Of a stretch of DNA of 64,000 nt, positions 1 through 64,000 are shown piece by piece. The stretch's first letter is position 1. The number at the start of each line of letters is the position of its first letter. The translations under genes were made by a program, and so were the position numbers. The notes beneath the pieces were generated by a model. It did no database searches. It was given only the letters and a program-made list of their open reading frames with translations, and was not told the DNA's origin. This DNA is from Hyphomicrobiales bacterium (GTDB lineage Bacteria > Pseudomonadota > Alphaproteobacteria > Rhizobiales > Rhizobiaceae). The stretch spans positions 62,001 through 126,000 of the forward strand of contig UBMU01000028.1 in the NCBI GenBank assembly GCA_900466605.1, read 5' to 3'.

Positions 1-2
1 TC

Positions 3-56
3 CTCCTGGCCGCTCGAATGGCCACGCGTGCCGCAGCGCTATCGGCGGCAGCCTGA
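3..56 (+). CDS. possible C-terminal tail of an upstream gene (partial)
   Basis: The third forward frame is open from the window edge to a TGA at 54-56 and reads as a short alanine-rich tail (ending RAAALSAAA). This is the composition of a protein C-terminus, and the tctC leader begins about 70 bases later. Nothing identifies the protein, and chance cannot be excluded over 17 codons. Confidence 0.25.
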   Translation, partial: LLAARMATRAAALSAAA

Positions 57-127
57 TCGCCATCGACTTGCATGAAATGGCGGCATGGAGGAGGTCTCGT
101 GCTGCTTGTCTAACGGAGGAGTTGACT

Positions 128-1117
128 ATGATGAAATGTCTGACTTTGGCCTGCGTCATTGCTGCAGCACTTGGCCTTTCCGCACCGACCTATGCGTTTG
201 AACCCACTCGCCCGGTCGAATTTGTGGTCACAGCCGGCCCCGGCGGCGGCACTGACATCTTTGCACGTACGATCCAGTCCATCATCGGAAAATACGAACT
301 GATGAAGGCCCCTGTCATCGTCACCAACAAAGGAAGTGCCGGGGGCGCAGAGGGGTTCGTCTATACTGCCGGCTACCACGGAGATGCCTATAAACTGGCT
401 TTTGGCACCAACAATGCCTACCTGCTGCCGATCCGCGCCAAGGTGCCATACAAGGCGGCGGATCTCGTTCCAGTTTCAGCGCTTGCGGCCGACGAATTCA
501 TTCTTTGGGTCAACGGGAAGTCGGACTTCAAGACGGCTCAAGACTTTGTCACAAAGGCCAAGGAGACGTCTGACATGAAGGTTGGCGGCAGCCAATCCAA
601 GGATGTCGACCAGATCCTGACGTCGATGATCAACGACGCGTCGGGCGCCAAGCTCGGCTATATTCCTTTCAAGAGTGGTGGCGAGGCCGCAGTTCAGCTG
701 GCAGGCGAACACATTGCGGCCAACGTCAACAATCCAAGCGAAAATCTTGGGCAATGGCAGGCAGGAATGGTCAAGCCGCTCTGCGTGTTCAAGTCTGAGA
801 AGCTGAAGAGCGATGCAAAGGTAAACGGTGGCGCTGGCTGGGCCGACATCCCGACCTGCAAGGACAGCGGTATTGGTATAGACAACTACTCCATGCCGCG
901 CACAGTCTGGCTTCCAGCCGGCGTGAAGCCCGATGTCGTGCAGTTCTACTCTGACATCCTCAAGAAGGTTGCCGAAACACCGGAATGGAAAAAGTACCTC
1001 GCCGACACCTCACAGTCTCCAGCTTATATGAGCGGAGAACAGCTCACGACCTTCATCAAGAATGATGAGGCCTCCGTGAGCCAGGTGTTGAAGCGGGAAG
1101 GTTGGCTGGCCAACTGA
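128..1117 (+). CDS. tctC: tripartite tricarboxylate transporter, periplasmic binding protein TctC
   Basis: This is the extracytoplasmic solute receptor (Bug family) of a TTT system, which captures an anionic metabolite in the periplasm for TctAB. The start at 128 is chosen because GGAGGA lies at 115-120 and because residues 1-24 then form a clean signal peptide (MMKC, hydrophobic AAALGL, cleavage near TYA). The mature protein opens with the family signature EFVVTAGPGGGTD. Total length is 329 residues, normal for the family. It is first in an operon with tctB and tctA, separated from tctB by a hairpin. TTT systems are best known for citrate and other carboxylates, yet the downstream genes here are sugar enzymes, so the ligand may be a sugar acid. 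The family call is firm; the ligand is unknown. Confidence 0.9.
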   Translation: MMKCLTLACVIAAALGLSAPTYAFEPTRPVEFVVTAGPGGGTDIFARTIQSIIGKYELMKAPVIVTNKGSAGGAEGFVYTAGYHGDAYKLAFGTNNAYLLPIRAKVPYKAADLVPVSALAADEFILWVNGKSDFKTAQDFVTKAKETSDMKVGGSQSKDVDQILTSMINDASGAKLGYIPFKSGGEAAVQLAGEHIAANVNNPSENLGQWQAGMVKPLCVFKSEKLKSDAKVNGGAGWADIPTCKDSGIGIDNYSMPRTVWLPAGVKPDVVQFYSDILKKVAETPEWKKYLADTSQSPAYMSGEQLTTFIKNDEASVSQVLKREGWLAN

Positions 1118-1134
1118 TCCTCCCAAGATCAGGG

Positions 1135-1154
1135 CGGACGCCTTGGGGCGTCCG
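1135..1154 (+). terminator. intercistronic hairpin after tctC
   Basis: A perfect 8-bp stem, CGGACGCC and GGCGTCCG, closes on a TTGG loop between tctC and tctB. No T-run follows at once. It is more likely a 3'-end stabiliser or partial attenuator that keeps binding-protein mRNA in excess than a full terminator. Confidence 0.5.
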
Positions 1155-1180
1155 TCACCTAATTTGGAAAGGTTCAATCC

Positions 1181-1681
1181 ATGCATAATCTCAATCAATC
1201 CGGACTGCCGCGCTTTGTCATGGAGGCTGCCGTTTCGCTCCTTACCGGAGCATTCGGGATAGCTGTTGTAGTGGGCTCCATCGAGGCTGGTGCGGGCTGG
1301 ACCGAGATGGGTCCCGATGCCGGGTACTTCCCCTTCTACATTGGCCTGCTGATCCTCTTCGGAAGCCTTGTCAACTTCGTCCACGCGTTCATCAAGCACA
1401 GGGGAACGGGCGAGATCTTCGTCGAAGCGACACGCTTCAGGACGGTACTTGGTTTCTTCCTGCCGCTGCTCGCGTTTGCGACAGTCGCCACTTTTCTCGG
1501 CCTTTACGTGGGAACAGCGCTCTACATCGCCGGCACCATGACTTTTCAGGGGCGCTACAAGTGGTGGGTCGGATTGCCGGTGGGGGTCGGGGTCTCGTTC
1601 TTCTTTTTCGTCATCTTTGAAATTGGCTTCAAGGTTCCACTGTTGAAGGGACCAGTCGAGGCCTGGCTGGGGATCTACTGA
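1181..1681 (+). CDS. tctB: tripartite tricarboxylate transporter, small membrane subunit TctB
   Basis: This is the small four-helix integral membrane subunit of the TTT transporter, partner of TctA. The 166 residues show hydrophobic segments near 14-32 (VSLLTGAFGIAVVVG), 48-66, 86-110 and 125-150. The loop motif MGPDAGYFPFYIG is typical of TctB. TctB proteins diverge strongly, so the call rests on size, topology and the position between tctC and tctA. The gene ends 32 bases before tctA, which has its own GGAGG site. Confidence 0.88.
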   Translation: MHNLNQSGLPRFVMEAAVSLLTGAFGIAVVVGSIEAGAGWTEMGPDAGYFPFYIGLLILFGSLVNFVHAFIKHRGTGEIFVEATRFRTVLGFFLPLLAFATVATFLGLYVGTALYIAGTMTFQGRYKWWVGLPVGVGVSFFFFVIFEIGFKVPLLKGPVEAWLGIY

Positions 1682-1713
1682 TCCTGGCAGCCAGGTGTCT
1701 TCGGAGGAAAGAC

Positions 1714-3252
1714 ATGGAAAATATCGGTCTGTTGATGGATGGCTTCGGCCACATCTTGAGTTGGAACCATATCCTGCTGATGATGCTCGGCGTGACGCTC
1801 GGCATTCTGGTCGGTGTGCTGCCTGGTCTGGGGGCACCAAACGGCGTCTCTCTTCTCCTGCCGCTTACATTCTCGATGGATCCAATTTCGGCAATTATCC
1901 TGCTCTCCTGCATGTACTGGGGTGCATTGTTCGGGGGATCGACGACATCGATCATCTTTAACATTCCAGGAGAGCCTTCATCGGTTGCGACGACCTTCGA
2001 TGGTTATCCGATGGCCAAGCAAGGCCAGGCGAGCCGGGCGCTGACGCTTGCCTTCGTTTCCGCCGGATTGGGCGCCCTGGCTGGCGTCGTGATGATTACG
2101 CTCCTGTCTGGCTGGGTTGCGAACTTCGCATTGCGCTTTTCATCGCCGGAATACTTCGCCGTCTACTTCCTTGCATTTTCGAGCTTCATTTCGATGGGAG
2201 CACAATCGCCCTTCAAGACTCTTGTTTCGATGATGATTGGCTTTGCGCTTGCGTCAGTGGGCATGGACACGATCTCCGGCAACCTGCGCCTGACATTTGA
2301 CGTTCCAGAATTGATCAAAGGCGTATCTTTCCTGATCGCAGTCATGGGCCTGTTCGGCATCGGCGAATTGCTGCTGACAACCGAAGAGGGACTACGGTTC
2401 GAGGGCATCAAGGCCCGTGTCCGCCTGAGTGAAATCGGTCGCACATTGCTGGAGATGCCTCGTTACTGGTTCACGATCGTGCGCTCCACGCTGATTGGCA
2501 TCTGGATGGGCATCACGCCCGCTGGCCCAACGGCGGCCTCCTTCATGAGCTATGGGGTTGCACGTAGATCAGCACGCGACAAGTCGCAATTCGGCAAAGG
2601 CGACCCACGTGGCATCGTAGCGCCAGAGACAGCGGACCATTCCGCAGGCACCTCAGCACTGCTTCCAATGCTGGCTCTTGGTGTCCCTGGCTCGGCGACC
2701 GCGGCCGTGATGATGGGCGGCCTGATGATCTGGGGACTGACGCCTGGGCCGACTCTCTTTACCGATCGTCCTGATTTCGTCTGGGGGCTGATTGCGTCCA
2801 TGTATCTCGGCAACATCGTCGCCGTGATCCTCGTCATTGCAACCGTACCCCTTTACGCATCAATCTTGAGAATTCCCTTCACAATCATCGGTCCGATTAT
2901 CGTCGCGGTTATCTTCTCTGGGGCCTACCAGGTTGCAAATGCTGTGTCCGACATGTGGCTGGTGCTAGGTTTCGGCGTGTTGGGATATGTCTTCAAGAAA
3001 CTGGAATACCCCCTTGCCCCGCTTGTTTTGGCAATGGTGCTGGGTGACAAGGCAGAAGACGCCTTTCGCCAGTCGATGCTGATGTCTGGCGGCAGTCTGT
3101 CGATCTTCTGGTCAAACGGCCTGGTTACGGCCCTGATGCTCATCGGTGCAGCCTTGCTCATCTCGCCAATCGTCTTCTGGCTTGTTGGCCATCTGCGCGA
3201 AGGCAAGAGCGAGCCAAGAGAAGGAGATCATGACGGCAAGCCCGCTATCTGA
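1714..3252 (+). CDS. tctA: tripartite tricarboxylate transporter, large permease subunit TctA
   Basis: This is the large permease subunit (about 12 helices) that moves the solute across the inner membrane. At 512 residues it has the usual length. The conserved N-terminal stretch GVLPGLGAPNGVSLLLP and the internal ALGVPGSATAAVMMGG block are hallmarks of TctA. The start has a good ribosome site (GGAGGAAAGACATG). The 3' end overlaps the next gene by 23 bases, which implies translational coupling between the transporter and the TIM-barrel enzyme. The family assignment is secure and the substrate is not. Confidence 0.93.
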   Translation: MENIGLLMDGFGHILSWNHILLMMLGVTLGILVGVLPGLGAPNGVSLLLPLTFSMDPISAIILLSCMYWGALFGGSTTSIIFNIPGEPSSVATTFDGYPMAKQGQASRALTLAFVSAGLGALAGVVMITLLSGWVANFALRFSSPEYFAVYFLAFSSFISMGAQSPFKTLVSMMIGFALASVGMDTISGNLRLTFDVPELIKGVSFLIAVMGLFGIGELLLTTEEGLRFEGIKARVRLSEIGRTLLEMPRYWFTIVRSTLIGIWMGITPAGPTAASFMSYGVARRSARDKSQFGKGDPRGIVAPETADHSAGTSALLPMLALGVPGSATAAVMMGGLMIWGLTPGPTLFTDRPDFVWGLIASMYLGNIVAVILVIATVPLYASILRIPFTIIGPIIVAVIFSGAYQVANAVSDMWLVLGFGVLGYVFKKLEYPLAPLVLAMVLGDKAEDAFRQSMLMSGGSLSIFWSNGLVTALMLIGAALLISPIVFWLVGHLREGKSEPREGDHDGKPAI

Positions 3253-4231
3253 TCGACGATCGCCTACCGCCACAGCAGCAATTTTGGAGAACGCGATGAA
3301 CGCCACGCCACGAAGGTGGAACAATGAAACCTGGCCGATCGCTGCCGCCATGATCCAGTATCCTGGCATACTCCGGGACGGGCGATCGGTTCAGGACCAG
3401 TCTGTCGAAGAGTGGCAAACGACGCTTGCCGATGTCGTTGATGCCGGCTTTACGGAGCTCGACCCGACTGACAGCTGGTTGCGGCTTGCTGACCTCTCGC
3501 CTCAACGGCTCGACGCCTTCGTTGCGTTGGTCAAGAAGCTTGGTCTGTCCATTCCAGCGATTTCCACGTCACGTCGAAGTGTGATCGATCCAATTCGAGG
3601 CGACGAGTACTTGGCCTACGGGCATCGTGTCATCGAGACCGCAAAGGCGATTGGGGCAAGCGCGGTTTCCTTTGGCCTTTTCGAGCCGCTCACGGATGCC
3701 CAGCAGAAGGCTTTGTGGTTTTGGACCGAGGACGGCGCCAAGAATCCCGACGATCCGGCAATATGGCAGAAAGCTGTCAGCCGTATCCGGCAACTCGGTC
3801 GTCACGGCGAGGAGCTTGGTATCGAGCTTTCACTCGAAATGTATGAGGACACTTATCTAGGGACGGCCGACAGTGCTGTTCGCTTCGTCGAAGAGGTTGG
3901 CCTTTCCAACGTCGGCATCAACGCCGATCTTGGCAACCTCATACGTCTCCATCGACCAGTCGAGCACTGGCAGCAGATGATGGCGAAGGTCGCCCCCCAT
4001 GCCAAGTTCTGGCACGTCAAGAACTATAGCCGGATGGAAGATCCAGCGTCTGGCGTCATCATTACCCATCCGGCCTCTCTCGAGCATGGGATTATCAACT
4101 ACCGAGCTGCGATCCGCATGGCGCTCGAGCATGGCTTTTCCAGCCCCTTCCTTTGCGAACATTACGGCGGTGACGGACTGTCCGTCAGCGCCACCAATCG
4201 TGACTATCTGCGGCGCATTCTGCCGCGCTGA
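3230..4231 (+). CDS. xylose-isomerase-like TIM-barrel sugar (phosphate) isomerase/epimerase or decarboxylase
   Basis: A 333-residue member of the AP-endonuclease-2/xylose-isomerase-like TIM-barrel superfamily. Such enzymes use a metal held by Glu, Asp and His residues to isomerise or epimerise sugars. Visible candidate ligands are in LSLEMYED (about 200), NADLGN (about 237), FWHVKNYSR (about 265) and CEHYGGDG (about 315). ATG 3230 is chosen over an in-frame ATG at 3296 because AAGGAGATC sits directly upstream. It is coupled to tctA and followed 14 bases later by a DhaK-DhaL kinase. Two known enzyme types fit this pairing: a tetrulose-phosphate isomerase, or OiaC (3-oxo-isoapionate decarboxylase, same superfamily, which yields L-erythrulose for a kinase). 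The sequence alone does not choose. Confidence 0.75.
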   Translation: MTASPLSDRRSPTATAAILENAMNATPRRWNNETWPIAAAMIQYPGILRDGRSVQDQSVEEWQTTLADVVDAGFTELDPTDSWLRLADLSPQRLDAFVALVKKLGLSIPAISTSRRSVIDPIRGDEYLAYGHRVIETAKAIGASAVSFGLFEPLTDAQQKALWFWTEDGAKNPDDPAIWQKAVSRIRQLGRHGEELGIELSLEMYEDTYLGTADSAVRFVEEVGLSNVGINADLGNLIRLHRPVEHWQQMMAKVAPHAKFWHVKNYSRMEDPASGVIITHPASLEHGIINYRAAIRMALEHGFSSPFLCEHYGGDGLSVSATNRDYLRRILPR

Positions 4232-4245
4232 CGAGGACCTTCGAT

Positions 4246-5967
4246 ATGACCACAATCTTTGATGATCCGGCAGAATTTGCAACGACCGCACTCAGTGGGT
4301 TCGCGGCGCTTTACAGCCGATATGTCCGTCCTGTGAAAGGCGGCGTTCTTCGCTCGACCGAGGTCACGAAAGGCAAGGTCTCGGTGGTCGTCGGCGGCGG
4401 ATCCGGTCACTACCCGGCCTTTGCGGGCTATGTCGGACCAGGCCTTGCCGATGCCGCGGTTGCAGGAGACGTTTTTGCATCACCGTCAACAGCTGCGATC
4501 GCACGTGTATGCCGCCAAGCCGACCATGGCGGTGGCATTCTGCTCGGCTTTGGAAATTACGCCGGCGACGTGTTGAATTTTGGCGTGGCGGCGGAACGGC
4601 TGAGAGCTGAAGGCATCGATGTGCGCATCGTGCCTGTTACCGACGACGTTGCCAGTGCGTCGATCGACAATTTGACCAAGCGCCGTGGCATTGCTGGCGA
4701 TCTGATTGTCTTTAAAATTGCTGGTGCAGCGGCAGAAGCGGGTTTGCCGCTGGATGCGGTCGAGCGCATCGCTCGCCATGCCAACGCCAGCACTGTCTCA
4801 TTTGGGGTTGCCTTTGGCGGGTGCACGCTGCCTGGCGCCGCTCAGTCGCTTTTTGCGGTACCTTCGGGGCAAATGGCTCTCGGACTCGGGATCCACGGTG
4901 AACCAGGCATTCGCGACGAGAACATTGTCAGCGCAACCGACCTCGCACAGCTGATGACGTCACGTTTGTTATCGGAACGCCCCGCCGGCGCCAATAGGGT
5001 TGGTGCGGTGCTCAATGGCCTCGGCTCCACCAAATATGAAGAACTGTTCGTGCTCTGGACCGCGATTGCAAAACGATTGGCGGACGCGAACCTTGAGATC
5101 ATTGCGCCCGAAGCAGGCGAATTCGTCACCAGTCTTGATATGCAGGGCTGCTCCCTTTCACTCATCTGGCTGGATGAAGAACTGGAAGCTTTCTGGACCG
5201 CCCCCTGTGATAGCCCGGTTCTGCGCCGCGGGACGGCCATCGCAACCACGGCTGCGAGCAATAGTGTCATCGAGGCAGATGGACCTTTGTATTTTCCTGC
5301 AGCGAGCCCGCAAGGACGGCGTGGCGGAGCCTGCATCGCGCGCATTTTTAGAGCCATTGCTCAGACGCTGCGCGATGCGGAAGAGGAGTTGGGGCGCATC
5401 GATGCTCGTGCTGGCGATGGCGATCATGGACAAGGCATGTACCGCGGCGCATCTGCCGCGCTCAATGCTGCCGATGCGGCCGTGGCAGCGGGGGCCGGTT
5501 CGGCAAGCGTGCTTGCAGCTGCGGGCGACGCCTGGGCAGACCGCGCAGGCGGAACGTCCGGCGCGATATGGGGACTGCTCCTGCGTTCATGGAGTACCGC
5601 GTTGGATGATGAGAGTGATCTCTTCGACAAAGCGGTGGTTGCGGGTGCAAGGTCCGCCCTTGACAGTGTTTCTCGGCTCGGTGGCGCAAGGGTCGGAGAC
5701 AAGACGCTCGTCGATGCGCTTGTTCCCTTTGTCGACGTGCTGGAAGCAGCAAGCAACGCCGGCAAGGAGCTTCCTGCCGCATGGGGCGATGCCGCTTCGG
5801 CGGCAACGGCTGCGGCCAATGCTACCGCACATCTCGTTCCAAGGCTCGGACGCGCACGCCCCCTTGCCGAGAAAAGCATTGGCCATCCCGATGCCGGCGC
5901 GGTATCGCTGGCCATGATCGCCGAGTGTGTAAGCGCGATGCTGGCCCACGCCAACGAGAACGCGTGA
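4246..5967 (+). CDS. DhaK-DhaL fusion, ATP-dependent dihydroxyacetone/erythrulose-type kinase
   Basis: A single-chain dihydroxyacetone-kinase-type enzyme of 573 residues. The DhaK domain (about 1-330) has GGGSGHYPAFAGYVG at 50-64 and the substrate-binding His of GIHGEPG at 217, which forms the hemiaminal with a short ketose in this family. The DhaL nucleotide domain (about 360-573) has GDGDHG at 390-395 for Mg-ATP. The fusion form uses ATP directly rather than a PTS phosphodonor. Close relatives phosphorylate dihydroxyacetone, D- or L-erythrulose. Placement after a TIM-barrel isomerase and before an aldolase favours a C3 or C4 ketose. The usual GGGSGHEP motif has Tyr instead of Glu here (GGGSGHYP), a possible specificity change. 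Confidence 0.88.
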   Translation: MTTIFDDPAEFATTALSGFAALYSRYVRPVKGGVLRSTEVTKGKVSVVVGGGSGHYPAFAGYVGPGLADAAVAGDVFASPSTAAIARVCRQADHGGGILLGFGNYAGDVLNFGVAAERLRAEGIDVRIVPVTDDVASASIDNLTKRRGIAGDLIVFKIAGAAAEAGLPLDAVERIARHANASTVSFGVAFGGCTLPGAAQSLFAVPSGQMALGLGIHGEPGIRDENIVSATDLAQLMTSRLLSERPAGANRVGAVLNGLGSTKYEELFVLWTAIAKRLADANLEIIAPEAGEFVTSLDMQGCSLSLIWLDEELEAFWTAPCDSPVLRRGTAIATTAASNSVIEADGPLYFPAASPQGRRGGACIARIFRAIAQTLRDAEEELGRIDARAGDGDHGQGMYRGASAALNAADAAVAAGAGSASVLAAAGDAWADRAGGTSGAIWGLLLRSWSTALDDESDLFDKAVVAGARSALDSVSRLGGARVGDKTLVDALVPFVDVLEAASNAGKELPAAWGDAASAATAAANATAHLVPRLGRARPLAEKSIGHPDAGAVSLAMIAECVSAMLAHANENA

Positions 5968-6373
5968 TCTCAAATATTTGGTGTCACACTGGCCGAGGCA
6001 ATTGACCGTTCTGTAAAGACCTCAGGCTTCGCGACTAAATCGATATCGTCCGGGCCAACACTTATCGGTGGCCCGGCCGCTCGCCTTGCGTTCCAACGCG
6101 AGTGCGTGATTGCCACGACCCTCTTTGTGCCATTCCTGCGAGTTCGCGAGGTGATCCCGTTGGGTGCAGACACAAAATATCATACTTTTTGTGATTTTGT
6201 GGTTAATTATTGTTGCAATGCATCTGATGTGTTACGGCGGAACGCAGGCAGTCTTGTCTGGAAGAACAGTACGGAGGCATGGATCCACCGTTACAAACAG
6301 TTAAACAGGTTGCGCTCACCGCCGGTTACGTCACGATGATGGATCTGCCCAGCCATCCACGAGGAGAGATTGA
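5968..6373 (+). promoter_or_regulatory. 406-base intergenic region upstream of the aldolase
   Basis: No convincing gene is present. A 7-bp inverted repeat with an 11-base loop (CGGGCCA at 6051-6057, TGGCCCG at 6069-6075) may end or regulate the upstream transcript. The AT-rich stretch at about 6175-6220 is the most promoter-like part and probably drives the aldolase. The aldolase start at 6374 is preceded by GAGGAGAG. Confidence 0.4.
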
Positions 6374-7438
6374 ATGGCACGCATTACGCTCAGACAGTTG
6401 CTCGATCATGCAGCGGAAGCCGGCTACGGCGTTCCCGCTTTCAATATCAACAATATGGAGCAGGCACTCGCGATCATGGAAGCGGCCGATGCAGCCAAGG
6501 CTCCCGTGATCATGCAAGCCTCTCGCGGTGCGCGCGCCTATGCCAATGACGTCATGCTCAAGCATATGATGGATGCCGTCGTCGAGATCTATCCTCATAT
6601 TCCTGTTTGCGTGCATCTCGATCATGGCAACGACCCATCAAGCTGCATGACAGCCATTCAGGCCGGCTTCACATCCGTCATGATGGATGGATCGCTCAAA
6701 GCAGACGCCAAGACACCGGCTGACTGGACCTACAACGTTGGTGTAACGAAAATGGTCACCGAGATGGCCCACCTCGGCGGTATCTCGGTCGAAGGGGAAC
6801 TTGGTGTACTCGGTTCGCTGGAAACAGGGATGGGAGAGGCCGAAGATGGACACGGTGCTGAAGGCAAGCTTTCGCACGACCAGCTTCTGACCGACCCCGA
6901 CGAAGCAGTAAAATTCGTGCGTGAGACAAAGGTTGATGCACTTGCGATCGCCATGGGGACCTCCCACGGCGCCTTCAAGTTCACGCGCAGGCCGGATGGT
7001 TCCGTTCTGGCAATGAATGTCATCGAGGAAATACACCGCAAGCTGCCGAATACACATCTGGTGATGCATGGATCCTCATCGGTCCCCATTGAGCTGCAAG
7101 AGATCATCAATAAATATGGGGGCCAGATGAAACCGACATGGGGAGTGCCGATCGAGGAAATCCAGCGCGGCATCAAGAACGGTGTGCGTAAGGTGAATAT
7201 CGACACCGACGGCAGGATGGCCATGACCGGTCAGATTCGCCGGGTCCTCCAGGAAGACCCGAGCGAATTCGATCCGCGAAAATATCTCAAGCCTGCCATG
7301 GCCGCACTGACCAAGCTGTGTCTGGAGCGCTTCGAGCAATTCGGTACGGCCGGCCAGGCATCGCGCATCGCCCCGCTTTCCGTCGCCGAGATGGCAAAAC
7401 GGTATAAAAGCGGCTCGCTAGATCCCGTCTTTTCGTAA
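6374..7438 (+). CDS. fba: class II fructose-bisphosphate aldolase (CbbA-like)
   Basis: A zinc-dependent aldolase of 354 residues that interconverts fructose-1,6-bisphosphate (or sedoheptulose-1,7-bisphosphate) with DHAP and an aldose phosphate in the cytosol. HLDHG at 81-85 holds the catalytic Asp and a zinc His. VEGELGVLG carries a further ligand region, and VMHGSSSV and NIDTDGRMA are conserved phosphate and substrate loops. Length and the C-terminal SLDPVF match the long Calvin-type class II aldolases. A set of DHA-type kinase plus aldolase would condense the triose or tetrose phosphates made here: erythrose-4-phosphate plus DHAP gives sedoheptulose-bisphosphate. It converges on the next gene with only 7 bases between stops. 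Confidence 0.93.
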
Positions 7439-7445
7439 GGATCGA

Positions 7446-9188
7446 CTAGGCAGATGCAGGCCGGGCAGCCGAGTTCGGTTGGCTGGCCTTAGCGCTTGCA
7501 AGGGTTTGTCCATGATACTCGCGAAGCAACATGACGACTTCGGCAATTTCATTCGCAAGCCTTTGCTCGCTCCAGCCAAGCGCCTCACCCGCGATCTTGC
7601 CAATTTCCTGCAATCCTTCGATCGTCAGAAAGCCCTCAATGGCAAGGGTCGTGCGGCGAAGGACGATATCGGACAGGTGAACGACGAGTTCTTGCCGGGC
7701 GATCCAATCCATCTCCAGATGGCTGTATTGTGGAGCACCAGCTATGCGGTTTGTGTCTGCATGTGCTGACTTGAAAGCAAGCAGTGCCGACGCGGTTGTA
7801 CCGTAGCGGCTGAGGAGCTCGTTGACGCGCTCGGGTGATGATTGCGTTGCCTGCGCGCTCGCCCTTATCCATTCGCTCCGCGCCGTTTCATCTGTTGGAA
7901 AATCCCGTCCGCCGCCAATCGCCAAATACCGAGTCGACAAACCTCGAGAACGTTGAAGTCGCGAAAGGACGGTGTCGGCAACCTCTTCTGCAAAACCTCG
8001 AAACGTTGTCCACTTGCCGCCTACCAGCGACATGATCGCATATGCCCGGTCCCCTTTTGGCTCGTTTACCGGCGCCGAGTGATCACGGCTGATCAAGCCT
8101 GGAGCGGTTGCATCGGATGCCGGCAGCGGTCGGATACCGCTATAGCTGAAAATGACCTGGTTGCGATCGAAGCGTAAGGTTGGCAGCAGCGAGCGCAGGC
8201 TCTCGAGGAAATAATCAACCTCAGGTTCTTCACACCGGACCTCATCCGGATTGTTGGCAGGGATATCAGTCGAGCCGACAAGTGCCAGACCGAGATACTC
8301 GTAAACAAGGCAGATACGCCCGTCATCAGCCTCGAAATAGATCATGTGACCGTTGAGGCTGCGCACCAGTTCGGGATGATCGAGTAAAATGTGTGAGCCC
8401 TTGGTCCCCCCGATCAATCGGGACGGCACTCCAAGCGCAGCGTTTACATCGTCGATCCAAGGGCCTGCGGCATTGATCACAATCTTTGGAGATACGGACA
8501 TTTCAGATCCGTCCGCCAGGCGAAACGTTACCCTCCCGGCTTCGTTCGACACGAATTTAGTGAAGGTAGCAGAAGCGCAGTTTTCATTTGCCTGCAGTCC
8601 GTCCTTTACAAGTTCGAAGACAAGGCGCTCCGGTCGACTGATCTTGGCGTCATAGTAGATGCCGCCGGCGACGATCTCTTGCGTGACATGGGGCATCTCC
8701 TGCCTTGCACGTTTCTTAAGGATCAGCCGGTGGCGCGGCATGACCTGATCGCGCGAACCAAAATGGTCGTAGAGCGAGAGACCGATCTTGACGAGAACCG
8801 CTCCGCGGCTGCGAGGCGCAGTTTTTGAGCCGAATAATGTGCGCATTGCTGCCAAAATTCCGCGCGTCCAGGAAAACACTGGGATGAACGTCGGGAGGGG
8901 CTGGACGCAATGAGGTGCGTTCTTGAGCAGTAGATTTCGCTCGAGCGTCGACTGCGCTACCAAACCAAATTCGCCGGTTTCGAGATATTTCAAACCACCG
9001 TGGATGAGGCGGGAGGGTGCAGCACTCGTGCCGGAACCAAAATCTGCCTTGTCGACAATGAGGCAGCTTACGCCCTGCACAGCAAGATCACGGAACAACC
9101 CGGCGCCATTTACCCCTGCGCCAATGATCAGGACGTCGGTACCCGTAGTATTGAGTTTCGCGAAGCGCTGCTTCATGTCGTCGGTCAT
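7446..9188 (-). CDS. GlpD-like FAD-dependent sugar-alcohol-phosphate dehydrogenase
   Basis: A 580-residue FAD oxidoreductase of the glycerol-3-phosphate dehydrogenase family. The dinucleotide fold IIGAGVNGAG lies at 21-30, with GSGTSAAPSRLIHGGLKYLE after it, both diagnostic, and a C-terminal DAO_C domain. Family members oxidise a polyol phosphate to a ketose phosphate and pass electrons to quinone at the membrane. It is last in a leftward transcript after the FGGY kinase, so the pair mirrors EryA/EryB (16911 and 18524). It probably oxidises the product of that kinase. True glycerol-3-phosphate activity is the alternative. Confidence 0.87.
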   Translation of the reverse strand: MTDDMKQRFAKLNTTGTDVLIIGAGVNGAGLFRDLAVQGVSCLIVDKADFGSGTSAAPSRLIHGGLKYLETGEFGLVAQSTLERNLLLKNAPHCVQPLPTFIPVFSWTRGILAAMRTLFGSKTAPRSRGAVLVKIGLSLYDHFGSRDQVMPRHRLILKKRARQEMPHVTQEIVAGGIYYDAKISRPERLVFELVKDGLQANENCASATFTKFVSNEAGRVTFRLADGSEMSVSPKIVINAAGPWIDDVNAALGVPSRLIGGTKGSHILLDHPELVRSLNGHMIYFEADDGRICLVYEYLGLALVGSTDIPANNPDEVRCEEPEVDYFLESLRSLLPTLRFDRNQVIFSYSGIRPLPASDATAPGLISRDHSAPVNEPKGDRAYAIMSLVGGKWTTFRGFAEEVADTVLSRLQRSRGLSTRYLAIGGGRDFPTDETARSEWIRASAQATQSSPERVNELLSRYGTTASALLAFKSAHADTNRIAGAPQYSHLEMDWIARQELVVHLSDIVLRRTTLAIEGFLTIEGLQEIGKIAGEALGWSEQRLANEIAEVVMLLREYHGQTLASAKASQPNSAARPASA

Positions 9189-9246
9189 CGTGTCATAATC
9201 CTATAGTCGCCGAAGGTCGCCTTCGGGCGTCGGCAACTCATTTGCA

Positions 9247-10770
9247 TTAAGGTTGGGAAGGAGCGAGATCGGCAATCTTCGGCCAGAGCGGTGTCATCGC
9301 CTCGGCGATTTCACGAAAGACCCGGAAACGCTTTTCATAGTCGGCATTGCGGGCCGGATCAGGTTTCCAAATCCTGTCGGGAGCCTTGTCATTACCTGGA
9401 CCGCAATTGGGCTCGGTGTAAACACCAACACCCGCGCCCGCACACAAGGCAGCGCCCCAGGCCGCGGCCTCATCTTTTTGTGATATGGTCACGGGCATTC
9501 CAAGCACGTCGGCAAACATCTGGACGACAGAAGGGTTACGCGAAACGCCGCCGGCAAGTCTCGCGTGGGTAAATGCAAACCCCTCACGCAACGCATCGAC
9601 ATGGATCCGGTGATTGAGGGCGATGCCCTCAAGTACGCCGCGAAGCATGTCGCCGCGATCATGCCAGCCGCCGAGGCCGAAGAAGCTGCCGCTAGCCGCC
9701 GAACCATAGGGGGATCCAAAGAGATAAGGATGGAAGAGGACCGTCGAGGGACGCGCGAGCGCGGCGTCGACTTCCGAACCAAGCAAAGCGTGGATAGAGC
9801 CGCCGGCCGCCTCAACTCTTTCCTGGTCTGAACCACACAGGCGATCGAGGAACCATTCATAGTTTGCGCTGGAGGCGGGCGATATCGACATGTTGTTCCA
9901 GGTACCGGGCAAGATGCCATTGCGGCAGAACCAACGCGGGTCCACTTGCGGCTGCGTTGAAAGGGTTTCATTGATCGAATACGTGCCGGCAATAACGGCA
10001 ACGACCCCCTGCTCATAGCCCCCTGCTCCCAGCGCCGAGGCTGTAACGTCGTGCAGGCCGGCAACCACGGGCGTTCCCTCGCAAAGACCCGTAAGCCTTG
10101 CGGCTTCCGGTGTGACGGCGCCCACAATCTCGTCGGAACGCGCTGCCGGCGGCAAGGCATGGTGGAGGTCATCTATGCCAAACAGACCAAGGGCGTCGCG
10201 GGTATATTCCTGTGTTCTGACATTTGTGAAAGAGGTACTTGCTTCCGTTCGATCCGTGCCGACGTCGCCTGTCAGGCAGTAACGCAACCAATCCTTACAG
10301 CTCATGAAATGACCGATCCGAGCGAAGCGTTCCGGCTCCATATTTTGGATCCACGCCAGAAGCGCCGACGGTGCGGACACGTGCGGGACTTGGCCGGTGA
10401 GCGCAATTGACTGGTTGGCAACTTCGCTGTTGGACCAATTGTCGACGATCGCCCGGGCTCTGCTGTCAAGTGACAGTATGCCGTGTCCGAGTGGATTTCC
10501 GGACCTATCGAGGAGATAGATGCCGTCCCCATGGGCGGTGGCCCCAATTGCAAGAATATCCGTGGCGGGCCGATTGCTCTTTGCTATCGCCTCCCTGATT
10601 GCGTCCGCGGTCGCGGCCCAAAGCTCGTCCATGCTTCTTTCCACATGACGAGGCTTGGGCATGAACTGCGTTACCTTGCGCCGCGCGACGGCAATCGGGG
10701 TTCCGTCGATGTCGAAGATAACAGCCTTGGTAACAGTCAGGCCGCTATCGATTCCTAGCAAACTCGGCAT
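9247..10770 (-). CDS. FGGY-family carbohydrate (polyol) kinase
   Basis: A 507-residue kinase with the two-lobed FGGY fold. The N-terminal phosphate loop is GIDSGLTVTKAVIFD, and the C-terminal ATP site is RLAGGVSRNPSVVQMFADVL. It belongs to the same broad group as EryA and the xylulokinases and phosphorylates a sugar or sugar alcohol. It stands between deoR and the glpD-like gene in a leftward transcript, 39 and 58 bases from its neighbours. It is clearly diverged from the EryA in this window, so a second polyol (another tetritol or a pentitol) is more likely than redundancy. No single substrate can be read from the sequence. Confidence 0.88.
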   Translation of the reverse strand: MPSLLGIDSGLTVTKAVIFDIDGTPIAVARRKVTQFMPKPRHVERSMDELWAATADAIREAIAKSNRPATDILAIGATAHGDGIYLLDRSGNPLGHGILSLDSRARAIVDNWSNSEVANQSIALTGQVPHVSAPSALLAWIQNMEPERFARIGHFMSCKDWLRYCLTGDVGTDRTEASTSFTNVRTQEYTRDALGLFGIDDLHHALPPAARSDEIVGAVTPEAARLTGLCEGTPVVAGLHDVTASALGAGGYEQGVVAVIAGTYSINETLSTQPQVDPRWFCRNGILPGTWNNMSISPASSANYEWFLDRLCGSDQERVEAAGGSIHALLGSEVDAALARPSTVLFHPYLFGSPYGSAASGSFFGLGGWHDRGDMLRGVLEGIALNHRIHVDALREGFAFTHARLAGGVSRNPSVVQMFADVLGMPVTISQKDEAAAWGAALCAGAGVGVYTEPNCGPGNDKAPDRIWKPDPARNADYEKRFRVFREIAEAMTPLWPKIADLAPSQP

Positions 10771-10809
10771 GAATTCTCGCTTCAGCCGACAAACATTTCG
10801 GGAACGCCG

Positions 10810-11652
10810 TCAAGAGCGAGCCCCAGTTTGTCTGGCAATGACAACATTGATGTCTTTCGACCGCATTCGATCGATGTGGAGCGGTGATGTCTTGTCATCG
10901 ACGATGACGACATCGAAGTCCTCAAGCGACGCAAAGCTGTGAAGTGCGCGGCGCTCGAATTTGGTATGGTCGGCAAGCAGGATCCGCTTTAGTGAGCAAT
11001 CAAACATCGCCCGCTTCGTGTCGATGGTCTCTGGAGATTGATGCAAGACCGTGCCATCGCTGATCGCAGACATGGAGATGAATGCAATGTCAGCTCTGAG
11101 AGCCTTGATTTCGGTTATGGTCATTCGACCCATGAAAGCATTGCACCAGTTATAGTACTGACCGCCTAGACCAATCAGGGTCACATCGTGCATTCCCGTC
11201 ATCGCATTCATCAGCGTCAGCGAGTTTGTGATCGCGGTGAGCGGAACTTTTGCCGGCAGATGCGGGACCATCTGAAGCACGGTTGTCGAATCATCGAAGA
11301 AAATCGCTTGGCCGGGCTCGACAAACTGCATCGCAGCTTCTGCAATCAGCTTTTTTTCAGCCGACTGGCGGTTCGCCCGATAGACGTCACTGGACTCAAT
11401 AAGGTTGGTTGCCGCCGCAGTCACAATGCCGCGTGTCTTCCGGAAAAGCCCTCTGCTAACCAGCTCGTCGACGTCGCGATGGGCTGTCATCAGGCTTATA
11501 CCGAAGCGATCCGTGAGGTCTTCAATGCGCATTGAGCCTTCACTCATGACGGCTTCTGCGATCATGCGTCGGCGAGCAATCTGGCGCGTCTGCCGACTGT
11601 CACTCGTCAGCTCGTCCAATAGGTTTTCGCCTTGGCTTGTCTTCTGAGTCAC
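10810..11652 (-). CDS. DeoR-family transcriptional regulator
   Basis: A 280-residue DeoR/GlpR-type regulator. The N-terminal winged helix (about 22-78) reads RRRMIAEAVMSEGSMRIEDL, then the recognition helix region SLMTAHRDVDEL. The C-terminal sugar-phosphate sensor domain contains IFFDDSTTVLQM and AITNSLTLMNAM, which match the DeoR phosphate-binding pattern. It is adjacent to the FGGY kinase, and a hairpin terminator separates it from the transporter genes upstream. It most likely represses the kinase-dehydrogenase pair and releases DNA when a phosphorylated intermediate binds. Confidence 0.9.
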   Translation of the reverse strand: MTQKTSQGENLLDELTSDSRQTRQIARRRMIAEAVMSEGSMRIEDLTDRFGISLMTAHRDVDELVSRGLFRKTRGIVTAAATNLIESSDVYRANRQSAEKKLIAEAAMQFVEPGQAIFFDDSTTVLQMVPHLPAKVPLTAITNSLTLMNAMTGMHDVTLIGLGGQYYNWCNAFMGRMTITEIKALRADIAFISMSAISDGTVLHQSPETIDTKRAMFDCSLKRILLADHTKFERRALHSFASLEDFDVVIVDDKTSPLHIDRMRSKDINVVIARQTGARS

Positions 11653-11712
11653 GGGTTACCCCTGTTGCTGATTTTTGATGCCAGCTTCCTACAGTGAATG
11701 CGCGTTCAAGGC

Positions 11713-11748
11713 AAAAAAATCGAAGGGAAACGGGCAGTTGCCTGCCCG
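11713..11748 (-). terminator. terminator-like hairpin between the binding-protein gene and deoR
   Basis: Read leftward, CGGGCA and TGCCCG form a 6-bp stem (11731-11748), followed within 12 bases by seven T's (A-run at 11713-11719 on the + strand). It would end or attenuate transcription after the ABC binding protein and leave deoR, kinase and dehydrogenase with separate or reduced expression. Confidence 0.55.
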
Positions 11749-11789
11749 TTCCTGCTTGGGAGGGGCGCTACCGTGGCGCCTCATCTATA

Positions 11790-12737
11790 TTACTGTGAAA
11801 GAACGAACGGGCCGGTGTACTTGTCAACGTTGTCCTTGGTGATCAGCAGGCAATCGAAAAGCTGCTTTTCACTCTTGGCGCCGGTGTTGCCCGTCTTGAT
11901 GACGTTATCTGCCTGTTTGACCGCTTCCTCGGAGAAAATCGCGACCGGCTGCAGAACAGTGTACTGAAGCTCTCCAGCCTTGATGGCAGCAACGGCGTCC
12001 GGAGAACCGTCAAATCCGCCCACCTTGACGTTGGCGAGCTTTCCCGCTTCCTTCAAAGCTGCAATCGCCCCGAGCGCCATTTCGTCGTTGCCGGAGATGA
12101 CACCGATGATGTCAGGGTTGGCCTGGAGCATCGACTGCATTTTATTGTGCCCCTGCGTACGATCCCAGTTGGCGACTTCCTTGGCTGCCTTCTGCAGGTC
12201 GGGATACTGGGTAAGCACGGTCTCGTACCCATTGGATCGCGTTGCGGCATTGTTATCCGACGGGGCTCCGAAAAGTTCGGCATATTTGCCCTTGTCGCCA
12301 ACGGCTTCGACCCATTGCTGTGCGCCAAGAGCTGCCCCTTGTGCATTGTTAGAGACGAGCTGTGCCTTTGCGAGGCCCTCCTGGTTGATCTCGGCATTGA
12401 CTAGAATGACGGGAATACCCGCAGCAACGGCCTTTTTCACCGCGCCGACGGAACCGTCGGCGTTGGCCGGGTCAAGAATAATGGCGACCGACTTGTTGGT
12501 GATTGCGGTGTCGATAAGATTGCTTTCGGTGTTGGTGTCGCCCTTGTGAGCGCTGACGGAAGCCGTGTAACCGAGCTTTTCGGCAGTTGCTTTTGCCACG
12601 TTTCCTTCCGTCAGCCAGTATGGGTTCGACGGATCATTGACGATCACCGTCATCATACCGGCTGCCCAGGCGGAGCTTACGAAAATCGGTGCCACTGCTG
12701 CGGCGGCCAAAAGAATGCGCATGCCTTTCTTAAACAT
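11790..12737 (-). CDS. ribose-type ABC transporter, periplasmic sugar-binding protein (erythritol transporter class)
   Basis: A 315-residue periplasmic binding protein of the RbsB/type I fold. The signal peptide is residues 1-25 (MRILLAAAAVAPIF, cleavage near AWA). The mature domain has GFDGSPDAVAAIKAGE and ISGNDEMALGAIAALKEAG, typical of pentose and polyol receptors. It is the last gene of the DUF2291-ATPase-permease-receptor set that is divergent from eryABCD, the arrangement known for the rhizobial erythritol transporter EryEFG. Erythritol is therefore the likely ligand. It is about 40% alike by eye to the receptor at 47457, which has the same partner set. Confidence 0.88.
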   Translation of the reverse strand: MFKKGMRILLAAAAVAPIFVSSAWAAGMMTVIVNDPSNPYWLTEGNVAKATAEKLGYTASVSAHKGDTNTESNLIDTAITNKSVAIILDPANADGSVGAVKKAVAAGIPVILVNAEINQEGLAKAQLVSNNAQGAALGAQQWVEAVGDKGKYAELFGAPSDNNAATRSNGYETVLTQYPDLQKAAKEVANWDRTQGHNKMQSMLQANPDIIGVISGNDEMALGAIAALKEAGKLANVKVGGFDGSPDAVAAIKAGELQYTVLQPVAIFSEEAVKQADNVIKTGNTGAKSEKQLFDCLLITKDNVDKYTGPFVLSQ

Positions 12738-12851
12738 AGTCTCTCTCCCTTTTTTGAGCTCAGATATTGCCGGAGGCCCGGCGTTGCTTTCCGCAATCGG
12801 CGATCAGGTGAATGCAGTTGTGCCGTCGTGGATAAGTTTAGTTGTCGACAA

Positions 12852-13904
12852 TCAGCCCGACTTTGTCCGGCGTCCGTATTGAATGCTGTTCATGAGAACG
12901 GCGAGGACGATCACCGCGCCGGTAAAGACGGTCTGCCAGTAGGCCGAGACCCCAATGATGACGAGGCCGTCCGAGAGAAACCCGATCACGAAGGCGCCAA
13001 GCATCGTGCCACGAACCGTGCCGCGCCCACCTGTCAGGGCCGCACCACCAATTACGACAGCCGCGATGGCAGTCAGTTCATAGGTGGTCCCGGCCGTTGG
13101 GCCTGCAGATGTCAGTTGGGACGATAAAACCAGACCGGCAATTGCCGCGCAGATGCCCGAAAGGACATAAACGGCGATCTTGACACGCTTGACCGGCACA
13201 CCCGACAGGTCCGCAGCGCGTTCATTGCCGCCTGAGGCGTAGAGCCATCTGCCGAACGCAGTCTTGCTGAGCACGACGCCGCAGACGATTGCCAAAACAG
13301 CAAGGACGATAACACCGATCGGAATGCCTGCCAGACGGTTGAACCCGAGCCAGTCGAAGCCAGTATTTCCAAGTTCGGGGCGGCCACCGAGGTTGTTGTA
13401 GGTCAGTCCATTGGTCATCAGGAGCGCGATGCCGCGGGCGACATACAAGACGCCGAGTGAAGCGACGAAGGCTGGAACCTTAAGGTAGGCAATTAACACA
13501 CCGTTGACAGCACCGACGACAGCACCGAGCACGCAAGTGATAACGACGACGGCCCAGACGGGTGGATAGAGAATGACGCCAAAGTTGTTCAGCGTCACGC
13601 CCTGCATCAGGAAGCCGGCAATACAGCCAGACAGACCGAGCGTCGACCCGACCGACAGGTCAATGCCGCCGTTCAAAATGACAAGCAGCATACCGATCGC
13701 CAGGATACCAAAGATGGCAACGTGCGATGCCATAATGAGAAAGTTGCTCAGCGTGAAGTAGTAGGGTGACAGGAAGGAAAAGACCGCGATGATGACGATC
13801 AGCGCGAAGAAGGCGCGCCCTTCCAGTATCAGGCGCACTATGTTGCTGTTGCGCTTCTGCCCGTTGGAAACTGACTTTTTCTCGGTGATGTTCGTGACTG
13901 ACAT
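12852..13904 (-). CDS. ribose-type ABC transporter permease (erythritol transporter class)
   Basis: A 350-residue inner-membrane permease of the RbsC/BPD_transp_2 family with 8-10 hydrophobic segments. Family signatures are LVILNGGIDLSVGSTLGLSG and VVIGGAALTGGRGTVRGTML. It forms the pore with the ATPase encoded 23 bases upstream in the same leftward operon. Because it is divergent from eryABCD, it probably carries erythritol or a related polyol. Both the upstream and downstream gaps are short, consistent with one transcript. Confidence 0.9.
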   Translation of the reverse strand: MSVTNITEKKSVSNGQKRNSNIVRLILEGRAFFALIVIIAVFSFLSPYYFTLSNFLIMASHVAIFGILAIGMLLVILNGGIDLSVGSTLGLSGCIAGFLMQGVTLNNFGVILYPPVWAVVVITCVLGAVVGAVNGVLIAYLKVPAFVASLGVLYVARGIALLMTNGLTYNNLGGRPELGNTGFDWLGFNRLAGIPIGVIVLAVLAIVCGVVLSKTAFGRWLYASGGNERAADLSGVPVKRVKIAVYVLSGICAAIAGLVLSSQLTSAGPTAGTTYELTAIAAVVIGGAALTGGRGTVRGTMLGAFVIGFLSDGLVIIGVSAYWQTVFTGAVIVLAVLMNSIQYGRRTKSG

Positions 13905-13927
13905 AATCAGTGCTCCATAGTTCCGGG

Positions 13928-15472
13928 CTAGTGCGCAACCACGGCTTCGCCAGAGGCGGCCATGATCTTTTCCTTGGTGACATCAGAGCTGAATTCGGCT
14001 GATATCTTTCCCCGGCGCATGACGATGATGCGGTGTGCGATGCTGAGGCATTCGTTGACTTCTGAGGTCGAATACACAACGGCCAGCCCCTGCTTGGCGC
14101 GTTCCGCGAGAAGCTTGAAGACTTCAGCCTTGGCGCCGATGTCGATGCCACGGCTGGGCTCGTCGAGCAAAATGACCTTCGGTTCGGTCGCCAGCATCTT
14201 GCCGATGACAACCTTCTGCTGATTGCCACCCGAAAGCGAGCCGATCGCCGCATCCCCGCCGTCGGTCTTCACGTGCACCTTACGGATCGATTCGCTGACG
14301 AGTTGCCGTTCTCGGCGTCCGGATGTGAACAATCCCTTTGTGAAGCTGCGGATACTGGCAAGCGAGAGGTTGGAACCGACCGTCATCGTCTGAACCAGGC
14401 CATCACGCTGACGGTCCTCGGGGACAAGCACGAGGCCACTTGCAATGCGATCGGCAATACTGAAATGTCCGACGTCGTGGCCTTCAAGCAAAACCTTGCC
14501 GCCGTTAGAACGCAAGCGACCAGCCACACATTCCAGAAGTTCTGTGCGCCCGGCCCCCATCAGCCCGTAGATGCAGACGACTTCCCCGGCCCGCACTTGC
14601 AGGGACAGGCGGTCGACGGCATTGTAGGCGGCGCCGGAAGGCCCTGGAACGCTGAGATTGTCAATCTCGAGTGCGACACCACCGAACTGGTGACCTTGCG
14701 GCGGGCTGCCAAGATCGAAATTGTCACCGACCATGTTGCGCACGATCCACTCAAGGTCGATGTCCTTGCGTTCTGCATATGCGGTCATGTTGCCATCACG
14801 CAGCACGACCGCATGATTGGTGATCTGCAATGCCTCTTCCAGGTGGTGCGAGATGTAGACGATTGAAACGCCACGGCTCGTGAGGTCATGAATGACCTTG
14901 AACAGGACCTCGACTTCCGTTGCACTGAGAGCTGAGGTCGGTTCATCCATGATCAGAATTCGCGAGTTGACCGAGAGGGCGCGCGCGATTTCGACAATCT
15001 GTTGCTGGCCAAGCCGCAAGTCCTCGACAATGGTCAGTGGATCAATGTCCTCTTCAAGCTCCTCCATCAGGGCGCGCGTCTGGCGCTCCTCTTCGGCGAA
15101 ATCGACGACACCGCCTGAGATAATCTCCCGCCCCATGAAAATATTGTCGCGCACACTAAGGTTCGGCGCGAGGCTAAGCTCCTGATGGATGATGGAGATG
15201 CCAAGTTCCCTGGCATGTGTTGAGGAGGTAAAACTGATCGGTTGCCCATCGAGGATGATTTCACCCGAGCTTGGCTGCACGACCCCCGACAGGATCTTCA
15301 TGAGTGTAGATTTGCCGGCTCCATTCTCACCGAACAGAGTGGTGATCTGGCCACGATGAATGTCGAAGTTCACGCCCTTCAAGGCATGCACACTGCCATA
15401 GGACTTGGCGATGTTGCGGGCGGCAAGAACGACCTCTCCGCCTTGTGCGGGAATGCGCGAGGGATGGCTCAT
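13928..15472 (-). CDS. ribose-type ABC transporter ATPase, two nucleotide-binding domains
   Basis: A 514-residue tandem ATPase of the RbsA/MglA type that powers the permease at 12852. The N-terminal half has Walker A GENGAGKST (about 52-60), an LRLGQQQIVEIARAL signature and Walker B ILIMDEPTSAL. The C-terminal half has the degenerate Walker A typical of the family ([12 protein letters not shown]), LSGGNQQKVVIGKML and VILLDEPSRGIDIGAK. Its start overlaps the end of the DUF2291 gene by 4 bases, so the two are translationally coupled. Confidence 0.92.
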   Translation of the reverse strand: MSHPSRIPAQGGEVVLAARNIAKSYGSVHALKGVNFDIHRGQITTLFGENGAGKSTLMKILSGVVQPSSGEIILDGQPISFTSSTHARELGISIIHQELSLAPNLSVRDNIFMGREIISGGVVDFAEEERQTRALMEELEEDIDPLTIVEDLRLGQQQIVEIARALSVNSRILIMDEPTSALSATEVEVLFKVIHDLTSRGVSIVYISHHLEEALQITNHAVVLRDGNMTAYAERKDIDLEWIVRNMVGDNFDLGSPPQGHQFGGVALEIDNLSVPGPSGAAYNAVDRLSLQVRAGEVVCIYGLMGAGRTELLECVAGRLRSNGGKVLLEGHDVGHFSIADRIASGLVLVPEDRQRDGLVQTMTVGSNLSLASIRSFTKGLFTSGRRERQLVSESIRKVHVKTDGGDAAIGSLSGGNQQKVVIGKMLATEPKVILLDEPSRGIDIGAKAEVFKLLAERAKQGLAVVYSTSEVNECLSIAHRIIVMRRGKISAEFSSDVTKEKIMAASGEAVVAH

Positions 15473-16125
15473 TTGAGGTCAACCTTCACCGGCGTCACCA
15501 GCCAGTTCTTGGGATTGATGAGTTTGAAGACACCGATGACCGACGCTGTCTTACCCGAAAGTGTCGCAGGGTCGAGGTTTGCGAGCACCGACTTCTTCAT
15601 CTCATTGTTGATTGCAGACCCCGCGTCCTGGAACTGAATCTGGTTTGTAAACTGACCGAACTCAATCGAGCCGGTCGCATCGCGTAAATCGGTTCCGTTT
15701 ACGGCAGGCCCGGTCTGGACGCGCACCACAATTTCGGGGGGAAGACCATCGATCTTGACTTCGTTGTAATTCGACTTTCTATCCCCGAAGACAGCTGTGA
15801 ACGATACGGGGATCACCGGCCCGGTGCTCGTGGCCACGCCGTACTTCTCACCGGCGGCCTTCTTGTCGGCGGCAATTGCAGTTGCGAGCTCGCTGGCGGC
15901 AACTGCCTTTTCGGTCACCGCCGCCTGAATTTTCGGGAACTGCTCTGCACCGTACGATTCCGGCGAGAATGCCTGTTGCCTAACGTCGTTTTCCGATCCG
16001 ATCCGCACAACCGTGGTATCTAGCGCAATGGCGCCAACAACCGCGACCGCGAGAGCAGCACCAATCAGGGTTTTCAGGTTCACGCTGCCAGGCTTGGATG
16101 CAGCTACGCCATTTTGTGTACTCAT
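15469..16125 (-). CDS. DUF2291 protein, membrane-anchored partner of a sugar ABC transporter
   Basis: A 218-residue protein of the DUF2291 family, whose genes recur beside ribose-type ABC transporters. There is no lipobox. Instead residues about 18-38 (LIGAALAVAVVGAIALDT) form one membrane anchor, leaving a periplasmic domain. Conserved features are the Ala-rich helix before GEKYG, TAVFGDRKSNYNEVKIDGLP, and the RVQTGPAVNGTDLRDA and FVNQIQF-like (GQFTNQIQFQDAGSAIN) segments shared with the second copy at 48472. It is the first gene of the transporter operon. The function is unknown; an accessory role with the receptor or permease is inferred from position. Confidence 0.8.
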   Translation of the reverse strand: MSTQNGVAASKPGSVNLKTLIGAALAVAVVGAIALDTTVVRIGSENDVRQQAFSPESYGAEQFPKIQAAVTEKAVAASELATAIAADKKAAGEKYGVATSTGPVIPVSFTAVFGDRKSNYNEVKIDGLPPEIVVRVQTGPAVNGTDLRDATGSIEFGQFTNQIQFQDAGSAINNEMKKSVLANLDPATLSGKTASVIGVFKLINPKNWLVTPVKVDLK

Positions 16126-16910
16126 ATCCGGACGGCCTTTGATGTTTTCAGGACGGTCTTTTGCAAAGAGAGCGGGACGTCGGCTGGCGCCGGGAACATC
16201 ACGAAAAATGGCGAGCGGTTAGCGCCGCGAGACGGACTAACGAAAGCCCCGTCGGCCGGCCCGACAGCCTTGATGTGGACGAAAACACCATCGGAAGCTC
16301 CTCCTGGCAAATTGTCGGCCGTGTCCTCCGCCGACAGATCTGCAATCCATCCATCACCCGGCAAGAGCCGTGATAGATATATGTTATTTATGACGATAAC
16401 CATGTTATAAAAATATGCGACTGTCAACGGCACTCTTTTACAAAATGCAGGCAATCCGGAAGGCCACATTCTGGGAAAATCGCATTGCATTGCACCAATA
16501 ACATTATTGCACCGCGCAATATTCCATCGACGCTAAAAATACAAAACACCGTGTAAATCATTGTTTTTATGTAGTTTAATTCAATGCCGATGCGATCATC
16601 TTCCTGATCGCAACTCGCTAGAGGGAAGACAGGCAGATCCTGTGGAAAGATCTGGGAGCTCGAGCTCCTGGCAAATATGATAACTGAAGTATTTTTCATT
16701 ACGAGAAAAATCTTACTGGCAAGATGATATCTTTATGTTATGTTCTGCGAGAGATCCGTCGCCGGCCTTTGACGCGACGGAACGGTGTAAACCCTCGCAT
16801 TCGCCAGCAATTGATCTGGCGATGGGTGCGCACAACGACTGGGAGGATGGAGATGATTTCAACGCGCTCACTGTTGGCAATGTTCCGACCGCCGGCGAGA
16901 TAGGTTCGCA
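16126..16910. promoter_or_regulatory. 785-base divergent control region between the transporter operon and eryABCD
   Basis: No gene is visible. The region separates the leftward DUF2291-ABC operon from rightward eryA. It has AT-rich blocks at about 16370-16430 and 16480-16590. The heptamer ATGTTAT occurs at 16381, 16402 and 16732. The first copy lies in an inverted repeat (GTTAT at 16383, ATAAC at 16396). Similar TGTTAT motifs precede the deoR-eryH-eryI operon (about 22038-22056). These are candidate sites for EryD (SorC type) or the DeoR regulator. The length suggests two separate promoters. Confidence 0.5.
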
Positions 16911-18497
16911 ATGGCTAGGGACAATCAGATCATCATCGGGATTGACGCGGGCACCTCGGTCATCAAGGCGGTCGCTTTCGACCTCTCCGGCAATCAAATT
17001 GCAGTCGCATCCGTGCGAAACGCTTACATGACGGGGGACGATGGTTCCGCGACCCAGTCGCTCGCCCGCACCTGGCAGGACTGTGTTAACGCGCTACTTG
17101 GGCTTGGTTCGAAGGTGTCTGGCCTTGCCTCGCGCACGGCGGCGGTTGCTGTGACCGGACAAGGCGACGGTACATGGCTCGTTGGCTCGGGCAACAGGCC
17201 TGTTGCTGATGCCTGGCTATGGCTGGATGCTCGCGCCGCACCAACGGTGACCAGCCTCGCAAGGCAGGACGTCAATCGAGCGCGGTTTGAAGCTACGGGT
17301 ACGGGATTAAATACCTGCCAGCAAGGCGCGCAGCTTGCGCATATGGATCGCAAAATCCCCGAGCTTCTCGATCAAGCCGAGGTTGCCCTCCATTGCAAGG
17401 ATTGGCTCTACCTCAATCTGACAGGGGTTCGCGCGACCGATCCATCCGAGGCAAGCTTTACCTTTGGGAATTTCCGGACGCGCTGTTACGACGATGCGGT
17501 GATCGATGCGCTCGGATTGACGCGCAGGAAAAAGTTGCTGCCCGAGATTGTCGATGGCACGGAGATCAGCCATGCCTTGACTGAGGAGGCAGCGCGAGCC
17601 TGCGGCCTTCGTTCCGGGACCCCCGTCAGTCTTGGCTACGTAGACATGGTCATGACGGCACTTGGGGCTGGCGTTCGCAACGGGCAGCGCAACGCCGCCT
17701 GTTCGACGATCGGTTCGACCGGCGTCCATCTTAGAGCCAAGGCAGTGGGCGATGTCCACCTCAACGCCGAAGGCACCGGCTATGTCATTGCCTTGCCAAT
17801 CCCTGGCATCGTAACCCAGGTTCAGACCAACATGGGAGCGACCATCAACATCGACTGGATCCTGGATGTTGCCGGCTCGTTGATGGCAGAGGCTGGAAAA
17901 CCCGTTTCCCATTCGGATCTAGTCGCCCGCATCGACGCCTGGTACGCGCAAAGCCGCCCGGGATCAGTGCTTTTTCATCCCTACATCTCCGAGGCCGGTG
18001 AAAGGGGCCCGTTCGTCAATGCGAATGCACGCGCAGGCTTCACCGGATTGTCGGTGCGCCACGGGTTTCCAGACCTTCTACGCAGCGTCGTCGAAGGCCT
18101 GAGCCTTGCAACACGCGACTGCTACGCGGCTATGGGTGACATGCCCGTCGAGCTGCGCATCACAGGCGGCGCAACGCGTTCAACTGCACTGCGAAAGTCG
18201 TTATCGGCCGCGGTAAACGCGCCAATCAGGCTCTCGAAAAGGGAAGAAACCGGCGCAGCAGGTGTGGCAATGATGGCGGCGGTTTGCAATGGCGTCTACT
18301 CCAGCATGGATGACTGCATCAGTGACTGGGTCACACCCCTGCTTGGCGAAGCGGAGGTGCCCGACGCAGCAGAAGCGACGCGCTTTGATCGCCTCTTTTC
18401 CGCCTACAGTGGCGTGCGTCATGCAATGCCTCCCGTGTGGGACATGCTTGCGGCTGTCCCGATCACAGCGCCGAATGGCCTAGAGAACAAATCTTGA
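16911..18497 (+). CDS. eryA: erythritol kinase EryA
   Basis: An FGGY-family kinase of 528 residues. In Brucella and rhizobia this enzyme phosphorylates erythritol to L-erythritol-4-phosphate, the first cytosolic step. The N-terminal phosphate loop is GIDAGTSVIKAVAFDLSG (residues about 9-26). The C-terminal ATP site is ELRITGGATRSTALRKSL. The identification rests on the fold plus the complete eryA-eryB-eryC-eryD order that follows. The eryA stop is 26 bases before the chosen eryB start. Expression is expected to be released by erythritol through EryD. Confidence 0.92.
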   Translation: MARDNQIIIGIDAGTSVIKAVAFDLSGNQIAVASVRNAYMTGDDGSATQSLARTWQDCVNALLGLGSKVSGLASRTAAVAVTGQGDGTWLVGSGNRPVADAWLWLDARAAPTVTSLARQDVNRARFEATGTGLNTCQQGAQLAHMDRKIPELLDQAEVALHCKDWLYLNLTGVRATDPSEASFTFGNFRTRCYDDAVIDALGLTRRKKLLPEIVDGTEISHALTEEAARACGLRSGTPVSLGYVDMVMTALGAGVRNGQRNAACSTIGSTGVHLRAKAVGDVHLNAEGTGYVIALPIPGIVTQVQTNMGATINIDWILDVAGSLMAEAGKPVSHSDLVARIDAWYAQSRPGSVLFHPYISEAGERGPFVNANARAGFTGLSVRHGFPDLLRSVVEGLSLATRDCYAAMGDMPVELRITGGATRSTALRKSLSAAVNAPIRLSKREETGAAGVAMMAAVCNGVYSSMDDCISDWVTPLLGEAEVPDAAEATRFDRLFSAYSGVRHAMPPVWDMLAAVPITAPNGLENKS

Positions 18498-18523
18498 TGC
18501 AGCCGACCCCCAGGGAGCGTGAC

Positions 18524-20035
18524 ATGAACCAATCCGACATCCTCGACCTCTTCGTTATTGGCGGGGGCATCAATGGCGCCGGTATCGCTCGCGATGCCGC
18601 CGGGCGCGGTCTGAAGGTCGCATTGTGCGAGAAGGATGACCTGGCAGAGGGGACCTCGTCGCGCTCGGGAAAGCTGGTTCACGGCGGATTGCGCTATCTG
18701 GAATACTATGAATTCCGCCTGGTGCGGGAGGCTCTGATCGAGCGCGAGGTTTTGCTCAACGCGGCCCCGCACATCATCTGGCCGATGCGCTTTGTCCTGC
18801 CACACAGCCCCGAGGACCGCCCGGCCTGGTTGGTTCGACTGGGACTGTTCCTGTACGACCATCTTGGTGGGCGCAAGAAATTGCCCGGAACCCGGACGCT
18901 GAACCTCCTGCGCGATCCTGAAGGCGCACCGATCCTCGATCAGTACACCAGAGGATTCGAGTATTCCGATTGCTGGGTCGACGATGCTCGGCTCGTTGTT
19001 TTGAACGCACTCAGCGCCGCTGAAAAGGGTGCGATCGTGCTGACGCGCTCGCCGGCCATTTCTGCCCGACGGGAGAATGGAGGTTGGACCATTGTCACCA
19101 AAAACAGCGCAACAGGGGAGACGCGGACGTTTCGTGCCAAGTGTCTCGTCAACTGCGCAGGCCCATGGGTGACAGACATCATCAACCGTGTTGCCGGCTC
19201 CAACTCAAGCCGCAATGTCCGTCTCGTCAAAGGCAGCCACATCATCGTACCAAAGTTCTGGGCTGGCTCGAACGCGTACCTGGTACAAAACCACGACAAA
19301 CGCGTGATCTTCATCAATCCTTACGAAGGCGACAAGGCACTGATCGGTACCACCGACATTGCCTATGAAGGTCGCGCCGAGGACGTTGCAGCCGAAGAGG
19401 TCGAGATCGAATATCTGTTGAAGGCGGTCAATCGCTACTTCAAGGAAAAGCTGCGTCGGGAAGATGTGCTACACAGCTTTTCGGGAGTGCGTCCGCTGTT
19501 TGATGACGGCAAGGGCAATCCGTCCGCCGTTACGCGCGATTATGTGTTCGACCTCGACGAGACAAATGGAGCGCCCCTCCTCAACGTATTCGGGGGCAAG
19601 ATCACTACGTTCCGGGAGCTTGCGGAGCGCGGCATGCAGCGCTTGAGGCATGTCTTTCCGGCAATGGGAGACGATTGGACGGAAAAGGCCCCCCTTCCCG
19701 GGGGTGAGATTCCTAACGCCGATTACGAGACATTCGCCAACAGCCTAAGGGACGCCTATCCATGGATGCCGCGCAAGCTTGTCCATCACTATGGCCGCCT
19801 CTATGGCTCGCGCACGAGGAACATAATAACCGGCGCAACGAGCCTTGAGGCGCTAGGACGACATTTCGGCGGTCAACTCTACGAAGCTGAAGCTCGCTAT
19901 CTCATCGCCACGGAATGGGCCGAAACGGCAAACGATATCCTGTATCGCCGCACCAAGCACTACCTGCACATGACCGAGGCCGAACGCGAGGGTTTTGCCG
20001 AGTGGTTCGCCGCAACCCACCGTGTTGCTGCCTGA
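18524..20035 (+). CDS. eryB: erythritol phosphate dehydrogenase EryB
   Basis: A 503-residue GlpD-family FAD enzyme. In the established pathway EryB oxidises L-erythritol-4-phosphate to L-3-tetrulose-4-phosphate. The FAD fold is FVIGGGINGAGIARDAAGRG (split here as VIGGGINGAGIARD), with EGTSSRSGKLVHGGLRYLE after it. ATG 18524 is preferred over an upstream ATG at 18497 because AGGGAGCG lies just upstream and the protein then starts at the usual distance from the FAD motif. It is second in eryABCD, with 11 bases before eryC. Confidence 0.92.
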   Translation: MNQSDILDLFVIGGGINGAGIARDAAGRGLKVALCEKDDLAEGTSSRSGKLVHGGLRYLEYYEFRLVREALIEREVLLNAAPHIIWPMRFVLPHSPEDRPAWLVRLGLFLYDHLGGRKKLPGTRTLNLLRDPEGAPILDQYTRGFEYSDCWVDDARLVVLNALSAAEKGAIVLTRSPAISARRENGGWTIVTKNSATGETRTFRAKCLVNCAGPWVTDIINRVAGSNSSRNVRLVKGSHIIVPKFWAGSNAYLVQNHDKRVIFINPYEGDKALIGTTDIAYEGRAEDVAAEEVEIEYLLKAVNRYFKEKLRREDVLHSFSGVRPLFDDGKGNPSAVTRDYVFDLDETNGAPLLNVFGGKITTFRELAERGMQRLRHVFPAMGDDWTEKAPLPGGEIPNADYETFANSLRDAYPWMPRKLVHHYGRLYGSRTRNIITGATSLEALGRHFGGQLYEAEARYLIATEWAETANDILYRRTKHYLHMTEAEREGFAEWFAATHRVAA

Positions 20036-20046
20036 AGGACGCCCAA

Positions 20047-20979
20047 ATGCCGCTGACACTCTCACTGAATACAAATCCTCTGGTGAACCGGTTTGCAGAT
20101 CCAGATGACCTGATCGAGACGATCGCCCGCGACGTGCGACTGCGCGATCTGCAACTGACGCATGAATTCATCAATCCGAGCTGGCAGGCATCGGTTATTC
20201 GCCGTTTGACACGAACAATGCTCAAGGCCCTGCAGCGCACCGGCGTGAGAGTGACCTCGGGCATGACTGGCCCCTACGGCCGGCTCAACCACTTTGGCCA
20301 TCCTGACAGGGATGTTCGCCGACATTACATTGACTGGTTCAAGACGTTCGCCGATATCATCGCCGACCTCGGCGGGCATTCGGTCGGCACTCAGTTCGCA
20401 ATCTTCACCTACAGAGACTTTGATGATCCCGTCCGCCGCGAGGAACTGATCAGCATTGCTATCGACTGCTGGTCTGAGGTCGCCGAACACGCACGGGCGG
20501 CGGGATTGGCCTACATCTTCTGGGAACCGATGAGCATCGGACGCGAGTTTGGCGAGACGATATCTGCGAGCCTTTCCCTTCAGGAGCGCCTGACGCGGGC
20601 CGAACTCGCCATACCGATGTGGATGATGGCAGATATCGACCATGGCGACGTCACCTCAGACAATGCCGACGATTACGACCCATATGCCTGGGCACGCGCG
20701 GTCCCAAAAGTGTCGCCGATCATCCACATCAAGCAAAGCCTGATGGACAAGGGTGGTCACCGCCCGTTCACCGCAGACTTCAACGCCAAGGGGCGTATCC
20801 AACCTGCCCCACTGCTTCAGGCATTTTCTGATGGCGGTGCAGTCGATAACGAGATCTGTCTCGAACTGTCGTTCAAGGAGCGCGAGCCCAACGATCGCCA
20901 AGTCATTCCGCAGATTGCCGAGAGCGTTGCCTTTTGGGCTCCTCACATCGACACGGGCGTTGCCGACTTGAACATTTGA
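20047..20979 (+). CDS. eryC: tetrulose-4-phosphate isomerase EryC
   Basis: A 310-residue TIM-barrel protein of the xylose-isomerase-like superfamily. In Brucella EryC converts L-3-tetrulose-4-phosphate to L-erythrulose-1-phosphate. Visible conserved parts are RDVRLRDLQLTHEF, FWEPMSIGREFG, MADIDHGDVT (likely metal ligands) and IIHIKQSLMDKGGHRPF. The start at 20047 gives a natural N-terminus; longer in-frame extensions would overlap eryB. The name follows from the eryABCD order and the fold. Confidence 0.9.
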   Translation: MPLTLSLNTNPLVNRFADPDDLIETIARDVRLRDLQLTHEFINPSWQASVIRRLTRTMLKALQRTGVRVTSGMTGPYGRLNHFGHPDRDVRRHYIDWFKTFADIIADLGGHSVGTQFAIFTYRDFDDPVRREELISIAIDCWSEVAEHARAAGLAYIFWEPMSIGREFGETISASLSLQERLTRAELAIPMWMMADIDHGDVTSDNADDYDPYAWARAVPKVSPIIHIKQSLMDKGGHRPFTADFNAKGRIQPAPLLQAFSDGGAVDNEICLELSFKEREPNDRQVIPQIAESVAFWAPHIDTGVADLNI

Positions 20980-21048
20980 TCCGGGGACTTACAAGGTTTT
21001 GCAAAGCGGCAGGCAATCGCTGCCGCGTGTTGATAAAGGGAGCAGCGA

Positions 21049-21984
21049 ATGGCGGACAGTGATGACACGCTTGCCGTGCGTGCCGCCTGGCTGCACTACG
21101 CCGGCGGCCTGACGCAGTCGGACGTTGCAAAGCGCCTCGGCGTTCCGTCGGTCAAAGCGCACCGATTGATCGCCAGAGCGGTCGCCGACGGTGTCGTCAA
21201 GGTAACGATCGACGGTGATATCGTTGAGTGCGTCGAGCTGGAAAACCGGCTCGCGGAGCGTTTCGGGCTACGCTATTGCGAGGTCGCGCCCGATCTGGGC
21301 GAAGACGGGCTCCCTCTGAGAGCATTGGGCCATGCAGGCGCGACTTTCCTGAAACGGGAAATCGAGCGCGGCGATAACAATGTTATCGGCCTTGGGCATG
21401 GCCGGACGCTGGCGGCGGCGGTGCAATACATGCCACGTGTGACGGCGAAGGATCTGCGTTTTGTCTCTTTGCTTGGTGGACTGACGAGAAACTACGGGGC
21501 CAATCCCTATGACGTGATGCACCGGATTGCCGAAAAGACGGGAACGCATGCGTTTGTAATGCCGGTCCCGTTCTTTGCCAATACAGCCGAAGACCGCGAA
21601 GTCCTGCGCGCCCAACGCGGCGTGAAGGAGGTATTTGACCTCGCCAACAAGGCAGATCTGAAACTCGTCGGCCTCGGGACCGTCGATGCCGAGGCTCAAC
21701 TCGTTCTTTCCGGCATGATCGAACCCGAGGAAATCCAGGATATTGCTGAGGCTGGCGGTGTCGGAGAGATCCTTGGACACTTCTTCGATGCCACCGGGCA
21801 GATTATGGACACTGCTCTAACATCGCGAACGCTATCGGCCTCATTCCCCCAAAAGAGAACAGAGCGACTGGTCGCTCTTGCCGGAGGGCAGTCGAAGGTC
21901 GCGGCGATACGTGCAATCCTCAATAGCCATAGGTTGTTCGGATTGATCACGGACGAGCGTACCGCTCAAGCCTTGCTAGCGTAG
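21049..21984 (+). CDS. eryD: SorC-family regulator of erythritol catabolism, EryD
   Basis: A 311-residue SorC/DeoR-superfamily regulator. The N-terminal helix-turn-helix is WLHYAGGLTQSDVAKRLGV followed by VKAHRLIARA. The C-terminal sugar-binding domain (about 60-311) has IGLGHGRTLAAAVQYMP and VSLLGGLTRNYG, typical of SorC. In Brucella and Rhizobium EryD represses the ery operon and erythritol relieves it. It closes eryABCD, 69 bases after eryC. Its likely targets are the regions at 16126-16910 and 21985-22083. Confidence 0.92.
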   Translation: MADSDDTLAVRAAWLHYAGGLTQSDVAKRLGVPSVKAHRLIARAVADGVVKVTIDGDIVECVELENRLAERFGLRYCEVAPDLGEDGLPLRALGHAGATFLKREIERGDNNVIGLGHGRTLAAAVQYMPRVTAKDLRFVSLLGGLTRNYGANPYDVMHRIAEKTGTHAFVMPVPFFANTAEDREVLRAQRGVKEVFDLANKADLKLVGLGTVDAEAQLVLSGMIEPEEIQDIAEAGGVGEILGHFFDATGQIMDTALTSRTLSASFPQKRTERLVALAGGQSKVAAIRAILNSHRLFGLITDERTAQALLA

Positions 21985-22083
21985 GCCGAGACTAAAACGG
22001 CGACGTTATCTCAAAATAACACGATTAATGTTGAGTGATGTTATATTTGTGTTATCTTCAAGTGCGTAACAATGGAGTTGGTG
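21985..22083 (+). promoter_or_regulatory. AT-rich promoter region of the deoR-eryH-eryI operon
   Basis: A short AT-rich gap holds TTATC and ATAAC elements at about 22008-22022 and two TGTTAT motifs (22038 and 22051). They echo the ATGTTAT repeats upstream of eryA. This is a probable operator and promoter for the second ery operon. Confidence 0.5.
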
Positions 22084-22860
22084 ATGAAGCGCGAGGAACG
22101 GCAGCAGCTGATCGTGAACCTGCTTGTCGAAACCAAGACCGTCGACCTTGACGATCTTGCCGATCGCTTCACCGTTTCAAAAATGACCATTCACCGGGAC
22201 CTCGATGACCTCGAGCAAGCCGGTGTCCTGCGAAAGGTTCGCGGTGGCGCAACGATTGATGCCGGCACGCAGTTCGAAAGCGACTTTCGTATTCGCGAGC
22301 GCCAGGGCAACGAAGCAAAGCTTGCGATGGCGCGAAAGGCGATCGAGTTTGTCGAGCCCGGCATGACCGTCATGGTCAATGATGGTTCGATGGCCGCTGT
22401 GCTTGGCGAGATGTTGCTGCAAAAACGCCCCCTGACACTGATAACCAACAATGCTGCAATTCTGGAGAGACTTAAGAGCGAAGCCGGGATCACGCTAATA
22501 GCGCTTGGCGGAATCTATTCGCCAAAATTCAATGCCTTCCTGGGCGTGGTCACCGAGGAGGCACTGTTTCGGCTCAGAGCCGACATTGCTTTCATCTCCA
22601 CCCCTGCCGTGAGCGGAGGTGTGGCCTATCACATGGATGACAATGTTGTCCGGGCAAAGCGGGCGATGATGTCGTCTGCGACGCGCAAGTGCCTGCTAGT
22701 GAACCATCAGCGCTTCGGTCACACAGCCCTGCACGCAATGGCCGACCTGGCAGACTTCGATGCGATTATCACCGACAGCGCACCCGACGCTGTCATTCAG
22801 GAGGAGTTCGATCGGCAAGGCACTACGCTGACGATCGCGCCAACGCAGGATATGACATGA
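22084..22860 (+). CDS. DeoR-family regulator of the eryH-eryI operon
   Basis: A 258-residue DeoR/GlpR-type regulator. The helix-turn-helix is RQQLIVNLLVETKTVDLDDL followed by VSKMTIHRDLDDLEQAG. The sensor domain contains VMVNDGSMAAVLGEML and LITNNAAILERL. ATG 22084 is preferred to ATG 22072 because GGAG (22074-22077) then sits at the correct distance. Its TGA overlaps the eryH ATG by 4 bases. In rhizobia the matching deoR-tpiA2-rpiB operon is part of the erythritol locus. It probably senses a tetrulose phosphate. Confidence 0.9.
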   Translation: MKREERQQLIVNLLVETKTVDLDDLADRFTVSKMTIHRDLDDLEQAGVLRKVRGGATIDAGTQFESDFRIRERQGNEAKLAMARKAIEFVEPGMTVMVNDGSMAAVLGEMLLQKRPLTLITNNAAILERLKSEAGITLIALGGIYSPKFNAFLGVVTEEALFRLRADIAFISTPAVSGGVAYHMDDNVVRAKRAMMSSATRKCLLVNHQRFGHTALHAMADLADFDAIITDSAPDAVIQEEFDRQGTTLTIAPTQDMT

Positions 22861-23627
22861 CCGATACGCCGCAGTTCTGGATCGGAACAAGTTGGAAAAT
22901 GAACAAGACGCTCGCAGAGGCCAAGCACTTTGCAACCGGCCTCAAGGCAGCCGACGCGAGCCGCGACCCCCGTATCCAGCGTTTCGTCATTCCCGCGTTT
23001 ACCGCCGTGCGAGAAGTCAAGGCAATGCTTTCGGACACATCCGTCAAGGTTGGGGCTCAAAACATGCACTGGGCCGACCAGGGAGCGTGGACCGGCGAAG
23101 TCTCACCCCTCATGCTGAAGGACTGCCACCTTGACATCGTTGAGCTTGGCCATTCCGAACGTCGTGAGTTTTTTGGCGAAACAGACGAGACGGTCGGGTT
23201 GAAGACGGAAGCGGCTGTCCGTCACGGCCTCATTCCCTTGATCTGCATTGGCGAGACACTTTCCGACCGGGAGAGTGGCCAGGCTGCCAAAATCCTGGAG
23301 AGACAGGTGCGTGGAGCACTTGGCAAACTGTCTGAGAGCCAGAAGTCTGCAGAAATCCTTCTCGCCTACGAACCCGTCTGGGCGATCGGCGAAAACGGCA
23401 TACCGGCAACGGCCGAATACGCGGATGCCCGCCAGGCGGAAATTATTGCCGTTGCGCAAGAGGTGCTCAAACGCAAGATCTCCTGCCTTTACGGCGGTTC
23501 TGTAAATCCGCAAAACTGCGAAGAACTTATTTTGAGCCCCCATATCGACGGGCTTTTCATCGGTCGGTCGGCCTGGAATGTCGAAGGTTACCTCGACATC
23601 TTGGCGAAATGCGCCGCCAAACTCTGA
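22857..23627 (+). CDS. eryH: L-erythrulose-1-phosphate isomerase EryH (TpiA-type)
   Basis: A 256-residue triose-phosphate-isomerase family protein. In Brucella EryH converts L-erythrulose-1-phosphate to D-erythrulose-4-phosphate. The TIM motifs are present: [11 protein letters not shown] (catalytic Lys), [11 protein letters not shown] (electrophilic His), [13 protein letters not shown] (catalytic Glu) and the phosphate loop YGGSVNPQN. The N-terminal GTSWKMN replaces the GNWKMN usual in housekeeping TpiA, a difference shared with EryH proteins. It is coupled to deoR and is 11 bases from eryI. The D-apiose pathway at 43.7-54.6 kb should deliver its substrate too. Confidence 0.93.
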
Positions 23628-23638
23628 GGAGAAAAACC

Positions 23639-24094
23639 ATGAAGTTAGCTATCGCAGGAGACAGCGCAGGCGAAGGCCTGGCGAAGGTGTTGGCTGAACA
23701 TCTGAAGGACCGCTTCGACGTTCAGGAGGTTTCTCGCACCTCCGAAGGCCCGGATCCGTTCTATGCAAACCTCTCTGATCGCGTCGCCTCGGGTGTCCTG
23801 GACGGCACCTATGACCGCGCGATCCTCGTCTGCGGAACGGGCATTGGCGTCTGCATCTCGGCCAATAAGGTGCCAGGGATTCGGGCAGCGTTGACCCATG
23901 ACACCTATTCGGCAGAACGCGCTGCTCTTTCCAACAACGCCCAGATCATCACGATGGGCGCTCGCGTGATCGGCAGTGAACTCGCCAAGTCGATCGCTGA
24001 CGCCTACTTGATGCAAACATTCGATGAGCAGGGTCGGTCCGTAGGCAACGTCAATGCCATCAACGAGCTTGATACGAAGTACCACAACCGCTAG
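23639..24094 (+). CDS. eryI: D-erythrulose-4-phosphate isomerase EryI (RpiB-type)
   Basis: A 151-residue member of the RpiB/LacAB family. In the erythritol pathway EryI converts D-erythrulose-4-phosphate to D-erythrose-4-phosphate, which enters the pentose phosphate pathway. [15 protein letters not shown] is the N-terminal substrate loop, and [20 protein letters not shown] holds the catalytic Cys region. [14 protein letters not shown] is also conserved. The gene follows eryH closely with a GAGGAG site upstream. About 118 bases without a gene separate it from dhaK. Confidence 0.93.
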
Positions 24095-24211
24095 TCATCT
24101 CTGTAGCCACGCCAGCCGTGGCTACAGTCGGACTTTGGCGTTCATTCAAAGGCTTGCTGGAAGCAGCGCGAATTGATGGCCAAGTCACGACACGACAATG
24201 GGAGGATTGGC

Positions 24212-25219
24212 GTGAAGACGAAAAAGCTGATCAATGCTGGCGAGAATGCCGTCGACGAAATGCTGGAGGGCATTCTGGCTGCCCATCCGGATCATCTTTA
24301 TGCCATTGAGGGTATGCCCCGGGCCATTGTCGCGCGCAATGGACCGCGAACGGGGAAGGTCGGGCTCGTCATTGGCGGTGGCTCTGGGCATGAGCCAACC
24401 TTCTTGGGCTTTGTCGGCAAGGGGCTTGCCGATGCCGCCGCCGTCGGTAACGTTTTTGCTTCTCCCCCACCCGATCCAATCATTGCTTGTGCGACTGCTG
24501 CCAATGGTGGAGCGGGCGTTCTGTTCATGTACGGCAACTATGCCGGAGACGTTATGAATTTCGACATGGCAGCCGAGATGCTCGCCATTGACGACATCGA
24601 GGTCAGAACGGTTTTGACGACCGACGACGTCGCATCAGCTCCTCTTGATCAACGCGACAAGCGACGCGGTGTTGCCGGCAATGTCTTCATCTTCAAGGTC
24701 GCTGGGGCTGCCTGCGACCTGATGTACGATCTCGACGCCGTCGAGAATGTTGCCCGTCATGCGAACGCGCGCACCTACACAATGGGCGTTGCGCTGTCCC
24801 CCTGCTCACTTCCGCAGACGCTGAAGCCGAATTTCGCGATTGGCGACGGTGAGATGGAGATTGGCATGGGCATTCACGGGGAACCGGGTGTGGCGCGTGG
24901 TGAGATTTCGACAGCGGATGTGGTGACCGACACGCTCGTCGATAAGATCCTTAGCGAAATGCAGGCATCGAACGGTGATCGCATCGCTGTTCTTGTCAAT
25001 TCTCTCGGGTCGACGCCCCTGATGGAACTTTACATCATGATGCGGCGCCTGAAGCTACGCCTTGATGCAGCGGGGCTCGTTATCCATACGTCGCTGGTTG
25101 GGAACTACTGTACATCGCTGGAAATGGCCGGAGCCTCTATCACCTTGATGCATCTCGACGATGAACTGCAAAGACTGATCGATCATCCGTGTGACTGCGC
25201 AATGTTCCGGGCCGGATAG
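24212..25219 (+). CDS. dhaK: DhaK-type kinase subunit (dihydroxyacetone/erythrulose-binding)
   Basis: The substrate-binding subunit of a two-component dihydroxyacetone-type kinase, 335 residues. GGGSGHEP lies at 55-62 and the substrate-binding His of GIHGEPG is at 222. GTG 24212 is chosen because GGGAGGA lies at 24200-24206; an in-frame ATG at 24173 lacks such a site. DhaL follows 13 bases later. No DhaM phosphodonor is seen here, so either ATP serves directly, as in some split enzymes, or a PTS protein elsewhere does. The position next to eryH-eryI suggests erythrulose or another small ketose. Confidence 0.88.
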   Translation: MKTKKLINAGENAVDEMLEGILAAHPDHLYAIEGMPRAIVARNGPRTGKVGLVIGGGSGHEPTFLGFVGKGLADAAAVGNVFASPPPDPIIACATAANGGAGVLFMYGNYAGDVMNFDMAAEMLAIDDIEVRTVLTTDDVASAPLDQRDKRRGVAGNVFIFKVAGAACDLMYDLDAVENVARHANARTYTMGVALSPCSLPQTLKPNFAIGDGEMEIGMGIHGEPGVARGEISTADVVTDTLVDKILSEMQASNGDRIAVLVNSLGSTPLMELYIMMRRLKLRLDAAGLVIHTSLVGNYCTSLEMAGASITLMHLDDELQRLIDHPCDCAMFRAG

Positions 25220-25232
25220 GAGGCAAGAAGCG

Positions 25233-25874
25233 ATGCAAGTCGATGTAGTGCAGTTGCAGGCGATGTTTGGCGCAATAGCGCAGGCAATGGAGCGCGAGAA
25301 GGAGCGATTGTGTGAGCTCGACGGAGTGATCGGCGACGCCGATCACGGCATCGCGATGGAGCTCGGGTTCTCGGCCGCAGCCAAAGCAGTGGCAGCTCTT
25401 GATGCCTCCTCGAGTGATCCAACCGCGGTTTTCAATATCGCAGCCAAGTCGTTCCTGTCGGCGGTCGGGGCATCATCGGGGCCACTTTATGCCACGGCCC
25501 TGATGCGAGCCGGTGCAAGCGTTAAGGAAAAGCCTGCCCTGTCCGACGACGACATGATCGACGTGCTTGAGGCAATGGCGAAAGGCATTCAGGACCGGGG
25601 CAAGGCTGAGCCAGGCGAGAAAACAATGGTGGATGCCTGGGCGCCCGCAGCGCTAGCAGCAAGGACTGCACGCGATGAAGGCAAGCCTTTGGCAACGAGC
25701 CTGGAAGCGGCAGAGCAGGCAGCGCGCAAAGGCGCCGAAGCCACTCGGGATATGGTCGCCCTGAAGGGCCGCTCCTCGCGACTCGGAGACAGGGTGATCG
25801 GCCACATGGATCCGGGCGCCGCGTCGGCAGTGGTTCTGATCGAGGCAATTCACATATTCTTTTCCGATAGATAG
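25233..25874 (+). CDS. dhaL: DhaL-type kinase subunit (nucleotide-binding)
   Basis: The nucleotide-binding subunit, partner of DhaK, 213 residues. GDADHG at 34-39 supplies the Asp ligands for Mg-ADP/ATP, and VGASSGPLYATALMRAG is the helical nucleotide site. ATG 25233 has AGGAGGCAAG upstream; an upstream in-frame start would overlap dhaK. With dhaK it forms the second dihydroxyacetone-kinase-type system in the window, beside the fused enzyme at 4246. Confidence 0.88.
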   Translation: MQVDVVQLQAMFGAIAQAMEREKERLCELDGVIGDADHGIAMELGFSAAAKAVAALDASSSDPTAVFNIAAKSFLSAVGASSGPLYATALMRAGASVKEKPALSDDDMIDVLEAMAKGIQDRGKAEPGEKTMVDAWAPAALAARTARDEGKPLATSLEAAEQAARKGAEATRDMVALKGRSSRLGDRVIGHMDPGAASAVVLIEAIHIFFSDR

Positions 25875-25981
25875 CCTAAGCTACGACCGTGGCCCGAGTG
25901 GCATTGGCGCGATGGTCGTCTCATCTCGATTGTACCGCTTGCGACAGCCGTCGCCGCTAAGTGGCTTGCATTGTCCTTTGA

Positions 25982-26740
<759 letters not shown>

Positions 26741-26759
26741 CGAGGCAAGAGTGGCATTT

Positions 26760-26783
26760 CGGCGGCCATTTCGATGGCCGCCG
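26760..26783 (+). terminator. perfect 10-bp hairpin with TTCG tetraloop at the island edge
   Basis: The left arm starts CGGCGGCCAT and the right arm is ATGGCCGCCG, closed by TTCG (26770-26773). UUCG loops are exceptionally stable in RNA. No T-run follows; the right arm runs into the tRNA-Ser 3' fragment, sharing CCG. It may end or protect the ribH transcript, or be part of a recombination site. Confidence 0.55.
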
Positions 26784-26841
26784 CACTCGAAACGCGGCAT
26801 ACGGGCAACCTTATCGCGGGTTCGAATCCCACCCTCCGCCA
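26781..26841 (+). pseudogene. 3' half of a tRNA-Ser gene (remnant)
   Basis: The stretch starts with an anticodon arm (CCGCACTCGAAACGCGG, loop CTCGAAA, anticodon CGA). It continues with a serine-type long variable arm (TACGGGCAACCTTA) and a T-arm (GGGTTCGAATCCC), and ends in an encoded GCCA at 26838-26841. Acceptor 5' strand and D-arm are absent. The variable arm and T-stem have mismatches, and about two bases are missing before the acceptor 3' strand, so it has decayed. The matching 5' half lies 5.2 kb to the right (31999-32034), with CCGCACTCG common to both. Confidence 0.75.
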
Positions 26842-27002
26842 TAAAAATATATGAATTCAATTGTTTATTGCGTTTTTGCTTTGAACTCTGGCGCCGCTCG
26901 CTCGTCATTGCAATTGATTGCAGGGCCACTCTTACGGCATGTCCGGCGCGGCTTCCTTCTTCTTCCAGCCAGCAACCGTCAATCGCGCGCAGCAAGCGAC
27001 GC

Positions 27003-27497
27003 CTAGCCGGTTTGAAGCGCTGCCGATATCTCCGCAAGTGTCGCCTTCTCGGCGTCGCTGACGGCGACACCGCCTATGCCCATGAAGCCACCCTCCTTGG
27101 AAGCCTCCGCCACTCGCTGGCTGATCTGGTAGAGCCAGGCCTTGACGGCCGCCGCATCGCCCGGAGCCTTGGCCTCGATGATCGCTCTGGCCTGCTTGAG
27201 GACCTCGATGCACTTGGTCTTCATTTCGTCGGGTTTGGCGCCTTTGAGCTTCGCATGCAATCCGTCTCGCGCGGCATCGCGTCCTTCCGAGGTTTCGAAA
27301 TCGCCAACGAGCGCTATGATCAGTGGATTTGCGTCGCCGGTCTTGGCTTGCAAGAGCGCGCTACTACTTGCAATGCTCTCCTTGAGTGTGCCCCAGAGAC
27401 CGCTCGGTTCCGCCGCAGTCACCGCGATGCCGGCCATCATCGCGCTCTGCAGAAGGGTCTTCCACTCTTCTGTGGTGAACGTCGACTTGTCAGCCAT
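27003..27497 (-). CDS. conserved hypothetical protein
   Basis: A soluble, helix-rich protein of 164 residues with no signal peptide or membrane segment. It starts MADKSTFTTEEWKTLL. Conserved-looking parts are AVTAAEPSGLWGTLKE, the Glu/Gly/Arg segment TSEGRDAARD, and a C-terminal GGFMGIGGVAVSDAEKATL. I recognise the pattern from uncharacterised proteobacterial proteins, distantly TerB-like in overall helical make-up, but no function can be given. ATG 27497 is chosen because GGGAG lies upstream at a suitable distance. It is inside the island bracketed by tRNA-Ser halves and is transcribed toward the left edge. Confidence 0.75.
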   Translation of the reverse strand: MADKSTFTTEEWKTLLQSAMMAGIAVTAAEPSGLWGTLKESIASSSALLQAKTGDANPLIIALVGDFETSEGRDAARDGLHAKLKGAKPDEMKTKCIEVLKQARAIIEAKAPGDAAAVKAWLYQISQRVAEASKEGGFMGIGGVAVSDAEKATLAEISAALQTG

Positions 27498-28380
27498 GGC
27501 TGCCACTCCCTTGCTCATTGGGTTTCGTCGGCACAATTGTCGGAGATCTCGCCGCTGTCACGCGGACAGAGCGGCGAGCGTCGTCTTCAATGTGTCGATG
27601 GTCTCCCCAAGATATCGTTGATAACTGCCTTTCTCTCCGAGCCATCTAATCGACGGCTAGGTGGCTCGCTGCAAACGATTCGCGCTTTGCCCCGAGACTT
27701 GGTTCTCAGAATTTCCAATCTACTTTCATTAGCATTTAAAGATACATTGCACCAGTTTGTATGTCGCTGGGTGGCTATTGTCGGGCGCGAAACCCATCCG
27801 ACGCGGTCTAGCAAACGACGCAGTCCATCCTGATCGGCTCCCACGCGAGCCACCTCGGAAAGCGCATCGATCATCGTGACGCGCAGGGCCCTGGCGGGAT
27901 AATCCTTGGCACCCGCCGAAGGACACGCCTGATCGACAACTGCTGTTGGAGATCACATGGCGTCGATCAGAAAGGTCAGTGGACGCTGGGAAGAACAGGT
28001 GCGCCGGCCCGGCGCAAGCGCGAAGACGAAACGTGACGAGCGAAGGCCGGTCTCGCGTCGATGAGGACGGCCAGACGTGGGGAACGAGGTTCAGCTGGCA
28101 TGCGTATTTCTCCGCAGCTCCATGGTATTGCGGGCCAAAGCGTCAAGCGCCCATTGAGCCCAGAGATCTGTCGGAGGCAGCCAAAACCACCCGCCAAGCT
28201 CGTCACCGACAACCTCTGATTTTCCGGCCGCAGCGCACGCTGCAGTAAGGAGGCAGATCCAGGCAGCCCGTTTCTCGTATCAAGCCGCCCTGCCTTAACC
28301 GTTGGCGCGGCTTTTGTTTTTAAGCGATCATTAATATAAGCGGATCATTCTTGGACCGTTCGATCAACGGGAAAGAGGAA
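27498..28380. other. gene-poor island segment
   Basis: No intact gene is supported over about 880 bases. Short frames on both strands lack ribosome sites and family features. One leftward frame at about 28090-28215 reads through ELGGWFWLPPTDLWAQWALD without any start codon and looks like a gene fragment. A terminator-like hairpin is at 28283-28320. The segment is probably decayed mobile or accessory DNA. Confidence 0.45.
28283..28320 (+). terminator. orphan rho-independent terminator
   Basis: AGCCGC (28283) pairs with GCGGCT (28307), with an inner GCC/GGC pair, followed by TTTTGTTTTT. The form is classic on the + strand, but no intact + strand gene precedes it, which supports the idea that a gene has been lost to the left. 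Confidence 0.6.
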
Positions 28381-28452
28381 ATGTTCCGACCAAAGATGGT
28401 CTTTCTGATGCTGGCCGCATTGTACATGGGGCTCTTCTTCATTCCCCACTGA
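28381..28452 (+). CDS. candidate 23-residue membrane microprotein
   Basis: An ATG at 28381 opens a 23-codon frame ending TGA at 28450-28452. The product starts MFRPKMVF, continues as one hydrophobic helix (LMLAALYMGLFF) and ends IPH. A basic N-terminus followed by a single helix fits a small membrane protein. The purine-rich GGGAAAGAGGAA lies directly before the ATG, though the spacing is tight. It lies just after a terminator, so it would need its own promoter. Chance remains quite possible. Confidence 0.35.
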   Translation: MFRPKMVFLMLAALYMGLFFIPH

Positions 28453-28528
28453 CACGGCCATTATTAGACCGTCGATCGCAGATTTTGCCGCTGCAAGGTT
28501 GAGCGGGGGCGGACAAACCCGTTGTTGC

Positions 28529-28590
28529 GGGAGACCCTAGACACCTGCTGTGGGTCGACTCACAGAAATAGTCGTGCCTAGAGGTCTCCC
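28529..28590. repeat. nested inverted repeat (structured element)
   Basis: Outer arms GGGAGACC (28529-28536) and GGTCTCCC (28583-28590) are perfect. Next inward, CTAG-ACAC and GTG-CCTAG continue the pairing with small bulges. The centre, CTGTG and CACAG around GGTCGACT, forms its own hairpin. The whole 62-base unit could fold as one long stem. No gene overlaps it. It may be a small structured RNA, a MITE relic or a recombination site. Confidence 0.5.
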
Positions 28591-28786
28591 CAATGTGCTA
28601 CTCGAAGAGGGGGCCGCGATGACTGCTCTCGACGGGTAACACAGACAATATACGCTTCTTGGTAGACTGCTCCGTTACAAATGTTTGTGAGGCATGGGAG
28701 GTGCTGCCCTACCTCTAACTTAGATGGCAACGCGCAAGACAGCAAAAGCGACGCAGTGTAGAGCCTCGGGCCTGGCTCAGCTCGAC

Positions 28787-28826
28787 CCGCGCCACGCGCA
28801 CCATCGTGCGTGGCGCGGTTATTTTA
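28787..28826 (+). terminator. terminator-like hairpin
   Basis: A perfect 10-bp stem (CCGCGCCACG at 28787, CGTGGCGCGG at 28809) is followed by TTATTTTAG on the + strand. No + strand gene is recognised upstream, although the stretch 28590-28786 is transcribable. On the - strand it lies just after the methyltransferase stop and may serve both directions. Confidence 0.55.
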
Positions 28827-28835
28827 GTTATTAGG

Positions 28836-29429
28836 TTAGTCCGAACCACCACTGTAAAGAGAAACTGTATGCCCAGCGCGATCGGTCCATCGACGGTCGC
28901 ACCTCAGCCAGGTATGGATCTCAAAAACTGTCTTCTGTGCTGGAGATTCCATCATGAAAGCAATTCGCACCGGACGATCACCTCGATCATGCCGCACTTT
29001 TCTCAGTACGGTGTCCAGAATCTCTGCTTCAAACGGATTGAACAGGTGCAAAGCCGTCGCGTCTGAATAGTCGTAATCCTCAGCCGCTATTGTTTGCAGG
29101 TCAATCGGTGTTCGCCTTCCCCGCAAACGCGCAACATTCACCCGTGCTAAATCTGAAAGGCTCCGAGAATATTCGACACCAACTACTCTTTGTAGCCGCC
29201 GTCGAGCGGCTAAGCACACGACACGTCCCTTACCAGAGCCAATATCAACCAGAACATCGGTCGGCTTCAGGTTCAGTTCCCAAAGAATGCACTTGATGTC
29301 TGCATAGTCCGCGGTGGCGTAATGGACGCCGAGTCTGTTTTCTGCTGGCGCAAATCCCCGAGTAGAAATACCAAGTAACCACTCATGGGCCAAATTTGTA
29401 AGCCGTCTTGCACACTTCGCTATTGTCAT
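28836..29429 (-). CDS. class I SAM-dependent methyltransferase
   Basis: A 197-residue protein with the Rossmann-like SAM-binding fold. Motif I is VLVDIGSGKGRVVCLAA (about 58-74). The acidic residue after beta-2 is in VVGVEYS, and motif IV-like TALHLFNPFEA follows. The phrase VDIGSGKGRVV with a preceding HYATADYADI resembles the small DOT1-like or uncharacterised methyltransferases of proteobacteria. No substrate-binding insert is recognisable, so the target is unknown. It is inside the tRNA-bracketed island and divergent from the DUF2075 gene. Confidence 0.75.
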   Translation of the reverse strand: MTIAKCARRLTNLAHEWLLGISTRGFAPAENRLGVHYATADYADIKCILWELNLKPTDVLVDIGSGKGRVVCLAARRRLQRVVGVEYSRSLSDLARVNVARLRGRRTPIDLQTIAAEDYDYSDATALHLFNPFEAEILDTVLRKVRHDRGDRPVRIAFMMESPAQKTVFEIHTWLRCDRRWTDRAGHTVSLYSGGSD

Positions 29430-29782
29430 CGACCTCCCCCCAGAGCCCGTCCTCTAACAGGAGTAGCATGTGGCAAAAGAATTCTTCAACTACTTCTTGT
29501 GGCGGGAAGGCTAGCTTTCGCCCTGAGTTAAGGTCAGACTCTTGCGCGCGCACCGCCCCTCGATGGACGTCGTCAAAGTTTTAAGATGTTCGTCGCTGCT
29601 GCCCGCCTTCAAGGGAGGCCGCCTCTTCCATCGGGCGCTTCAAGCGGCTGGCCGCATCGAGTGGCTCAAGTGTGAGGTAGGGGTTGCATAACGTCGATTT
29701 TCGCCGTGCCGGAATAATAAGCAAGATGCTGGGGTATCCGCGGTAATCTACCCTTAACGGCTTCAAACTACCGGTATCCACG
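29430..29782. other. 353-base intergenic region
   Basis: No gene, RNA or strong repeat is seen. It separates two divergent genes and must hold both of their promoters. No clear -35/-10 pair stands out. Confidence 0.4.
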
Positions 29783-31792
29783 GTGCTCTTGTTGCATGGT
29801 TTCGAGGACATTTTGGCAGTTTCATACTACAGCGCCACTCTGGCCGAATTTATGTCGCAGTCCCCCATGGAAATCCTGGGCAAGCTTACTCGCAGCCATC
29901 GGCACGACCTAGACCATCTACAACGCGATGCCTGGCTACTTCAGATCGATATCCTAAAGGATCAGCTGAGACCCTTCCCTGTCGGTCAAATCCATTTCGA
30001 GTTCATAATACCTCGCATGGGAAAGCGTGCGGACGTTGTGCTACTGATCGATGGCGTTGTCTTCGTTCTCGAGTTCAAAGTGCACTCGTCCACCTTTGAC
30101 CGCTATGCCATCGATCAGGCCCATGACTACGCTCTTGACCTGAAGAACTTCCATCGTGGCAGTCACGCCGCGGCAATCGTCCCAATCTTGATTGCTACGC
30201 GAGCAACGGCTGCAGCAATTGACATCATCTATGCTCCTGACCGCGTAGCAGCACCTCTTCAGACCGGTTCCGCTGGGATAGAAGACGCGATCGTAATGGT
30301 GCTCGCGATGACGAGAGATAGAGACCTGGACCACGAACGGTGGGCAGCAAGCGGCTACCACCCAACTCCGACGATCATTGAGGCGGCCCTGGCACTCTAT
30401 CAGAGCCACGATGTCAAGGAGATCGCAAGATCAGATGCAGGTGCAATTAATCTCAAGGCGACCGACAAGCGAATAGGCGAGATAATTAATCGCTGCAAGG
30501 CTCAGGGCAGGAAATGCATATGCTTTATCACTGGTGTGCCTGGTGCCGGAAAAACGTTGGCGGGCCTCAACATTGCCACTGAACGCGCGACCCGCCATGC
30601 AGACGAGCATGCCGTGTTCCTTTCTGGAAACGGTCCATTGGTCGATGTGTTGCGCGAGGCCCTCGCCCGTGACCAGGCGCAACGGGAGGAGATAAGCAAA
30701 TCAGAGGCCCTGCGTCGCGTGCGCGCATTCGTGCAGAATATTCATCATTTCAGAGATGAGTACATGCGGGATCAGAATGCTCCAATCGAGAAAGTCGTGG
30801 TTTTCGATGAGGCCCAACGCGCCTGGACGAAGGAGCAGGCGTCGAAGTTTATGCAGGCGAAACGGGGACATGCCGGATTCTCTCAGTCCGAGCCAGAGTT
30901 TTTGATCAGTGTCATGGATCGCCATGCCGACTGGTGCACGATCGTCTGTTTGATTGGGGGCGGGCAAGAAATCAACACAGGCGAGGCTGGACTACTGGAG
31001 TGGTTGACGGCCCTCAAGGACCGGTTCCCTAGATGGGAGGTGCACGCGTCCGCTCTATTGGATGATCGACACTATACGGTTGACGCCGAGGCCGTTCGGC
31101 TGCTCAGGACTGAGCGTGTAGTTAAGCATCCAGACCTCCATCTTTCGGTGTCCATGCGCTCGTTTCGGGCGGAGCGGTTGTCCGCCTTCGTCGGAGCCGT
31201 GTTGGACGCTAATGCGACCGAGGCTTCGCGGATCCATGCGGATCTGCAAGCGCGCTATCCAATCTGGGTAACCCGTGACCTGGGAAAGGCACGGGCGTGG
31301 CTACGAAGTGCCGCGCGAGGAACAGAACGCGTGGGGCTTGTGGCATCATCCGGCGCCCATCGCCTTCGGCCCGAAGGCATTCACATTAAATCGACGATCG
31401 ACCCACCGAGCTGGTTTTTGAATGACAAGGAAGACGTGCGTTCCTCATACTACCTCGAGGATGTCGCCACAGAGTTCGATATTCAGGGGCTTGAACTCGA
31501 TTGGGTCGGGATTTGTTGGGACGCCGATCTTCGGTTTGGTGACGATGGCTGGGATGCGTATGCATTTCGCGGCACCAGATGGCAGACTATTCGGGCTGAC
31601 GAGCGACACCGCTATCTCGTCAACGCGTATCGCGTTTTGCTCACGCGGGCACGGCAAGGCATGGTGATTTTCGTCCCGGAGGGAGATGACGTCGATCCAA
31701 CTCGGCCACGGTCATTTTATGATCGGACGTTTGAGTTTCTTCGCGCATGCGGGGTAGCGTTGGAACCATCAATAGTGGTCAATCCGACCTGA
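29783..31792 (+). CDS. DUF2075-type nucleoside triphosphatase/helicase with N-terminal nuclease-like domain
   Basis: A 669-residue protein. Residues about 70-110 contain ADVVLLIDGVVFVLEFK, an Asp followed by Glu-x-Lys as in PD-(D/E)XK nucleases. From about 245 a superfamily 1-like NTPase core follows: Walker A ITGVPGAGKT, Walker B VVVFDEAQ, a GGGQEINTGE region and a C-terminal LLTRARQGMVIFVP motif. This order matches DUF2075 proteins. Such nuclease-plus-helicase proteins often sit in mobile islands and some act in phage defence; that role is inference here. The start is uncertain: ATG 29783 lacks a good ribosome site, and a TTG near 29813 after CGAGGAC would place the conserved YYSA at the N-terminus. 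Confidence 0.8.
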   Translation: MLLLHGFEDILAVSYYSATLAEFMSQSPMEILGKLTRSHRHDLDHLQRDAWLLQIDILKDQLRPFPVGQIHFEFIIPRMGKRADVVLLIDGVVFVLEFKVHSSTFDRYAIDQAHDYALDLKNFHRGSHAAAIVPILIATRATAAAIDIIYAPDRVAAPLQTGSAGIEDAIVMVLAMTRDRDLDHERWAASGYHPTPTIIEAALALYQSHDVKEIARSDAGAINLKATDKRIGEIINRCKAQGRKCICFITGVPGAGKTLAGLNIATERATRHADEHAVFLSGNGPLVDVLREALARDQAQREEISKSEALRRVRAFVQNIHHFRDEYMRDQNAPIEKVVVFDEAQRAWTKEQASKFMQAKRGHAGFSQSEPEFLISVMDRHADWCTIVCLIGGGQEINTGEAGLLEWLTALKDRFPRWEVHASALLDDRHYTVDAEAVRLLRTERVVKHPDLHLSVSMRSFRAERLSAFVGAVLDANATEASRIHADLQARYPIWVTRDLGKARAWLRSAARGTERVGLVASSGAHRLRPEGIHIKSTIDPPSWFLNDKEDVRSSYYLEDVATEFDIQGLELDWVGICWDADLRFGDDGWDAYAFRGTRWQTIRADERHRYLVNAYRVLLTRARQGMVIFVPEGDDVDPTRPRSFYDRTFEFLRACGVALEPSIVVNPT

Positions 31793-31998
31793 AGATCGTC
31801 GCCCTGTGATGAGCATGTGTACAGCGCAACATCAGCTCGACGAGATTCGAGAGTTTCAAAGTCAACGAATAGGGGCAGCCGCTCGCTGGATCGATGCAGC
31901 AAGGTTTGCTGCCGCAGGCACACGCCGGCCACTCCCATTGACCTGGCTTTGCAGTTAGCCACGCTCCACCGCGCCGAACGAACGCCGACCAGCGAAGC

Positions 31999-32034
31999 GG
32001 AGAGATGGCTGAGTGGTCGAAAGCACCGCACTCG
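31999..32034 (+). pseudogene. 5' half of a tRNA-Ser gene (remnant)
   Basis: Acceptor 5' strand GGAGAGA, then TG, a well-formed D-arm (GCTGAGTGGTCGAAAGC) and the start of the anticodon arm (CCGCACTCG) are present. After 32034 tRNA similarity stops: no variable arm, T-arm or CCA follows. With the 3' half at 26781-26841 it makes a complete serine tRNA, but in permuted order. It marks the right edge of the island. No intact gene is found at 31793-32122 around it. Confidence 0.75.
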
Positions 32035-32122
32035 TAGAGGGGGTACGCTTTGACAAAAGAACCGGAAAGGATTGCGGCTTGGGTCTTGATAGCGAGGGGA
32101 GCGGTTGCGGAGGCTGTCTGAC

Positions 32123-32500
32123 CTAGTGCTGTGTATGCTGAGCGCGCATCCGGTCTTCAAACGAGGCAATGAGGTTGATCCCCTGCTCAAGGAGAATGGC
32201 AGCTGCCCGCAACTCTCTTGGAGAGAGATCGCTTACCAGCCCGCGGATTGTTCTCGCAAGACAGGTCGAATTGGCAACGTACCGGATGTCGCCCAATTCT
32301 TGCGCCTGCTCTGCAGCGTCCTCTAGTGCTTCAACCACCGTTGACATGATGTTTGCGCGTTCCCGCAGCGTCATTTCGTCAAGCGTCTTGCCAGGTTCCT
32401 GCATCATGATCTCCAAAGCGCTAACAGCTGCACGGCAGCTTTGAGCGACTACACTATCTTGCTCATTGATCGGTATTGGAGGCGGAAGATCGCCTAGCAC
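32123..32500 (-). CDS. hypothetical protein, all-helical
   Basis: A 125-residue acidic, soluble and strongly helical protein with no signal peptide. After a Pro-rich start (MLGDLPPPIPI) it shows heptad-like helices (SALEIMMQ, AEQAQELGDI, ELRAAAILLEQGINLI). There is no recognisable domain. Codon use looks like real Rhizobiaceae coding DNA and the frame is clean. It lies just outside the right tRNA-Ser half. Confidence 0.6.
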   Translation of the reverse strand: MLGDLPPPIPINEQDSVVAQSCRAAVSALEIMMQEPGKTLDEMTLRERANIMSTVVEALEDAAEQAQELGDIRYVANSTCLARTIRGLVSDLSPRELRAAAILLEQGINLIASFEDRMRAQHTQH

Positions 32501-32742
32501 CTAGATGGATAGCACGGCCGATTTAGGCAAGGCATGGCTTCCATGCACCTGACGCACATCAGAGCGCGACCACGGTGGGATCGCCCTCTTTGTGTGGCGG
32601 GAAGACGGAGGCGAATATCGAATGTGTTGAAGGCGAGAAAGCAGGGCCACCCAGATCTCGAACTGTGACCAGGCGGAAGATGGGCCTTTCGCAAGTCCAA
32701 TTACGCGCTATGGTGTGATCAAGGCGCGAGCGTGAGACTTTC

Positions 32743-33012
32743 ATGGCAGAACATCAACATAGTCACCTGCAGGAACGGATGACGATCCTTGGCGACCTTA
32801 AGGCAGCCTCCTTCGTTCCGTGGATCGAGCGTCACGCAGCAAAGCTCGGCCTCTCGCAAGCCATATCTCATACCAGTGTCGACCGGATTGAACTCGACGT
32901 TGCCGGGCCAGAAGAGTTGATCGACATGATGGAGGTTGGATGCTCGCTGGGTCCCATTGACGTTTGGGTTGAAACGATCCTTCGCACACCTATCAGGAGC
33001 GACGACGAGTAG
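32743..33012 (+). CDS. acylphosphatase-like small protein lacking the catalytic arginine
   Basis: An 89-residue protein whose layout follows the acylphosphatase fold: a first strand (TILGDLKAASFVPW), helix (IERHAAKLGL), DRIELDVAGPEELIDMM, and the terminal CSLGPIDVWVETI. In true acylphosphatases the first loop ends GFR, whose Arg binds phosphate, and an Asn follows the second strand. Here the loop reads SFV and the Asn position is Ser. Catalysis is therefore unlikely and a binding role more so. It stands 160 bases before the Rieske operon on the same strand. The 242 bases upstream (32501-32742) show no feature. Confidence 0.55.
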   Translation: MAEHQHSHLQERMTILGDLKAASFVPWIERHAAKLGLSQAISHTSVDRIELDVAGPEELIDMMEVGCSLGPIDVWVETILRTPIRSDDE

Positions 33013-33172
33013 TGATCGCAACTATCGTCGATTTTTCCACTGCACGTTATTTGATCAGCGTTGCCAATGCGAAATAATTATGCAAACGTGCCGATTGCCC
33101 CGCTTTAGGCTCAGGTCTCCGCACCAGGCTTCAGGCGGGCAAAACATTGATAATGCTGAGAAAGTCTACACT

Positions 33173-33823
33173 ATGCCAGCCGATACGACGGGCCTTTGGA
33201 CGCCAGTCGCGCTTTCCGCAGATTTGCCGTCAGGAACGGTCATCCCCGCACGCACAACAGCTGGATCAATTGCGCTTTGGAGAAGTGATTCGGGACGCGT
33301 AGCAGCATCGGCAGATCGCTGTCCGCATCGTGGCATGCGCCTGTCTTACGGCTTTGTACGCGGTGAATCTCTGTCTTGCATCTATCACGGCTGGAGTTAC
33401 ACGCAGGCCGGAAACTGTCTGCGCATTCCGGCTCATCCCGGGCTTACGCCGCCGGAGACGATCCGTGTAGCTACGCATCTGGTCGAAGAGGCAAATGGCG
33501 TGATCTGGGTGGCGGTCGGAGAACCCGAAGGTCAGCCTCCGAGCTTTGAGGGGCTCGTTCCATTGCGTTCGCTGACGGCACATGCCGGCATTGCCGACAT
33601 TGAGGCCACGACCGGCGCAAAATCAGACGCAAGCGGCCTTTTGAAAACAACCCAAGGCTCCCAAGCGATATGGCTTTTGCTTGTCCAGCAGGAACATGAC
33701 CGCACCCTTGTTCATGTTCTACTCGACGGCGACACAGCGCCCGCGGATCGCATTTCAGCGTCGCGAGCAGCCGAAAGCCTGCGCAGAAGTGCTGAAGATC
33801 TTCGGGCAAGGGGGAGCGCGTGA
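33173..33823 (+). CDS. stand-alone Rieske [2Fe-2S] protein
   Basis: A 216-residue protein with a complete Rieske site: Cys50 and His52 in CPHRG, Cys69 and His72 in CIYHGW, 16 residues apart. It resembles the N-terminal domain of ring-hydroxylating and N-demethylating oxygenases, but no catalytic iron site follows. The last 90 residues are low-similarity. ATG 33173 starts MPADTTGLW; longer frames to 32936 overlap the preceding gene. Its stop overlaps the next ATG. It probably passes electrons to the oxygenase encoded directly downstream, replacing the missing internal Rieske domain. The reductase that would feed it is not in the window. Confidence 0.85.
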   Translation: MPADTTGLWTPVALSADLPSGTVIPARTTAGSIALWRSDSGRVAASADRCPHRGMRLSYGFVRGESLSCIYHGWSYTQAGNCLRIPAHPGLTPPETIRVATHLVEEANGVIWVAVGEPEGQPPSFEGLVPLRSLTAHAGIADIEATTGAKSDASGLLKTTQGSQAIWLLLVQQEHDRTLVHVLLDGDTAPADRISASRAAESLRRSAEDLRARGSA

Positions 33824-34668
33824 TGAGCCTCGGCGCAATGCTCAACGAGTGGTATCCGGTCGGCATGTTCAGCCAGGTCAGCAAGGCTGCATACAAGACC
33901 GCTTTGATGGGCGAACCGATCGAGGTCTCGGTGGGAGCAGACGGGGACGCAAGAGTGACGACACTGGCGGGACGAACCTTACCCGTCCGTGTTCGCTACG
34001 GCCATGTTTGGGCATCCATTGGAGATCCGCAGAAAGAGATCTTTTCCATTCCCGAGGCTGATCAACCCGGGCGCCGGTTCGTCGATGTCGGCGTGGTTCG
34101 TGTGCGCTGCTCGCCGCTTCGCGCGGTCGAGAATTTTCTCGACATTGCCCATTTTCCTTTTGTGCATACCGACATTCTCGGCGCAGAGCCGCATACTGAG
34201 GTACAGAACTACAAGGTCGAAATCCGCGATGTCGAGGACGAGGTCTGGGCAACGCAGGTGAAATTTTACCAGCCCCAGGCTGCAAAGTCTGCAAGTGGCG
34301 GGATTACGACAGAATACATGTACCGCGTACCGGCTCCGACTTGTTCAGTGCTTTATAAAACCTGTCCGCCACGCCCCAGTGAATGGGACGTTATCACCCT
34401 GTTCGTCCAGCCTCTCGCCGAGGATCTTTGCGACGTCTGGCCGTGGATGGCGCTATTTGACGACGAAACATCGATGACCGACCTCATTCATTTCCAGCAG
34501 ACGATCTTCCTGCAGGACCGCTCCATCCTTGAAAACCAGATCCCGCATCTATTACCGCTGGACCCCGGGATGGAGATCCCGACCCGCGCCGATCTGACAT
34601 CGGTTGCTTACCGCCGCTGGCTTAAACGCCACAATTACACCTATGGCGCACAGTTGGTGGCGCAATGA
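33823..34668 (+). CDS. Rieske-type oxygenase catalytic subunit without a Rieske cluster (NdmC-like)
   Basis: A 281-residue protein that holds only the mononuclear iron half of a Rieske oxygenase. ENFLDIAHFPFVH (103-115) gives the bridging Asp107 and the iron ligands His110 and His115; the third ligand is probably the Asp in LQDRSILENQ. The first 90 residues follow the course of a Rieske domain (YPVGMFS, LAGRTLPVRVRYGHVW) but the Cys and His ligands are gone. This is the build of NdmC, the 7-methylxanthine N7-demethylase subunit of caffeine-degrading Pseudomonas, which also needs a GST-like partner. A GST gene overlaps it by 4 bases. The substrate is inferred. Confidence 0.82.
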   Translation: MSLGAMLNEWYPVGMFSQVSKAAYKTALMGEPIEVSVGADGDARVTTLAGRTLPVRVRYGHVWASIGDPQKEIFSIPEADQPGRRFVDVGVVRVRCSPLRAVENFLDIAHFPFVHTDILGAEPHTEVQNYKVEIRDVEDEVWATQVKFYQPQAAKSASGGITTEYMYRVPAPTCSVLYKTCPPRPSEWDVITLFVQPLAEDLCDVWPWMALFDDETSMTDLIHFQQTIFLQDRSILENQIPHLLPLDPGMEIPTRADLTSVAYRRWLKRHNYTYGAQLVAQ

Positions 34669-35324
34669 AGCTTTACGATTACATCCTTTCTCCCAGTTGC
34701 TACAAAGTACGCCTGCTGGCCGCTTTGACCGGAGAAACACTGGATATTAGGCCGGTCGATTTTCATCCAGGCGGTGAGCATCGTAAAGCGGAACTCCTGG
34801 CGCTCAACCCGGCCGGCTCCATTCCGATCCTGGAAGACGGGGATCTGCTCCTGACTGAATCTTCGGCGATGCTCGTGTACCTGGCACAAAAGAAGGCTCC
34901 AGAATGGTTGGGGGACGGCACTGCCGAGCAAGCAGCCCGCCTCCAGCAGTGGCTTTCCTTTTCTCACCGGTTGACGGCAAATCTCGGTGGCGCGCGCCTG
35001 CACGAGATGTTGCTCCGGCCAGGCGATATCGCTCTTCTGCAAGCACAGGGCATCGCTGCATTGCGTGAACTGGAGGCCGGGCTGGTCGAGCAAAATCTGC
35101 GTGGCATCCCGTTCCTTGCTTGCGAGCGACCTACTGTCGCCGACATCGCCTGCTTCCCTTATGTGGCATTGGCACCCGACGGCGGCGTCTCACTTGATCC
35201 CTACCCCGCGATCCGTCGCTGGTCGCGCGCCATTCGCGCGCTTGATGCCTTCATCGAGATGCCAGGCATCCATCGACTACATGAGTTGAAGCCCGAACCT
35301 GAAATCGGCGCGGGCGAGGAGTGA
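34665..35324 (+). CDS. glutathione S-transferase-like protein (NdmE-like partner?)
   Basis: A 219-residue cytosolic GST fold. The N-terminal thioredoxin-like domain (1-78) has YILSPSCYKVRLLAALTG, NPAGSIPIL (cis-Pro) and the glutathione-contact pair ESSAMLVYLA. The helical C-terminal domain has PTVADIACFPYV. The start overlaps the oxygenase stop by 4 bases. In caffeine degradation NdmE, a GST homologue, is needed to assemble the NdmC-NdmD complex; this gene holds the same neighbour position. Ordinary glutathione conjugation is the alternative. Confidence 0.85.
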   Translation: MKLYDYILSPSCYKVRLLAALTGETLDIRPVDFHPGGEHRKAELLALNPAGSIPILEDGDLLLTESSAMLVYLAQKKAPEWLGDGTAEQAARLQQWLSFSHRLTANLGGARLHEMLLRPGDIALLQAQGIAALRELEAGLVEQNLRGIPFLACERPTVADIACFPYVALAPDGGVSLDPYPAIRRWSRAIRALDAFIEMPGIHRLHELKPEPEIGAGEE

Positions 35325-35325
35325 C

Positions 35326-36705
35326 ATGGCCGGCTACCTTTTAAAGAACTGCGCAGCTGTTATCGTCGACGAGGGCAACGGCCCGACGACCCGTCGAAAT
35401 GTCGATGTTTTGACAACCGGCTCCGTCATTAAGGCCATAGGCAACAACCTCAGGCAGGACGAAATCCCGACCGGCACGACTGTTAGAGATGCAACCGGCT
35501 GGTTCGTGTATCCGGGGCTGGTCAATACGCACCATCACTTTTTTCAGTGCTTCGTGCGCAACCGGGCCGATCTCGACTGGACGAAGCTGTCCGTCATCGA
35601 ATGGCTCGACCGCATCTACCCGATCTTTTCGCGGCTGAACGAGGATTGCTTCTATCACTCCTCGGTCACCGCCATGGCCGAAATGATCAAGCATGGGTGC
35701 ACGACCGCTTTCGATCATCAATATTGCTTTCCCCGGCATGCCGGGAAAAGGTTGATCGACCGTCAGTTCGAGGCCGCCGAGCTTCTTGGCATGCGCTTTC
35801 ATGCCGGGCGCGGAGGCAACACGCTTCCGAAATCCGAAGGCTCGACCATCCCCGACGCCATGCTGGAAACAACCGACGAGTTCATTGGCGATTGCGAGCG
35901 CCTGATCGATACCTATCATGACGCCAGCCCTTTCAGCATGCGCCAGGTGGTGGTCGCTCCTTGCCAACCCGTCAACTGCTACCGTGAGACCTTCGTAGAA
36001 TCGGTCGCACTGGCTCGCGACCGTGGCGTTCAAATGCACACTCACGTTGGCGAGGGCGAAAGTCCCGTAATCGAAGCGCGACATGGCATGCGTACCGTCG
36101 ACTATTGCGCTGAGTTGGGTTTTGCGGGACCCGATGCCTTCTACGCCCATTGCTGGGAACTGACACACGGCGAACTGCGCAAGATGGCGGCGGACGGGAC
36201 GGGCGTTTCTCATTGCCCGGAGCCTGTTTATCTGGTTGGCGCGGAAGTAACTGATATTCCGGCAATGGCAGCCTTTGGCCTTCGCGTTGGACTGGGTTGC
36301 GATGGCGCTGCCTCGAACGACAACTCAAACTTGATGCATTGCGTGCACTCCGCCTACATGCTGCAGTGCCTGACCGCATCGACGCGTGAACATCCCGTCC
36401 CGCCTCCGGTCGACTTCCTTGGCTATGCAACAACAGGCGGCGCGGCCCTGCTTGGTCGTCAAGACATAGGCAGACTGGCGTCGGGCATGGCGGCGGACCT
36501 GTTTGCGATCGACACCCGGCGCATGGACTACGTCGGCACCAGACATGATCCGCTTAGCCTGCTTGCCAAGGTGGGCGTCGGCATGCCAACCGATTTGACA
36601 ATGATCAACGGTCGCATCGTGTGGCAAAATGGAGAGTTCGTCGGGCTTGATGAACGCCGTCTGTTTGCCGATGCGGAAGCCGCGCTCGCGACTGTCGATT
36701 TCTAA
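35326..36705 (+). CDS. amidohydrolase of the 8-oxoguanine deaminase/AtzA-like group
   Basis: A 459-residue metal-dependent deaminase of the cog0402 group. The metal ligands are visible: TxHxH-type NTHHHFFQ (His69, His71), MHTHVGEGE (about 238), a later His in HCWELTHGE, and Asp in GLGCDGAASNDNSN (about 325). The Tyr-Pro-Ile and CTTAFDHQY segments resemble 8-oxoguanine deaminase and the triazine hydrolases. Such enzymes remove the exocyclic amine of purines or triazines. The usual CPSSN before the metal Asp reads CPEPVYLVG, which hints at an altered substrate. It lies between the oxygenase-GST pair and a BMP transporter, 1 base after the GST stop. Confidence 0.85.
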   Translation: MAGYLLKNCAAVIVDEGNGPTTRRNVDVLTTGSVIKAIGNNLRQDEIPTGTTVRDATGWFVYPGLVNTHHHFFQCFVRNRADLDWTKLSVIEWLDRIYPIFSRLNEDCFYHSSVTAMAEMIKHGCTTAFDHQYCFPRHAGKRLIDRQFEAAELLGMRFHAGRGGNTLPKSEGSTIPDAMLETTDEFIGDCERLIDTYHDASPFSMRQVVVAPCQPVNCYRETFVESVALARDRGVQMHTHVGEGESPVIEARHGMRTVDYCAELGFAGPDAFYAHCWELTHGELRKMAADGTGVSHCPEPVYLVGAEVTDIPAMAAFGLRVGLGCDGAASNDNSNLMHCVHSAYMLQCLTASTREHPVPPPVDFLGYATTGGAALLGRQDIGRLASGMAADLFAIDTRRMDYVGTRHDPLSLLAKVGVGMPTDLTMINGRIVWQNGEFVGLDERRLFADAEAALATVDF

Positions 36706-36727
36706 AACACAAAGAAGGGGAACCAGA

Positions 36728-37825
36728 ATGACAAACATAACTCGCAGAACCCTGATGCAGGGCGTTGCAGCAGCCGGCCTGACCGCTGCCTTTGGCGGTC
36801 GCGCCGCATTGGCGGCCGACGAGCCACTTGGGATTACGCTCGTCGTACCCTCCCCAATCGGCGATGTTGGCTGGGGCCATGCCCTGGCCGCTGGGCTGGA
36901 GCCGATCAAGGCAGCCTACGGCGACAAGGTGAAGGTGACCATCGTCGAGAATATTCCGGAGGGCCCGGACGCTGACCGCATCATGAACAAGACGGTCGCC
37001 GACGGAAACAAGTTCTTGATCGCCGGCTCCTTTGGCTATCAGAACGGTGCGCTTCAAATTGCCCGACGCAACCCTGATGTCACCGTTTTGCACGCGTCGG
37101 GCTTCCAGGTGGCTCCAAACTTCTCGCCTTTTGCAGCTAAGTACTTCCAGGGAACCTACCTGCTCGGCATGGCCGCGGCAGCGATGTCCAAGACGGGCAA
37201 GCTCGGTTCCGTATCCGCCTTCGCCATCCCTGAACTCATCACCTCGATCAATGCTTTCACGCTCGGCGCTCAGGCGGTGAACCCCAACGTTGAAGTTTCG
37301 GTGGTTTGGGTAAACTCATGGTTTGATCCGGCCAAGGAACAGGAAGCCGCCAAGGCGCTGATTGCGCAAAAGTGCGATGTGATCTTCTCCAATGCGCAGG
37401 ATACGCCCTCTGTCATATCTGCGTGCGAGGAAGCTGGCGTTTATTCGTTCAACCTCAATTCGTCGATGAAGAGCTATGCTCCGAAGACCTATCTTGGCTG
37501 CGTCTCCACTGATTGGTCGCCATTCTTCAAGGCTTCTGTTGATGCTCATCTCGCCGGCACATTCAAGGGCGCGAACACGTTCCTTGGCGTTGCGGACAAG
37601 GTCGTCGAAGTTGTTGACTGGAATGCTGCTATTCCGGCCGAAACCATGACCAAGATCAAGGCCGCAGAGGCAAAGATCGCCGATGGAAGTCTCTCGCCGT
37701 TTACTGGCCCGATCAGCAAAGCTGACGGAAGCGAAGGTGTCGCAGCCGGCAAGACCCTGACGGATGGGGAAATCGTAGCGATGGATTGGCACGTCAAGGG
37801 CGTGACAACGCCGCTGCCTAAGTAA
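36728..37825 (+). CDS. BMP-family ABC transporter binding protein (purine/nucleoside type)
   Basis: A 365-residue periplasmic receptor of the basic membrane protein (Bmp/PnrA) family, whose known ligands are nucleosides and purines. The N-terminus NITRRTLMQGVAAAGL carries a twin-arginine pattern and a cleavage site after ALA. The mature domain has SPIGDVGWGHALAAGLE, FGYQNGALQIARRNPDV and YFQGTYLLGMAAAAMS. ATG 36728 follows AGAAGGGG. It starts the transporter part of the operon, 22 bases after the amidohydrolase. Confidence 0.92.
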   Translation: MTNITRRTLMQGVAAAGLTAAFGGRAALAADEPLGITLVVPSPIGDVGWGHALAAGLEPIKAAYGDKVKVTIVENIPEGPDADRIMNKTVADGNKFLIAGSFGYQNGALQIARRNPDVTVLHASGFQVAPNFSPFAAKYFQGTYLLGMAAAAMSKTGKLGSVSAFAIPELITSINAFTLGAQAVNPNVEVSVVWVNSWFDPAKEQEAAKALIAQKCDVIFSNAQDTPSVISACEEAGVYSFNLNSSMKSYAPKTYLGCVSTDWSPFFKASVDAHLAGTFKGANTFLGVADKVVEVVDWNAAIPAETMTKIKAAEAKIADGSLSPFTGPISKADGSEGVAAGKTLTDGEIVAMDWHVKGVTTPLPK

Positions 37826-37828
37826 GCC

Positions 37829-39352
37829 ATGACCGCCCCACTTCTGTCGCTTCGCGGCATCTCGAAGAGCTACGGCCAGATCCACGCCAATCAGGCGATT
37901 GATCTGGACGTGGCGCCGCAGTCGATCCATGCAATTCTCGGCGAAAACGGGGCGGGCAAATCGACGCTGATGAAAGTGATCTACGGCGTTGAACAACCAG
38001 ACAGCGGATCGGTTGTCTGGGAAGGTGAACCCTTGGCCCTTGCCTCCCCGGCGGAGGCAAGGCGCAGGGGCATTGGCATGGTCTTCCAGCACTTTTCGCT
38101 GTTCGAGACCCTGACTGTCGTGGAAAATATCCAGCTCGTCGTCGCAGGCAAAAAGGCAGACCTCATCAAACGCATCCGCACTCTTGGCCAGGAATTCGGC
38201 CTTGAAGTGGATCCGCTTGCCCATGTCCATGCGCTTTCGGTCGGTGAGCGCCAGCGTGTTGAGATCATCCGCTGCCTGATGACAAACCCACGGCTGTTGA
38301 TCCTGGACGAACCGACGTCTGTCTTGCCTCCCCAGCTTGTCGAGAAGCTGTTCGAGACGCTACGTCGGCTGCGGGATGGAGGTGTATCCATCCTGTTTAT
38401 CTCGCATAAGCTTGAGGAGATCCGGGCGATCTGCGACAGGGCAACGATCCTGCGCGGAGGTCGTGTGACGGGCAATATCGACCCACGTGAGCACGATGCC
38501 CACGACCTTGCCCGCTTGATGATTGGCCGTGACATGCCCGAGCCGATGGCTGCGCTCCCACTCTCCGGCGGCGAGAAGCGACTTGAGATCATTGGCCTCC
38601 ACCATCGCCCCGAAGATCCTTTCGCAGTGCAGCTTTCCGATATTACGCTTGCGGTGCGATCTGGCGAAATCCTGGGGATCGCCGGCATTTCGGGCAACGG
38701 CCAGAGCGAGCTTGCCTCACTGATCTCAGGTGAGGTCATCCTACCGCGAGACCAGCGCGACAGGATCTACATGATGGGTCGTGATGTCGGCAGGCTGGAC
38801 GCAGCCCACCGTCGCGAACTCGGATTTGCGTTTGTACCCGAAGATAGACTGGGACGGGGCGCAATTCCCGAAATGTCACTGGTGCTCAACGGTCTCCTGA
38901 CGGCCCACCCCCTGGACCTCGTCCGTCATGGCCTTATTGACAAGGCAAAGGCTGCGGCTTTTACCAATGATTGCATTCGAGAGTATGATGTACGCACCCC
39001 CGGCCCTGATGCGGAAGCAGGTTCGCTTTCGGGCGGAAACCTTCAGAAGTTCATTGTTGGTCGTGAGATCAAACTTGCACCGAAGCTGCTTTTTGTTGCG
39101 CAGCCGACATGGGGTGTGGACGTCGGCGCTGCATCGGCTGTTCGGCGCCGTCTTGTTGCCTTGCGCAATGAGGGCATGGCCATTCTTGTTATTTCAGAAG
39201 AACTCGAGGAACTATTCGAGCTCTGCGATTTCATTCAGGTATTGCACCACGGGACTTTGAGCCGCCCGCTTGTGACGAAGGAAACGCGACCCGAGGAAAT
39301 CGGCCGCTACATGATTGGCGCGAAAGACGCTTTGGAGAAAACCAGCGCATGA
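37829..39352 (+). CDS. nucleoside/purine-type ABC transporter ATPase (two domains)
   Basis: A 507-residue tandem ATPase of the kind that pairs with BMP receptors. The first domain has Walker A GENGAGKST, a VHALSVGERQRVEIIRCL signature and LLILDEPTSVL. The second has the degenerate GISGNGQSELASLISG, LSGGNLQKFIVGREI and LLFVAQPTWGVDVGAA, where the usual Asp-Glu is replaced by Ala-Gln as is common in this half. It starts 3 bases after the receptor stop and overlaps the first permease by 4 bases. Confidence 0.93.
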   Translation: MTAPLLSLRGISKSYGQIHANQAIDLDVAPQSIHAILGENGAGKSTLMKVIYGVEQPDSGSVVWEGEPLALASPAEARRRGIGMVFQHFSLFETLTVVENIQLVVAGKKADLIKRIRTLGQEFGLEVDPLAHVHALSVGERQRVEIIRCLMTNPRLLILDEPTSVLPPQLVEKLFETLRRLRDGGVSILFISHKLEEIRAICDRATILRGGRVTGNIDPREHDAHDLARLMIGRDMPEPMAALPLSGGEKRLEIIGLHHRPEDPFAVQLSDITLAVRSGEILGIAGISGNGQSELASLISGEVILPRDQRDRIYMMGRDVGRLDAAHRRELGFAFVPEDRLGRGAIPEMSLVLNGLLTAHPLDLVRHGLIDKAKAAAFTNDCIREYDVRTPGPDAEAGSLSGGNLQKFIVGREIKLAPKLLFVAQPTWGVDVGAASAVRRRLVALRNEGMAILVISEELEELFELCDFIQVLHHGTLSRPLVTKETRPEEIGRYMIGAKDALEKTSA

Positions 39353-40449
39353 ATGCCATGTCTGCAGCCTTCCTGCCCACGTTTGTCCGCCGCGAACGCG
39401 CTTCGTTTTCTGCAACGTTGGCTGCGCCATTCCTCGCGTTGGCGGTAGCGACTATCCTGAATGTCGGCCTTTACATGATTATGGGTCGCAATCCGGTCAG
39501 CGTTGTCTATGCAATGCTCCTTGAACCCTTTCTCTCCTGGGCATCGTTTTCAGAAGTTCTTTTGAAGGCCGGACCACTTTTATTGATCGCGCAAGGTCTT
39601 GCGATCGGCTTTCGCGCCAAGGTCTTTAACATCGGCGCCGAAGGGCAATTCATCCTCGGCGCGATATTTGCCTCCGCAATACCCGTTTGGTTTCCTCAGG
39701 CAACCGGACAGTGGATTTGGCCACTCATGCTGATCCTGGGCACAATTGGTGGCGCCCTTTGGGCCTCGCTCACCGCGTTCTGGCGGGTCAGGCTGAACGC
39801 GAACGAAATCCTCGTCTCACTAATGCTCAGCCTCGTGGCCGCGCAGCTGTTGAATTATCTGCTCCTCGGGCCTTGGAAGGATCCGAACGGTTTCAACTTC
39901 CCGCAATCGGTCATGTTCCAGTACGACGCAATGGTACCGCTGCTCATTTCAGGTACGCGTGTCAACGTTTCCTTGATCATCACAATCGCTCTGTCCTTGG
40001 CTGCCTGGGTATTCATGCAGAGGAGCTTTGTCGGCTACAAGCTCCAGGTTGGAGGCCTGGCTCCGCGTGCGGCCGCTTACGCTGGCTTCAAGGAAGGCTG
40101 GGCAATCTGGCTCTCCCTCCTGATCGGCGGCTGCGCTGCCGGTCTTGCCGGCGCGGCTGAAGTGGCCGGTCCCCTTGGTCAGTTACAGCGGTCAATCTCG
40201 ACCGGCTATGGCTATGCGGCCATCATCGTCGCCTACCTCGGAGGCCTCCACCCCATTGGCATCATCGCCTCCTCACTATTCATGGCTGCTCTCTACATTG
40301 GCGGCGACAATGCCATGGTGTCGGCAAACCTTCCGATTGCTGCAGTACGAGTTTTCCAGGGAAGCCTTCTTCTCGCTTATCTGGTTGCCATCGCCTTCGT
40401 CCGGTACCGCCTCGAATGGCGTCGGACTGTTAACCGGAGCCAACCATGA
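39349..40449 (+). CDS. nucleoside/purine-type ABC transporter permease 1
   Basis: A 366-residue inner-membrane permease of the BPD_transp_2 family. Conserved parts are IGFRAKVFNIGAEGQFILGA and LNANEILVSLMLSLVA, followed by about eight hydrophobic spans and IIVAYLGGLHPIGIIASS. The FNIGAEGQ sequence is characteristic of the nucleoside-transporter permeases paired with BMP receptors. Overlaps of 4 bases on both sides show strict coupling. Confidence 0.92.
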   Translation: MNAMSAAFLPTFVRRERASFSATLAAPFLALAVATILNVGLYMIMGRNPVSVVYAMLLEPFLSWASFSEVLLKAGPLLLIAQGLAIGFRAKVFNIGAEGQFILGAIFASAIPVWFPQATGQWIWPLMLILGTIGGALWASLTAFWRVRLNANEILVSLMLSLVAAQLLNYLLLGPWKDPNGFNFPQSVMFQYDAMVPLLISGTRVNVSLIITIALSLAAWVFMQRSFVGYKLQVGGLAPRAAAYAGFKEGWAIWLSLLIGGCAAGLAGAAEVAGPLGQLQRSISTGYGYAAIIVAYLGGLHPIGIIASSLFMAALYIGGDNAMVSANLPIAAVRVFQGSLLLAYLVAIAFVRYRLEWRRTVNRSQP

Positions 40450-41357
40450 ATGCCATCGAGTTCATTCTTGCCGGCATGCTCGCAGCCGCGACGCCTTTTC
40501 TTCTTGCGGCGCTTGGCGAACTGGTCGTCGAACGGGCGGGCGTTTTGAACCTTGGTGTGGAGGGCCTTATGGCCTTTGGCGCAGCGCTGGCCTTTATTAT
40601 CGTCTACCACGGCGGCGGTCACTTTTTGGGGTTCGTCGCCGCAGGACTTGGCAGCGCTGCACTTTCATTGATCTTTGCCGTGATCGCTCTTGGTTTCAGA
40701 GCGAACCAGGTAGCAACCGGTCTTGCCATCGGCATTCTCGGCCAGGGTCTCTCCGCGCTATTTGGAAAAACCTATGAGAGCCTCACGGTCAGGGGGCTCC
40801 CCAAACTCTCCGTTCCCTTTCTGTCGGACATCCCTGTTGTCGGCGGGATCTTTGTCCAGGACCTGGTCGTTTGGCTGTCACTCGCCGCCACGATTGCGAT
40901 TTGGGCCCTGTTTGCGTTTTCGAAGGTCGGTCTTGTCGTGCGGGCAGTTGGAGAAAACCCCAAAGCTGCTCACGCGATAGGCTATCACGTCATTGTCGTT
41001 CGCGTTATCGCCGTTGCCTTCGGTGGTGCGATGGCAGGGTTTGCGGGCGCCTATGCTTCGGTGGTCTATACGCCACTTTGGGCCGACGGGATGATCGCCG
41101 GACGAGGTTGGATTGCAATTGCACTCGTCGTGTTCGGCACGTGGCTCACCGGCCGCATCTTTCTCGGCGCGTGCCTGTTTGGCGCCGTATCCCTGATGGG
41201 CCTTGCCGCGCAGGCAACGGGTGTAAACGTCCCTTCGCAAATGCTTGCGAGCCTGCCCTACCTTGTCACCATCATTGTGCTCGGCATCATTTCGGCAGAC
41301 CGTCGGCTGTTGAAGCTGAACGGGGTCGCCTCGCTCGGCGAACCCTTCGAACGTTGA
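40446..41357 (+). CDS. nucleoside/purine-type ABC transporter permease 2
   Basis: A 303-residue permease, shorter partner of the one upstream. LAALGELVVERAGVLNLGVEGLM is the signature of this subfamily (LNLGVEGLM), followed by eight or so membrane spans and GRGWIAIALVVFGTW. It is the last gene of the operon that starts with the Rieske protein. The convergent xdhC stop is only 6 bases away. Confidence 0.92.
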   Translation: MNAIEFILAGMLAAATPFLLAALGELVVERAGVLNLGVEGLMAFGAALAFIIVYHGGGHFLGFVAAGLGSAALSLIFAVIALGFRANQVATGLAIGILGQGLSALFGKTYESLTVRGLPKLSVPFLSDIPVVGGIFVQDLVVWLSLAATIAIWALFAFSKVGLVVRAVGENPKAAHAIGYHVIVVRVIAVAFGGAMAGFAGAYASVVYTPLWADGMIAGRGWIAIALVVFGTWLTGRIFLGACLFGAVSLMGLAAQATGVNVPSQMLASLPYLVTIIVLGIISADRRLLKLNGVASLGEPFER

Positions 41358-41363
41358 GCGTCG

Positions 41364-42221
41364 CTATGGGCTGTCAACCTTGAGCGTCCGCTGATTAGCC
41401 TCGTGCGTCGCAACGAACGACAATGCGGCGGTCATGACCTCGGCAGCTGCGAGCGTCGCGATGACGGCGGGACGCTTGTCTTTGACCCCATTCCCCCCAA
41501 TCGGACAGACGAGGCAATCGGCAAGCTCAGGGCCTTGAGCCTCGCGCGACAGCCAGCTCTTGAAGGTAGCACGCTTGGTTTTCGATCCAATCATCCCGAC
41601 ATAGCATGCGTCCTTGCGGCGCAGGGCTTCGGCGGCGATCAGGAAGTCGAGCGCGTGATCATGGGTGAGAACAATGAACGCGCTGCCTGCCGGAGCATTG
41701 CGCACAATGGCCTCCGGCATTGCTGTCAGACAGGTTTCGACACCCGACACGCGCGAGGCAGCAAGTTCCTCCTCCCGCGTATCAACCAATACTGTGCGTA
41801 AGGGTGTCAGTGACAGCGCCATGGCAAGTGCATCACCGACATGGCCGGCGCCGAAAACATAGACATGAGGCCGCCTGGCAATCTCTGCGTCGGCTCGCGC
41901 AACAAGCGCGTCTGCGACTTCAGCTCTCAGCGCGGTGAACGAAAGCCCTACCCGTCCGCCGCAGCATTGCCCGATTTCCGGACCAAGCGCTACATTCATC
42001 GTTGTTTCTGGATGCGACCGGCGCAAGGCACGCCGCGCCTGGTCAATTGCCATGTACTCAAGTTGGCCACCGCCGATAGTTGAAAAGGTCCTCGACTTAG
42101 AAACCAGCATCCAGGCGTCAGTGTCGCGCGGTGTAGAGCCGGCCACACCTGTCACTTCGACAAGCATGCAATGGGGCTCTTTACGCAGAAATTCCCGCAG
42201 ATTGTCACGGGCTGCTGGCAT
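41364..42221 (-). CDS. xdhC: xanthine dehydrogenase accessory protein XdhC
   Basis: A 285-residue chaperone that binds molybdenum cofactor, protects or helps sulfurate it, and inserts it into xanthine dehydrogenase. The N-terminal XdhC/CoxI domain has VEVTGVAGSTPRDTDAWML, FSTIGGGQLEYMAID and IGQCCGGRVGL. The C-terminal Rossmann domain has VYVFGAGHVGDALAMAL and YVGMIGSKTKRATF. No xdhA or xdhB is in the window. Its place directly after a purine-type transporter and deaminase operon, though on the other strand, points to xanthine as an intermediate there. Confidence 0.92.
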   Translation of the reverse strand: MPAARDNLREFLRKEPHCMLVEVTGVAGSTPRDTDAWMLVSKSRTFSTIGGGQLEYMAIDQARRALRRSHPETTMNVALGPEIGQCCGGRVGLSFTALRAEVADALVARADAEIARRPHVYVFGAGHVGDALAMALSLTPLRTVLVDTREEELAASRVSGVETCLTAMPEAIVRNAPAGSAFIVLTHDHALDFLIAAEALRRKDACYVGMIGSKTKRATFKSWLSREAQGPELADCLVCPIGGNGVKDKRPAVIATLAAAEVMTAALSFVATHEANQRTLKVDSP

Positions 42222-42867
42222 AGCGATCCATCTTTCCTTTCAAAGGCACGCGCCGGGCGTGAACCAATCGGAACTCAAACGCGGCCGCAAGTCCATACCC
42301 ACAGAGCATGATAATCGAGGCAGGAGAAAATGACAGTATAAACGAGAACGAACATAGGCTAGACGCCCGGTGTCGAGGCGCGTTAGGATTTACCCAAACG
42401 GCGACTGGCCTTGGGCCGCGCTGCGATAAAGCATCCAGAACCGGTTGCTATTTCAGCACGTAGAAAGCGCCAATTCACGCTTTTCTAACAAATGGATGCC
42501 AGTAAGAGTTCACTCGGATTTTTAAGCGCGCGCGTGGGGTTACGCTAATGACAGTCAACTCTGCACTTGTCAGAATTTGGTTGGCGGCTGCCGTCTTGAT
42601 TGTCCTTGTCGCAATCAATCCGTTCGGCCACCATAAAGTCGACGCGACGACGACGGCTTCGATCTCTTCGGAACGGTAGTTTAGGTACTAGACAATCGGA
42701 ATTGCGGACAATCGACGATGTGGTCGATCGCGCCCTTAAGCAACGTGTTGCGAAAATGAAGTTCAGCTCAGTCCAAGGAATGAGCAGCGTTCAGCTTCGA
42801 GCGTGCGGCCAATCTCGATCGCAGACAGCAGCTACTCGCCCCGTTCGGACGCGTGGCGCAAATCGAC
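42222..42867. other. 646-base region with one doubtful small gene
   Basis: No conserved gene lies between xdhC and the GntR regulator. The only frame of note is a 43-residue one at 42548-42679. The rest shows no strong hairpin, repeat or RNA signature. Confidence 0.4.
42548..42679 (+). CDS. candidate 43-residue small membrane or secreted protein
   Basis: ATG 42548 opens 43 codons to a TAG at 42677. The product has a basic-hydrophobic start (MTVNSALVRIWLAAAVLIVL), then VAINPFGHHKVDATTT. It looks like a signal anchor with a short tail. GTGGGG precedes the start at a workable distance. There is no family match I can name and no neighbour on the same strand, so it may be chance. Confidence 0.3.
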   Translation: MTVNSALVRIWLAAAVLIVLVAINPFGHHKVDATTTASISSER

Positions 42868-43590
42868 CTATTTCGCGTAAAGCGCACTTGAGCGCTCGAG
42901 GTGCTTCAGGATTGCCGTTTCTGAGCCGTCGATGTCGTTGGCCTCGAGACGGTTCACGATATCCTCGTGTTCAGCCAGCGTGAACTTTTCCTTGCCAGTC
43001 CAGATCAGCATTTCCGTGTGGTATTCTTTAAGCCATGCGAGCATCGCTTCACTGACCGCCACATAGATCGGATTACCCGAAATCTGCGCTATGCGGGTGT
43101 GGAAGCCCATGTCCGCATTAATGAACTCCTCGGCGTGACCAAGAAATTTTCGCTGGCGCTCAATGATCTCCCTGAGATCGTTGATGTCTTTTGTCGAGGC
43201 CCTCTGCGCTGCCTCGCGCGCCATACCTCGCTCGAAGAAAATGCGTGCGCTCTTGAGGTGCTCAAGCGAGTCCGACGATTGAGAGAGCATGATCTTGGCT
43301 GTCAGATCGACCTGCTGAAATATCGATCTGGCTGTGAGTTTGAGGACCTTCGCGCGTTCTCCGTGCGAAATGTTGACGAGTCCCTTGTTTGCAAGTGACT
43401 GCATCGCCTCCCGGATAGCCGGTCGCCCGACGCCAAATCTTTCCATCAAAACGCGCTCGGAAGGCATCTCGTCGCCGGGCCGCAATTCGCCCGACGTGAT
43501 CATACGCTCTAGTCGATCAAAGACCTCGTCGGACAGTTTGCGACGTACGATCTGTTCGATGGGTTGGCTCATAAGGTCTCGCTGACTCAA
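42868..43590 (-). CDS. GntR/FadR-family (NanR-like) transcriptional regulator
   Basis: A 240-residue regulator with an N-terminal GntR winged helix (PSERVLMERFGVGRPAIREA, about 42-61) and a C-terminal FCD ligand domain. The domain has FFERGMAREAA and a DMGFHTRIAQISGNPIY metal and ligand region. The overall pattern (LVNISHGERAKV, DFH...GNPI) is close to NanR. TTG 43590 is chosen because AGGAGG lies 6 bases upstream; ATG 43572 has no such site. It is divergent from oiaX, with a shared site CTCATTATACCAG in the gap. It most likely controls the D-apiose genes. Confidence 0.9.
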   Translation of the reverse strand: MSQRDLMSQPIEQIVRRKLSDEVFDRLERMITSGELRPGDEMPSERVLMERFGVGRPAIREAMQSLANKGLVNISHGERAKVLKLTARSIFQQVDLTAKIMLSQSSDSLEHLKSARIFFERGMAREAAQRASTKDINDLREIIERQRKFLGHAEEFINADMGFHTRIAQISGNPIYVAVSEAMLAWLKEYHTEMLIWTGKEKFTLAEHEDIVNRLEANDIDGSETAILKHLERSSALYAK

Positions 43591-43680
43591 GTATCACCTC
43601 CTCCTACTACTTTCCGCGCTCTGCGCAAAGCGCCACCAAATTCCCTGTGGTCAAAATTTCACTTCCAATCATATGGAATA

Positions 43681-43693
43681 CTCATTATACCAG
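43681..43693. promoter_or_regulatory. candidate GntR operator in the gntR-oiaX gap
   Basis: The 13-mer CTCATTATACCAG (reverse strand CTGGTATAATGAG) recurs with one change at 46498 and 54840. The GGTATA core resembles the NanR recognition repeat, and the nearby regulator is NanR-like. It lies 56 bases before oiaX and 91 bases before the regulator's own start. Confidence 0.5.
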
Positions 43694-43748
43694 ATCACGA
43701 GTTGACGCCATGGCAAATTGACCGGGCGAGAGGAGCAACTGGTATTTC

Positions 43749-45005
43749 ATGATGATTACGCTGACGTACCGTATCGAAACGCCCGGCAGCATCGAGGCCA
43801 TGGCGGACAAGATCGCAAGCGACCAATCGACAGGTACATTCGTGCCGGTTCCTGGGGAGACTGAGGAACTGAAGTCGCGTGTGGCAGCGCGAGTGCTGGC
43901 GATCCACCCGCTTGATGACACGAACCATCCGACCTGGCCCGAGGTTGCTCCGGGCACCCGCCTCAGCCGCGCCGACGTTGATATCGCCTTTCCGCTAGAC
44001 GCGATCGGAACTGACTTATCGGCCCTGATGACCATCGCAATCGGCGGCGTCTATTCGATCAAGGGCATGACCGGCATCCGCATCGTTGACATGAAATTAC
44101 CGGCGGCGTTCAAGGACGCACATCCTGGACCACAATTCGGTATTCCCGGCAGCCGACGCCTGACTGGCGTGGAAGGACGCCCGATTATCGGAACGATCGT
44201 CAAGCCGGCGCTGGGGCTTCGTCCTCACGAGACCGCGGAGCTTGTTGGCGAACTGATTGAATCTGGCGTCGACTTCATCAAGGACGACGAAAAACTCATG
44301 AGCCCGGGCTACTCGCCACTCAAGGAACGGGTGGCGGCGATCATGCCGCGGATTCTCGATCACGAACAGCGGACCGGCAAGAAGGTGATGTATGCGTTCG
44401 GGATCTCGCACGCCGATCCCGACGAGATGATGCGCAACCACGACATCGTCGCTAAGGCTGGAGGCAACTGCGCCGTCGTCAACATCAATTCGATTGGCTT
44501 CGGCGGCATGAGCTTCCTTCGCAAGCGCTCCAACCTGGTGCTGCATGCACATCGCAACGGCTGGGACGTTCTGACGCGAGATCCCGGCGCCGGCATGGAC
44601 TTCCAGGTCTACCAGCAATTCTGGCGGCTGCTCGGCGTAGACCAGTTTCAGATCAACGGTATCAGGGTCAAATATTGGGAGCCGGACGACAGCTTTGTCT
44701 CCTCCTTCAAGGCGGTCAGCACACCACTCTTTGATGCGTCGGACTGCCCGCTGCCAGTCGCCGGTTCCGGCCAATGGGGCGGCCAGGCTCCCGAGACATA
44801 TCAGCGAACCGGCCGCACCACGGACCTTCTCTATCTCTGCGGTGGCGGTATTGTGAGCCACCCTTCGGGTCCGGCCGCCGGTGTTCGTGCCGTCAAGCAG
44901 GCCTGGCAGGCAGCGGTTGCCGGCATCCCCCTGGAGACCTACGCAAAAGACCATCCGGAACTGGCCGCATCGATCGCAAAGTTCGGCGACGGCAAGGGCG
45001 CGTGA
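43749..45005 (+). CDS. oiaX: RuBisCO-like 3-oxo-isoapionate-4-phosphate decarboxylase OiaX
   Basis: A 418-residue RuBisCO-like (form IV) protein. KPALGLRPHETA (152-163) matches the first active-site loop and FIKDDEKL (177-184) keeps the metal-site KDDE. Names and chemistry come from the described D-apiose pathway, where OiaX decarboxylates 3-oxo-isoapionate-4-phosphate to L-erythrulose-1-phosphate. The assignment is strengthened by the kinase, oxidoisomerase, dehydrogenase and lactonase genes that follow. It is not a CO2-fixing enzyme: the pathway context and divergence in other loops argue against that. It is first in the operon and divergent from its probable regulator. Confidence 0.9.
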   Translation: MMITLTYRIETPGSIEAMADKIASDQSTGTFVPVPGETEELKSRVAARVLAIHPLDDTNHPTWPEVAPGTRLSRADVDIAFPLDAIGTDLSALMTIAIGGVYSIKGMTGIRIVDMKLPAAFKDAHPGPQFGIPGSRRLTGVEGRPIIGTIVKPALGLRPHETAELVGELIESGVDFIKDDEKLMSPGYSPLKERVAAIMPRILDHEQRTGKKVMYAFGISHADPDEMMRNHDIVAKAGGNCAVVNINSIGFGGMSFLRKRSNLVLHAHRNGWDVLTRDPGAGMDFQVYQQFWRLLGVDQFQINGIRVKYWEPDDSFVSSFKAVSTPLFDASDCPLPVAGSGQWGGQAPETYQRTGRTTDLLYLCGGGIVSHPSGPAAGVRAVKQAWQAAVAGIPLETYAKDHPELAASIAKFGDGKGA

Positions 45006-45010
45006 CCGCT

Positions 45011-46345
45011 ATGGAGAACCTCCTCGTTAGCTACTATGGAGATGACTTTACCGGTTCCACTGATGTCATGGAGGCTCTGGCTTCGCACGGAGTTGCGACC
45101 GTCCTCTTTCTCGACATCCCCTCACCGGAAATGCTCGCTCGCTTCAAGGGATGCCAAGCAATCGGAATTGCCGGGACGAGCCGCAGTGAGACGCCCGAAT
45201 GGATGCAGGCGCAACTCACGCCGGTCCTCGAATGGCTGAAGTTACTGGAAGCGAAATTTTGCCACTACAAGGTATGCTCGACGTTCGACTCCAGTCCCGA
45301 GATCGGGAGCATTGGCAAGGCGATAGAAATAGGGCGCGCGACTTTCGAGCAGGTCGTTGTGCCGGTCGTCGTCGGCGCTCCGCAGTTGAAGAGGTACACC
45401 GCGTTCGGCAATCTTTTTGCGGCCTACCAAGGAAACATCTATCGGATAGATCGTCATCCGGTCATGAGCCGCCACCCGGTCACTCCGATGGGCGAGGCCG
45501 ATCTTGCTGTTCACCTGTCGCGGCAGACCCGATTGCCTGTTACCGTGGCTGATGTTGCGGCGATTGCGTCGGTTGACGCAGACTTGCGGGTCGACCAATT
45601 GGCGTCGAATTCTCCAGGGATTCTGCTCATCGATGTCGATTCAGAAGCAACGCAAGCTGCTGCCGGACGTCACCTGCTTCGACTGGCGGACCAGTTTGGA
45701 GGTTTCCTCGCTGGCTCGTCTGGAGTCGAATATGCACTTCTCAATGCCTGGCGGCGGAGCGGCGTCATTGCCGGGAATGCAGATTTCCCCGAAGTCGGCC
45801 CCGTCGACCGGATCGCGGTAGTCTCCGGCAGTGTTTCACCAACGACCGAGCGCCAAATTCGAAAAGCTGTGGCTGACGGCTTCGAGAGCATTTCAATCGA
45901 TCCCCTGTCGTTGGTTTCGGAAGATTGCAACGAAGCGATTGCGGCGGCGGTTCGGGCCGGAATCCAAAAGCTGAAGGACGGCAAGAGCGTCATCCTTCAT
46001 ACGGCGCTTGGTCCGTCGGCGGATGTCGGTGCCGACATGGACAAACTCCCAGGGGCGCGTCATGCACTTGGACGAGCGCTCGGCACTGTGCTGCGCCGGC
46101 TAGTCGAGAGCGAGGGATTGTCGCGCGCTGTTATCGCCGGCGGCGATACCTCGAGCCACGCCCTTCGACAATTGAAGATCGAAGCATTGACTACGCTTCT
46201 TCCGCTTCCACAGACGCCTGGCTCCCCCCTTTGCCTCGCCCATGGAGACTATCCCGCAACCAACGGCCTGCAGATCGCTTTGAAGGGCGGTCAGGTCGGA
46301 ACGGACGAATACTTCGCCCAGATACGCGCGGGAAGGAAGAACTAG
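45011..46345 (+). CDS. oiaK: 3-oxo-isoapionate kinase OiaK (four-carbon acid sugar kinase family)
   Basis: A 444-residue kinase of the DUF1537 family. The N-terminal domain begins YYGDDFTGSTDVMEALAS, the substrate-binding signature. The C-terminal nucleotide domain has IAVVSGSVSPTTERQI and VIAGGDTSSHALRQL. In D-apiose catabolism OiaK phosphorylates 3-oxo-isoapionate on O4. ATG 45011 is 5 bases after the oiaX stop. A GTG at 45002 overlapping that stop is an alternative start that adds three residues. Confidence 0.9.
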   Translation: MENLLVSYYGDDFTGSTDVMEALASHGVATVLFLDIPSPEMLARFKGCQAIGIAGTSRSETPEWMQAQLTPVLEWLKLLEAKFCHYKVCSTFDSSPEIGSIGKAIEIGRATFEQVVVPVVVGAPQLKRYTAFGNLFAAYQGNIYRIDRHPVMSRHPVTPMGEADLAVHLSRQTRLPVTVADVAAIASVDADLRVDQLASNSPGILLIDVDSEATQAAAGRHLLRLADQFGGFLAGSSGVEYALLNAWRRSGVIAGNADFPEVGPVDRIAVVSGSVSPTTERQIRKAVADGFESISIDPLSLVSEDCNEAIAAAVRAGIQKLKDGKSVILHTALGPSADVGADMDKLPGARHALGRALGTVLRRLVESEGLSRAVIAGGDTSSHALRQLKIEALTTLLPLPQTPGSPLCLAHGDYPATNGLQIALKGGQVGTDEYFAQIRAGRKN

Positions 46346-46497
46346 AATGGCGGTCTGGGTGGACGGACGAACGATGATGTCTGTTTTTCGCGCCATTCCG
46401 CGCCAAAGGGGCTCGCAAGTGGGAAAGGCGCGACCATCGGCCTACCCGATGTGGGAATTTGCCTCATAACTTAACTAGCAGATGATATGGTGATTGA

Positions 46498-46510
46498 CTC
46501 ATCATACCAG
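46498..46510. promoter_or_regulatory. candidate GntR operator upstream of apnO
   Basis: CTCATCATACCAG, the second copy of the 13-mer, lies 38 bases before apnO. A related GATATGGTGAT precedes it at 46483, so two half-sites may be bound together. It implies a separate regulated promoter for apnO and the transporter. Confidence 0.5.
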
Positions 46511-46548
46511 TTTATGCTCCTATTCCGAGACAGAAAAGGTGAGGAAAC

Positions 46549-47376
46549 ATGACAACAATTGCCCTCTTCGGCGCCGGTGGCAAAATGGGCTACCGCCTTG
46601 CAAAAAACCTCAAGGGCTCACGTTTTGACGTCCGCCACATCGAGGTCAGCGACGCCGGCAAAGCGCGGTTGAGAGATGACCTCGGTGTCGATTGTGTTGG
46701 GCCCGATGCAGGCCTCGACGGAGCCGAAGTCGTAATCCTGGCCGTTCCCGATACAGCGATCGGCAAAGTGGCTTCGGGAATCGTCGACAAGCTGAAGCCG
46801 GGTACGATGGTCATTGCTCTCGATGCAGCCGCTCCTTTTGCGGGCCACCTGCCGAAGCGCGAGGATCTCACCTATTTCGTCACCCATCCCTGCCATCCGC
46901 CGATCTTCAACGATGAAACCGAGATGCAGGCAAAGAAGGACCATTTCGGCGGTCTGTTTGCCAAGCAGCACATTGTCTCGGCCCTCATGCAGGGACCAGA
47001 AACTGCCTATGAGCTTGGAGAGGAAATCGCCAAGGTCATCTGGGCTCCAGTTATGCGGTCGCATCGCGTAACTGTGGATCAATTGGCAATGCTCGAGCCC
47101 GGCCTTTCAGAAACAGTCTGCGCCTCGCTGCTCGTCGTGATGAGACAGGCAATGGACGAATGCGTGGCGCGCGGTGTGCCCGAAGAAGCAGCTCGCGACT
47201 TCCTGCTTGGCCACATGAACGTTCTCGGCGCAGTCATATTCAAGGAAGTAGACGGAGTGTTCTCGGATGCCTGCAACAAGGCAATCGAATTCGGCATTCC
47301 GGCGCTGATGCGCGACGACTGGAAAAGGGTTTTCGAACCACAGGAGATCGCCGAGAGCATTCGGCGCATCACCTAA
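46549..47376 (+). CDS. apnO: D-apionate oxidoisomerase ApnO
   Basis: A 275-residue NAD(P)-dependent dehydrogenase of the 6-phosphogluconate/3-hydroxyacid type. The Rossmann motif GAGGKMGYRLAKNLKGSRF starts at 8. VILAVPDTAIGKVA is the second conserved part, and the Gly/His-rich FVTHPCHPPIFND is unusual for plain 6-phosphogluconate enzymes. In the D-apiose pathway ApnO oxidises and isomerises D-apionate to 3-oxo-isoapionate. The call rests on fold plus neighbours oiaX, oiaK, apsD and apnL. Confidence 0.88.
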   Translation: MTTIALFGAGGKMGYRLAKNLKGSRFDVRHIEVSDAGKARLRDDLGVDCVGPDAGLDGAEVVILAVPDTAIGKVASGIVDKLKPGTMVIALDAAAPFAGHLPKREDLTYFVTHPCHPPIFNDETEMQAKKDHFGGLFAKQHIVSALMQGPETAYELGEEIAKVIWAPVMRSHRVTVDQLAMLEPGLSETVCASLLVVMRQAMDECVARGVPEEAARDFLLGHMNVLGAVIFKEVDGVFSDACNKAIEFGIPALMRDDWKRVFEPQEIAESIRRIT

Positions 47377-47381
47377 CGTGA

Positions 47382-48398
<1,017 letters not shown>

Positions 48399-48415
48399 TC
48401 GCCGCTAAATCCGAT

Positions 48416-48442
48416 GCAGAGGGCGTCAATGGCGCCCTCTGC
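48416..48442 (+). terminator. hairpin after the receptor gene
   Basis: GCAGAGGGCG and CGCCCTCTGC form a perfect 10-bp stem with a 7-base loop. No T-run follows. It is typical of the 3' stabilising stem behind periplasmic receptor genes, which raises receptor mRNA over that of the permease and ATPase. Confidence 0.55.
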
Positions 48443-48471
48443 AAGTCGTTGCTGTTATTGAGGCCTGTCGC

Positions 48472-49116
48472 ATGTGGAGAATGAAGGGCGCTTTGCTCGC
48501 TGCTGTTATTGTTGCGGTGCTGCCGGGCTGCAAGATCATCAAGACACCCACCGCCGAGGAAAAGGCGGCGGCCGCTGCCAAGAGCGCCTTTGATCCAAAA
48601 GCCAAAGTCGATGCGATCTGGCAGCCGCAAGTCGTTCCATATTTCGAAAAGAGAGCGGGAGAGCTGAAGGATGTGGCCCAGCTTGCGGCCTCAAGTCCGG
48701 ATCAGGCCGGAGAAAAATACGGCAATCCGCGCAAGCAAAGCAGTTCACCTTGGACTTATGCGGTCAAGTTCACCGGAAAGGTGATCGCCGCCGATACCGA
48801 CTCGCGCGCGGCGACACTGGACGTCGACACAGACGGCGATGGCAAGGCTGATGCGAAGGTACAAATCGGGCCAGCGCTTAGAGGCACTGCGTTGCGCGAC
48901 ACGCTGGACTTCGTAAATTTCAACGAGTTTAAGAACCAGATTGAATGGGCCCAATTCGGCAAGGCATTCAATGAGAAGGCGAACGCGGCATTCCTTGCCT
49001 CTGTGCCGCGTAACGACTTGGTCGGCAAGACCGTGACCGTGATTGGTGCATTTCCCTTGCAAAGTGGAGGACAGCCTCCGCTTGTCACACCTTCGGAACT
49101 GACGGTGGGATCATGA
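48472..49116 (+). CDS. DUF2291 lipoprotein, partner of a sugar ABC transporter
   Basis: A 214-residue DUF2291 protein. Unlike the first copy it has a lipoprotein signal: hydrophobic ALLAAVIVAVLPGC with the lipobox Cys at about 22. The rest shares the Ala-rich helix, GEKYGN, WTYAVKFTGKVIAAD, the QIGPALRGTALRDTLDFVNF segment and NQIEWAQFGKAFNEK. ATG 48481 (MKGALL) is an alternative start. It lies between receptor and ATPase genes and overlaps the ATPase start by 4 bases. Probably a periplasm-facing accessory of the transporter; the mechanism is unknown. Confidence 0.8.
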   Translation: MWRMKGALLAAVIVAVLPGCKIIKTPTAEEKAAAAAKSAFDPKAKVDAIWQPQVVPYFEKRAGELKDVAQLAASSPDQAGEKYGNPRKQSSSPWTYAVKFTGKVIAADTDSRAATLDVDTDGDGKADAKVQIGPALRGTALRDTLDFVNFNEFKNQIEWAQFGKAFNEKANAAFLASVPRNDLVGKTVTVIGAFPLQSGGQPPLVTPSELTVGS

Positions 49117-50663
49117 GCGAGCGAGAGACAAAAAACGACGATATCATCTTGCGCCTCGAAGAGGTGTCCAAGGTCTATTCGGGCATCGTCGCCGTCAAGC
49201 GCGCCAACCTTGAGCTTCGCCGTGGCGCAGTGAACGTTCTGGTCGGCGAGAACGGCGCTGGCAAATCAACGCTGATGAAGATCATTGCCGGCGTTGAACG
49301 CCCGACCGTCGGCCGCATCATCCTCGACGAAGAGCCAGTATCGTTCGACAGCCCTGCCGATGCACAAGCGCACGGCATTGGAATGATCTTCCAGGAACTC
49401 AATCTCTTCGCCAACATGTCCGTCGCAGAGAATATATTCGCGACACGTGAGATCACCCGCGGCCTGCGAGGCATTGACCACAAGGCGCAGGTCGAGCGGG
49501 CGAACGCATTTCTAAGGCGGCTGGATGCTGGCATCGATGCGGAAACGATGGTTGAGGATCTGCCCATCGGCCAACAACAGCTCGTCGAAATTGCCAAGGC
49601 GATGTCGCTGAATGCGCGCATCCTTATCATGGACGAACCGACCTCTGCGCTTTCGGCTACGGAAGTCGAAATCCTCTTCAAGGTGATTGCAGAGTTGAAG
49701 GCTCAAGGGGTCGCGATCGTCTATATTTCGCATCGACTGGAAGAACTGATGCGGATCGGCGACTACATCACCGTGCTGCGTGACGGCCAGATTACCGGCC
49801 AGGCTGTGGTTCGTGACATCGATACGCGCTGGATCGTACGATCGATGATTGGTTCTGACGCCAAGGACTTCGCCAAGTCGGTAGACCACGTGGTGGGCAA
49901 AGAGATGTTCCGTGCGGAACACATCAGTCTTCCTCGGTCGACCGGCGGCCTTGCCGTCGATCGCGTTTCACTCTCTGTCAAATCAGGCGAGATTCTCGGC
50001 ATTTATGGTCTAATGGGCGCAGGACGCAGCGAATTCTTTGAATGCGTGATCGGACGCCATACGCACTCCACCGGTAAGATCTTCATTGATGGCGAAGAGG
50101 TCAAGGCGCGCGACGTCACCCGCCGTATCCGCCGTGGATTGGCCCTTATTCCTGAAGACCGGCAGCGGGAGGGCCTGGTGCAGGTCCTCTCGATAGCGAG
50201 CAACCTGTCGCTGGCGAGCCTCAACCGTTTCGCCCGGTTCTTTCACATCAATGCGCGCGAAGAGAAAGACGCCATCAGCGACGCGATCAAGGACCTCTCG
50301 ATCAAGGCGCCCAATCCGGACTTCGAAGTGACGTCGATGTCCGGCGGCAATCAGCAAAAGGTGGTAATCGGCAAAGCGCTGATGACCAGACCGAAGGTTT
50401 TGTTGATGGATGAACCGAGCCGGGGCATCGATGTCGGGGCCAAGGCGGACGTCTTCCGTACGATGCGCCGTCTTGCGGCAAACGGCCTCGCCATTCTGTT
50501 TTCGACGTCCGATCTCGAAGAGGTCATGGCGCTTTCGGATCGCATCGCAGTCTTAAGCAATGGCCAGTTGGTCGCCGTTTTCAACAAAAACGAGGCAACG
50601 GAAGACGCCATAATCGCGGCTTCGGCCAAGGGACACGGACATCAAGGGAAACTCGCGTCATGA
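49113..50663 (+). CDS. ribose-type ABC transporter ATPase (D-apiose predicted)
   Basis: A 516-residue tandem ATPase of the RbsA/MglA type. The N-terminal half has GENGAGKST, LPIGQQQLVEIAKAM and ILIMDEPTSAL. The C-terminal half has GLMGAGRSEFFE, MSGGNQQKVVIGKAL and VLLMDEPSRGIDVGAK. It overlaps DUF2291 and the permease by 4 bases each, so the three are translated as a unit. It energises uptake of the predicted apiose. Confidence 0.92.
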   Translation: MSERETKNDDIILRLEEVSKVYSGIVAVKRANLELRRGAVNVLVGENGAGKSTLMKIIAGVERPTVGRIILDEEPVSFDSPADAQAHGIGMIFQELNLFANMSVAENIFATREITRGLRGIDHKAQVERANAFLRRLDAGIDAETMVEDLPIGQQQLVEIAKAMSLNARILIMDEPTSALSATEVEILFKVIAELKAQGVAIVYISHRLEELMRIGDYITVLRDGQITGQAVVRDIDTRWIVRSMIGSDAKDFAKSVDHVVGKEMFRAEHISLPRSTGGLAVDRVSLSVKSGEILGIYGLMGAGRSEFFECVIGRHTHSTGKIFIDGEEVKARDVTRRIRRGLALIPEDRQREGLVQVLSIASNLSLASLNRFARFFHINAREEKDAISDAIKDLSIKAPNPDFEVTSMSGGNQQKVVIGKALMTRPKVLLMDEPSRGIDVGAKADVFRTMRRLAANGLAILFSTSDLEEVMALSDRIAVLSNGQLVAVFNKNEATEDAIIAASAKGHGHQGKLAS

Positions 50664-51724
50664 CGGCAGCCACATCATCCACTTCCGCACAGGCGGGCGC
50701 GAACGGCTCTGTACTGTTGACGCTGATGAAGCTTAGGACCTTTATCGCGCTATTCGCGGTTATCATCTTCTTCGCGATCTTCGCCCCGAACTTTACCTCG
50801 ACGGCGAACATGATCCTGATGTCAAAGCACGTAGCGCTGAATGCCTTCCTGGCCATGGGGATGACCTTCGTCATCATCACTGGCGGCATCGATTTGTCGG
50901 TGGGATCGATCGTCGGGCTTTGCGGCATGGTGGCCGGCGGGTTGATCCTCTACGGGATCGAGCTGCCGATCGGCTATACGATCTATTTCAATCTCTTCGA
51001 GATCGTCCTGATCACCCTTTCGATCGGGCTGCTGATTGGTCTCATCAACGGCTTGCTGATCACCAAGCTCAATGTCGCCCCTTTTATCGCGACCCTTGGT
51101 ACGCTCTATGTTGCGCGCGGCCTGGCGCTGCTTTCCTCGGATGGCCAAACCTTTCCGAACCTTGTCGGCCGCCCCGAATATGCAACGACTGGCTTCGATT
51201 TCTTCGGTGCGGGGCGGATTTTAGGTCTTCCAGTGTCAATCTGGATCCTTATCGTGCTTGCACTCGTCGCCGCCTACGTCGCGCGTTCCACACCGATCGG
51301 GCGACACATCTTTGCCGTCGGCGGCAATGAGCGGGCGGCACGTATGTCGGGTATCCGCGTCGATATCGTGAAGATCTTCGTCTACATGTTTTCCGGTCTC
51401 TGCGCGGCGATCGTTGGCGTCATCATCTCTTCAGAGTTGATGGCTGCCCATCCAGCGACCGGCGAAAGCTTCGAGCTCAACGCCATTGCGGCGGCTGTCC
51501 TCGGCGGCACATCGATGTCAGGTGGTCGCGGAACGATTGGCGGCACGATCATCGGCGCCTTCGTCATCGGGATCCTGTCGGACGGTCTGGTGATGATGGG
51601 CGTCTCGTCCTTCTGGCAGATGGTCATCAAGGGACTAGTAATTATTATTGCTGTTGTCGTCGATCAGGCGCAGCGCCGCCTGCAGCAGCGCGTTACTCTG
51701 ATGCAAATGGCAAAGGCAGGTTGA
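50660..51724 (+). CDS. ribose-type ABC transporter permease (D-apiose predicted)
   Basis: A 354-residue RbsC-type permease with about ten membrane spans. Signatures are VIITGGIDLSVGSIVGLCG and AVLGGTSMSGGRGTIGGTII. The first 30 residues are hydrophilic and Thr/Ser/Ala-rich before the first span. It is followed after 1 base by the dehydrogenase gene, tying transport to the first catabolic step. Confidence 0.92.
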   Translation: MTAATSSTSAQAGANGSVLLTLMKLRTFIALFAVIIFFAIFAPNFTSTANMILMSKHVALNAFLAMGMTFVIITGGIDLSVGSIVGLCGMVAGGLILYGIELPIGYTIYFNLFEIVLITLSIGLLIGLINGLLITKLNVAPFIATLGTLYVARGLALLSSDGQTFPNLVGRPEYATTGFDFFGAGRILGLPVSIWILIVLALVAAYVARSTPIGRHIFAVGGNERAARMSGIRVDIVKIFVYMFSGLCAAIVGVIISSELMAAHPATGESFELNAIAAAVLGGTSMSGGRGTIGGTIIGAFVIGILSDGLVMMGVSSFWQMVIKGLVIIIAVVVDQAQRRLQQRVTLMQMAKAG

Positions 51725-51725
51725 A

Positions 51726-52760
51726 ATGACTGAATTGAAAGGTGCTTTGATCGGTTGCGGGTTCTTCGCGGTCAATCAGATGCATGCCTGGAACGACGTC
51801 GACGGCGCCAAGATCGTGGCGATCTGCGACCGGGATCCGGATCGACTGAAGATGGTCGGTGACCAGTTTGGTATCGAACGGCGGTACAATGACGCAAATG
51901 CGTTGTTTGCAGACGGCGGCTTCGATTTCGTTGACATCGCCACGACCGTTCAAAGCCACCGGGCCCTTGTTGAGATGGCAGCACAGGCCAAGGTGCCCGC
52001 CATTTGCCAGAAGCCGTTTGCCAAAACCCTTACTGACGCAACGTCGATGGTGGCAGCGTGCCGTGCTGCAGGCGTTCCGCTGATGGTGCACGAGAACTTT
52101 CGCTGGCAGACACCGATCCAGGCCGTGCGCAAGGCTCTGGATGCGGGTTTGATCGGAGCACCTTTCTGGGCACGTTTTTCGTTTCGTTCCGGCTACGATG
52201 TTTTCGCCGGTCAGCCGTATCTTGCAGAGGGAGACCGGTTCATTATCGAGGACCTTGGGATCCACACGCTGGACATTGCCCGCTACATCCTTGGCGACGC
52301 CGTCACGGTCACTGCGCGAACCAAGCGTGTCAACCCGCGGATCAAGGGCGAGGACGTGGCAACGATTCTCCTCGACCACGAAAGTGGCGCAACCTCGATT
52401 GTCGATGTCAGCTATGCCACGAGACTTTCCAGAGAACCCTTCCCTGAGACGTTGATCGAAATCGATGGTTCGGAAGGAACAATCCGCCTCAGGCAGGGCT
52501 ACCAGCTCGAGGTGACCAATGCCAACGGAGCCACGACCACTGACGTGGCTCCAAAGCTTTTGTCGTGGGCCTCTCGTCCCTGGCACAACATCCAGGAAAG
52601 CGTCTACGCGATCCAGCAGCACTGGATCGATCAACTGAAGCGGGGCTCGGAGCATTCGACTTCCGGTGCCGACAATCTGAAGACGTTTGCCCTTGTTGAA
52701 GCAGCGTATGAAAGCGCCGCCAGCAACCGGACGATCGACGTCGGAGCGATGCTGCGATGA
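51726..52760 (+). CDS. apsD: D-apiose dehydrogenase ApsD (Gfo/Idh/MocA family)
   Basis: A 344-residue NAD(P)-dependent oxidoreductase. The N-terminal Rossmann motif is ALIGCGFFAVNQ, with the conserved AICQKPFA (the EKP site, with Gln before Lys) near 96-103. The catalytic EDLGIHTLDIARYI helix is near 175. In the described pathway ApsD oxidises D-apiose to D-apionolactone. The generic family has many substrates; the call depends on apnL overlapping its stop by 4 bases and on the complete pathway nearby. Confidence 0.87.
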   Translation: MTELKGALIGCGFFAVNQMHAWNDVDGAKIVAICDRDPDRLKMVGDQFGIERRYNDANALFADGGFDFVDIATTVQSHRALVEMAAQAKVPAICQKPFAKTLTDATSMVAACRAAGVPLMVHENFRWQTPIQAVRKALDAGLIGAPFWARFSFRSGYDVFAGQPYLAEGDRFIIEDLGIHTLDIARYILGDAVTVTARTKRVNPRIKGEDVATILLDHESGATSIVDVSYATRLSREPFPETLIEIDGSEGTIRLRQGYQLEVTNANGATTTDVAPKLLSWASRPWHNIQESVYAIQQHWIDQLKRGSEHSTSGADNLKTFALVEAAYESAASNRTIDVGAMLR

Positions 52761-54622
52761 AAGCAGACCCCTTCGACCTCTATGGCACTCGTGACGCCGT
52801 AACCCCACAGGTTCGGCTTAGGGCCGGAAAACTCGAGGTCGACCTCGCAAATGGTAACCTGCGCACCATCCGCTATGATGGAATCGAGGTGCTAAGAGCA
52901 ATCTCGTATCTCGTTCGCGATCGCGACTGGGGAACATATAGCCCCGAAATCGCCGACCTGAAGGTCGAGCAAGATGATGATCTTTTCAAGGTTAGCTATC
53001 GAGCCCAATGCGACGGGCCGGACGACAACAGCCTCGTTATAGACGTCATGATCCTTGGGCAACGCGGCCGCCTTGACTTCGAGGCCAAAGCCCTATCGCA
53101 AACAGGCTTCGAAACCAACCGCTGCGGCTTCTGCATCCTTCATCCAATCGTTGGCGTCGCCGGCACAAAGGCTAAGGTGGAGCACGTCGACGGAGGATCA
53201 AAGGCGACACAGTTTCCTGATTTGATCGAACCCTGGCAGCCATTCAAGGATATGCGCGCCATTTCCCACGAGGTAGTGCCAGGGGTCACCGCCGAGTGCC
53301 GGATGGAGGGTGACACGTTCGAAATGGAGGATCAGAGGAACTGGTCGGACGCGTCTTACAAGACCTATGTCAGACCACTCGCTCTTCCCTGGCCTTATCA
53401 GATCCCCGCTGATCAACCCGTTTGGCAAAAGACGTCACTGATCATCAAGGACAGCCGCCCAGAACAGCGCCTTGCGGCCAAAGAAAAAGGCGAAGCAATT
53501 GAACTTCACCTTGGTGCTCGGACCGGCACCATGCCAGCAATTGGCCTGATCATTACGCCGGAGGAGGCCGATGCGTCCCTGTCGGCCAAAAGCGTCCTCG
53601 CAGACATCGCGCCGCAGGAGCTGCTCTTCCATTTCGACCCGGGCGCTGGACACGACATCGAAGCGCTGAAGCGGTTCGCAGTCATCGCGGCGACCTATCC
53701 GGGCCGTTCGACGCTAGAGATCGCTCTCCCCTGCAGGCAGTCCCCGGCAAGTGAAGCGGCCGACATTGCCCGGCAGGTTCGCTCTGCGGGCTTCAAGCCG
53801 GATGCGATCATGATTTCCCCGTCCGTCGATCGACAGTCAACGCCGCCCGGCAGCAAATGGCCCGACTGCCCGCCGCTCGAAGAGGTCTATTCGGCAGCCC
53901 ATTCTGCATTTTCGGGCATCCGCATTGGCGGCGGCATGCTCAGCTACTTTACCGAACTCAATCGCAAGCGCGTGCCGGATGAAAAACTTGCATTCATCAG
54001 CCATTGCACCAATCCGATCGTCCACGCGGCCGACGATCTCAGCGTGATGCAGACATTGGAGGCGCTTCCCTTCATTACCCGCTCGGTGCGGGCGATCTAC
54101 GGCACCAAGCACTACCGAATCGGGCCTTCGACCATAGCTATGCGGCAAAATCCCTACGGAAGCCGTACGATGGAGAACCTCTCTGGCGGCCGGATCCCCA
54201 TGGCCAATCAAGACCCTCGCCACAACGGACGCTTCGCAGAAGCGTTTGCGTTGGCCTATGCGACAAGCGTATTGGACGCAGACCTCGAATGCTTGACGCT
54301 CTCAGCACTAACCGGACCGTTTGGACTGATCGCGGGTGCGGACGAGCCAACCAAGGAAGGCGGTAGACGCCCGTTGTCCAACACCGTCAGCATGCTCGCT
54401 GCATTGGCCGGAGGAGGCTGGCGAGAGTGTATCTCAAGCTCGCCGTCGAGGGTTCTTGCATTCGCCAGCATCGGTAGGACGGGTTCACAATTGCACGTCG
54501 TCAACCTGACAAGCCAAGAGCACATCGTGGACTGGAGCGCACTGAGGGCCGCGCCTGTTCATCCTGGGGCGCGGTTTGCTCTTCCCCCACTGGGCATCGC
54601 CTCGTTCCCACTGTCAAATTGA
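52757..54622 (+). CDS. apnL: D-apionate lactonase ApnL
   Basis: A 621-residue cytosolic protein that matches the long lactonases which open D-apionolactone to D-apionate. An N-terminal beta-rich domain (about 1-280, with VEHVDGGSKATQFPDLIEPW) is followed by a TIM-barrel-like part with IGGGMLSYFTELNRKR, ISHCTNPIVHAADDLSVMQT and a C-terminal beta domain. Catalytic residues are not certain from sequence; His and Asp in the ISHCTNPIVHAADD segment are candidates. The start overlaps the apsD stop by 4 bases. It is the last gene of the apiose operon. Confidence 0.87.
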   Translation: MKADPFDLYGTRDAVTPQVRLRAGKLEVDLANGNLRTIRYDGIEVLRAISYLVRDRDWGTYSPEIADLKVEQDDDLFKVSYRAQCDGPDDNSLVIDVMILGQRGRLDFEAKALSQTGFETNRCGFCILHPIVGVAGTKAKVEHVDGGSKATQFPDLIEPWQPFKDMRAISHEVVPGVTAECRMEGDTFEMEDQRNWSDASYKTYVRPLALPWPYQIPADQPVWQKTSLIIKDSRPEQRLAAKEKGEAIELHLGARTGTMPAIGLIITPEEADASLSAKSVLADIAPQELLFHFDPGAGHDIEALKRFAVIAATYPGRSTLEIALPCRQSPASEAADIARQVRSAGFKPDAIMISPSVDRQSTPPGSKWPDCPPLEEVYSAAHSAFSGIRIGGGMLSYFTELNRKRVPDEKLAFISHCTNPIVHAADDLSVMQTLEALPFITRSVRAIYGTKHYRIGPSTIAMRQNPYGSRTMENLSGGRIPMANQDPRHNGRFAEAFALAYATSVLDADLECLTLSALTGPFGLIAGADEPTKEGGRRPLSNTVSMLAALAGGGWRECISSSPSRVLAFASIGRTGSQLHVVNLTSQEHIVDWSALRAAPVHPGARFALPPLGIASFPLSN

Positions 54623-55032
54623 CCCGCGAGCGCCGTGCCACCACGCCTGTAGTGGATGACCACATCGTTGGTGCGTGCGTGAACGCGACTGAGTGATGCG
54701 GAGGATGATCGGTCATCCCCGGCGATTGCGCAATGCCCAAGTGGTGAGCCGACGCCAACCAACTGCAGAGGACTGCAGCCGATTTTTTCGCTAATCGCAA
54801 CTTCTGCTGCCATAACCGTCAAGTCGGAGTGATGGTTAGCTCATCATACCAGTTGACATGTCAATCACTATCTGTAAAAAGGGCAACGTCTGGACGCCTA
54901 ACTGATCAACGGTTCCTCCTCACACCTGGAACTGCTCCAGTAAAAGTGCGATTCCAGCGAATTTTAGCTATCTCATATACGAGCCGATAGAACTCACATG
55001 CTACAACCCTGAGAGGTTCCAGGGGATGAGAT
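54623..55032. promoter_or_regulatory. 410-base intergenic region with a third 13-mer operator copy
   Basis: No gene is seen. CTCATCATACCAG occurs at 54840-54852, identical to the copy before apnO, followed by GTTGACATG which could serve as a -35 region. No apiose gene lies downstream; the next gene is the small secreted protein at 55033. The site may drive an unnoticed transcript or be a relic of a rearrangement. Confidence 0.45.
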
Positions 55033-55302
55033 ATGAAATTTCCAGCGGTTGTAGCGTTGAGTTCAGCAGCAGCATTCTTGGGAGCCGGTGGCTACACAAT
55101 CTTGCCGAAATCACTGACCAATGCGTTCAATCCCAGCTGCAACATCAAGGGCAACGTCAGTATCAATTCGGGCGAACGCATTTTTCACGTTCCAGGCCAG
55201 CATTATTATGAGGCCACGAAGATTTCACCCCAATACGGGGAACGCTGGTTCTGCTCCGAAGAAGAAGCACGGGCTTCAGGCTGGCGTAAGGCGGGGTACT
55301 GA
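55033..55302 (+). CDS. small secreted protein with a sunset-like domain
   Basis: An 89-residue protein with an uncleaved anchor or signal peptide (MKFPAVVALSSAAAFLGAGGY). A compact C-terminal domain follows: CNIKGNVSINSGERIFHVPG, YYEATKI, and GERWFCSEEEARASGWRKA. Two Cys residues are placed for a disulfide. The same domain occurs at the C-terminus of secreted nucleases and alone in rhizobia; its role is unknown. GAGATATG lies at the start, with AGGGG upstream. The 327 bases after it (55303-55629) show no further feature. Confidence 0.78.
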   Translation: MKFPAVVALSSAAAFLGAGGYTILPKSLTNAFNPSCNIKGNVSINSGERIFHVPGQHYYEATKISPQYGERWFCSEEEARASGWRKAGY

Positions 55303-55629
55303 ACGCGTTCCAGCTATGCTCATAGCTGCGCCAAAGACCCAAACCGCTGGCAAAACGACGCTGTGCGGCTAACGCTGCGGGCTGCAGTCCCCCTTTGCCG
55401 CCGTGCCATGTAGAGGTCTCGTCTCGGTTTTCTTCTTCTCGAAAATCGAAACCTTGTGAATCTCTTCCCCGCAACTGCCTATCGACGCTCTCGTAAGCTT
55501 CATCGAAGAACAGGAAGCGGGAATGACGAGCGCACCGTCGTCGCGCAGAATAATACTGGTCGCCGTGGATCGACCCGCTGACGCTCAAATGGCGCCAAAG
55601 CATGGTCGACCACTCATGCGAAATCCTTG

Positions 55630-56250
55630 TTAAGCCGCTTTTGCAGACGCAGAACGGTAGGCAACAAGATCTTCGATCGTTATCAGATGGAGACCGTGGC
55701 GCTCCGCGAACACTTCCAGGTCAGGAAGACGCGCCATCGTACCGTCATCGTTTGCCACCTCGCAGATCACACCCGACGGGAGAAGTCCTGCGAGCCTCGA
55801 AAGATCAACAGCAGCCTCAGTGTGGCCTGGCCGGGACAGAACGCCGTTGGGGTGAGCGCGAAGCGGAAAAATGTGACCCGGGCGCGCAAAGTCCTCTGCA
55901 ACCGATCCCTTGCTGACAAGTGCCCTGACAGTCGCTGCTCGGTCGGCGGCGGAGATGCCTGTGGTTGTTTCAGGTATGTAGTCTACCGACACAGTGAAGG
56001 CGGTCTTGAGCACCTCGGTATTGCGAGGAACCATCAATGGAATGTCAAGCTCGTCGAGCCTTTCGCCTTCCATTGCAACGCAGATGAGGCCACGGGCATG
56101 GTTCATCATGAATGCGATTGCCTGAGGCGTGATCGCTTCAGATGCAATGACGAGGTCACCCTCGTTCTCCCTGTCGCGATCGTCAACGACGACGACGATC
56201 TCACCACGAGCGATTGCGGCGATCGCATCGTCAATTTTGGAAATTGCCAT
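55630..56250 (-). CDS. ribB: 3,4-dihydroxy-2-butanone-4-phosphate synthase RibB
   Basis: A 206-residue enzyme that converts ribulose-5-phosphate to formate and the four-carbon DHBP used by lumazine synthase. Active-site parts are VVVDDRDRENEGDLVIA (acidic metal loop), DYIPETTTGISAADRAAT, ARPGHIFPLRAHPNGVLSRP and GHTEAAVDLSRLAG. It is the single-domain form; no GTP cyclohydrolase II domain follows. An FMN riboswitch lies 114 bases upstream, so expression falls when FMN is abundant. Confidence 0.95.
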   Translation of the reverse strand: MAISKIDDAIAAIARGEIVVVVDDRDRENEGDLVIASEAITPQAIAFMMNHARGLICVAMEGERLDELDIPLMVPRNTEVLKTAFTVSVDYIPETTTGISAADRAATVRALVSKGSVAEDFARPGHIFPLRAHPNGVLSRPGHTEAAVDLSRLAGLLPSGVICEVANDDGTMARLPDLEVFAERHGLHLITIEDLVAYRSASAKAA

Positions 56251-56364
56251 TTCTTGCCTTTCAAGGGTTAGCCGTTACCGGCGCGCATGGCCTGTTGGGG
56301 CCACCATTTTTCCCTTGGGCGAACAAGCATAAGAAACGCCACTCAACACGGCGTCTTCTGCATT

Positions 56365-56500
56365 GCTCTCTTCCATCCGGACTATGACCGTCGGCTCCGG
56401 CATCTCACCGGATCTGCTGACCCTTCGTTTTAGCGAAGGCGCTCGCGGGCTCCGAGTTTCCTCGATACCGCCGGTGGGGAGTTTCACCCCGCCCTGAGAA
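56365..56500 (-). ncRNA. FMN riboswitch (RFN element) upstream of ribB
   Basis: Read leftward, the RFN blocks are all present: TTCTCAGGGCGGGGTGAAAC, CTCCCCACCGGCGGTAT, AGCCCGCGAGCGCC, GTCAGCAGATCCGGTGAGA, GCCGGAGCCGACGGTCATAG and TCCGGATGGAAGAGAGC. It is the second such element in the window and is close in sequence to the one before ribH. Confidence 0.95.
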
Positions 56501-56600
56501 CAGGCCTAACATAGACAGGCAGCGCCTTATTTTACAAGGGGGAGCCGCCCACAAATCTGCTACTTGCAGTGAACGGACCGTTCCCCATTGTCGAATAAAG

Positions 56601-57383
56601 CTACGACATGATCAGGCCGCCATCGACGTTGATCGTCTGGCCAGTGATGTAGGTGGCGTCGTCGCTCGCCAGGAAAGTGACCAGACCCGCGACGTCCTCG
56701 CCCGATCCGGCGCGCTTCATTGGAATGCCTTCAACCCATTCCTTCATCAGTTCGCCGGGGCCGTAGTTGCCGAGCAGCTTGCCCCATGCCTGATCATTAT
56801 AGGCCCACATGTCGGTCTCGATAATGCCAGGGCAGAACGCGTTGACGGTAATATTTTCGGAGGCTACTTCCTTTGCAAGGCTCTGAGTGATGCCGACGAC
56901 CCCCATCTTCGAGGCGGCATAGTGAGGGGTGAAGATGAAGCCGTCACGCGCCTGACCGGAGGCAGTGTTGATAATGCGCCCGCCACGCCCGTGCTTGCGC
57001 ATCCGCAAAATCGCTTCCTGAGCACACAGGAAGACGCCCTTCGTGTTGACGGCCAGGACCTTGTCCCACTCGCCTTCCGTCATGTCTTCGATGCGGGCGA
57101 TGGTGATGACGCCCGCGTTCTGGATCGAGACGTCCACCGAACCGAAGGCATTCTCGGCAGCGTCATAGAGTGCCTTGACGCTCGCCTTGTCCGTAACGTC
57201 CCCGACAAATGCGATAGCACTGCCGCCATCGGCCTTGATCTCGTCAGCAACAGTGTGAACGGACTCCTCATTGGCGGAAACAACCAGGTTTGCCCCTTCC
57301 CGTGCGAAGCGCTTGGCGATGGCAGCGCCGATGCCGCGGCTGCCCCCGGTGATGACGACGGTCTTGGTTTCGAAGCGTTTCAT
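56601..57383 (-). CDS. short-chain dehydrogenase/reductase (polyol or ketose type)
   Basis: A 260-residue classical SDR. Cofactor motif TGGSRGIGAAIAKRFA (12-27), NAG in QNAGVITIA (about 90), catalytic Ser in NTASGQARDG, Tyr-x-x-x-Lys in YAASKMG (about 155-161), and C-terminal GGLIMS. Such enzymes oxidise secondary alcohols of sugars and polyols with NAD(P). It is last in the leftward operon after tpiA and a second SDR. Substrate unknown; a tetritol, pentitol or a tetrulose is plausible from the neighbours. Confidence 0.87.
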   Translation of the reverse strand: MKRFETKTVVITGGSRGIGAAIAKRFAREGANLVVSANEESVHTVADEIKADGGSAIAFVGDVTDKASVKALYDAAENAFGSVDVSIQNAGVITIARIEDMTEGEWDKVLAVNTKGVFLCAQEAILRMRKHGRGGRIINTASGQARDGFIFTPHYAASKMGVVGITQSLAKEVASENITVNAFCPGIIETDMWAYNDQAWGKLLGNYGPGELMKEWVEGIPMKRAGSGEDVAGLVTFLASDDATYITGQTINVDGGLIMS

Positions 57384-57452
57384 TGTCTCTTCCTCTTTCA
57401 GTCTGCCTGGCAGTATTCAGCGTTTTGGCCGCAAAGGCGCGTCAGGCGTCTT

Positions 57453-58190
57453 TCATATGGCGGCCGAAATGATCCCACCGAAGTCTTCTGCCTTTAGCGA
57501 CGCACCACCAACCAAGGCCCCATCGACGTTTGCGACGGCAAAGATCTCGGCAGCGTTCGAGGACTTGACCGAGCCCCCGTAGAGGATCCTGACGTTGCTC
57601 CCGTCTCCACCGAGCCGCTCTATAAGCATTTGCCTGATCGAGGAATGCATCTCCTCAATCTGTTCCAGGCTCGGAACGAGGCCCGTTCCGATCGCCCACA
57701 CCGGCTCATATGCGATAGCAATGTTCGAGCTTGTGGCACCTTCTGGAATTGAACCGCGAAGCTGTCCACCGACTACGTCAACTGCCCTACCGTCATCACG
57801 TTCACTGCGGGTCTCGCCCACGCACACGATGGCTATCAGTCCCGCCTTGTGAGCGGCAGCGACCTTGGCCGCGACGACGGGATCGGTCTCATGGTGATAA
57901 ACACGTCGTTCGGAATGGCCGAGAATGACAAAGCGCGCACCCGCATCAGCAAGCATTTCCGCCGCCACGTCCCCGGTGTAGGCTCCAGAGACCTGCGCGT
58001 GGCAGTCCTGTGCACCGATGATGATTGCCGAACCCTTCGCCCGTTCGGCAGCTTTTTCGATCAGCGTGAAGGGCGGGCAGACGACGATATCGCACGTCGC
58101 CATGCCCGTTAGCCCCTTCAGCGCCTCGATCTCAGCCAGGGAGGGGGCGAGACCGTTCATTTTCCAGTTGCCTGCGATCAACTTTTTCAT
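57453..58190 (-). CDS. tpiA: triose-phosphate isomerase family protein (second TpiA/EryH-like)
   Basis: A 245-residue TIM with all catalytic parts: GNWKMNG (Lys), LGHSERR (His), [10 protein letters not shown] (Glu) and the phosphate loop YGGSVKSSNA. ATG 58190 is chosen because the protein then begins MKKLIAGNWKMNG; an upstream start would overlap the SDR. Its N-terminus is the ordinary GNWKMN form, unlike the EryH at 22857. It may be a true triose isomerase for DHAP released by the transketolase pathway, or a tetrulose phosphate isomerase. It begins 4 bases after the upstream SDR stop. Confidence 0.9.
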   Translation of the reverse strand: MKKLIAGNWKMNGLAPSLAEIEALKGLTGMATCDIVVCPPFTLIEKAAERAKGSAIIIGAQDCHAQVSGAYTGDVAAEMLADAGARFVILGHSERRVYHHETDPVVAAKVAAAHKAGLIAIVCVGETRSERDDGRAVDVVGGQLRGSIPEGATSSNIAIAYEPVWAIGTGLVPSLEQIEEMHSSIRQMLIERLGGDGSNVRILYGGSVKSSNAAEIFAVANVDGALVGGASLKAEDFGGIISAAI

Positions 58191-58194
58191 CGCA

Positions 58195-58983
58195 TCACCA
58201 GCAGCAGAAACCGCCATCGACGAGCAGATCGACACCCGTCACGAAACTTGCAGCGTTCGACAGCAAGAATACAGCCGGACCGACCATCTCGTCGACCGTT
58301 GCCATGCGTTGCATCGGGGTTTGCTCTTCAAACAGCTTGGTCTGATGGATCATTTCCGGACGGGTATTCATCGGTGTCGCCGTGTAGCCGGGCGAGATGG
58401 TGTTGACGCGGATACCGCGGTCGACCCACTCCATCGCCAATGACTTCGACATATGGATAACGCCTGCCTTGGACGCGTTGTAGTGCGCCTGGCTCAATCC
58501 CCGATTGACAATCACACCAGACATCGATGCGATGTTGACGATGGAGCCGCGGCCGTTCTTCAACATTGCGCGTGCCTCGGCCTGGCATGACAGAAAGACG
58601 CCCTTGAGATTGATATCCATCAACGTCTGATATTGATCTTCCTCCATCTCCTCCGCAGGATTTGCGTTGGCGATGCCTGCGGCGTTGACGGCGAGCGTCA
58701 GCGCACCAAGTTCTGCCTCTGTGTGTGCTACGGCGTCACTGAGCGATGACTTGTTGGTAACGTTTGCTGCAATTTGAAGGCAACGACGACCAGAGGCCTC
58801 GATGTGCCTGGCGGTGTTGGCTAGTCCGTCGTCCGTGCGACGGTCAAGCAGTGCCACGCTAGCGCCGCACTGTGCGAGGCCGATGGCGATGCGCTGGCCA
58901 ATTCCACTGCCCGCTCCGGTCACGATGGCAACCTGGCCGCTAAGATCGAAAAGCTTCGGGGCGTTCAGAGTGATGTCGGACAC
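58195..58983 (-). CDS. short-chain dehydrogenase/reductase (polyol dehydrogenase type)
   Basis: A 262-residue classical SDR with TGAGSGIGQRIAIGLA (22-37), NAAG in VNAAGIANA, catalytic Ser in ASMSGVIVNRG, and Tyr-Lys in YNASKAGVIHM. The C-terminus GGFCCW is like sorbitol, arabitol or erythrulose-type dehydrogenases. It stands between the ABC ATPase and tpiA in a leftward operon, suggesting that it oxidises or reduces the imported compound. The second SDR (56601) is only distantly related, so two different redox steps are likely. Confidence 0.87.
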   Translation of the reverse strand: MSDITLNAPKLFDLSGQVAIVTGAGSGIGQRIAIGLAQCGASVALLDRRTDDGLANTARHIEASGRRCLQIAANVTNKSSLSDAVAHTEAELGALTLAVNAAGIANANPAEEMEEDQYQTLMDINLKGVFLSCQAEARAMLKNGRGSIVNIASMSGVIVNRGLSQAHYNASKAGVIHMSKSLAMEWVDRGIRVNTISPGYTATPMNTRPEMIHQTKLFEEQTPMQRMATVDEMVGPAVFLLSNAASFVTGVDLLVDGGFCCW

Positions 58984-59005
58984 CGCTCTTCCTTTCTCTG
59001 TCTGT

Positions 59006-60484
59006 TTAGATTGTGGCTAGCTCCATGACCGAAACGTCGTTTGCCTGGTCACGGTCTAGAATTCCTGCCTGCTTGCCCTGGGCAAGCACGAGAATACGAT
59101 TGGACACGCCAAGAACCTCCTCGAGGTCCGAGCTTACGACGATCACTGCCACGCCCTGCTTGGCGAGATTGACGATGATATCGTAGATGCCCGCGCGCGC
59201 GCCGACGTCGATGCCGCGGGTGGGTTCATCGAGGACGACCACCTTCGGGTCACGCATCAGCCATTTCGCGATTACGACCTTCTGTTGGTTGCCGCCGGAC
59301 AGGTCGGAGGCCAACTGGTCTGCGCGACCCTTGACGCCAAATTTTGCGACTGCCTGCTGTGCGAAGGCCCGCTTGACGCTTGGAGAAATCCAATTTCCTC
59401 CAAGCTTGTCGAGATTGGCGTAGATGATGTTTTCGCCGATGCGGTGGCCAACAACCAGCCCCTGATCCTTGCGGTCCTCGGGCACCATGACAATACCTTT
59501 GGCGATGGCGTCAGCAGGGTTGCGTAACTTGAGTTCTCGCCCTTCCAGCTTAACCGAGCCAGCGCTGATAGGATCTGCGCCCGAGATGGCGCGGACGAGT
59601 TCTGTACGACCGGCGCCGACAAGGCCTGCGATGCCAAGAATTTCGCCGGCCTTCACATCAAATGTGACGTCGCTAAACGAGCCATCTGGCGAACTGAGGT
59701 TGGAGACTTCCAGCACGGGTCGATCTGTGGGGACGGGAAGCGACGGGAACATCCGGTCAAGCGAGCGTCCAACCATGCTCTCAACGATCGTTCGCACGGG
59801 GGTTGCGCTGTCAGCAAACTCCTGTACGCGCTCGCCGTCGCGAAGGACGACGATGCGGTCGGTGATCTTCTTGATCTCTTCCATGCGGTGGGAGATGTAA
59901 ACGATGCCGACGCCCTGGGAGCGAAGCTTTCGGACTTGTTCGAAAAGAGCTTCCGTTTCCGCTCCTCCAAGCGCCGCAGTCGGCTCGTCCAGGATCAACA
60001 GCTTGGCGTTGAGGGCAAGCGCCTTTGCGATTTCGATGAGCTGCTGATTGGCGGTCGATAGGCCCTCGACCTTTCGTGTCGCTGGAATGTGCAGGTTAAG
60101 TCGAGCGAGCTGCTCCTGGGCGCGACGAACCATCTGCGCACGGTCGACGACGCCGTTTTTCCTCGGCCAACGGCCGATAAAGACGTTCTCCGCGATGGAG
60201 AGCTGGGGCAGCAGCTGCAGTTCCTGATGGATCAGAACCACGCCTTTGTCGATAGCCTCTCCTGGAGTGGCGGGGGCATAGGGCTGCCCCAGCCATGTCA
60301 TTGTTCCCTCGGAAGGTGTGCGTGACCCGGCGATGATGCCAGAGAGCGTTGACTTGCCCGCTCCGTTTTCACCGAGAAGTGCAACCACTTCGCCAGGATA
60401 AACGTCCAAGCTGACATTCTTCAGAACCTGGAGTGGACCATATCGCTTCGATATGCCCCTCAGGGAAAGAACCGGATCAGTCAC
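59006..60484 (-). CDS. ribose-type ABC transporter ATPase
   Basis: A 492-residue tandem ATPase of RbsA type. N-terminal half: GENGAGKSTLSGIIAG, LSTANQQLIEIAKALAL, LLILDEPTAAL. C-terminal half: GLVGAGRTELVRAISG, LSGGNQQKVVIAKWL, VVLDEPTRGIDVGAR. The start is taken as GTG 60484, giving MTDPVLSLRG, because AGGAGG lies 6 bases upstream; the longer TTG frame would start inside that ribosome site. It follows the receptor gene closely in the leftward operon. Confidence 0.91.
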   Translation of the reverse strand: MTDPVLSLRGISKRYGPLQVLKNVSLDVYPGEVVALLGENGAGKSTLSGIIAGSRTPSEGTMTWLGQPYAPATPGEAIDKGVVLIHQELQLLPQLSIAENVFIGRWPRKNGVVDRAQMVRRAQEQLARLNLHIPATRKVEGLSTANQQLIEIAKALALNAKLLILDEPTAALGGAETEALFEQVRKLRSQGVGIVYISHRMEEIKKITDRIVVLRDGERVQEFADSATPVRTIVESMVGRSLDRMFPSLPVPTDRPVLEVSNLSSPDGSFSDVTFDVKAGEILGIAGLVGAGRTELVRAISGADPISAGSVKLEGRELKLRNPADAIAKGIVMVPEDRKDQGLVVGHRIGENIIYANLDKLGGNWISPSVKRAFAQQAVAKFGVKGRADQLASDLSGGNQQKVVIAKWLMRDPKVVVLDEPTRGIDVGARAGIYDIIVNLAKQGVAVIVVSSDLEEVLGVSNRILVLAQGKQAGILDRDQANDVSVMELATI

Positions 60485-60511
60485 GGCACACCTCCTCAAG
60501 ACTCGACTGCA

Positions 60512-61441
60512 TTACGGATGGTTGGCAATAAAGCCTGCGACGTTTTCCTTAGTCGTCAGCGTCGCATCGAGAAGCTGCACCGGCGGAACCTTCTCGCCGG
60601 CGACAAGCTTGGCGGCATTTTCGACGGCATCGCGGCCCATCTTCTGGGTCTGCTGCGTCGCAGTGACATCGAAGACGCCCTTGCTGAGGGCTTCGAGCGC
60701 CGCGGTGTCACCGTCAAAGCCACCGACCACGATCTTCTGTGAAGGGTTGGCGACCTTGATGGCCTGAGCCGCGCCAAGCGCAAGCGCGTCGGCCTGAGCA
60801 AAAACGATCGAAACATCAGGATTTGCCTGCAGCATGTTCTGCATGATCTGGAACCCTTCGTCCTGGCTCCAGATGTTCGAATACTGCTCGGCCACGACCT
60901 TTACATCCGGATTTGCCTTGAGAGATTCAGCACAACCCTTGGAGCGGTCGACTTCAGGTGTCGTACCCTTCTGGCCATGGATGATGACCATCTTACCCTT
61001 GCCGCCGGCCTGCTTGAGAATGTAATCGCAGACCCCCTTGGCGGAAGCGACGGAATCAGTGGCGAGGAAAGTGTCGCCAGGAGCGCCGTCCGCATTGCGG
61101 TCGACGTTGACAACTGGAACGCCGGCGCTCTTTGCCAGCTTGACTGGAACGGTGGCAGCAGCCGCGCCTGCGGGAATGTAGATCAGGGCGTCGATGTTCT
61201 GGGTCAAAAGGTCCTGGATCTGGTTGACCTGGGTCGGTCCATCACCCTTAGCATCGACGGTGACGACTTCGATGCCACGCTTCTTGGCTTCTGCTTCGAC
61301 CGACTGCTTGATCTGGTTGAAGAAGTTGGCCTGAAGGTTTGCAACGGCGAGGCCGAGCTTCTTCAGTTCAGCCGCATGAACGGGGCCGAGCGTAAGTCCG
61401 AGCAGTGCGGCAGACGCGAGCATGGTGCGCGCAATTTTCAT
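60512..61441 (-). CDS. ribose-type ABC transporter, periplasmic receptor
   Basis: A 309-residue type I periplasmic receptor. Signal peptide MKIARTMLASAALLGLTLG with cleavage at VHAAE. VVTVDAKGDGPTQVNQIQDL, VNVDRNADGAPGD, VFAQADALALGAAQA and VGGFDGDTAALEALSKG are RbsB-like ligand regions. The start at 61441 follows GGAGG. A longer in-frame extension to 62440 runs antisense through the permease gene and is not real. Ligand unknown; a pentose, polyol or tetrulose fits the operon. Confidence 0.9.
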   Translation of the reverse strand: MKIARTMLASAALLGLTLGPVHAAELKKLGLAVANLQANFFNQIKQSVEAEAKKRGIEVVTVDAKGDGPTQVNQIQDLLTQNIDALIYIPAGAAAATVPVKLAKSAGVPVVNVDRNADGAPGDTFLATDSVASAKGVCDYILKQAGGKGKMVIIHGQKGTTPEVDRSKGCAESLKANPDVKVVAEQYSNIWSQDEGFQIMQNMLQANPDVSIVFAQADALALGAAQAIKVANPSQKIVVGGFDGDTAALEALSKGVFDVTATQQTQKMGRDAVENAAKLVAGEKVPPVQLLDATLTTKENVAGFIANHP

Positions 61442-61557
61442 TGTACTTCCTCCATTGTTAGATGAGACCCTCGGGTAGTTCCTCCCCCTCGGGGTATTGA
61501 TCCGCCCCATTTTCGGGGCGGAATTTTCTGGGGCCGCGGGCAAGCGGACCCGATCGT

Positions 61558-62538
61558 TCAGGCTCGACGGCGGCGAACCGTCTCTGCGCCGACCGCAAGC
61601 ACGATGACGATGCCAATGATCACCTGCTGGATGAACGGCGAGACGTTGAGGAGATTGAGACCGTTGCGCAGGACACCGATAATAAGCACGCCGATCAGTG
61701 TGCCGCCGATGCCGCCAGCGCCGCCGGAAAGCGAGGTCCCTCCGATAACAACCGCAGCGATGGTATCGAGCTCGTAACCGAGACCACTGGATGGCTGAAC
61801 AGAGTCGAGACGCGCCGCAAGTACGATGCCGGCAAGTCCTGCAAGAACAGCGCTCACAACGTATACGCCGATGGTTACGAGAGGGACGTTGATACCGGCG
61901 AGACGAGCCACTTCCGGGTTTCCGCCGACAGCGTAGAGCATGCGACCCTCGGAGCGGAAGTGGAGGAAGAGCCAGGCAACAACCACGACGGCAAGCATGA
62001 GAAACACTGTAGCAGTCAGCACGCCGAAATGACGATCGATCGCGAGCATCATGAACCAGTCCGGGAAGCCGACGATCTGTTGGCCATCCGTGATCATATT
62101 GGCGACGCCTCGCGCCGCCGACATCATGGCCAGCGTTGCTATAAATGCCGGCACCCTGAATTGTGTCACAAGCAGTCCGACAATCAGTCCTGAAATAGCT
62201 GACGCAACAAGTCCAAAGACAATTCCGACTGGAAGCGGTAGGCCAGCGACATTTGCGGTCCAACCCATGACCATCATGGCCAGAGCCAGCACCGATCCGA
62301 CCGACAAGTCGATGCCCCCGATCAGAATGACGAAGGTCATGCCGACCGCCATGATGCCAAGCACGGTGATCTGATCGAGGATGTTGAGACCGTTTCGGAC
62401 CGACAGAAACGCATCCGTGCTGAAGCTTAGAAAAATGCAAAGCGCGAGCAGTCCTACCAGTGGACCCGTGGCTCCCTTGAGCTTGCTCAGCCAGTTGCCG
62501 GACGAAAGCCGCTGTTCATTGATATCGAGCGCCACCAT
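61558..62538 (-). CDS. ribose-type ABC transporter permease
   Basis: A 326-residue RbsC-type permease with eight to ten membrane spans. Family parts are VILIGGIDLSVGSVLALAM, VGGNPEVARLAGINV and VIGGTSLSGGAGGIGGTLIG. The ATG follows GGGAGGAACG. It is the first gene of the leftward operon, divergent from the transketolase pair, with operator-like palindromes in between. Confidence 0.91.
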   Translation of the reverse strand: MVALDINEQRLSSGNWLSKLKGATGPLVGLLALCIFLSFSTDAFLSVRNGLNILDQITVLGIMAVGMTFVILIGGIDLSVGSVLALAMMVMGWTANVAGLPLPVGIVFGLVASAISGLIVGLLVTQFRVPAFIATLAMMSAARGVANMITDGQQIVGFPDWFMMLAIDRHFGVLTATVFLMLAVVVVAWLFLHFRSEGRMLYAVGGNPEVARLAGINVPLVTIGVYVVSAVLAGLAGIVLAARLDSVQPSSGLGYELDTIAAVVIGGTSLSGGAGGIGGTLIGVLIIGVLRNGLNLLNVSPFIQQVIIGIVIVLAVGAETVRRRRA

Positions 62539-62583
62539 CGTTCCTCCCTAGATCTAGGTTGGTAGCCAATAATTGTTCAAGCT

Positions 62584-62597
62584 AGAATATTTATTCA
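62584..62597. promoter_or_regulatory. palindromic operator copy 1 (AGAATATTTATTCA)
   Basis: A near-perfect palindrome, AGAATA-TT-TATTCA, 46 bases upstream of the permease start. It differs from copy 2 only at the first base. The TGAATA/TATTCA halves are a fitting binding site for a dimeric repressor that controls the divergent ABC operon. Confidence 0.55.
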
Positions 62598-62723
62598 CGC
62601 TTGCTGGAAAATTCATTAACAAGATGATACCGCGGTGTCAACAGGATTTGTTCAGGCCAGACGGAAGCCATCTTTCCGCAGGGGGCTTGACTAAACTGCG
62701 TGTTGTGCAAAAATATTGATGAC

Positions 62724-62737
62724 TGAATATTTATTCA
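62724..62737. promoter_or_regulatory. palindromic operator copy 2 (TGAATATTTATTCA)
   Basis: A perfect palindrome, TGAATA-TT-TATTCA, ending 12 bases before the transketolase ATG. It sits where it would block transcription start or elongation. The regulator is not encoded in the visible part and probably lies to the right of the window. Confidence 0.6.
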
Positions 62738-62749
62738 TGAGAGGAACCC

Positions 62750-63559
62750 ATGGACATCAAGGAACTTGAGCGCCGCGCTCGCGACATCCGATTGCGCGAT
62801 CTTCAGGCGGTCTTTGAAGCGGGCGCTGGCCATATCGGCGGAGAGATGTCGGTCATCGACGTCCTGACGGCACTATACTTCCGTGTGCTGAAGATCTGGC
62901 CCGACCAGCCAAAGCATCCCGATCGGGACCGGTTTGTCCTTTCCAAGGGGCATACGGCGTGCGCTCTGTACGTCACTCTTGCAAAGCGTGGCTTCATTCC
63001 GGAAGAGGAAATTTCCACCTTCCTGAAGCCGCATTCGAGATTGAACGGCCACCCCAACTGCAACAAGGTTCCCGGTGTCGAGACCAACACCGGTCCACTC
63101 GGGCATGGACTGCCGGTCGCGGTTGGAATGGCAAAGGCTGCCAAGCTCTCCGGCGCGAAGTATCATACCTACGTTGTCACCGGCGACGGAGAGATGCAGG
63201 AGGGGTCCAACTGGGAGGCGATCATGGCGGCGGCCCAATTCAAACTGGATAACCTCACGCTGGTCATTGACCACAACAGGTTCCAGCAGGGTGCCGCGCT
63301 TGCCGACACAAACGACCTTGCGCCGTTGCGGCCGAAGCTGGAAGCCTTCGATTGGGAGGTCACCGAGATCAATGGAAACGATATGAGCGAGGTCGTCCCT
63401 GCCCTTGAACACCGCGGCTCACGGCCGCACTGCATCGTGGCTCACACCAACAAGGGTCACGGAATTTCGTTCATGCAGGACAGCGTCGACTGGCACCACA
63501 AGGTTCCCAGCAAGGAGCAGTACGAAATCGCATTGAAAGAACTGTCGGAGGCACTGTGA
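62750..63559 (+). CDS. transketolase N-terminal subunit (two-subunit type, AptA-like)
   Basis: A 269-residue thiamine-diphosphate-binding subunit. EAGAGHIGGEMSVIDVL, KGHTACALYV, GPLGHGLPVAVGMAKAAK and the ThDP motif GDGEMQEGSNWEAIMAA to VIDHNRFQQG are all conserved. In two-subunit transketolases the active site is completed by the C-terminal subunit, encoded with a 1-base overlap. Apulose-4-phosphate transketolase (AptA/AptB) of the non-oxidative D-apiose pathway has this split form. Other pentulose or hexulose transketolases are possible, so the name is not assigned. Confidence 0.88.
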   Translation: MDIKELERRARDIRLRDLQAVFEAGAGHIGGEMSVIDVLTALYFRVLKIWPDQPKHPDRDRFVLSKGHTACALYVTLAKRGFIPEEEISTFLKPHSRLNGHPNCNKVPGVETNTGPLGHGLPVAVGMAKAAKLSGAKYHTYVVTGDGEMQEGSNWEAIMAAAQFKLDNLTLVIDHNRFQQGAALADTNDLAPLRPKLEAFDWEVTEINGNDMSEVVPALEHRGSRPHCIVAHTNKGHGISFMQDSVDWHHKVPSKEQYEIALKELSEAL

Positions 63560-64000
63560 TGAACGCGCCAGTAAACGCACCAAAGCTCTATGATTGCCGT
63601 GACGCGTTCGCTGCGACGCTTGAACGGCTGGCGGCCGAGAACGAAACGATCGTGGCGGTTTGCAATGACTCCGTAGGCTCCTCCAAGCTTGGCGGCTTCA
63701 AGTCAAAGTTTCCCGAGCGCCTGGTCAATGTCGGCATCGCCGAACAGAACATGGTCGGCGTCGGAGCTGGCCTCGCCAACGGTGGTCGTCTTCCTTACGT
63801 CTGTGGCGCATCGCCTTTCCTGACAGGACGGTCGCTCGAGCAGATCAAGGCTGACATCTCCTACTCGAATGCAAACGTGAAGTTGGTCGGGATCTCTTCC
63901 GGGATGGCCTATGGCGAACTCGGACCGACCCATCACTCGATCGAGGACTTTGCCTGGACACGCGTCCTGCCCAATCTTCCTGTGATCGCCCCTTGTGACC
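63559..64000 (+). CDS. transketolase C-terminal subunit (partial, cut by window end)
   Basis: The first 147 codons of the pyrimidine-binding subunit. It starts MNAPVNAPKLYDCRDAFAA and includes VGIAEQNMVGVGAGLANGG, whose Glu activates ThDP in transketolases and DXS-like enzymes. GASPFLTGRSLEQIKAD follows, then the YGELGPTHHSIED substrate loop. ATG 63559 overlaps the preceding stop (TGATG). The remaining C-terminal domain lies beyond the window. Confidence 0.88.
   Translation, partial: MNAPVNAPKLYDCRDAFAATLERLAAENETIVAVCNDSVGSSKLGGFKSKFPERLVNVGIAEQNMVGVGAGLANGGRLPYVCGASPFLTGRSLEQIKADISYSNANVKLVGISSGMAYGELGPTHHSIEDFAWTRVLPNLPVIAPCD

What the first reader, a model, noticed from the sequence alone, without database searches (positions are those of the whole stretch)
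33173..42221. Candidate purine N-demethylation and deamination operon built around a split Rieske oxygenase
Eight tightly coupled + strand genes run from a stand-alone Rieske protein to two BMP-type permeases, with xdhC convergent. Seen: the Rieske site (Cys50, His52, Cys69, His72) and the non-heme iron site (Asp107, His110, His115) are on separate proteins; a GST overlaps the oxygenase by 4 bases; an 8-oxoguanine-deaminase-like amidohydrolase and a purine-type transporter follow. Known: in caffeine-degrading Pseudomonas, NdmC is a Rieske-less N7-demethylase subunit that needs a GST homologue (NdmE). Inferred: import of an N-methylated purine (for example 7-methylguanine), deamination to 7-methylxanthine, demethylation to xanthine, then XdhAB. 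I know of no described pathway that joins these parts in this order.
Basis: partly seen in the sequence, partly recalled or inferred. Interest (0 to 1): 0.85.

Follow-up and report, generated by a model that had tools for sequence, protein, structure and literature searches.

The report
Split purine demethylase operon in Rhizobium
Soil and plant-associated bacteria carry a conserved nine-gene unit that looks built to import a guanine-like base and strip it with an oxygenase whose two metal centres sit on two separate, complementary proteins; no description of this form turned up in the searches made here.

Summary
In detail: Rieske carrier (216 aa), Rieske-less oxygenase, GST, amidohydrolase and BMP-type importer, tightly coupled, xdhC convergent. 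It accompanies 102 of 106 non-redundant loci with a free Rieske protein and 0 of 13 with a fused one.

The oxygenase is 44% identical to the N7-demethylase NdmC but lies in a separate lineage. The Rieske protein matches the NdmD N-terminus without its reductase; its model superposes over all 216 residues on whole Rieske-oxygenase subunits. The pair looks like two complementary, shrunken oxygenase subunits.

Purine evidence: the receptor is nearest to guanine-binding AtzT and keeps 6 of 9 site residues; related loci carry true guanine deaminases. The window's own deaminase fails the 8-oxoguanine deaminase cut-off.

Most likely: uptake, deamination and oxidative N-demethylation of a methylated guanine. 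Methyl position, order of steps and electron donor are not shown.

The parts
   Evidence: Pfam 18.6 bits, below cut-off 22.5; PDB profile hit 1.4e-5; model pLDDT 88.5, TM 0.7 to 0.8 to acylphosphatases
33173..33823 (+). Rieske carrier (216 aa): [2Fe-2S] ligands Cys50, His52, Cys69, His72 plus a second domain that looks like a shrunken catalytic domain without iron ligands
33820..34668 (+). NdmC-family Rieske-less oxygenase (GTG 33820 or ATG 33823); iron site His110, His115, Asp232, bridging Asp107
34665..35324 (+). glutathione S-transferase homologue, NdmE-like
35326..36705 (+). amidohydrolase (deaminase subfamily), kin of 8-oxoguanine deaminase but below its cut-off (370.6 against 532 bits), with its own conserved active-site loops
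36731..37825 (+). BMP-family solute receptor, nearest solved relative guanine-binding AtzT (6pi5)
37829..39352 (+). ABC transporter ATPase
39349..40449 (+). ABC transporter permease 1
40446..41357 (+). ABC transporter permease 2
41364..42221 (-). xdhC, xanthine dehydrogenase accessory protein; convergent; the only one above the curated cut-off in this genome
   Evidence: (313.4 against 161.6)

Best explanation
The nine genes import a guanine-like purine that carries a methyl (or similar) group and take it into purine catabolism. The BMP receptor and ABC importer bring the base in; the amidohydrolase removes its exocyclic amino group; an NdmC-family oxygenase removes the N-methyl group as formaldehyde. 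The oxygenase is made of two complementary, shrunken copies of a Rieske oxygenase subunit: one keeps the [2Fe-2S] cluster and lost the iron site, the other keeps the iron site and lost the cluster. In ordinary Rieske oxygenases the electron goes from the cluster of one subunit to the iron of its neighbour, so such a split keeps the working pair intact. The GST homologue and the dead acylphosphatase-like protein hold the two together. A reductase encoded elsewhere supplies electrons; NdmD is the same Rieske carrier fused to its reductase. Shown here: gene content, kinship, intact or lost cofactor sites, co-occurrence. Inferred: substrate class, demethylation, scaffold roles. Open: methyl position (N7 is one candidate), order of steps, electron donor.
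Confidence: 0.6

Rival explanations
1. Same purine operon and split oxygenase, but the oxygenase hydroxylates the ring or a side chain instead of removing an N-methyl group (as HpxD, annotated xanthine hydroxylase), or the amidohydrolase releases an alkylamine from an N-alkylated amino group.
For: Distant hits of the oxygenase include proteins annotated HpxD; the best PDB match of the amidohydrolase carries both the name 8-oxoguanine deaminase and hydroxydechloroatrazine ethylaminohydrolase, and triazine hydrolases follow.
Against: NdmC is far closer (44% over full length) than HpxD (25 to 30% over part), and the one enzyme of known activity in the Rieske-less family is an N-demethylase (PMC4408171, passages).
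Confidence: 0.2
2. The substrate is a guanine look-alike or another ring compound that is not a purine: an s-triazine, a pterin, isocytosine or a vitamin B6-like compound.
For: AtzT also binds ammeline at 0.36 uM and 2-hydroxyatrazine at 2.2 uM (PMC6834077, passages); the amidohydrolase matches triazine hydrolases and 2paj (an isoxanthopterin activity of 2paj is recalled); the importer's best NCBIfam names are putative B6 transporter, below cut-off.
Against: Guanine is the tightest AtzT ligand tested; true guanine deaminases in related loci; kinship with a methylxanthine enzyme; the operon is wide in Rhizobiaceae and Rhodobacterales, which speaks against a recent herbicide trait.
Confidence: 0.12
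3. Annotated function is right: a vanillate or other aromatic O-demethylase with an unrelated importer.
Against: For the oxygenase the only PDB hits are SxtDIOX, SxtT and NdmA, and for the Rieske protein SxtT and SxtDIOX come first; NdmC at 44%; purine-type neighbours; no own Rieske cluster.
Confidence: 0.04
4. The two halves do not work together: the oxygenase half is decayed and the Rieske protein serves another enzyme.
For: Each lacks one cofactor site.
Against: Both cofactor sites are invariant on their own half; Rieske, oxygenase and GST genes are together in 83 of 83 loci, though in some relatives the oxygenase genes lie several kb away.
Confidence: 0.04

Closest known systems
NdmCDE, 7-methylxanthine N7-demethylase complex of Pseudomonas putida CBB5
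   Same: Rieske-less iron oxygenase of about the same length with 44% identity, NdmE-like GST, Rieske cluster supplied by another protein
   Different: Rieske carrier not fused to a reductase, extra acylphosphatase-fold protein, deaminase and BMP importer in the operon, separate clade
ndmCDE-like clusters of Sinorhizobium, Klebsiella and Pseudomonas putida KF715 (homologues in Sinorhizobium and Mesorhizobium are noted as of unknown function in PMC4408171)
   Same: 43 to 44% oxygenase identity, GST, purine-type transporters
   Different: fused NdmD, no acylphosphatase-like gene found; S. meliloti has two Rieske-less oxygenases
GxtA/SxtT and NdmA, full-length Rieske oxygenases
   Same: GxtA/SxtT are the nearest solved relatives of both halves; NdmA also matches both
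   Different: one chain carries both cofactors
8-oxoguanine deaminase / guanine deaminase
   Same: metal and catalytic residues His69, His71, His240, Glu243, His275, Asp326
   Different: 370.6 bits against a cut-off of 532; HCPEPVYL in place of the HCPxSN-type loop
AtzT (6pi5) and Brucella BMP (3s99) purine receptors
   Same: 129 of 335 aligned positions identical to AtzT and most of the guanine site kept
   Different: Tyr45 to Trp, Asn169 to Ser, Asn220 to Asp
acylphosphatase
   Same: fold
   Different: Arg at the catalytic place in 2 of 60, Asn in 0 of 60

Membership tests
NdmC (7-methylxanthine N7-demethylase) | Rieske oxygenase fold without cluster ligands, iron site intact | tested here: met
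NdmC (7-methylxanthine N7-demethylase) | branches inside the clade of the authentic NdmC | tested here: not met
   window in a 28-row clade of free-Rieske loci (97/86); NdmC in a 13-row clade (100/97); the 29-row node that joins NdmC with the other fused forms is weak (91/48)
NdmCDE complex | partner NdmD with Rieske and reductase in one chain | tested here: not met
   free Rieske protein; best NdmD-reductase match in the genome 28%
NdmCDE complex | NdmE-like GST gene beside the oxygenase | tested here: met
NdmCDE complex | N7-demethylation of 7-methylxanthine | not testable with these tools
   needs enzyme assay
8-oxoguanine deaminase (NF006055) | score above the curated cut-off | tested here: not met
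   370.6 against 532
amidohydrolase deaminase subfamily | metal and catalytic residues | tested here: met
   93 of 93 copies at the six positions named
guanine-type BMP receptor (AtzT) | residues around guanine | tested here: inconclusive
   6 of 9 identical, Tyr to Trp conservative, two changed
acylphosphatase | fold | tested here: met
acylphosphatase | catalytic Arg and Asn (roles recalled) | tested here: not met
XdhC (TIGR02964) | score above the curated cut-off | tested here: met
vanillate O-demethylase oxygenase | own Rieske cluster in the same chain | tested here: not met

The most novel reading that the evidence does not exclude
A Rieske oxygenase has evolved into a four-protein machine: two copies of its subunit decayed in complementary ways, so that the cluster and the iron now sit on different proteins, and a GST and a dead acylphosphatase were recruited as clamps; NdmD arose when the cluster half fused to a reductase. 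In Rhizobiaceae and Rhodobacterales this machine serves a dedicated salvage route for methylated guanine released by RNA and DNA turnover, for which no demethylation route turned up in searches.
Probability: 0.33. Interest if true: 0.85.

Novelty: new variant of a known kind. Interest (0 to 1): 0.68.

Why it matters
It puts a testable function to kin of the rhizobial ndmCDE-like genes that a review lists as of unknown function (PMC4408171). It explains NdmD as a fusion and offers a natural set of states (unsplit beside a BMP importer in Leptolyngbya, split with free reductase, split without, fused to ferredoxin only, fused to the whole reductase) for the question how Rieske oxygenases pass electrons between subunits. 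It names a conserved component that had been overlooked. If the substrate is methylated guanine, it would be a catabolic route for a base that RNA turnover yields (general knowledge).

Tried and rejected
Vanillate or aromatic O-demethylase (annotation): held unlikely on kinship and neighbours, although phthalate-type enzymes and dicamba monooxygenase match the Rieske protein well. 8-oxoguanine deaminase rejected as a name by the cut-off. xdhC as a part of the conserved operon rejected: 2 of 83 loci. A dedicated reductase was looked for: in 83 loci BLAST with the NdmD reductase part hit only L083 (25%, in a stretch that I took by eye for a phenylacetate cluster); over 128 loci an HMM found free reductases only in L150 and L171; own genome best 28%. 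The recurrent flanking ORFs were not annotated one by one. Methyl position from receptor or oxygenase residues: not decidable. Profile-profile comparison of the two halves gave only the N-terminal strand region. Promoter and terminator scan before the operon: 1 promoter-like site against 0.7 expected, 0 terminators against 0.6.

Literature: searches (listings and abstracts), with passages read in PMC4408171, PMC8055839, PMC6834077, PMC6186785, PMC13237722, PMC12445004 and PMC10380055. Nothing seen there describes a free-Rieske NdmC system or Rieske demethylation of methylguanine; no paper was read whole, and the library holds open-licence papers only. Summers 2013 is not held.

Counts mended: the first co-occurrence count by BLAST differs from the HMM count for L144, L148 and L149; the HMM count is used, with one change after a re-check: L144 is a Rieske part fused to a plant-type ferredoxin domain without the flavin domain, so it is moved from free to fused (free 115 loci with 110 positive, fused 13 with 0; without duplicates 106 with 102, and 13 with 0). 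Rows dropped: one search left out L015 and merged 8 pairs of identical loci. The 40 regions were chosen from the hits, not all hits; regions of the full-length oxygenases were not fetched. Tree rows are selections (80 and 53).
Full report
1. Observation. The Rieske ligands Cys50, His52, Cys69, His72 are invariant in 72 aligned sequences; Asp107, His110, His115 and Asp232 of the oxygenase are invariant in 15. By the known scheme (bridging aspartate: PMC12445004, passages read; two His and one carboxylate as iron ligands: recalled) the iron ligands are His110, His115 and Asp232, and Asp107 is the bridge.

2. A ninth gene. Clustering of flanking ORFs showed a small + strand ORF upstream of the Rieske gene; tblastn with the R. 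acidisoli copy finds it in 81 of 83 loci, in the window at 32743-33012. It scores just under the Pfam acylphosphatase cut-off in the window (18.6 against 22.5) and above it in Qingshengfaniella (23.7). A profile of 62 copies hits acylphosphatases of the PDB at 1.4e-5, and the model (pLDDT 88.5) matches them with TM about 0.7 to 0.8. At the place of the catalytic Arg 2 of 60 copies have Arg, at the Asn 0 of 60 have Asn, so it is probably no enzyme.

3. Conservation. In 83 loci (best 80 of the scan, L009, L013, window) 74 have all eight other genes and 83 have Rieske, oxygenase and GST. xdhC is beside the block in the window and in R. tibeticum (L032) only. L096 lacks the amidohydrolase and has, behind the importer genes, a protein that passes the guanine deaminase cut-off (428.8 against 375.4). 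Matches of the NdmC family occur in 43 of 199 genomes of the family (E up to 1e-30) and in 25 of 398 of the phylum sample (E up to 1e-20); the latter include proteins long enough to be full-length oxygenases.

4. Diversity. In 40 further regions I see: the window type; loci with the small protein, Rieske carrier and GST plus one or two oxygenase genes some kb away, guanine deaminase and BMP importer (for example L152, L154, L162, L172); L171 and L150, with Rieske carrier, oxygenase, GST, a free reductase, importer and, at the end, the small protein; loci with fused NdmD (for example L139, L145, L151); and L144, where the Rieske part is fused to a plant-type ferredoxin domain only. The L171 reductase matches phthalate dioxygenase reductase (4.9e-60) and the NdmD ferredoxin domain (2.3e-23). 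By HMM, over 128 loci and with L144 counted as fused, the small protein is present in 110 of 115 with a free Rieske part and in 0 of 13 with a fused one; without duplicates 102 of 106 and 0 of 13; in clusters at 90% identity 56 of 60 and 0 of 12. The five without it are L041 and L156 (the same species), L070, L148 and L159. Loci of one clade are not independent, so this is few evolutionary events; but the gene also keeps company when its position changes: same strand in 109 of 110 (upstream in all of these but L150 and L171, where it is at the far end), opposite in L169.

5. Kinship of the oxygenase. To M1EY73_PSEPU, named methylxanthine N7-demethylase, it is 44.3% identical over 280 residues; to an unsplit oxygenase of Leptolyngbya 32.2%, to an NdmA-like protein 26.5%. 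In the tree the Rieske-less proteins form one group (97/95) apart from three full-length oxygenases; the window lies in a 28-row group of free-Rieske loci (97/86), NdmC in a 13-row group (100/97) that also holds L144; the node that joins NdmC with the other fused forms is weak (91/48), and L148 and L149 sit at the base. Long outgroup branches make the root unsure. The Rieske carriers and the NdmD N-termini are one group (100/98), with a fused (99/94) and a free (99/95) clade, and L148 outside both (L144 was not in that tree). Of the three unsplit proteins in the tree, the Leptolyngbya one is nearest, and it stands directly behind a BMP importer: a hint, no more, that the link with this importer is older than the split.

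7. Purine evidence. The receptor's nearest solved relative is AtzT (279 bits), then a Brucella protein modelled with adenine. Of nine site residues named in PMC6834077 (passages), Ser97, Phe98, Thr139, Glu165, Trp194 and Asn218 are identical in the window; Tyr45 is Trp, Asn169 Ser, Asn220 Asp. Trp48, Ser100, Phe101, Trp197 and Asp224 are in 100 of 100 operon-type receptors, Thr142 in 95, Glu168 and Asn221 in 94 (duplicates not removed). Against this, the best NCBIfam names of the importer parts are a putative B6 transporter, below cut-off. Guanine deaminases over the cut-off stand in 6 of 8 related loci tested (L096, L151, L152, L154, L162, L168; L147 and L172 are below) and 8-oxoguanine deaminases over the cut-off in L145, L147 and L152. 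The window's amidohydrolase has 370.6 bits against 532, keeps the metal and catalytic residues in 93 of 93 copies, and has its own loops, at 92 or 93 of 93 for HCPEPVYL apart from no position below 92. The genome has a separate guanine deaminase (567.7 bits) with xdhA (685.5) and xdhB (1363.7) on another contig and no xdhC beside them; the window's xdhC is the only one above the cut-off. This makes xanthine as an end product plausible in this genome, no more.

8. Mechanism. Uptake, deamination and N-demethylation of a methylated guanine is the reading that uses all parts. The donor of electrons is unknown; the best candidate in the genome is a GbcB-like reductase beside a GbcA-like oxygenase, both below their cut-offs, and reductases of Rieske systems are said to be moderately promiscuous (PMC12445004).

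9. Literature. [quoted passage not shown] Searches showed no description of the free-Rieske form; the library holds open-licence papers only.

Noticed in passing
43749-46345: Beside the operon lies a RuBisCO-like gene that passes the cut-off for OiaX, 3-oxo-isoapionate-4-phosphate decarboxylase (785.6 against 700), followed by a kinase of the OiaK kind below its cut-off (471 against 700), with a GntR/FCD regulator nearby: probably an apionate pathway.
   Followed up: partly
L173:9623-12802, also L174 and L176: Beside a second NdmC-family oxygenase in other Rhizobiaceae lies a protein of about 1050 aa with a xanthine dehydrogenase-type molybdenum domain behind another domain (L173: pucD 683.8, below cut-off 783.65; L174 and L176 by BLAST only).
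   Followed up: partly
L144:7807-9117: A Rieske carrier fused to a plant-type ferredoxin domain without the flavin/NADH domain of NdmD, beside an oxygenase of the NdmC clade.
   Followed up: partly
L016:1027-6675: Leptolyngbya boryana plasmid: an unsplit Rieske oxygenase (324 aa) directly behind a BMP-type importer.
   Followed up: partly
L010:6731-13385, L011:2715-14374: NdmCDE-like clusters on a Klebsiella pneumoniae and a Pseudomonas putida plasmid with a TIM-barrel protein and 2-oxoglutarate oxygenases of unknown role.
   Followed up: no
L012:9968-11779: A Sinorhizobium meliloti pSymA carries two adjacent Rieske-less oxygenases beside one NdmD and one GST.
   Followed up: no
window genome C63 (L097, L003): A GbcA/GbcB-like oxygenase and reductase pair, both below their cut-offs; possible electron donor for the operon.
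   Followed up: partly
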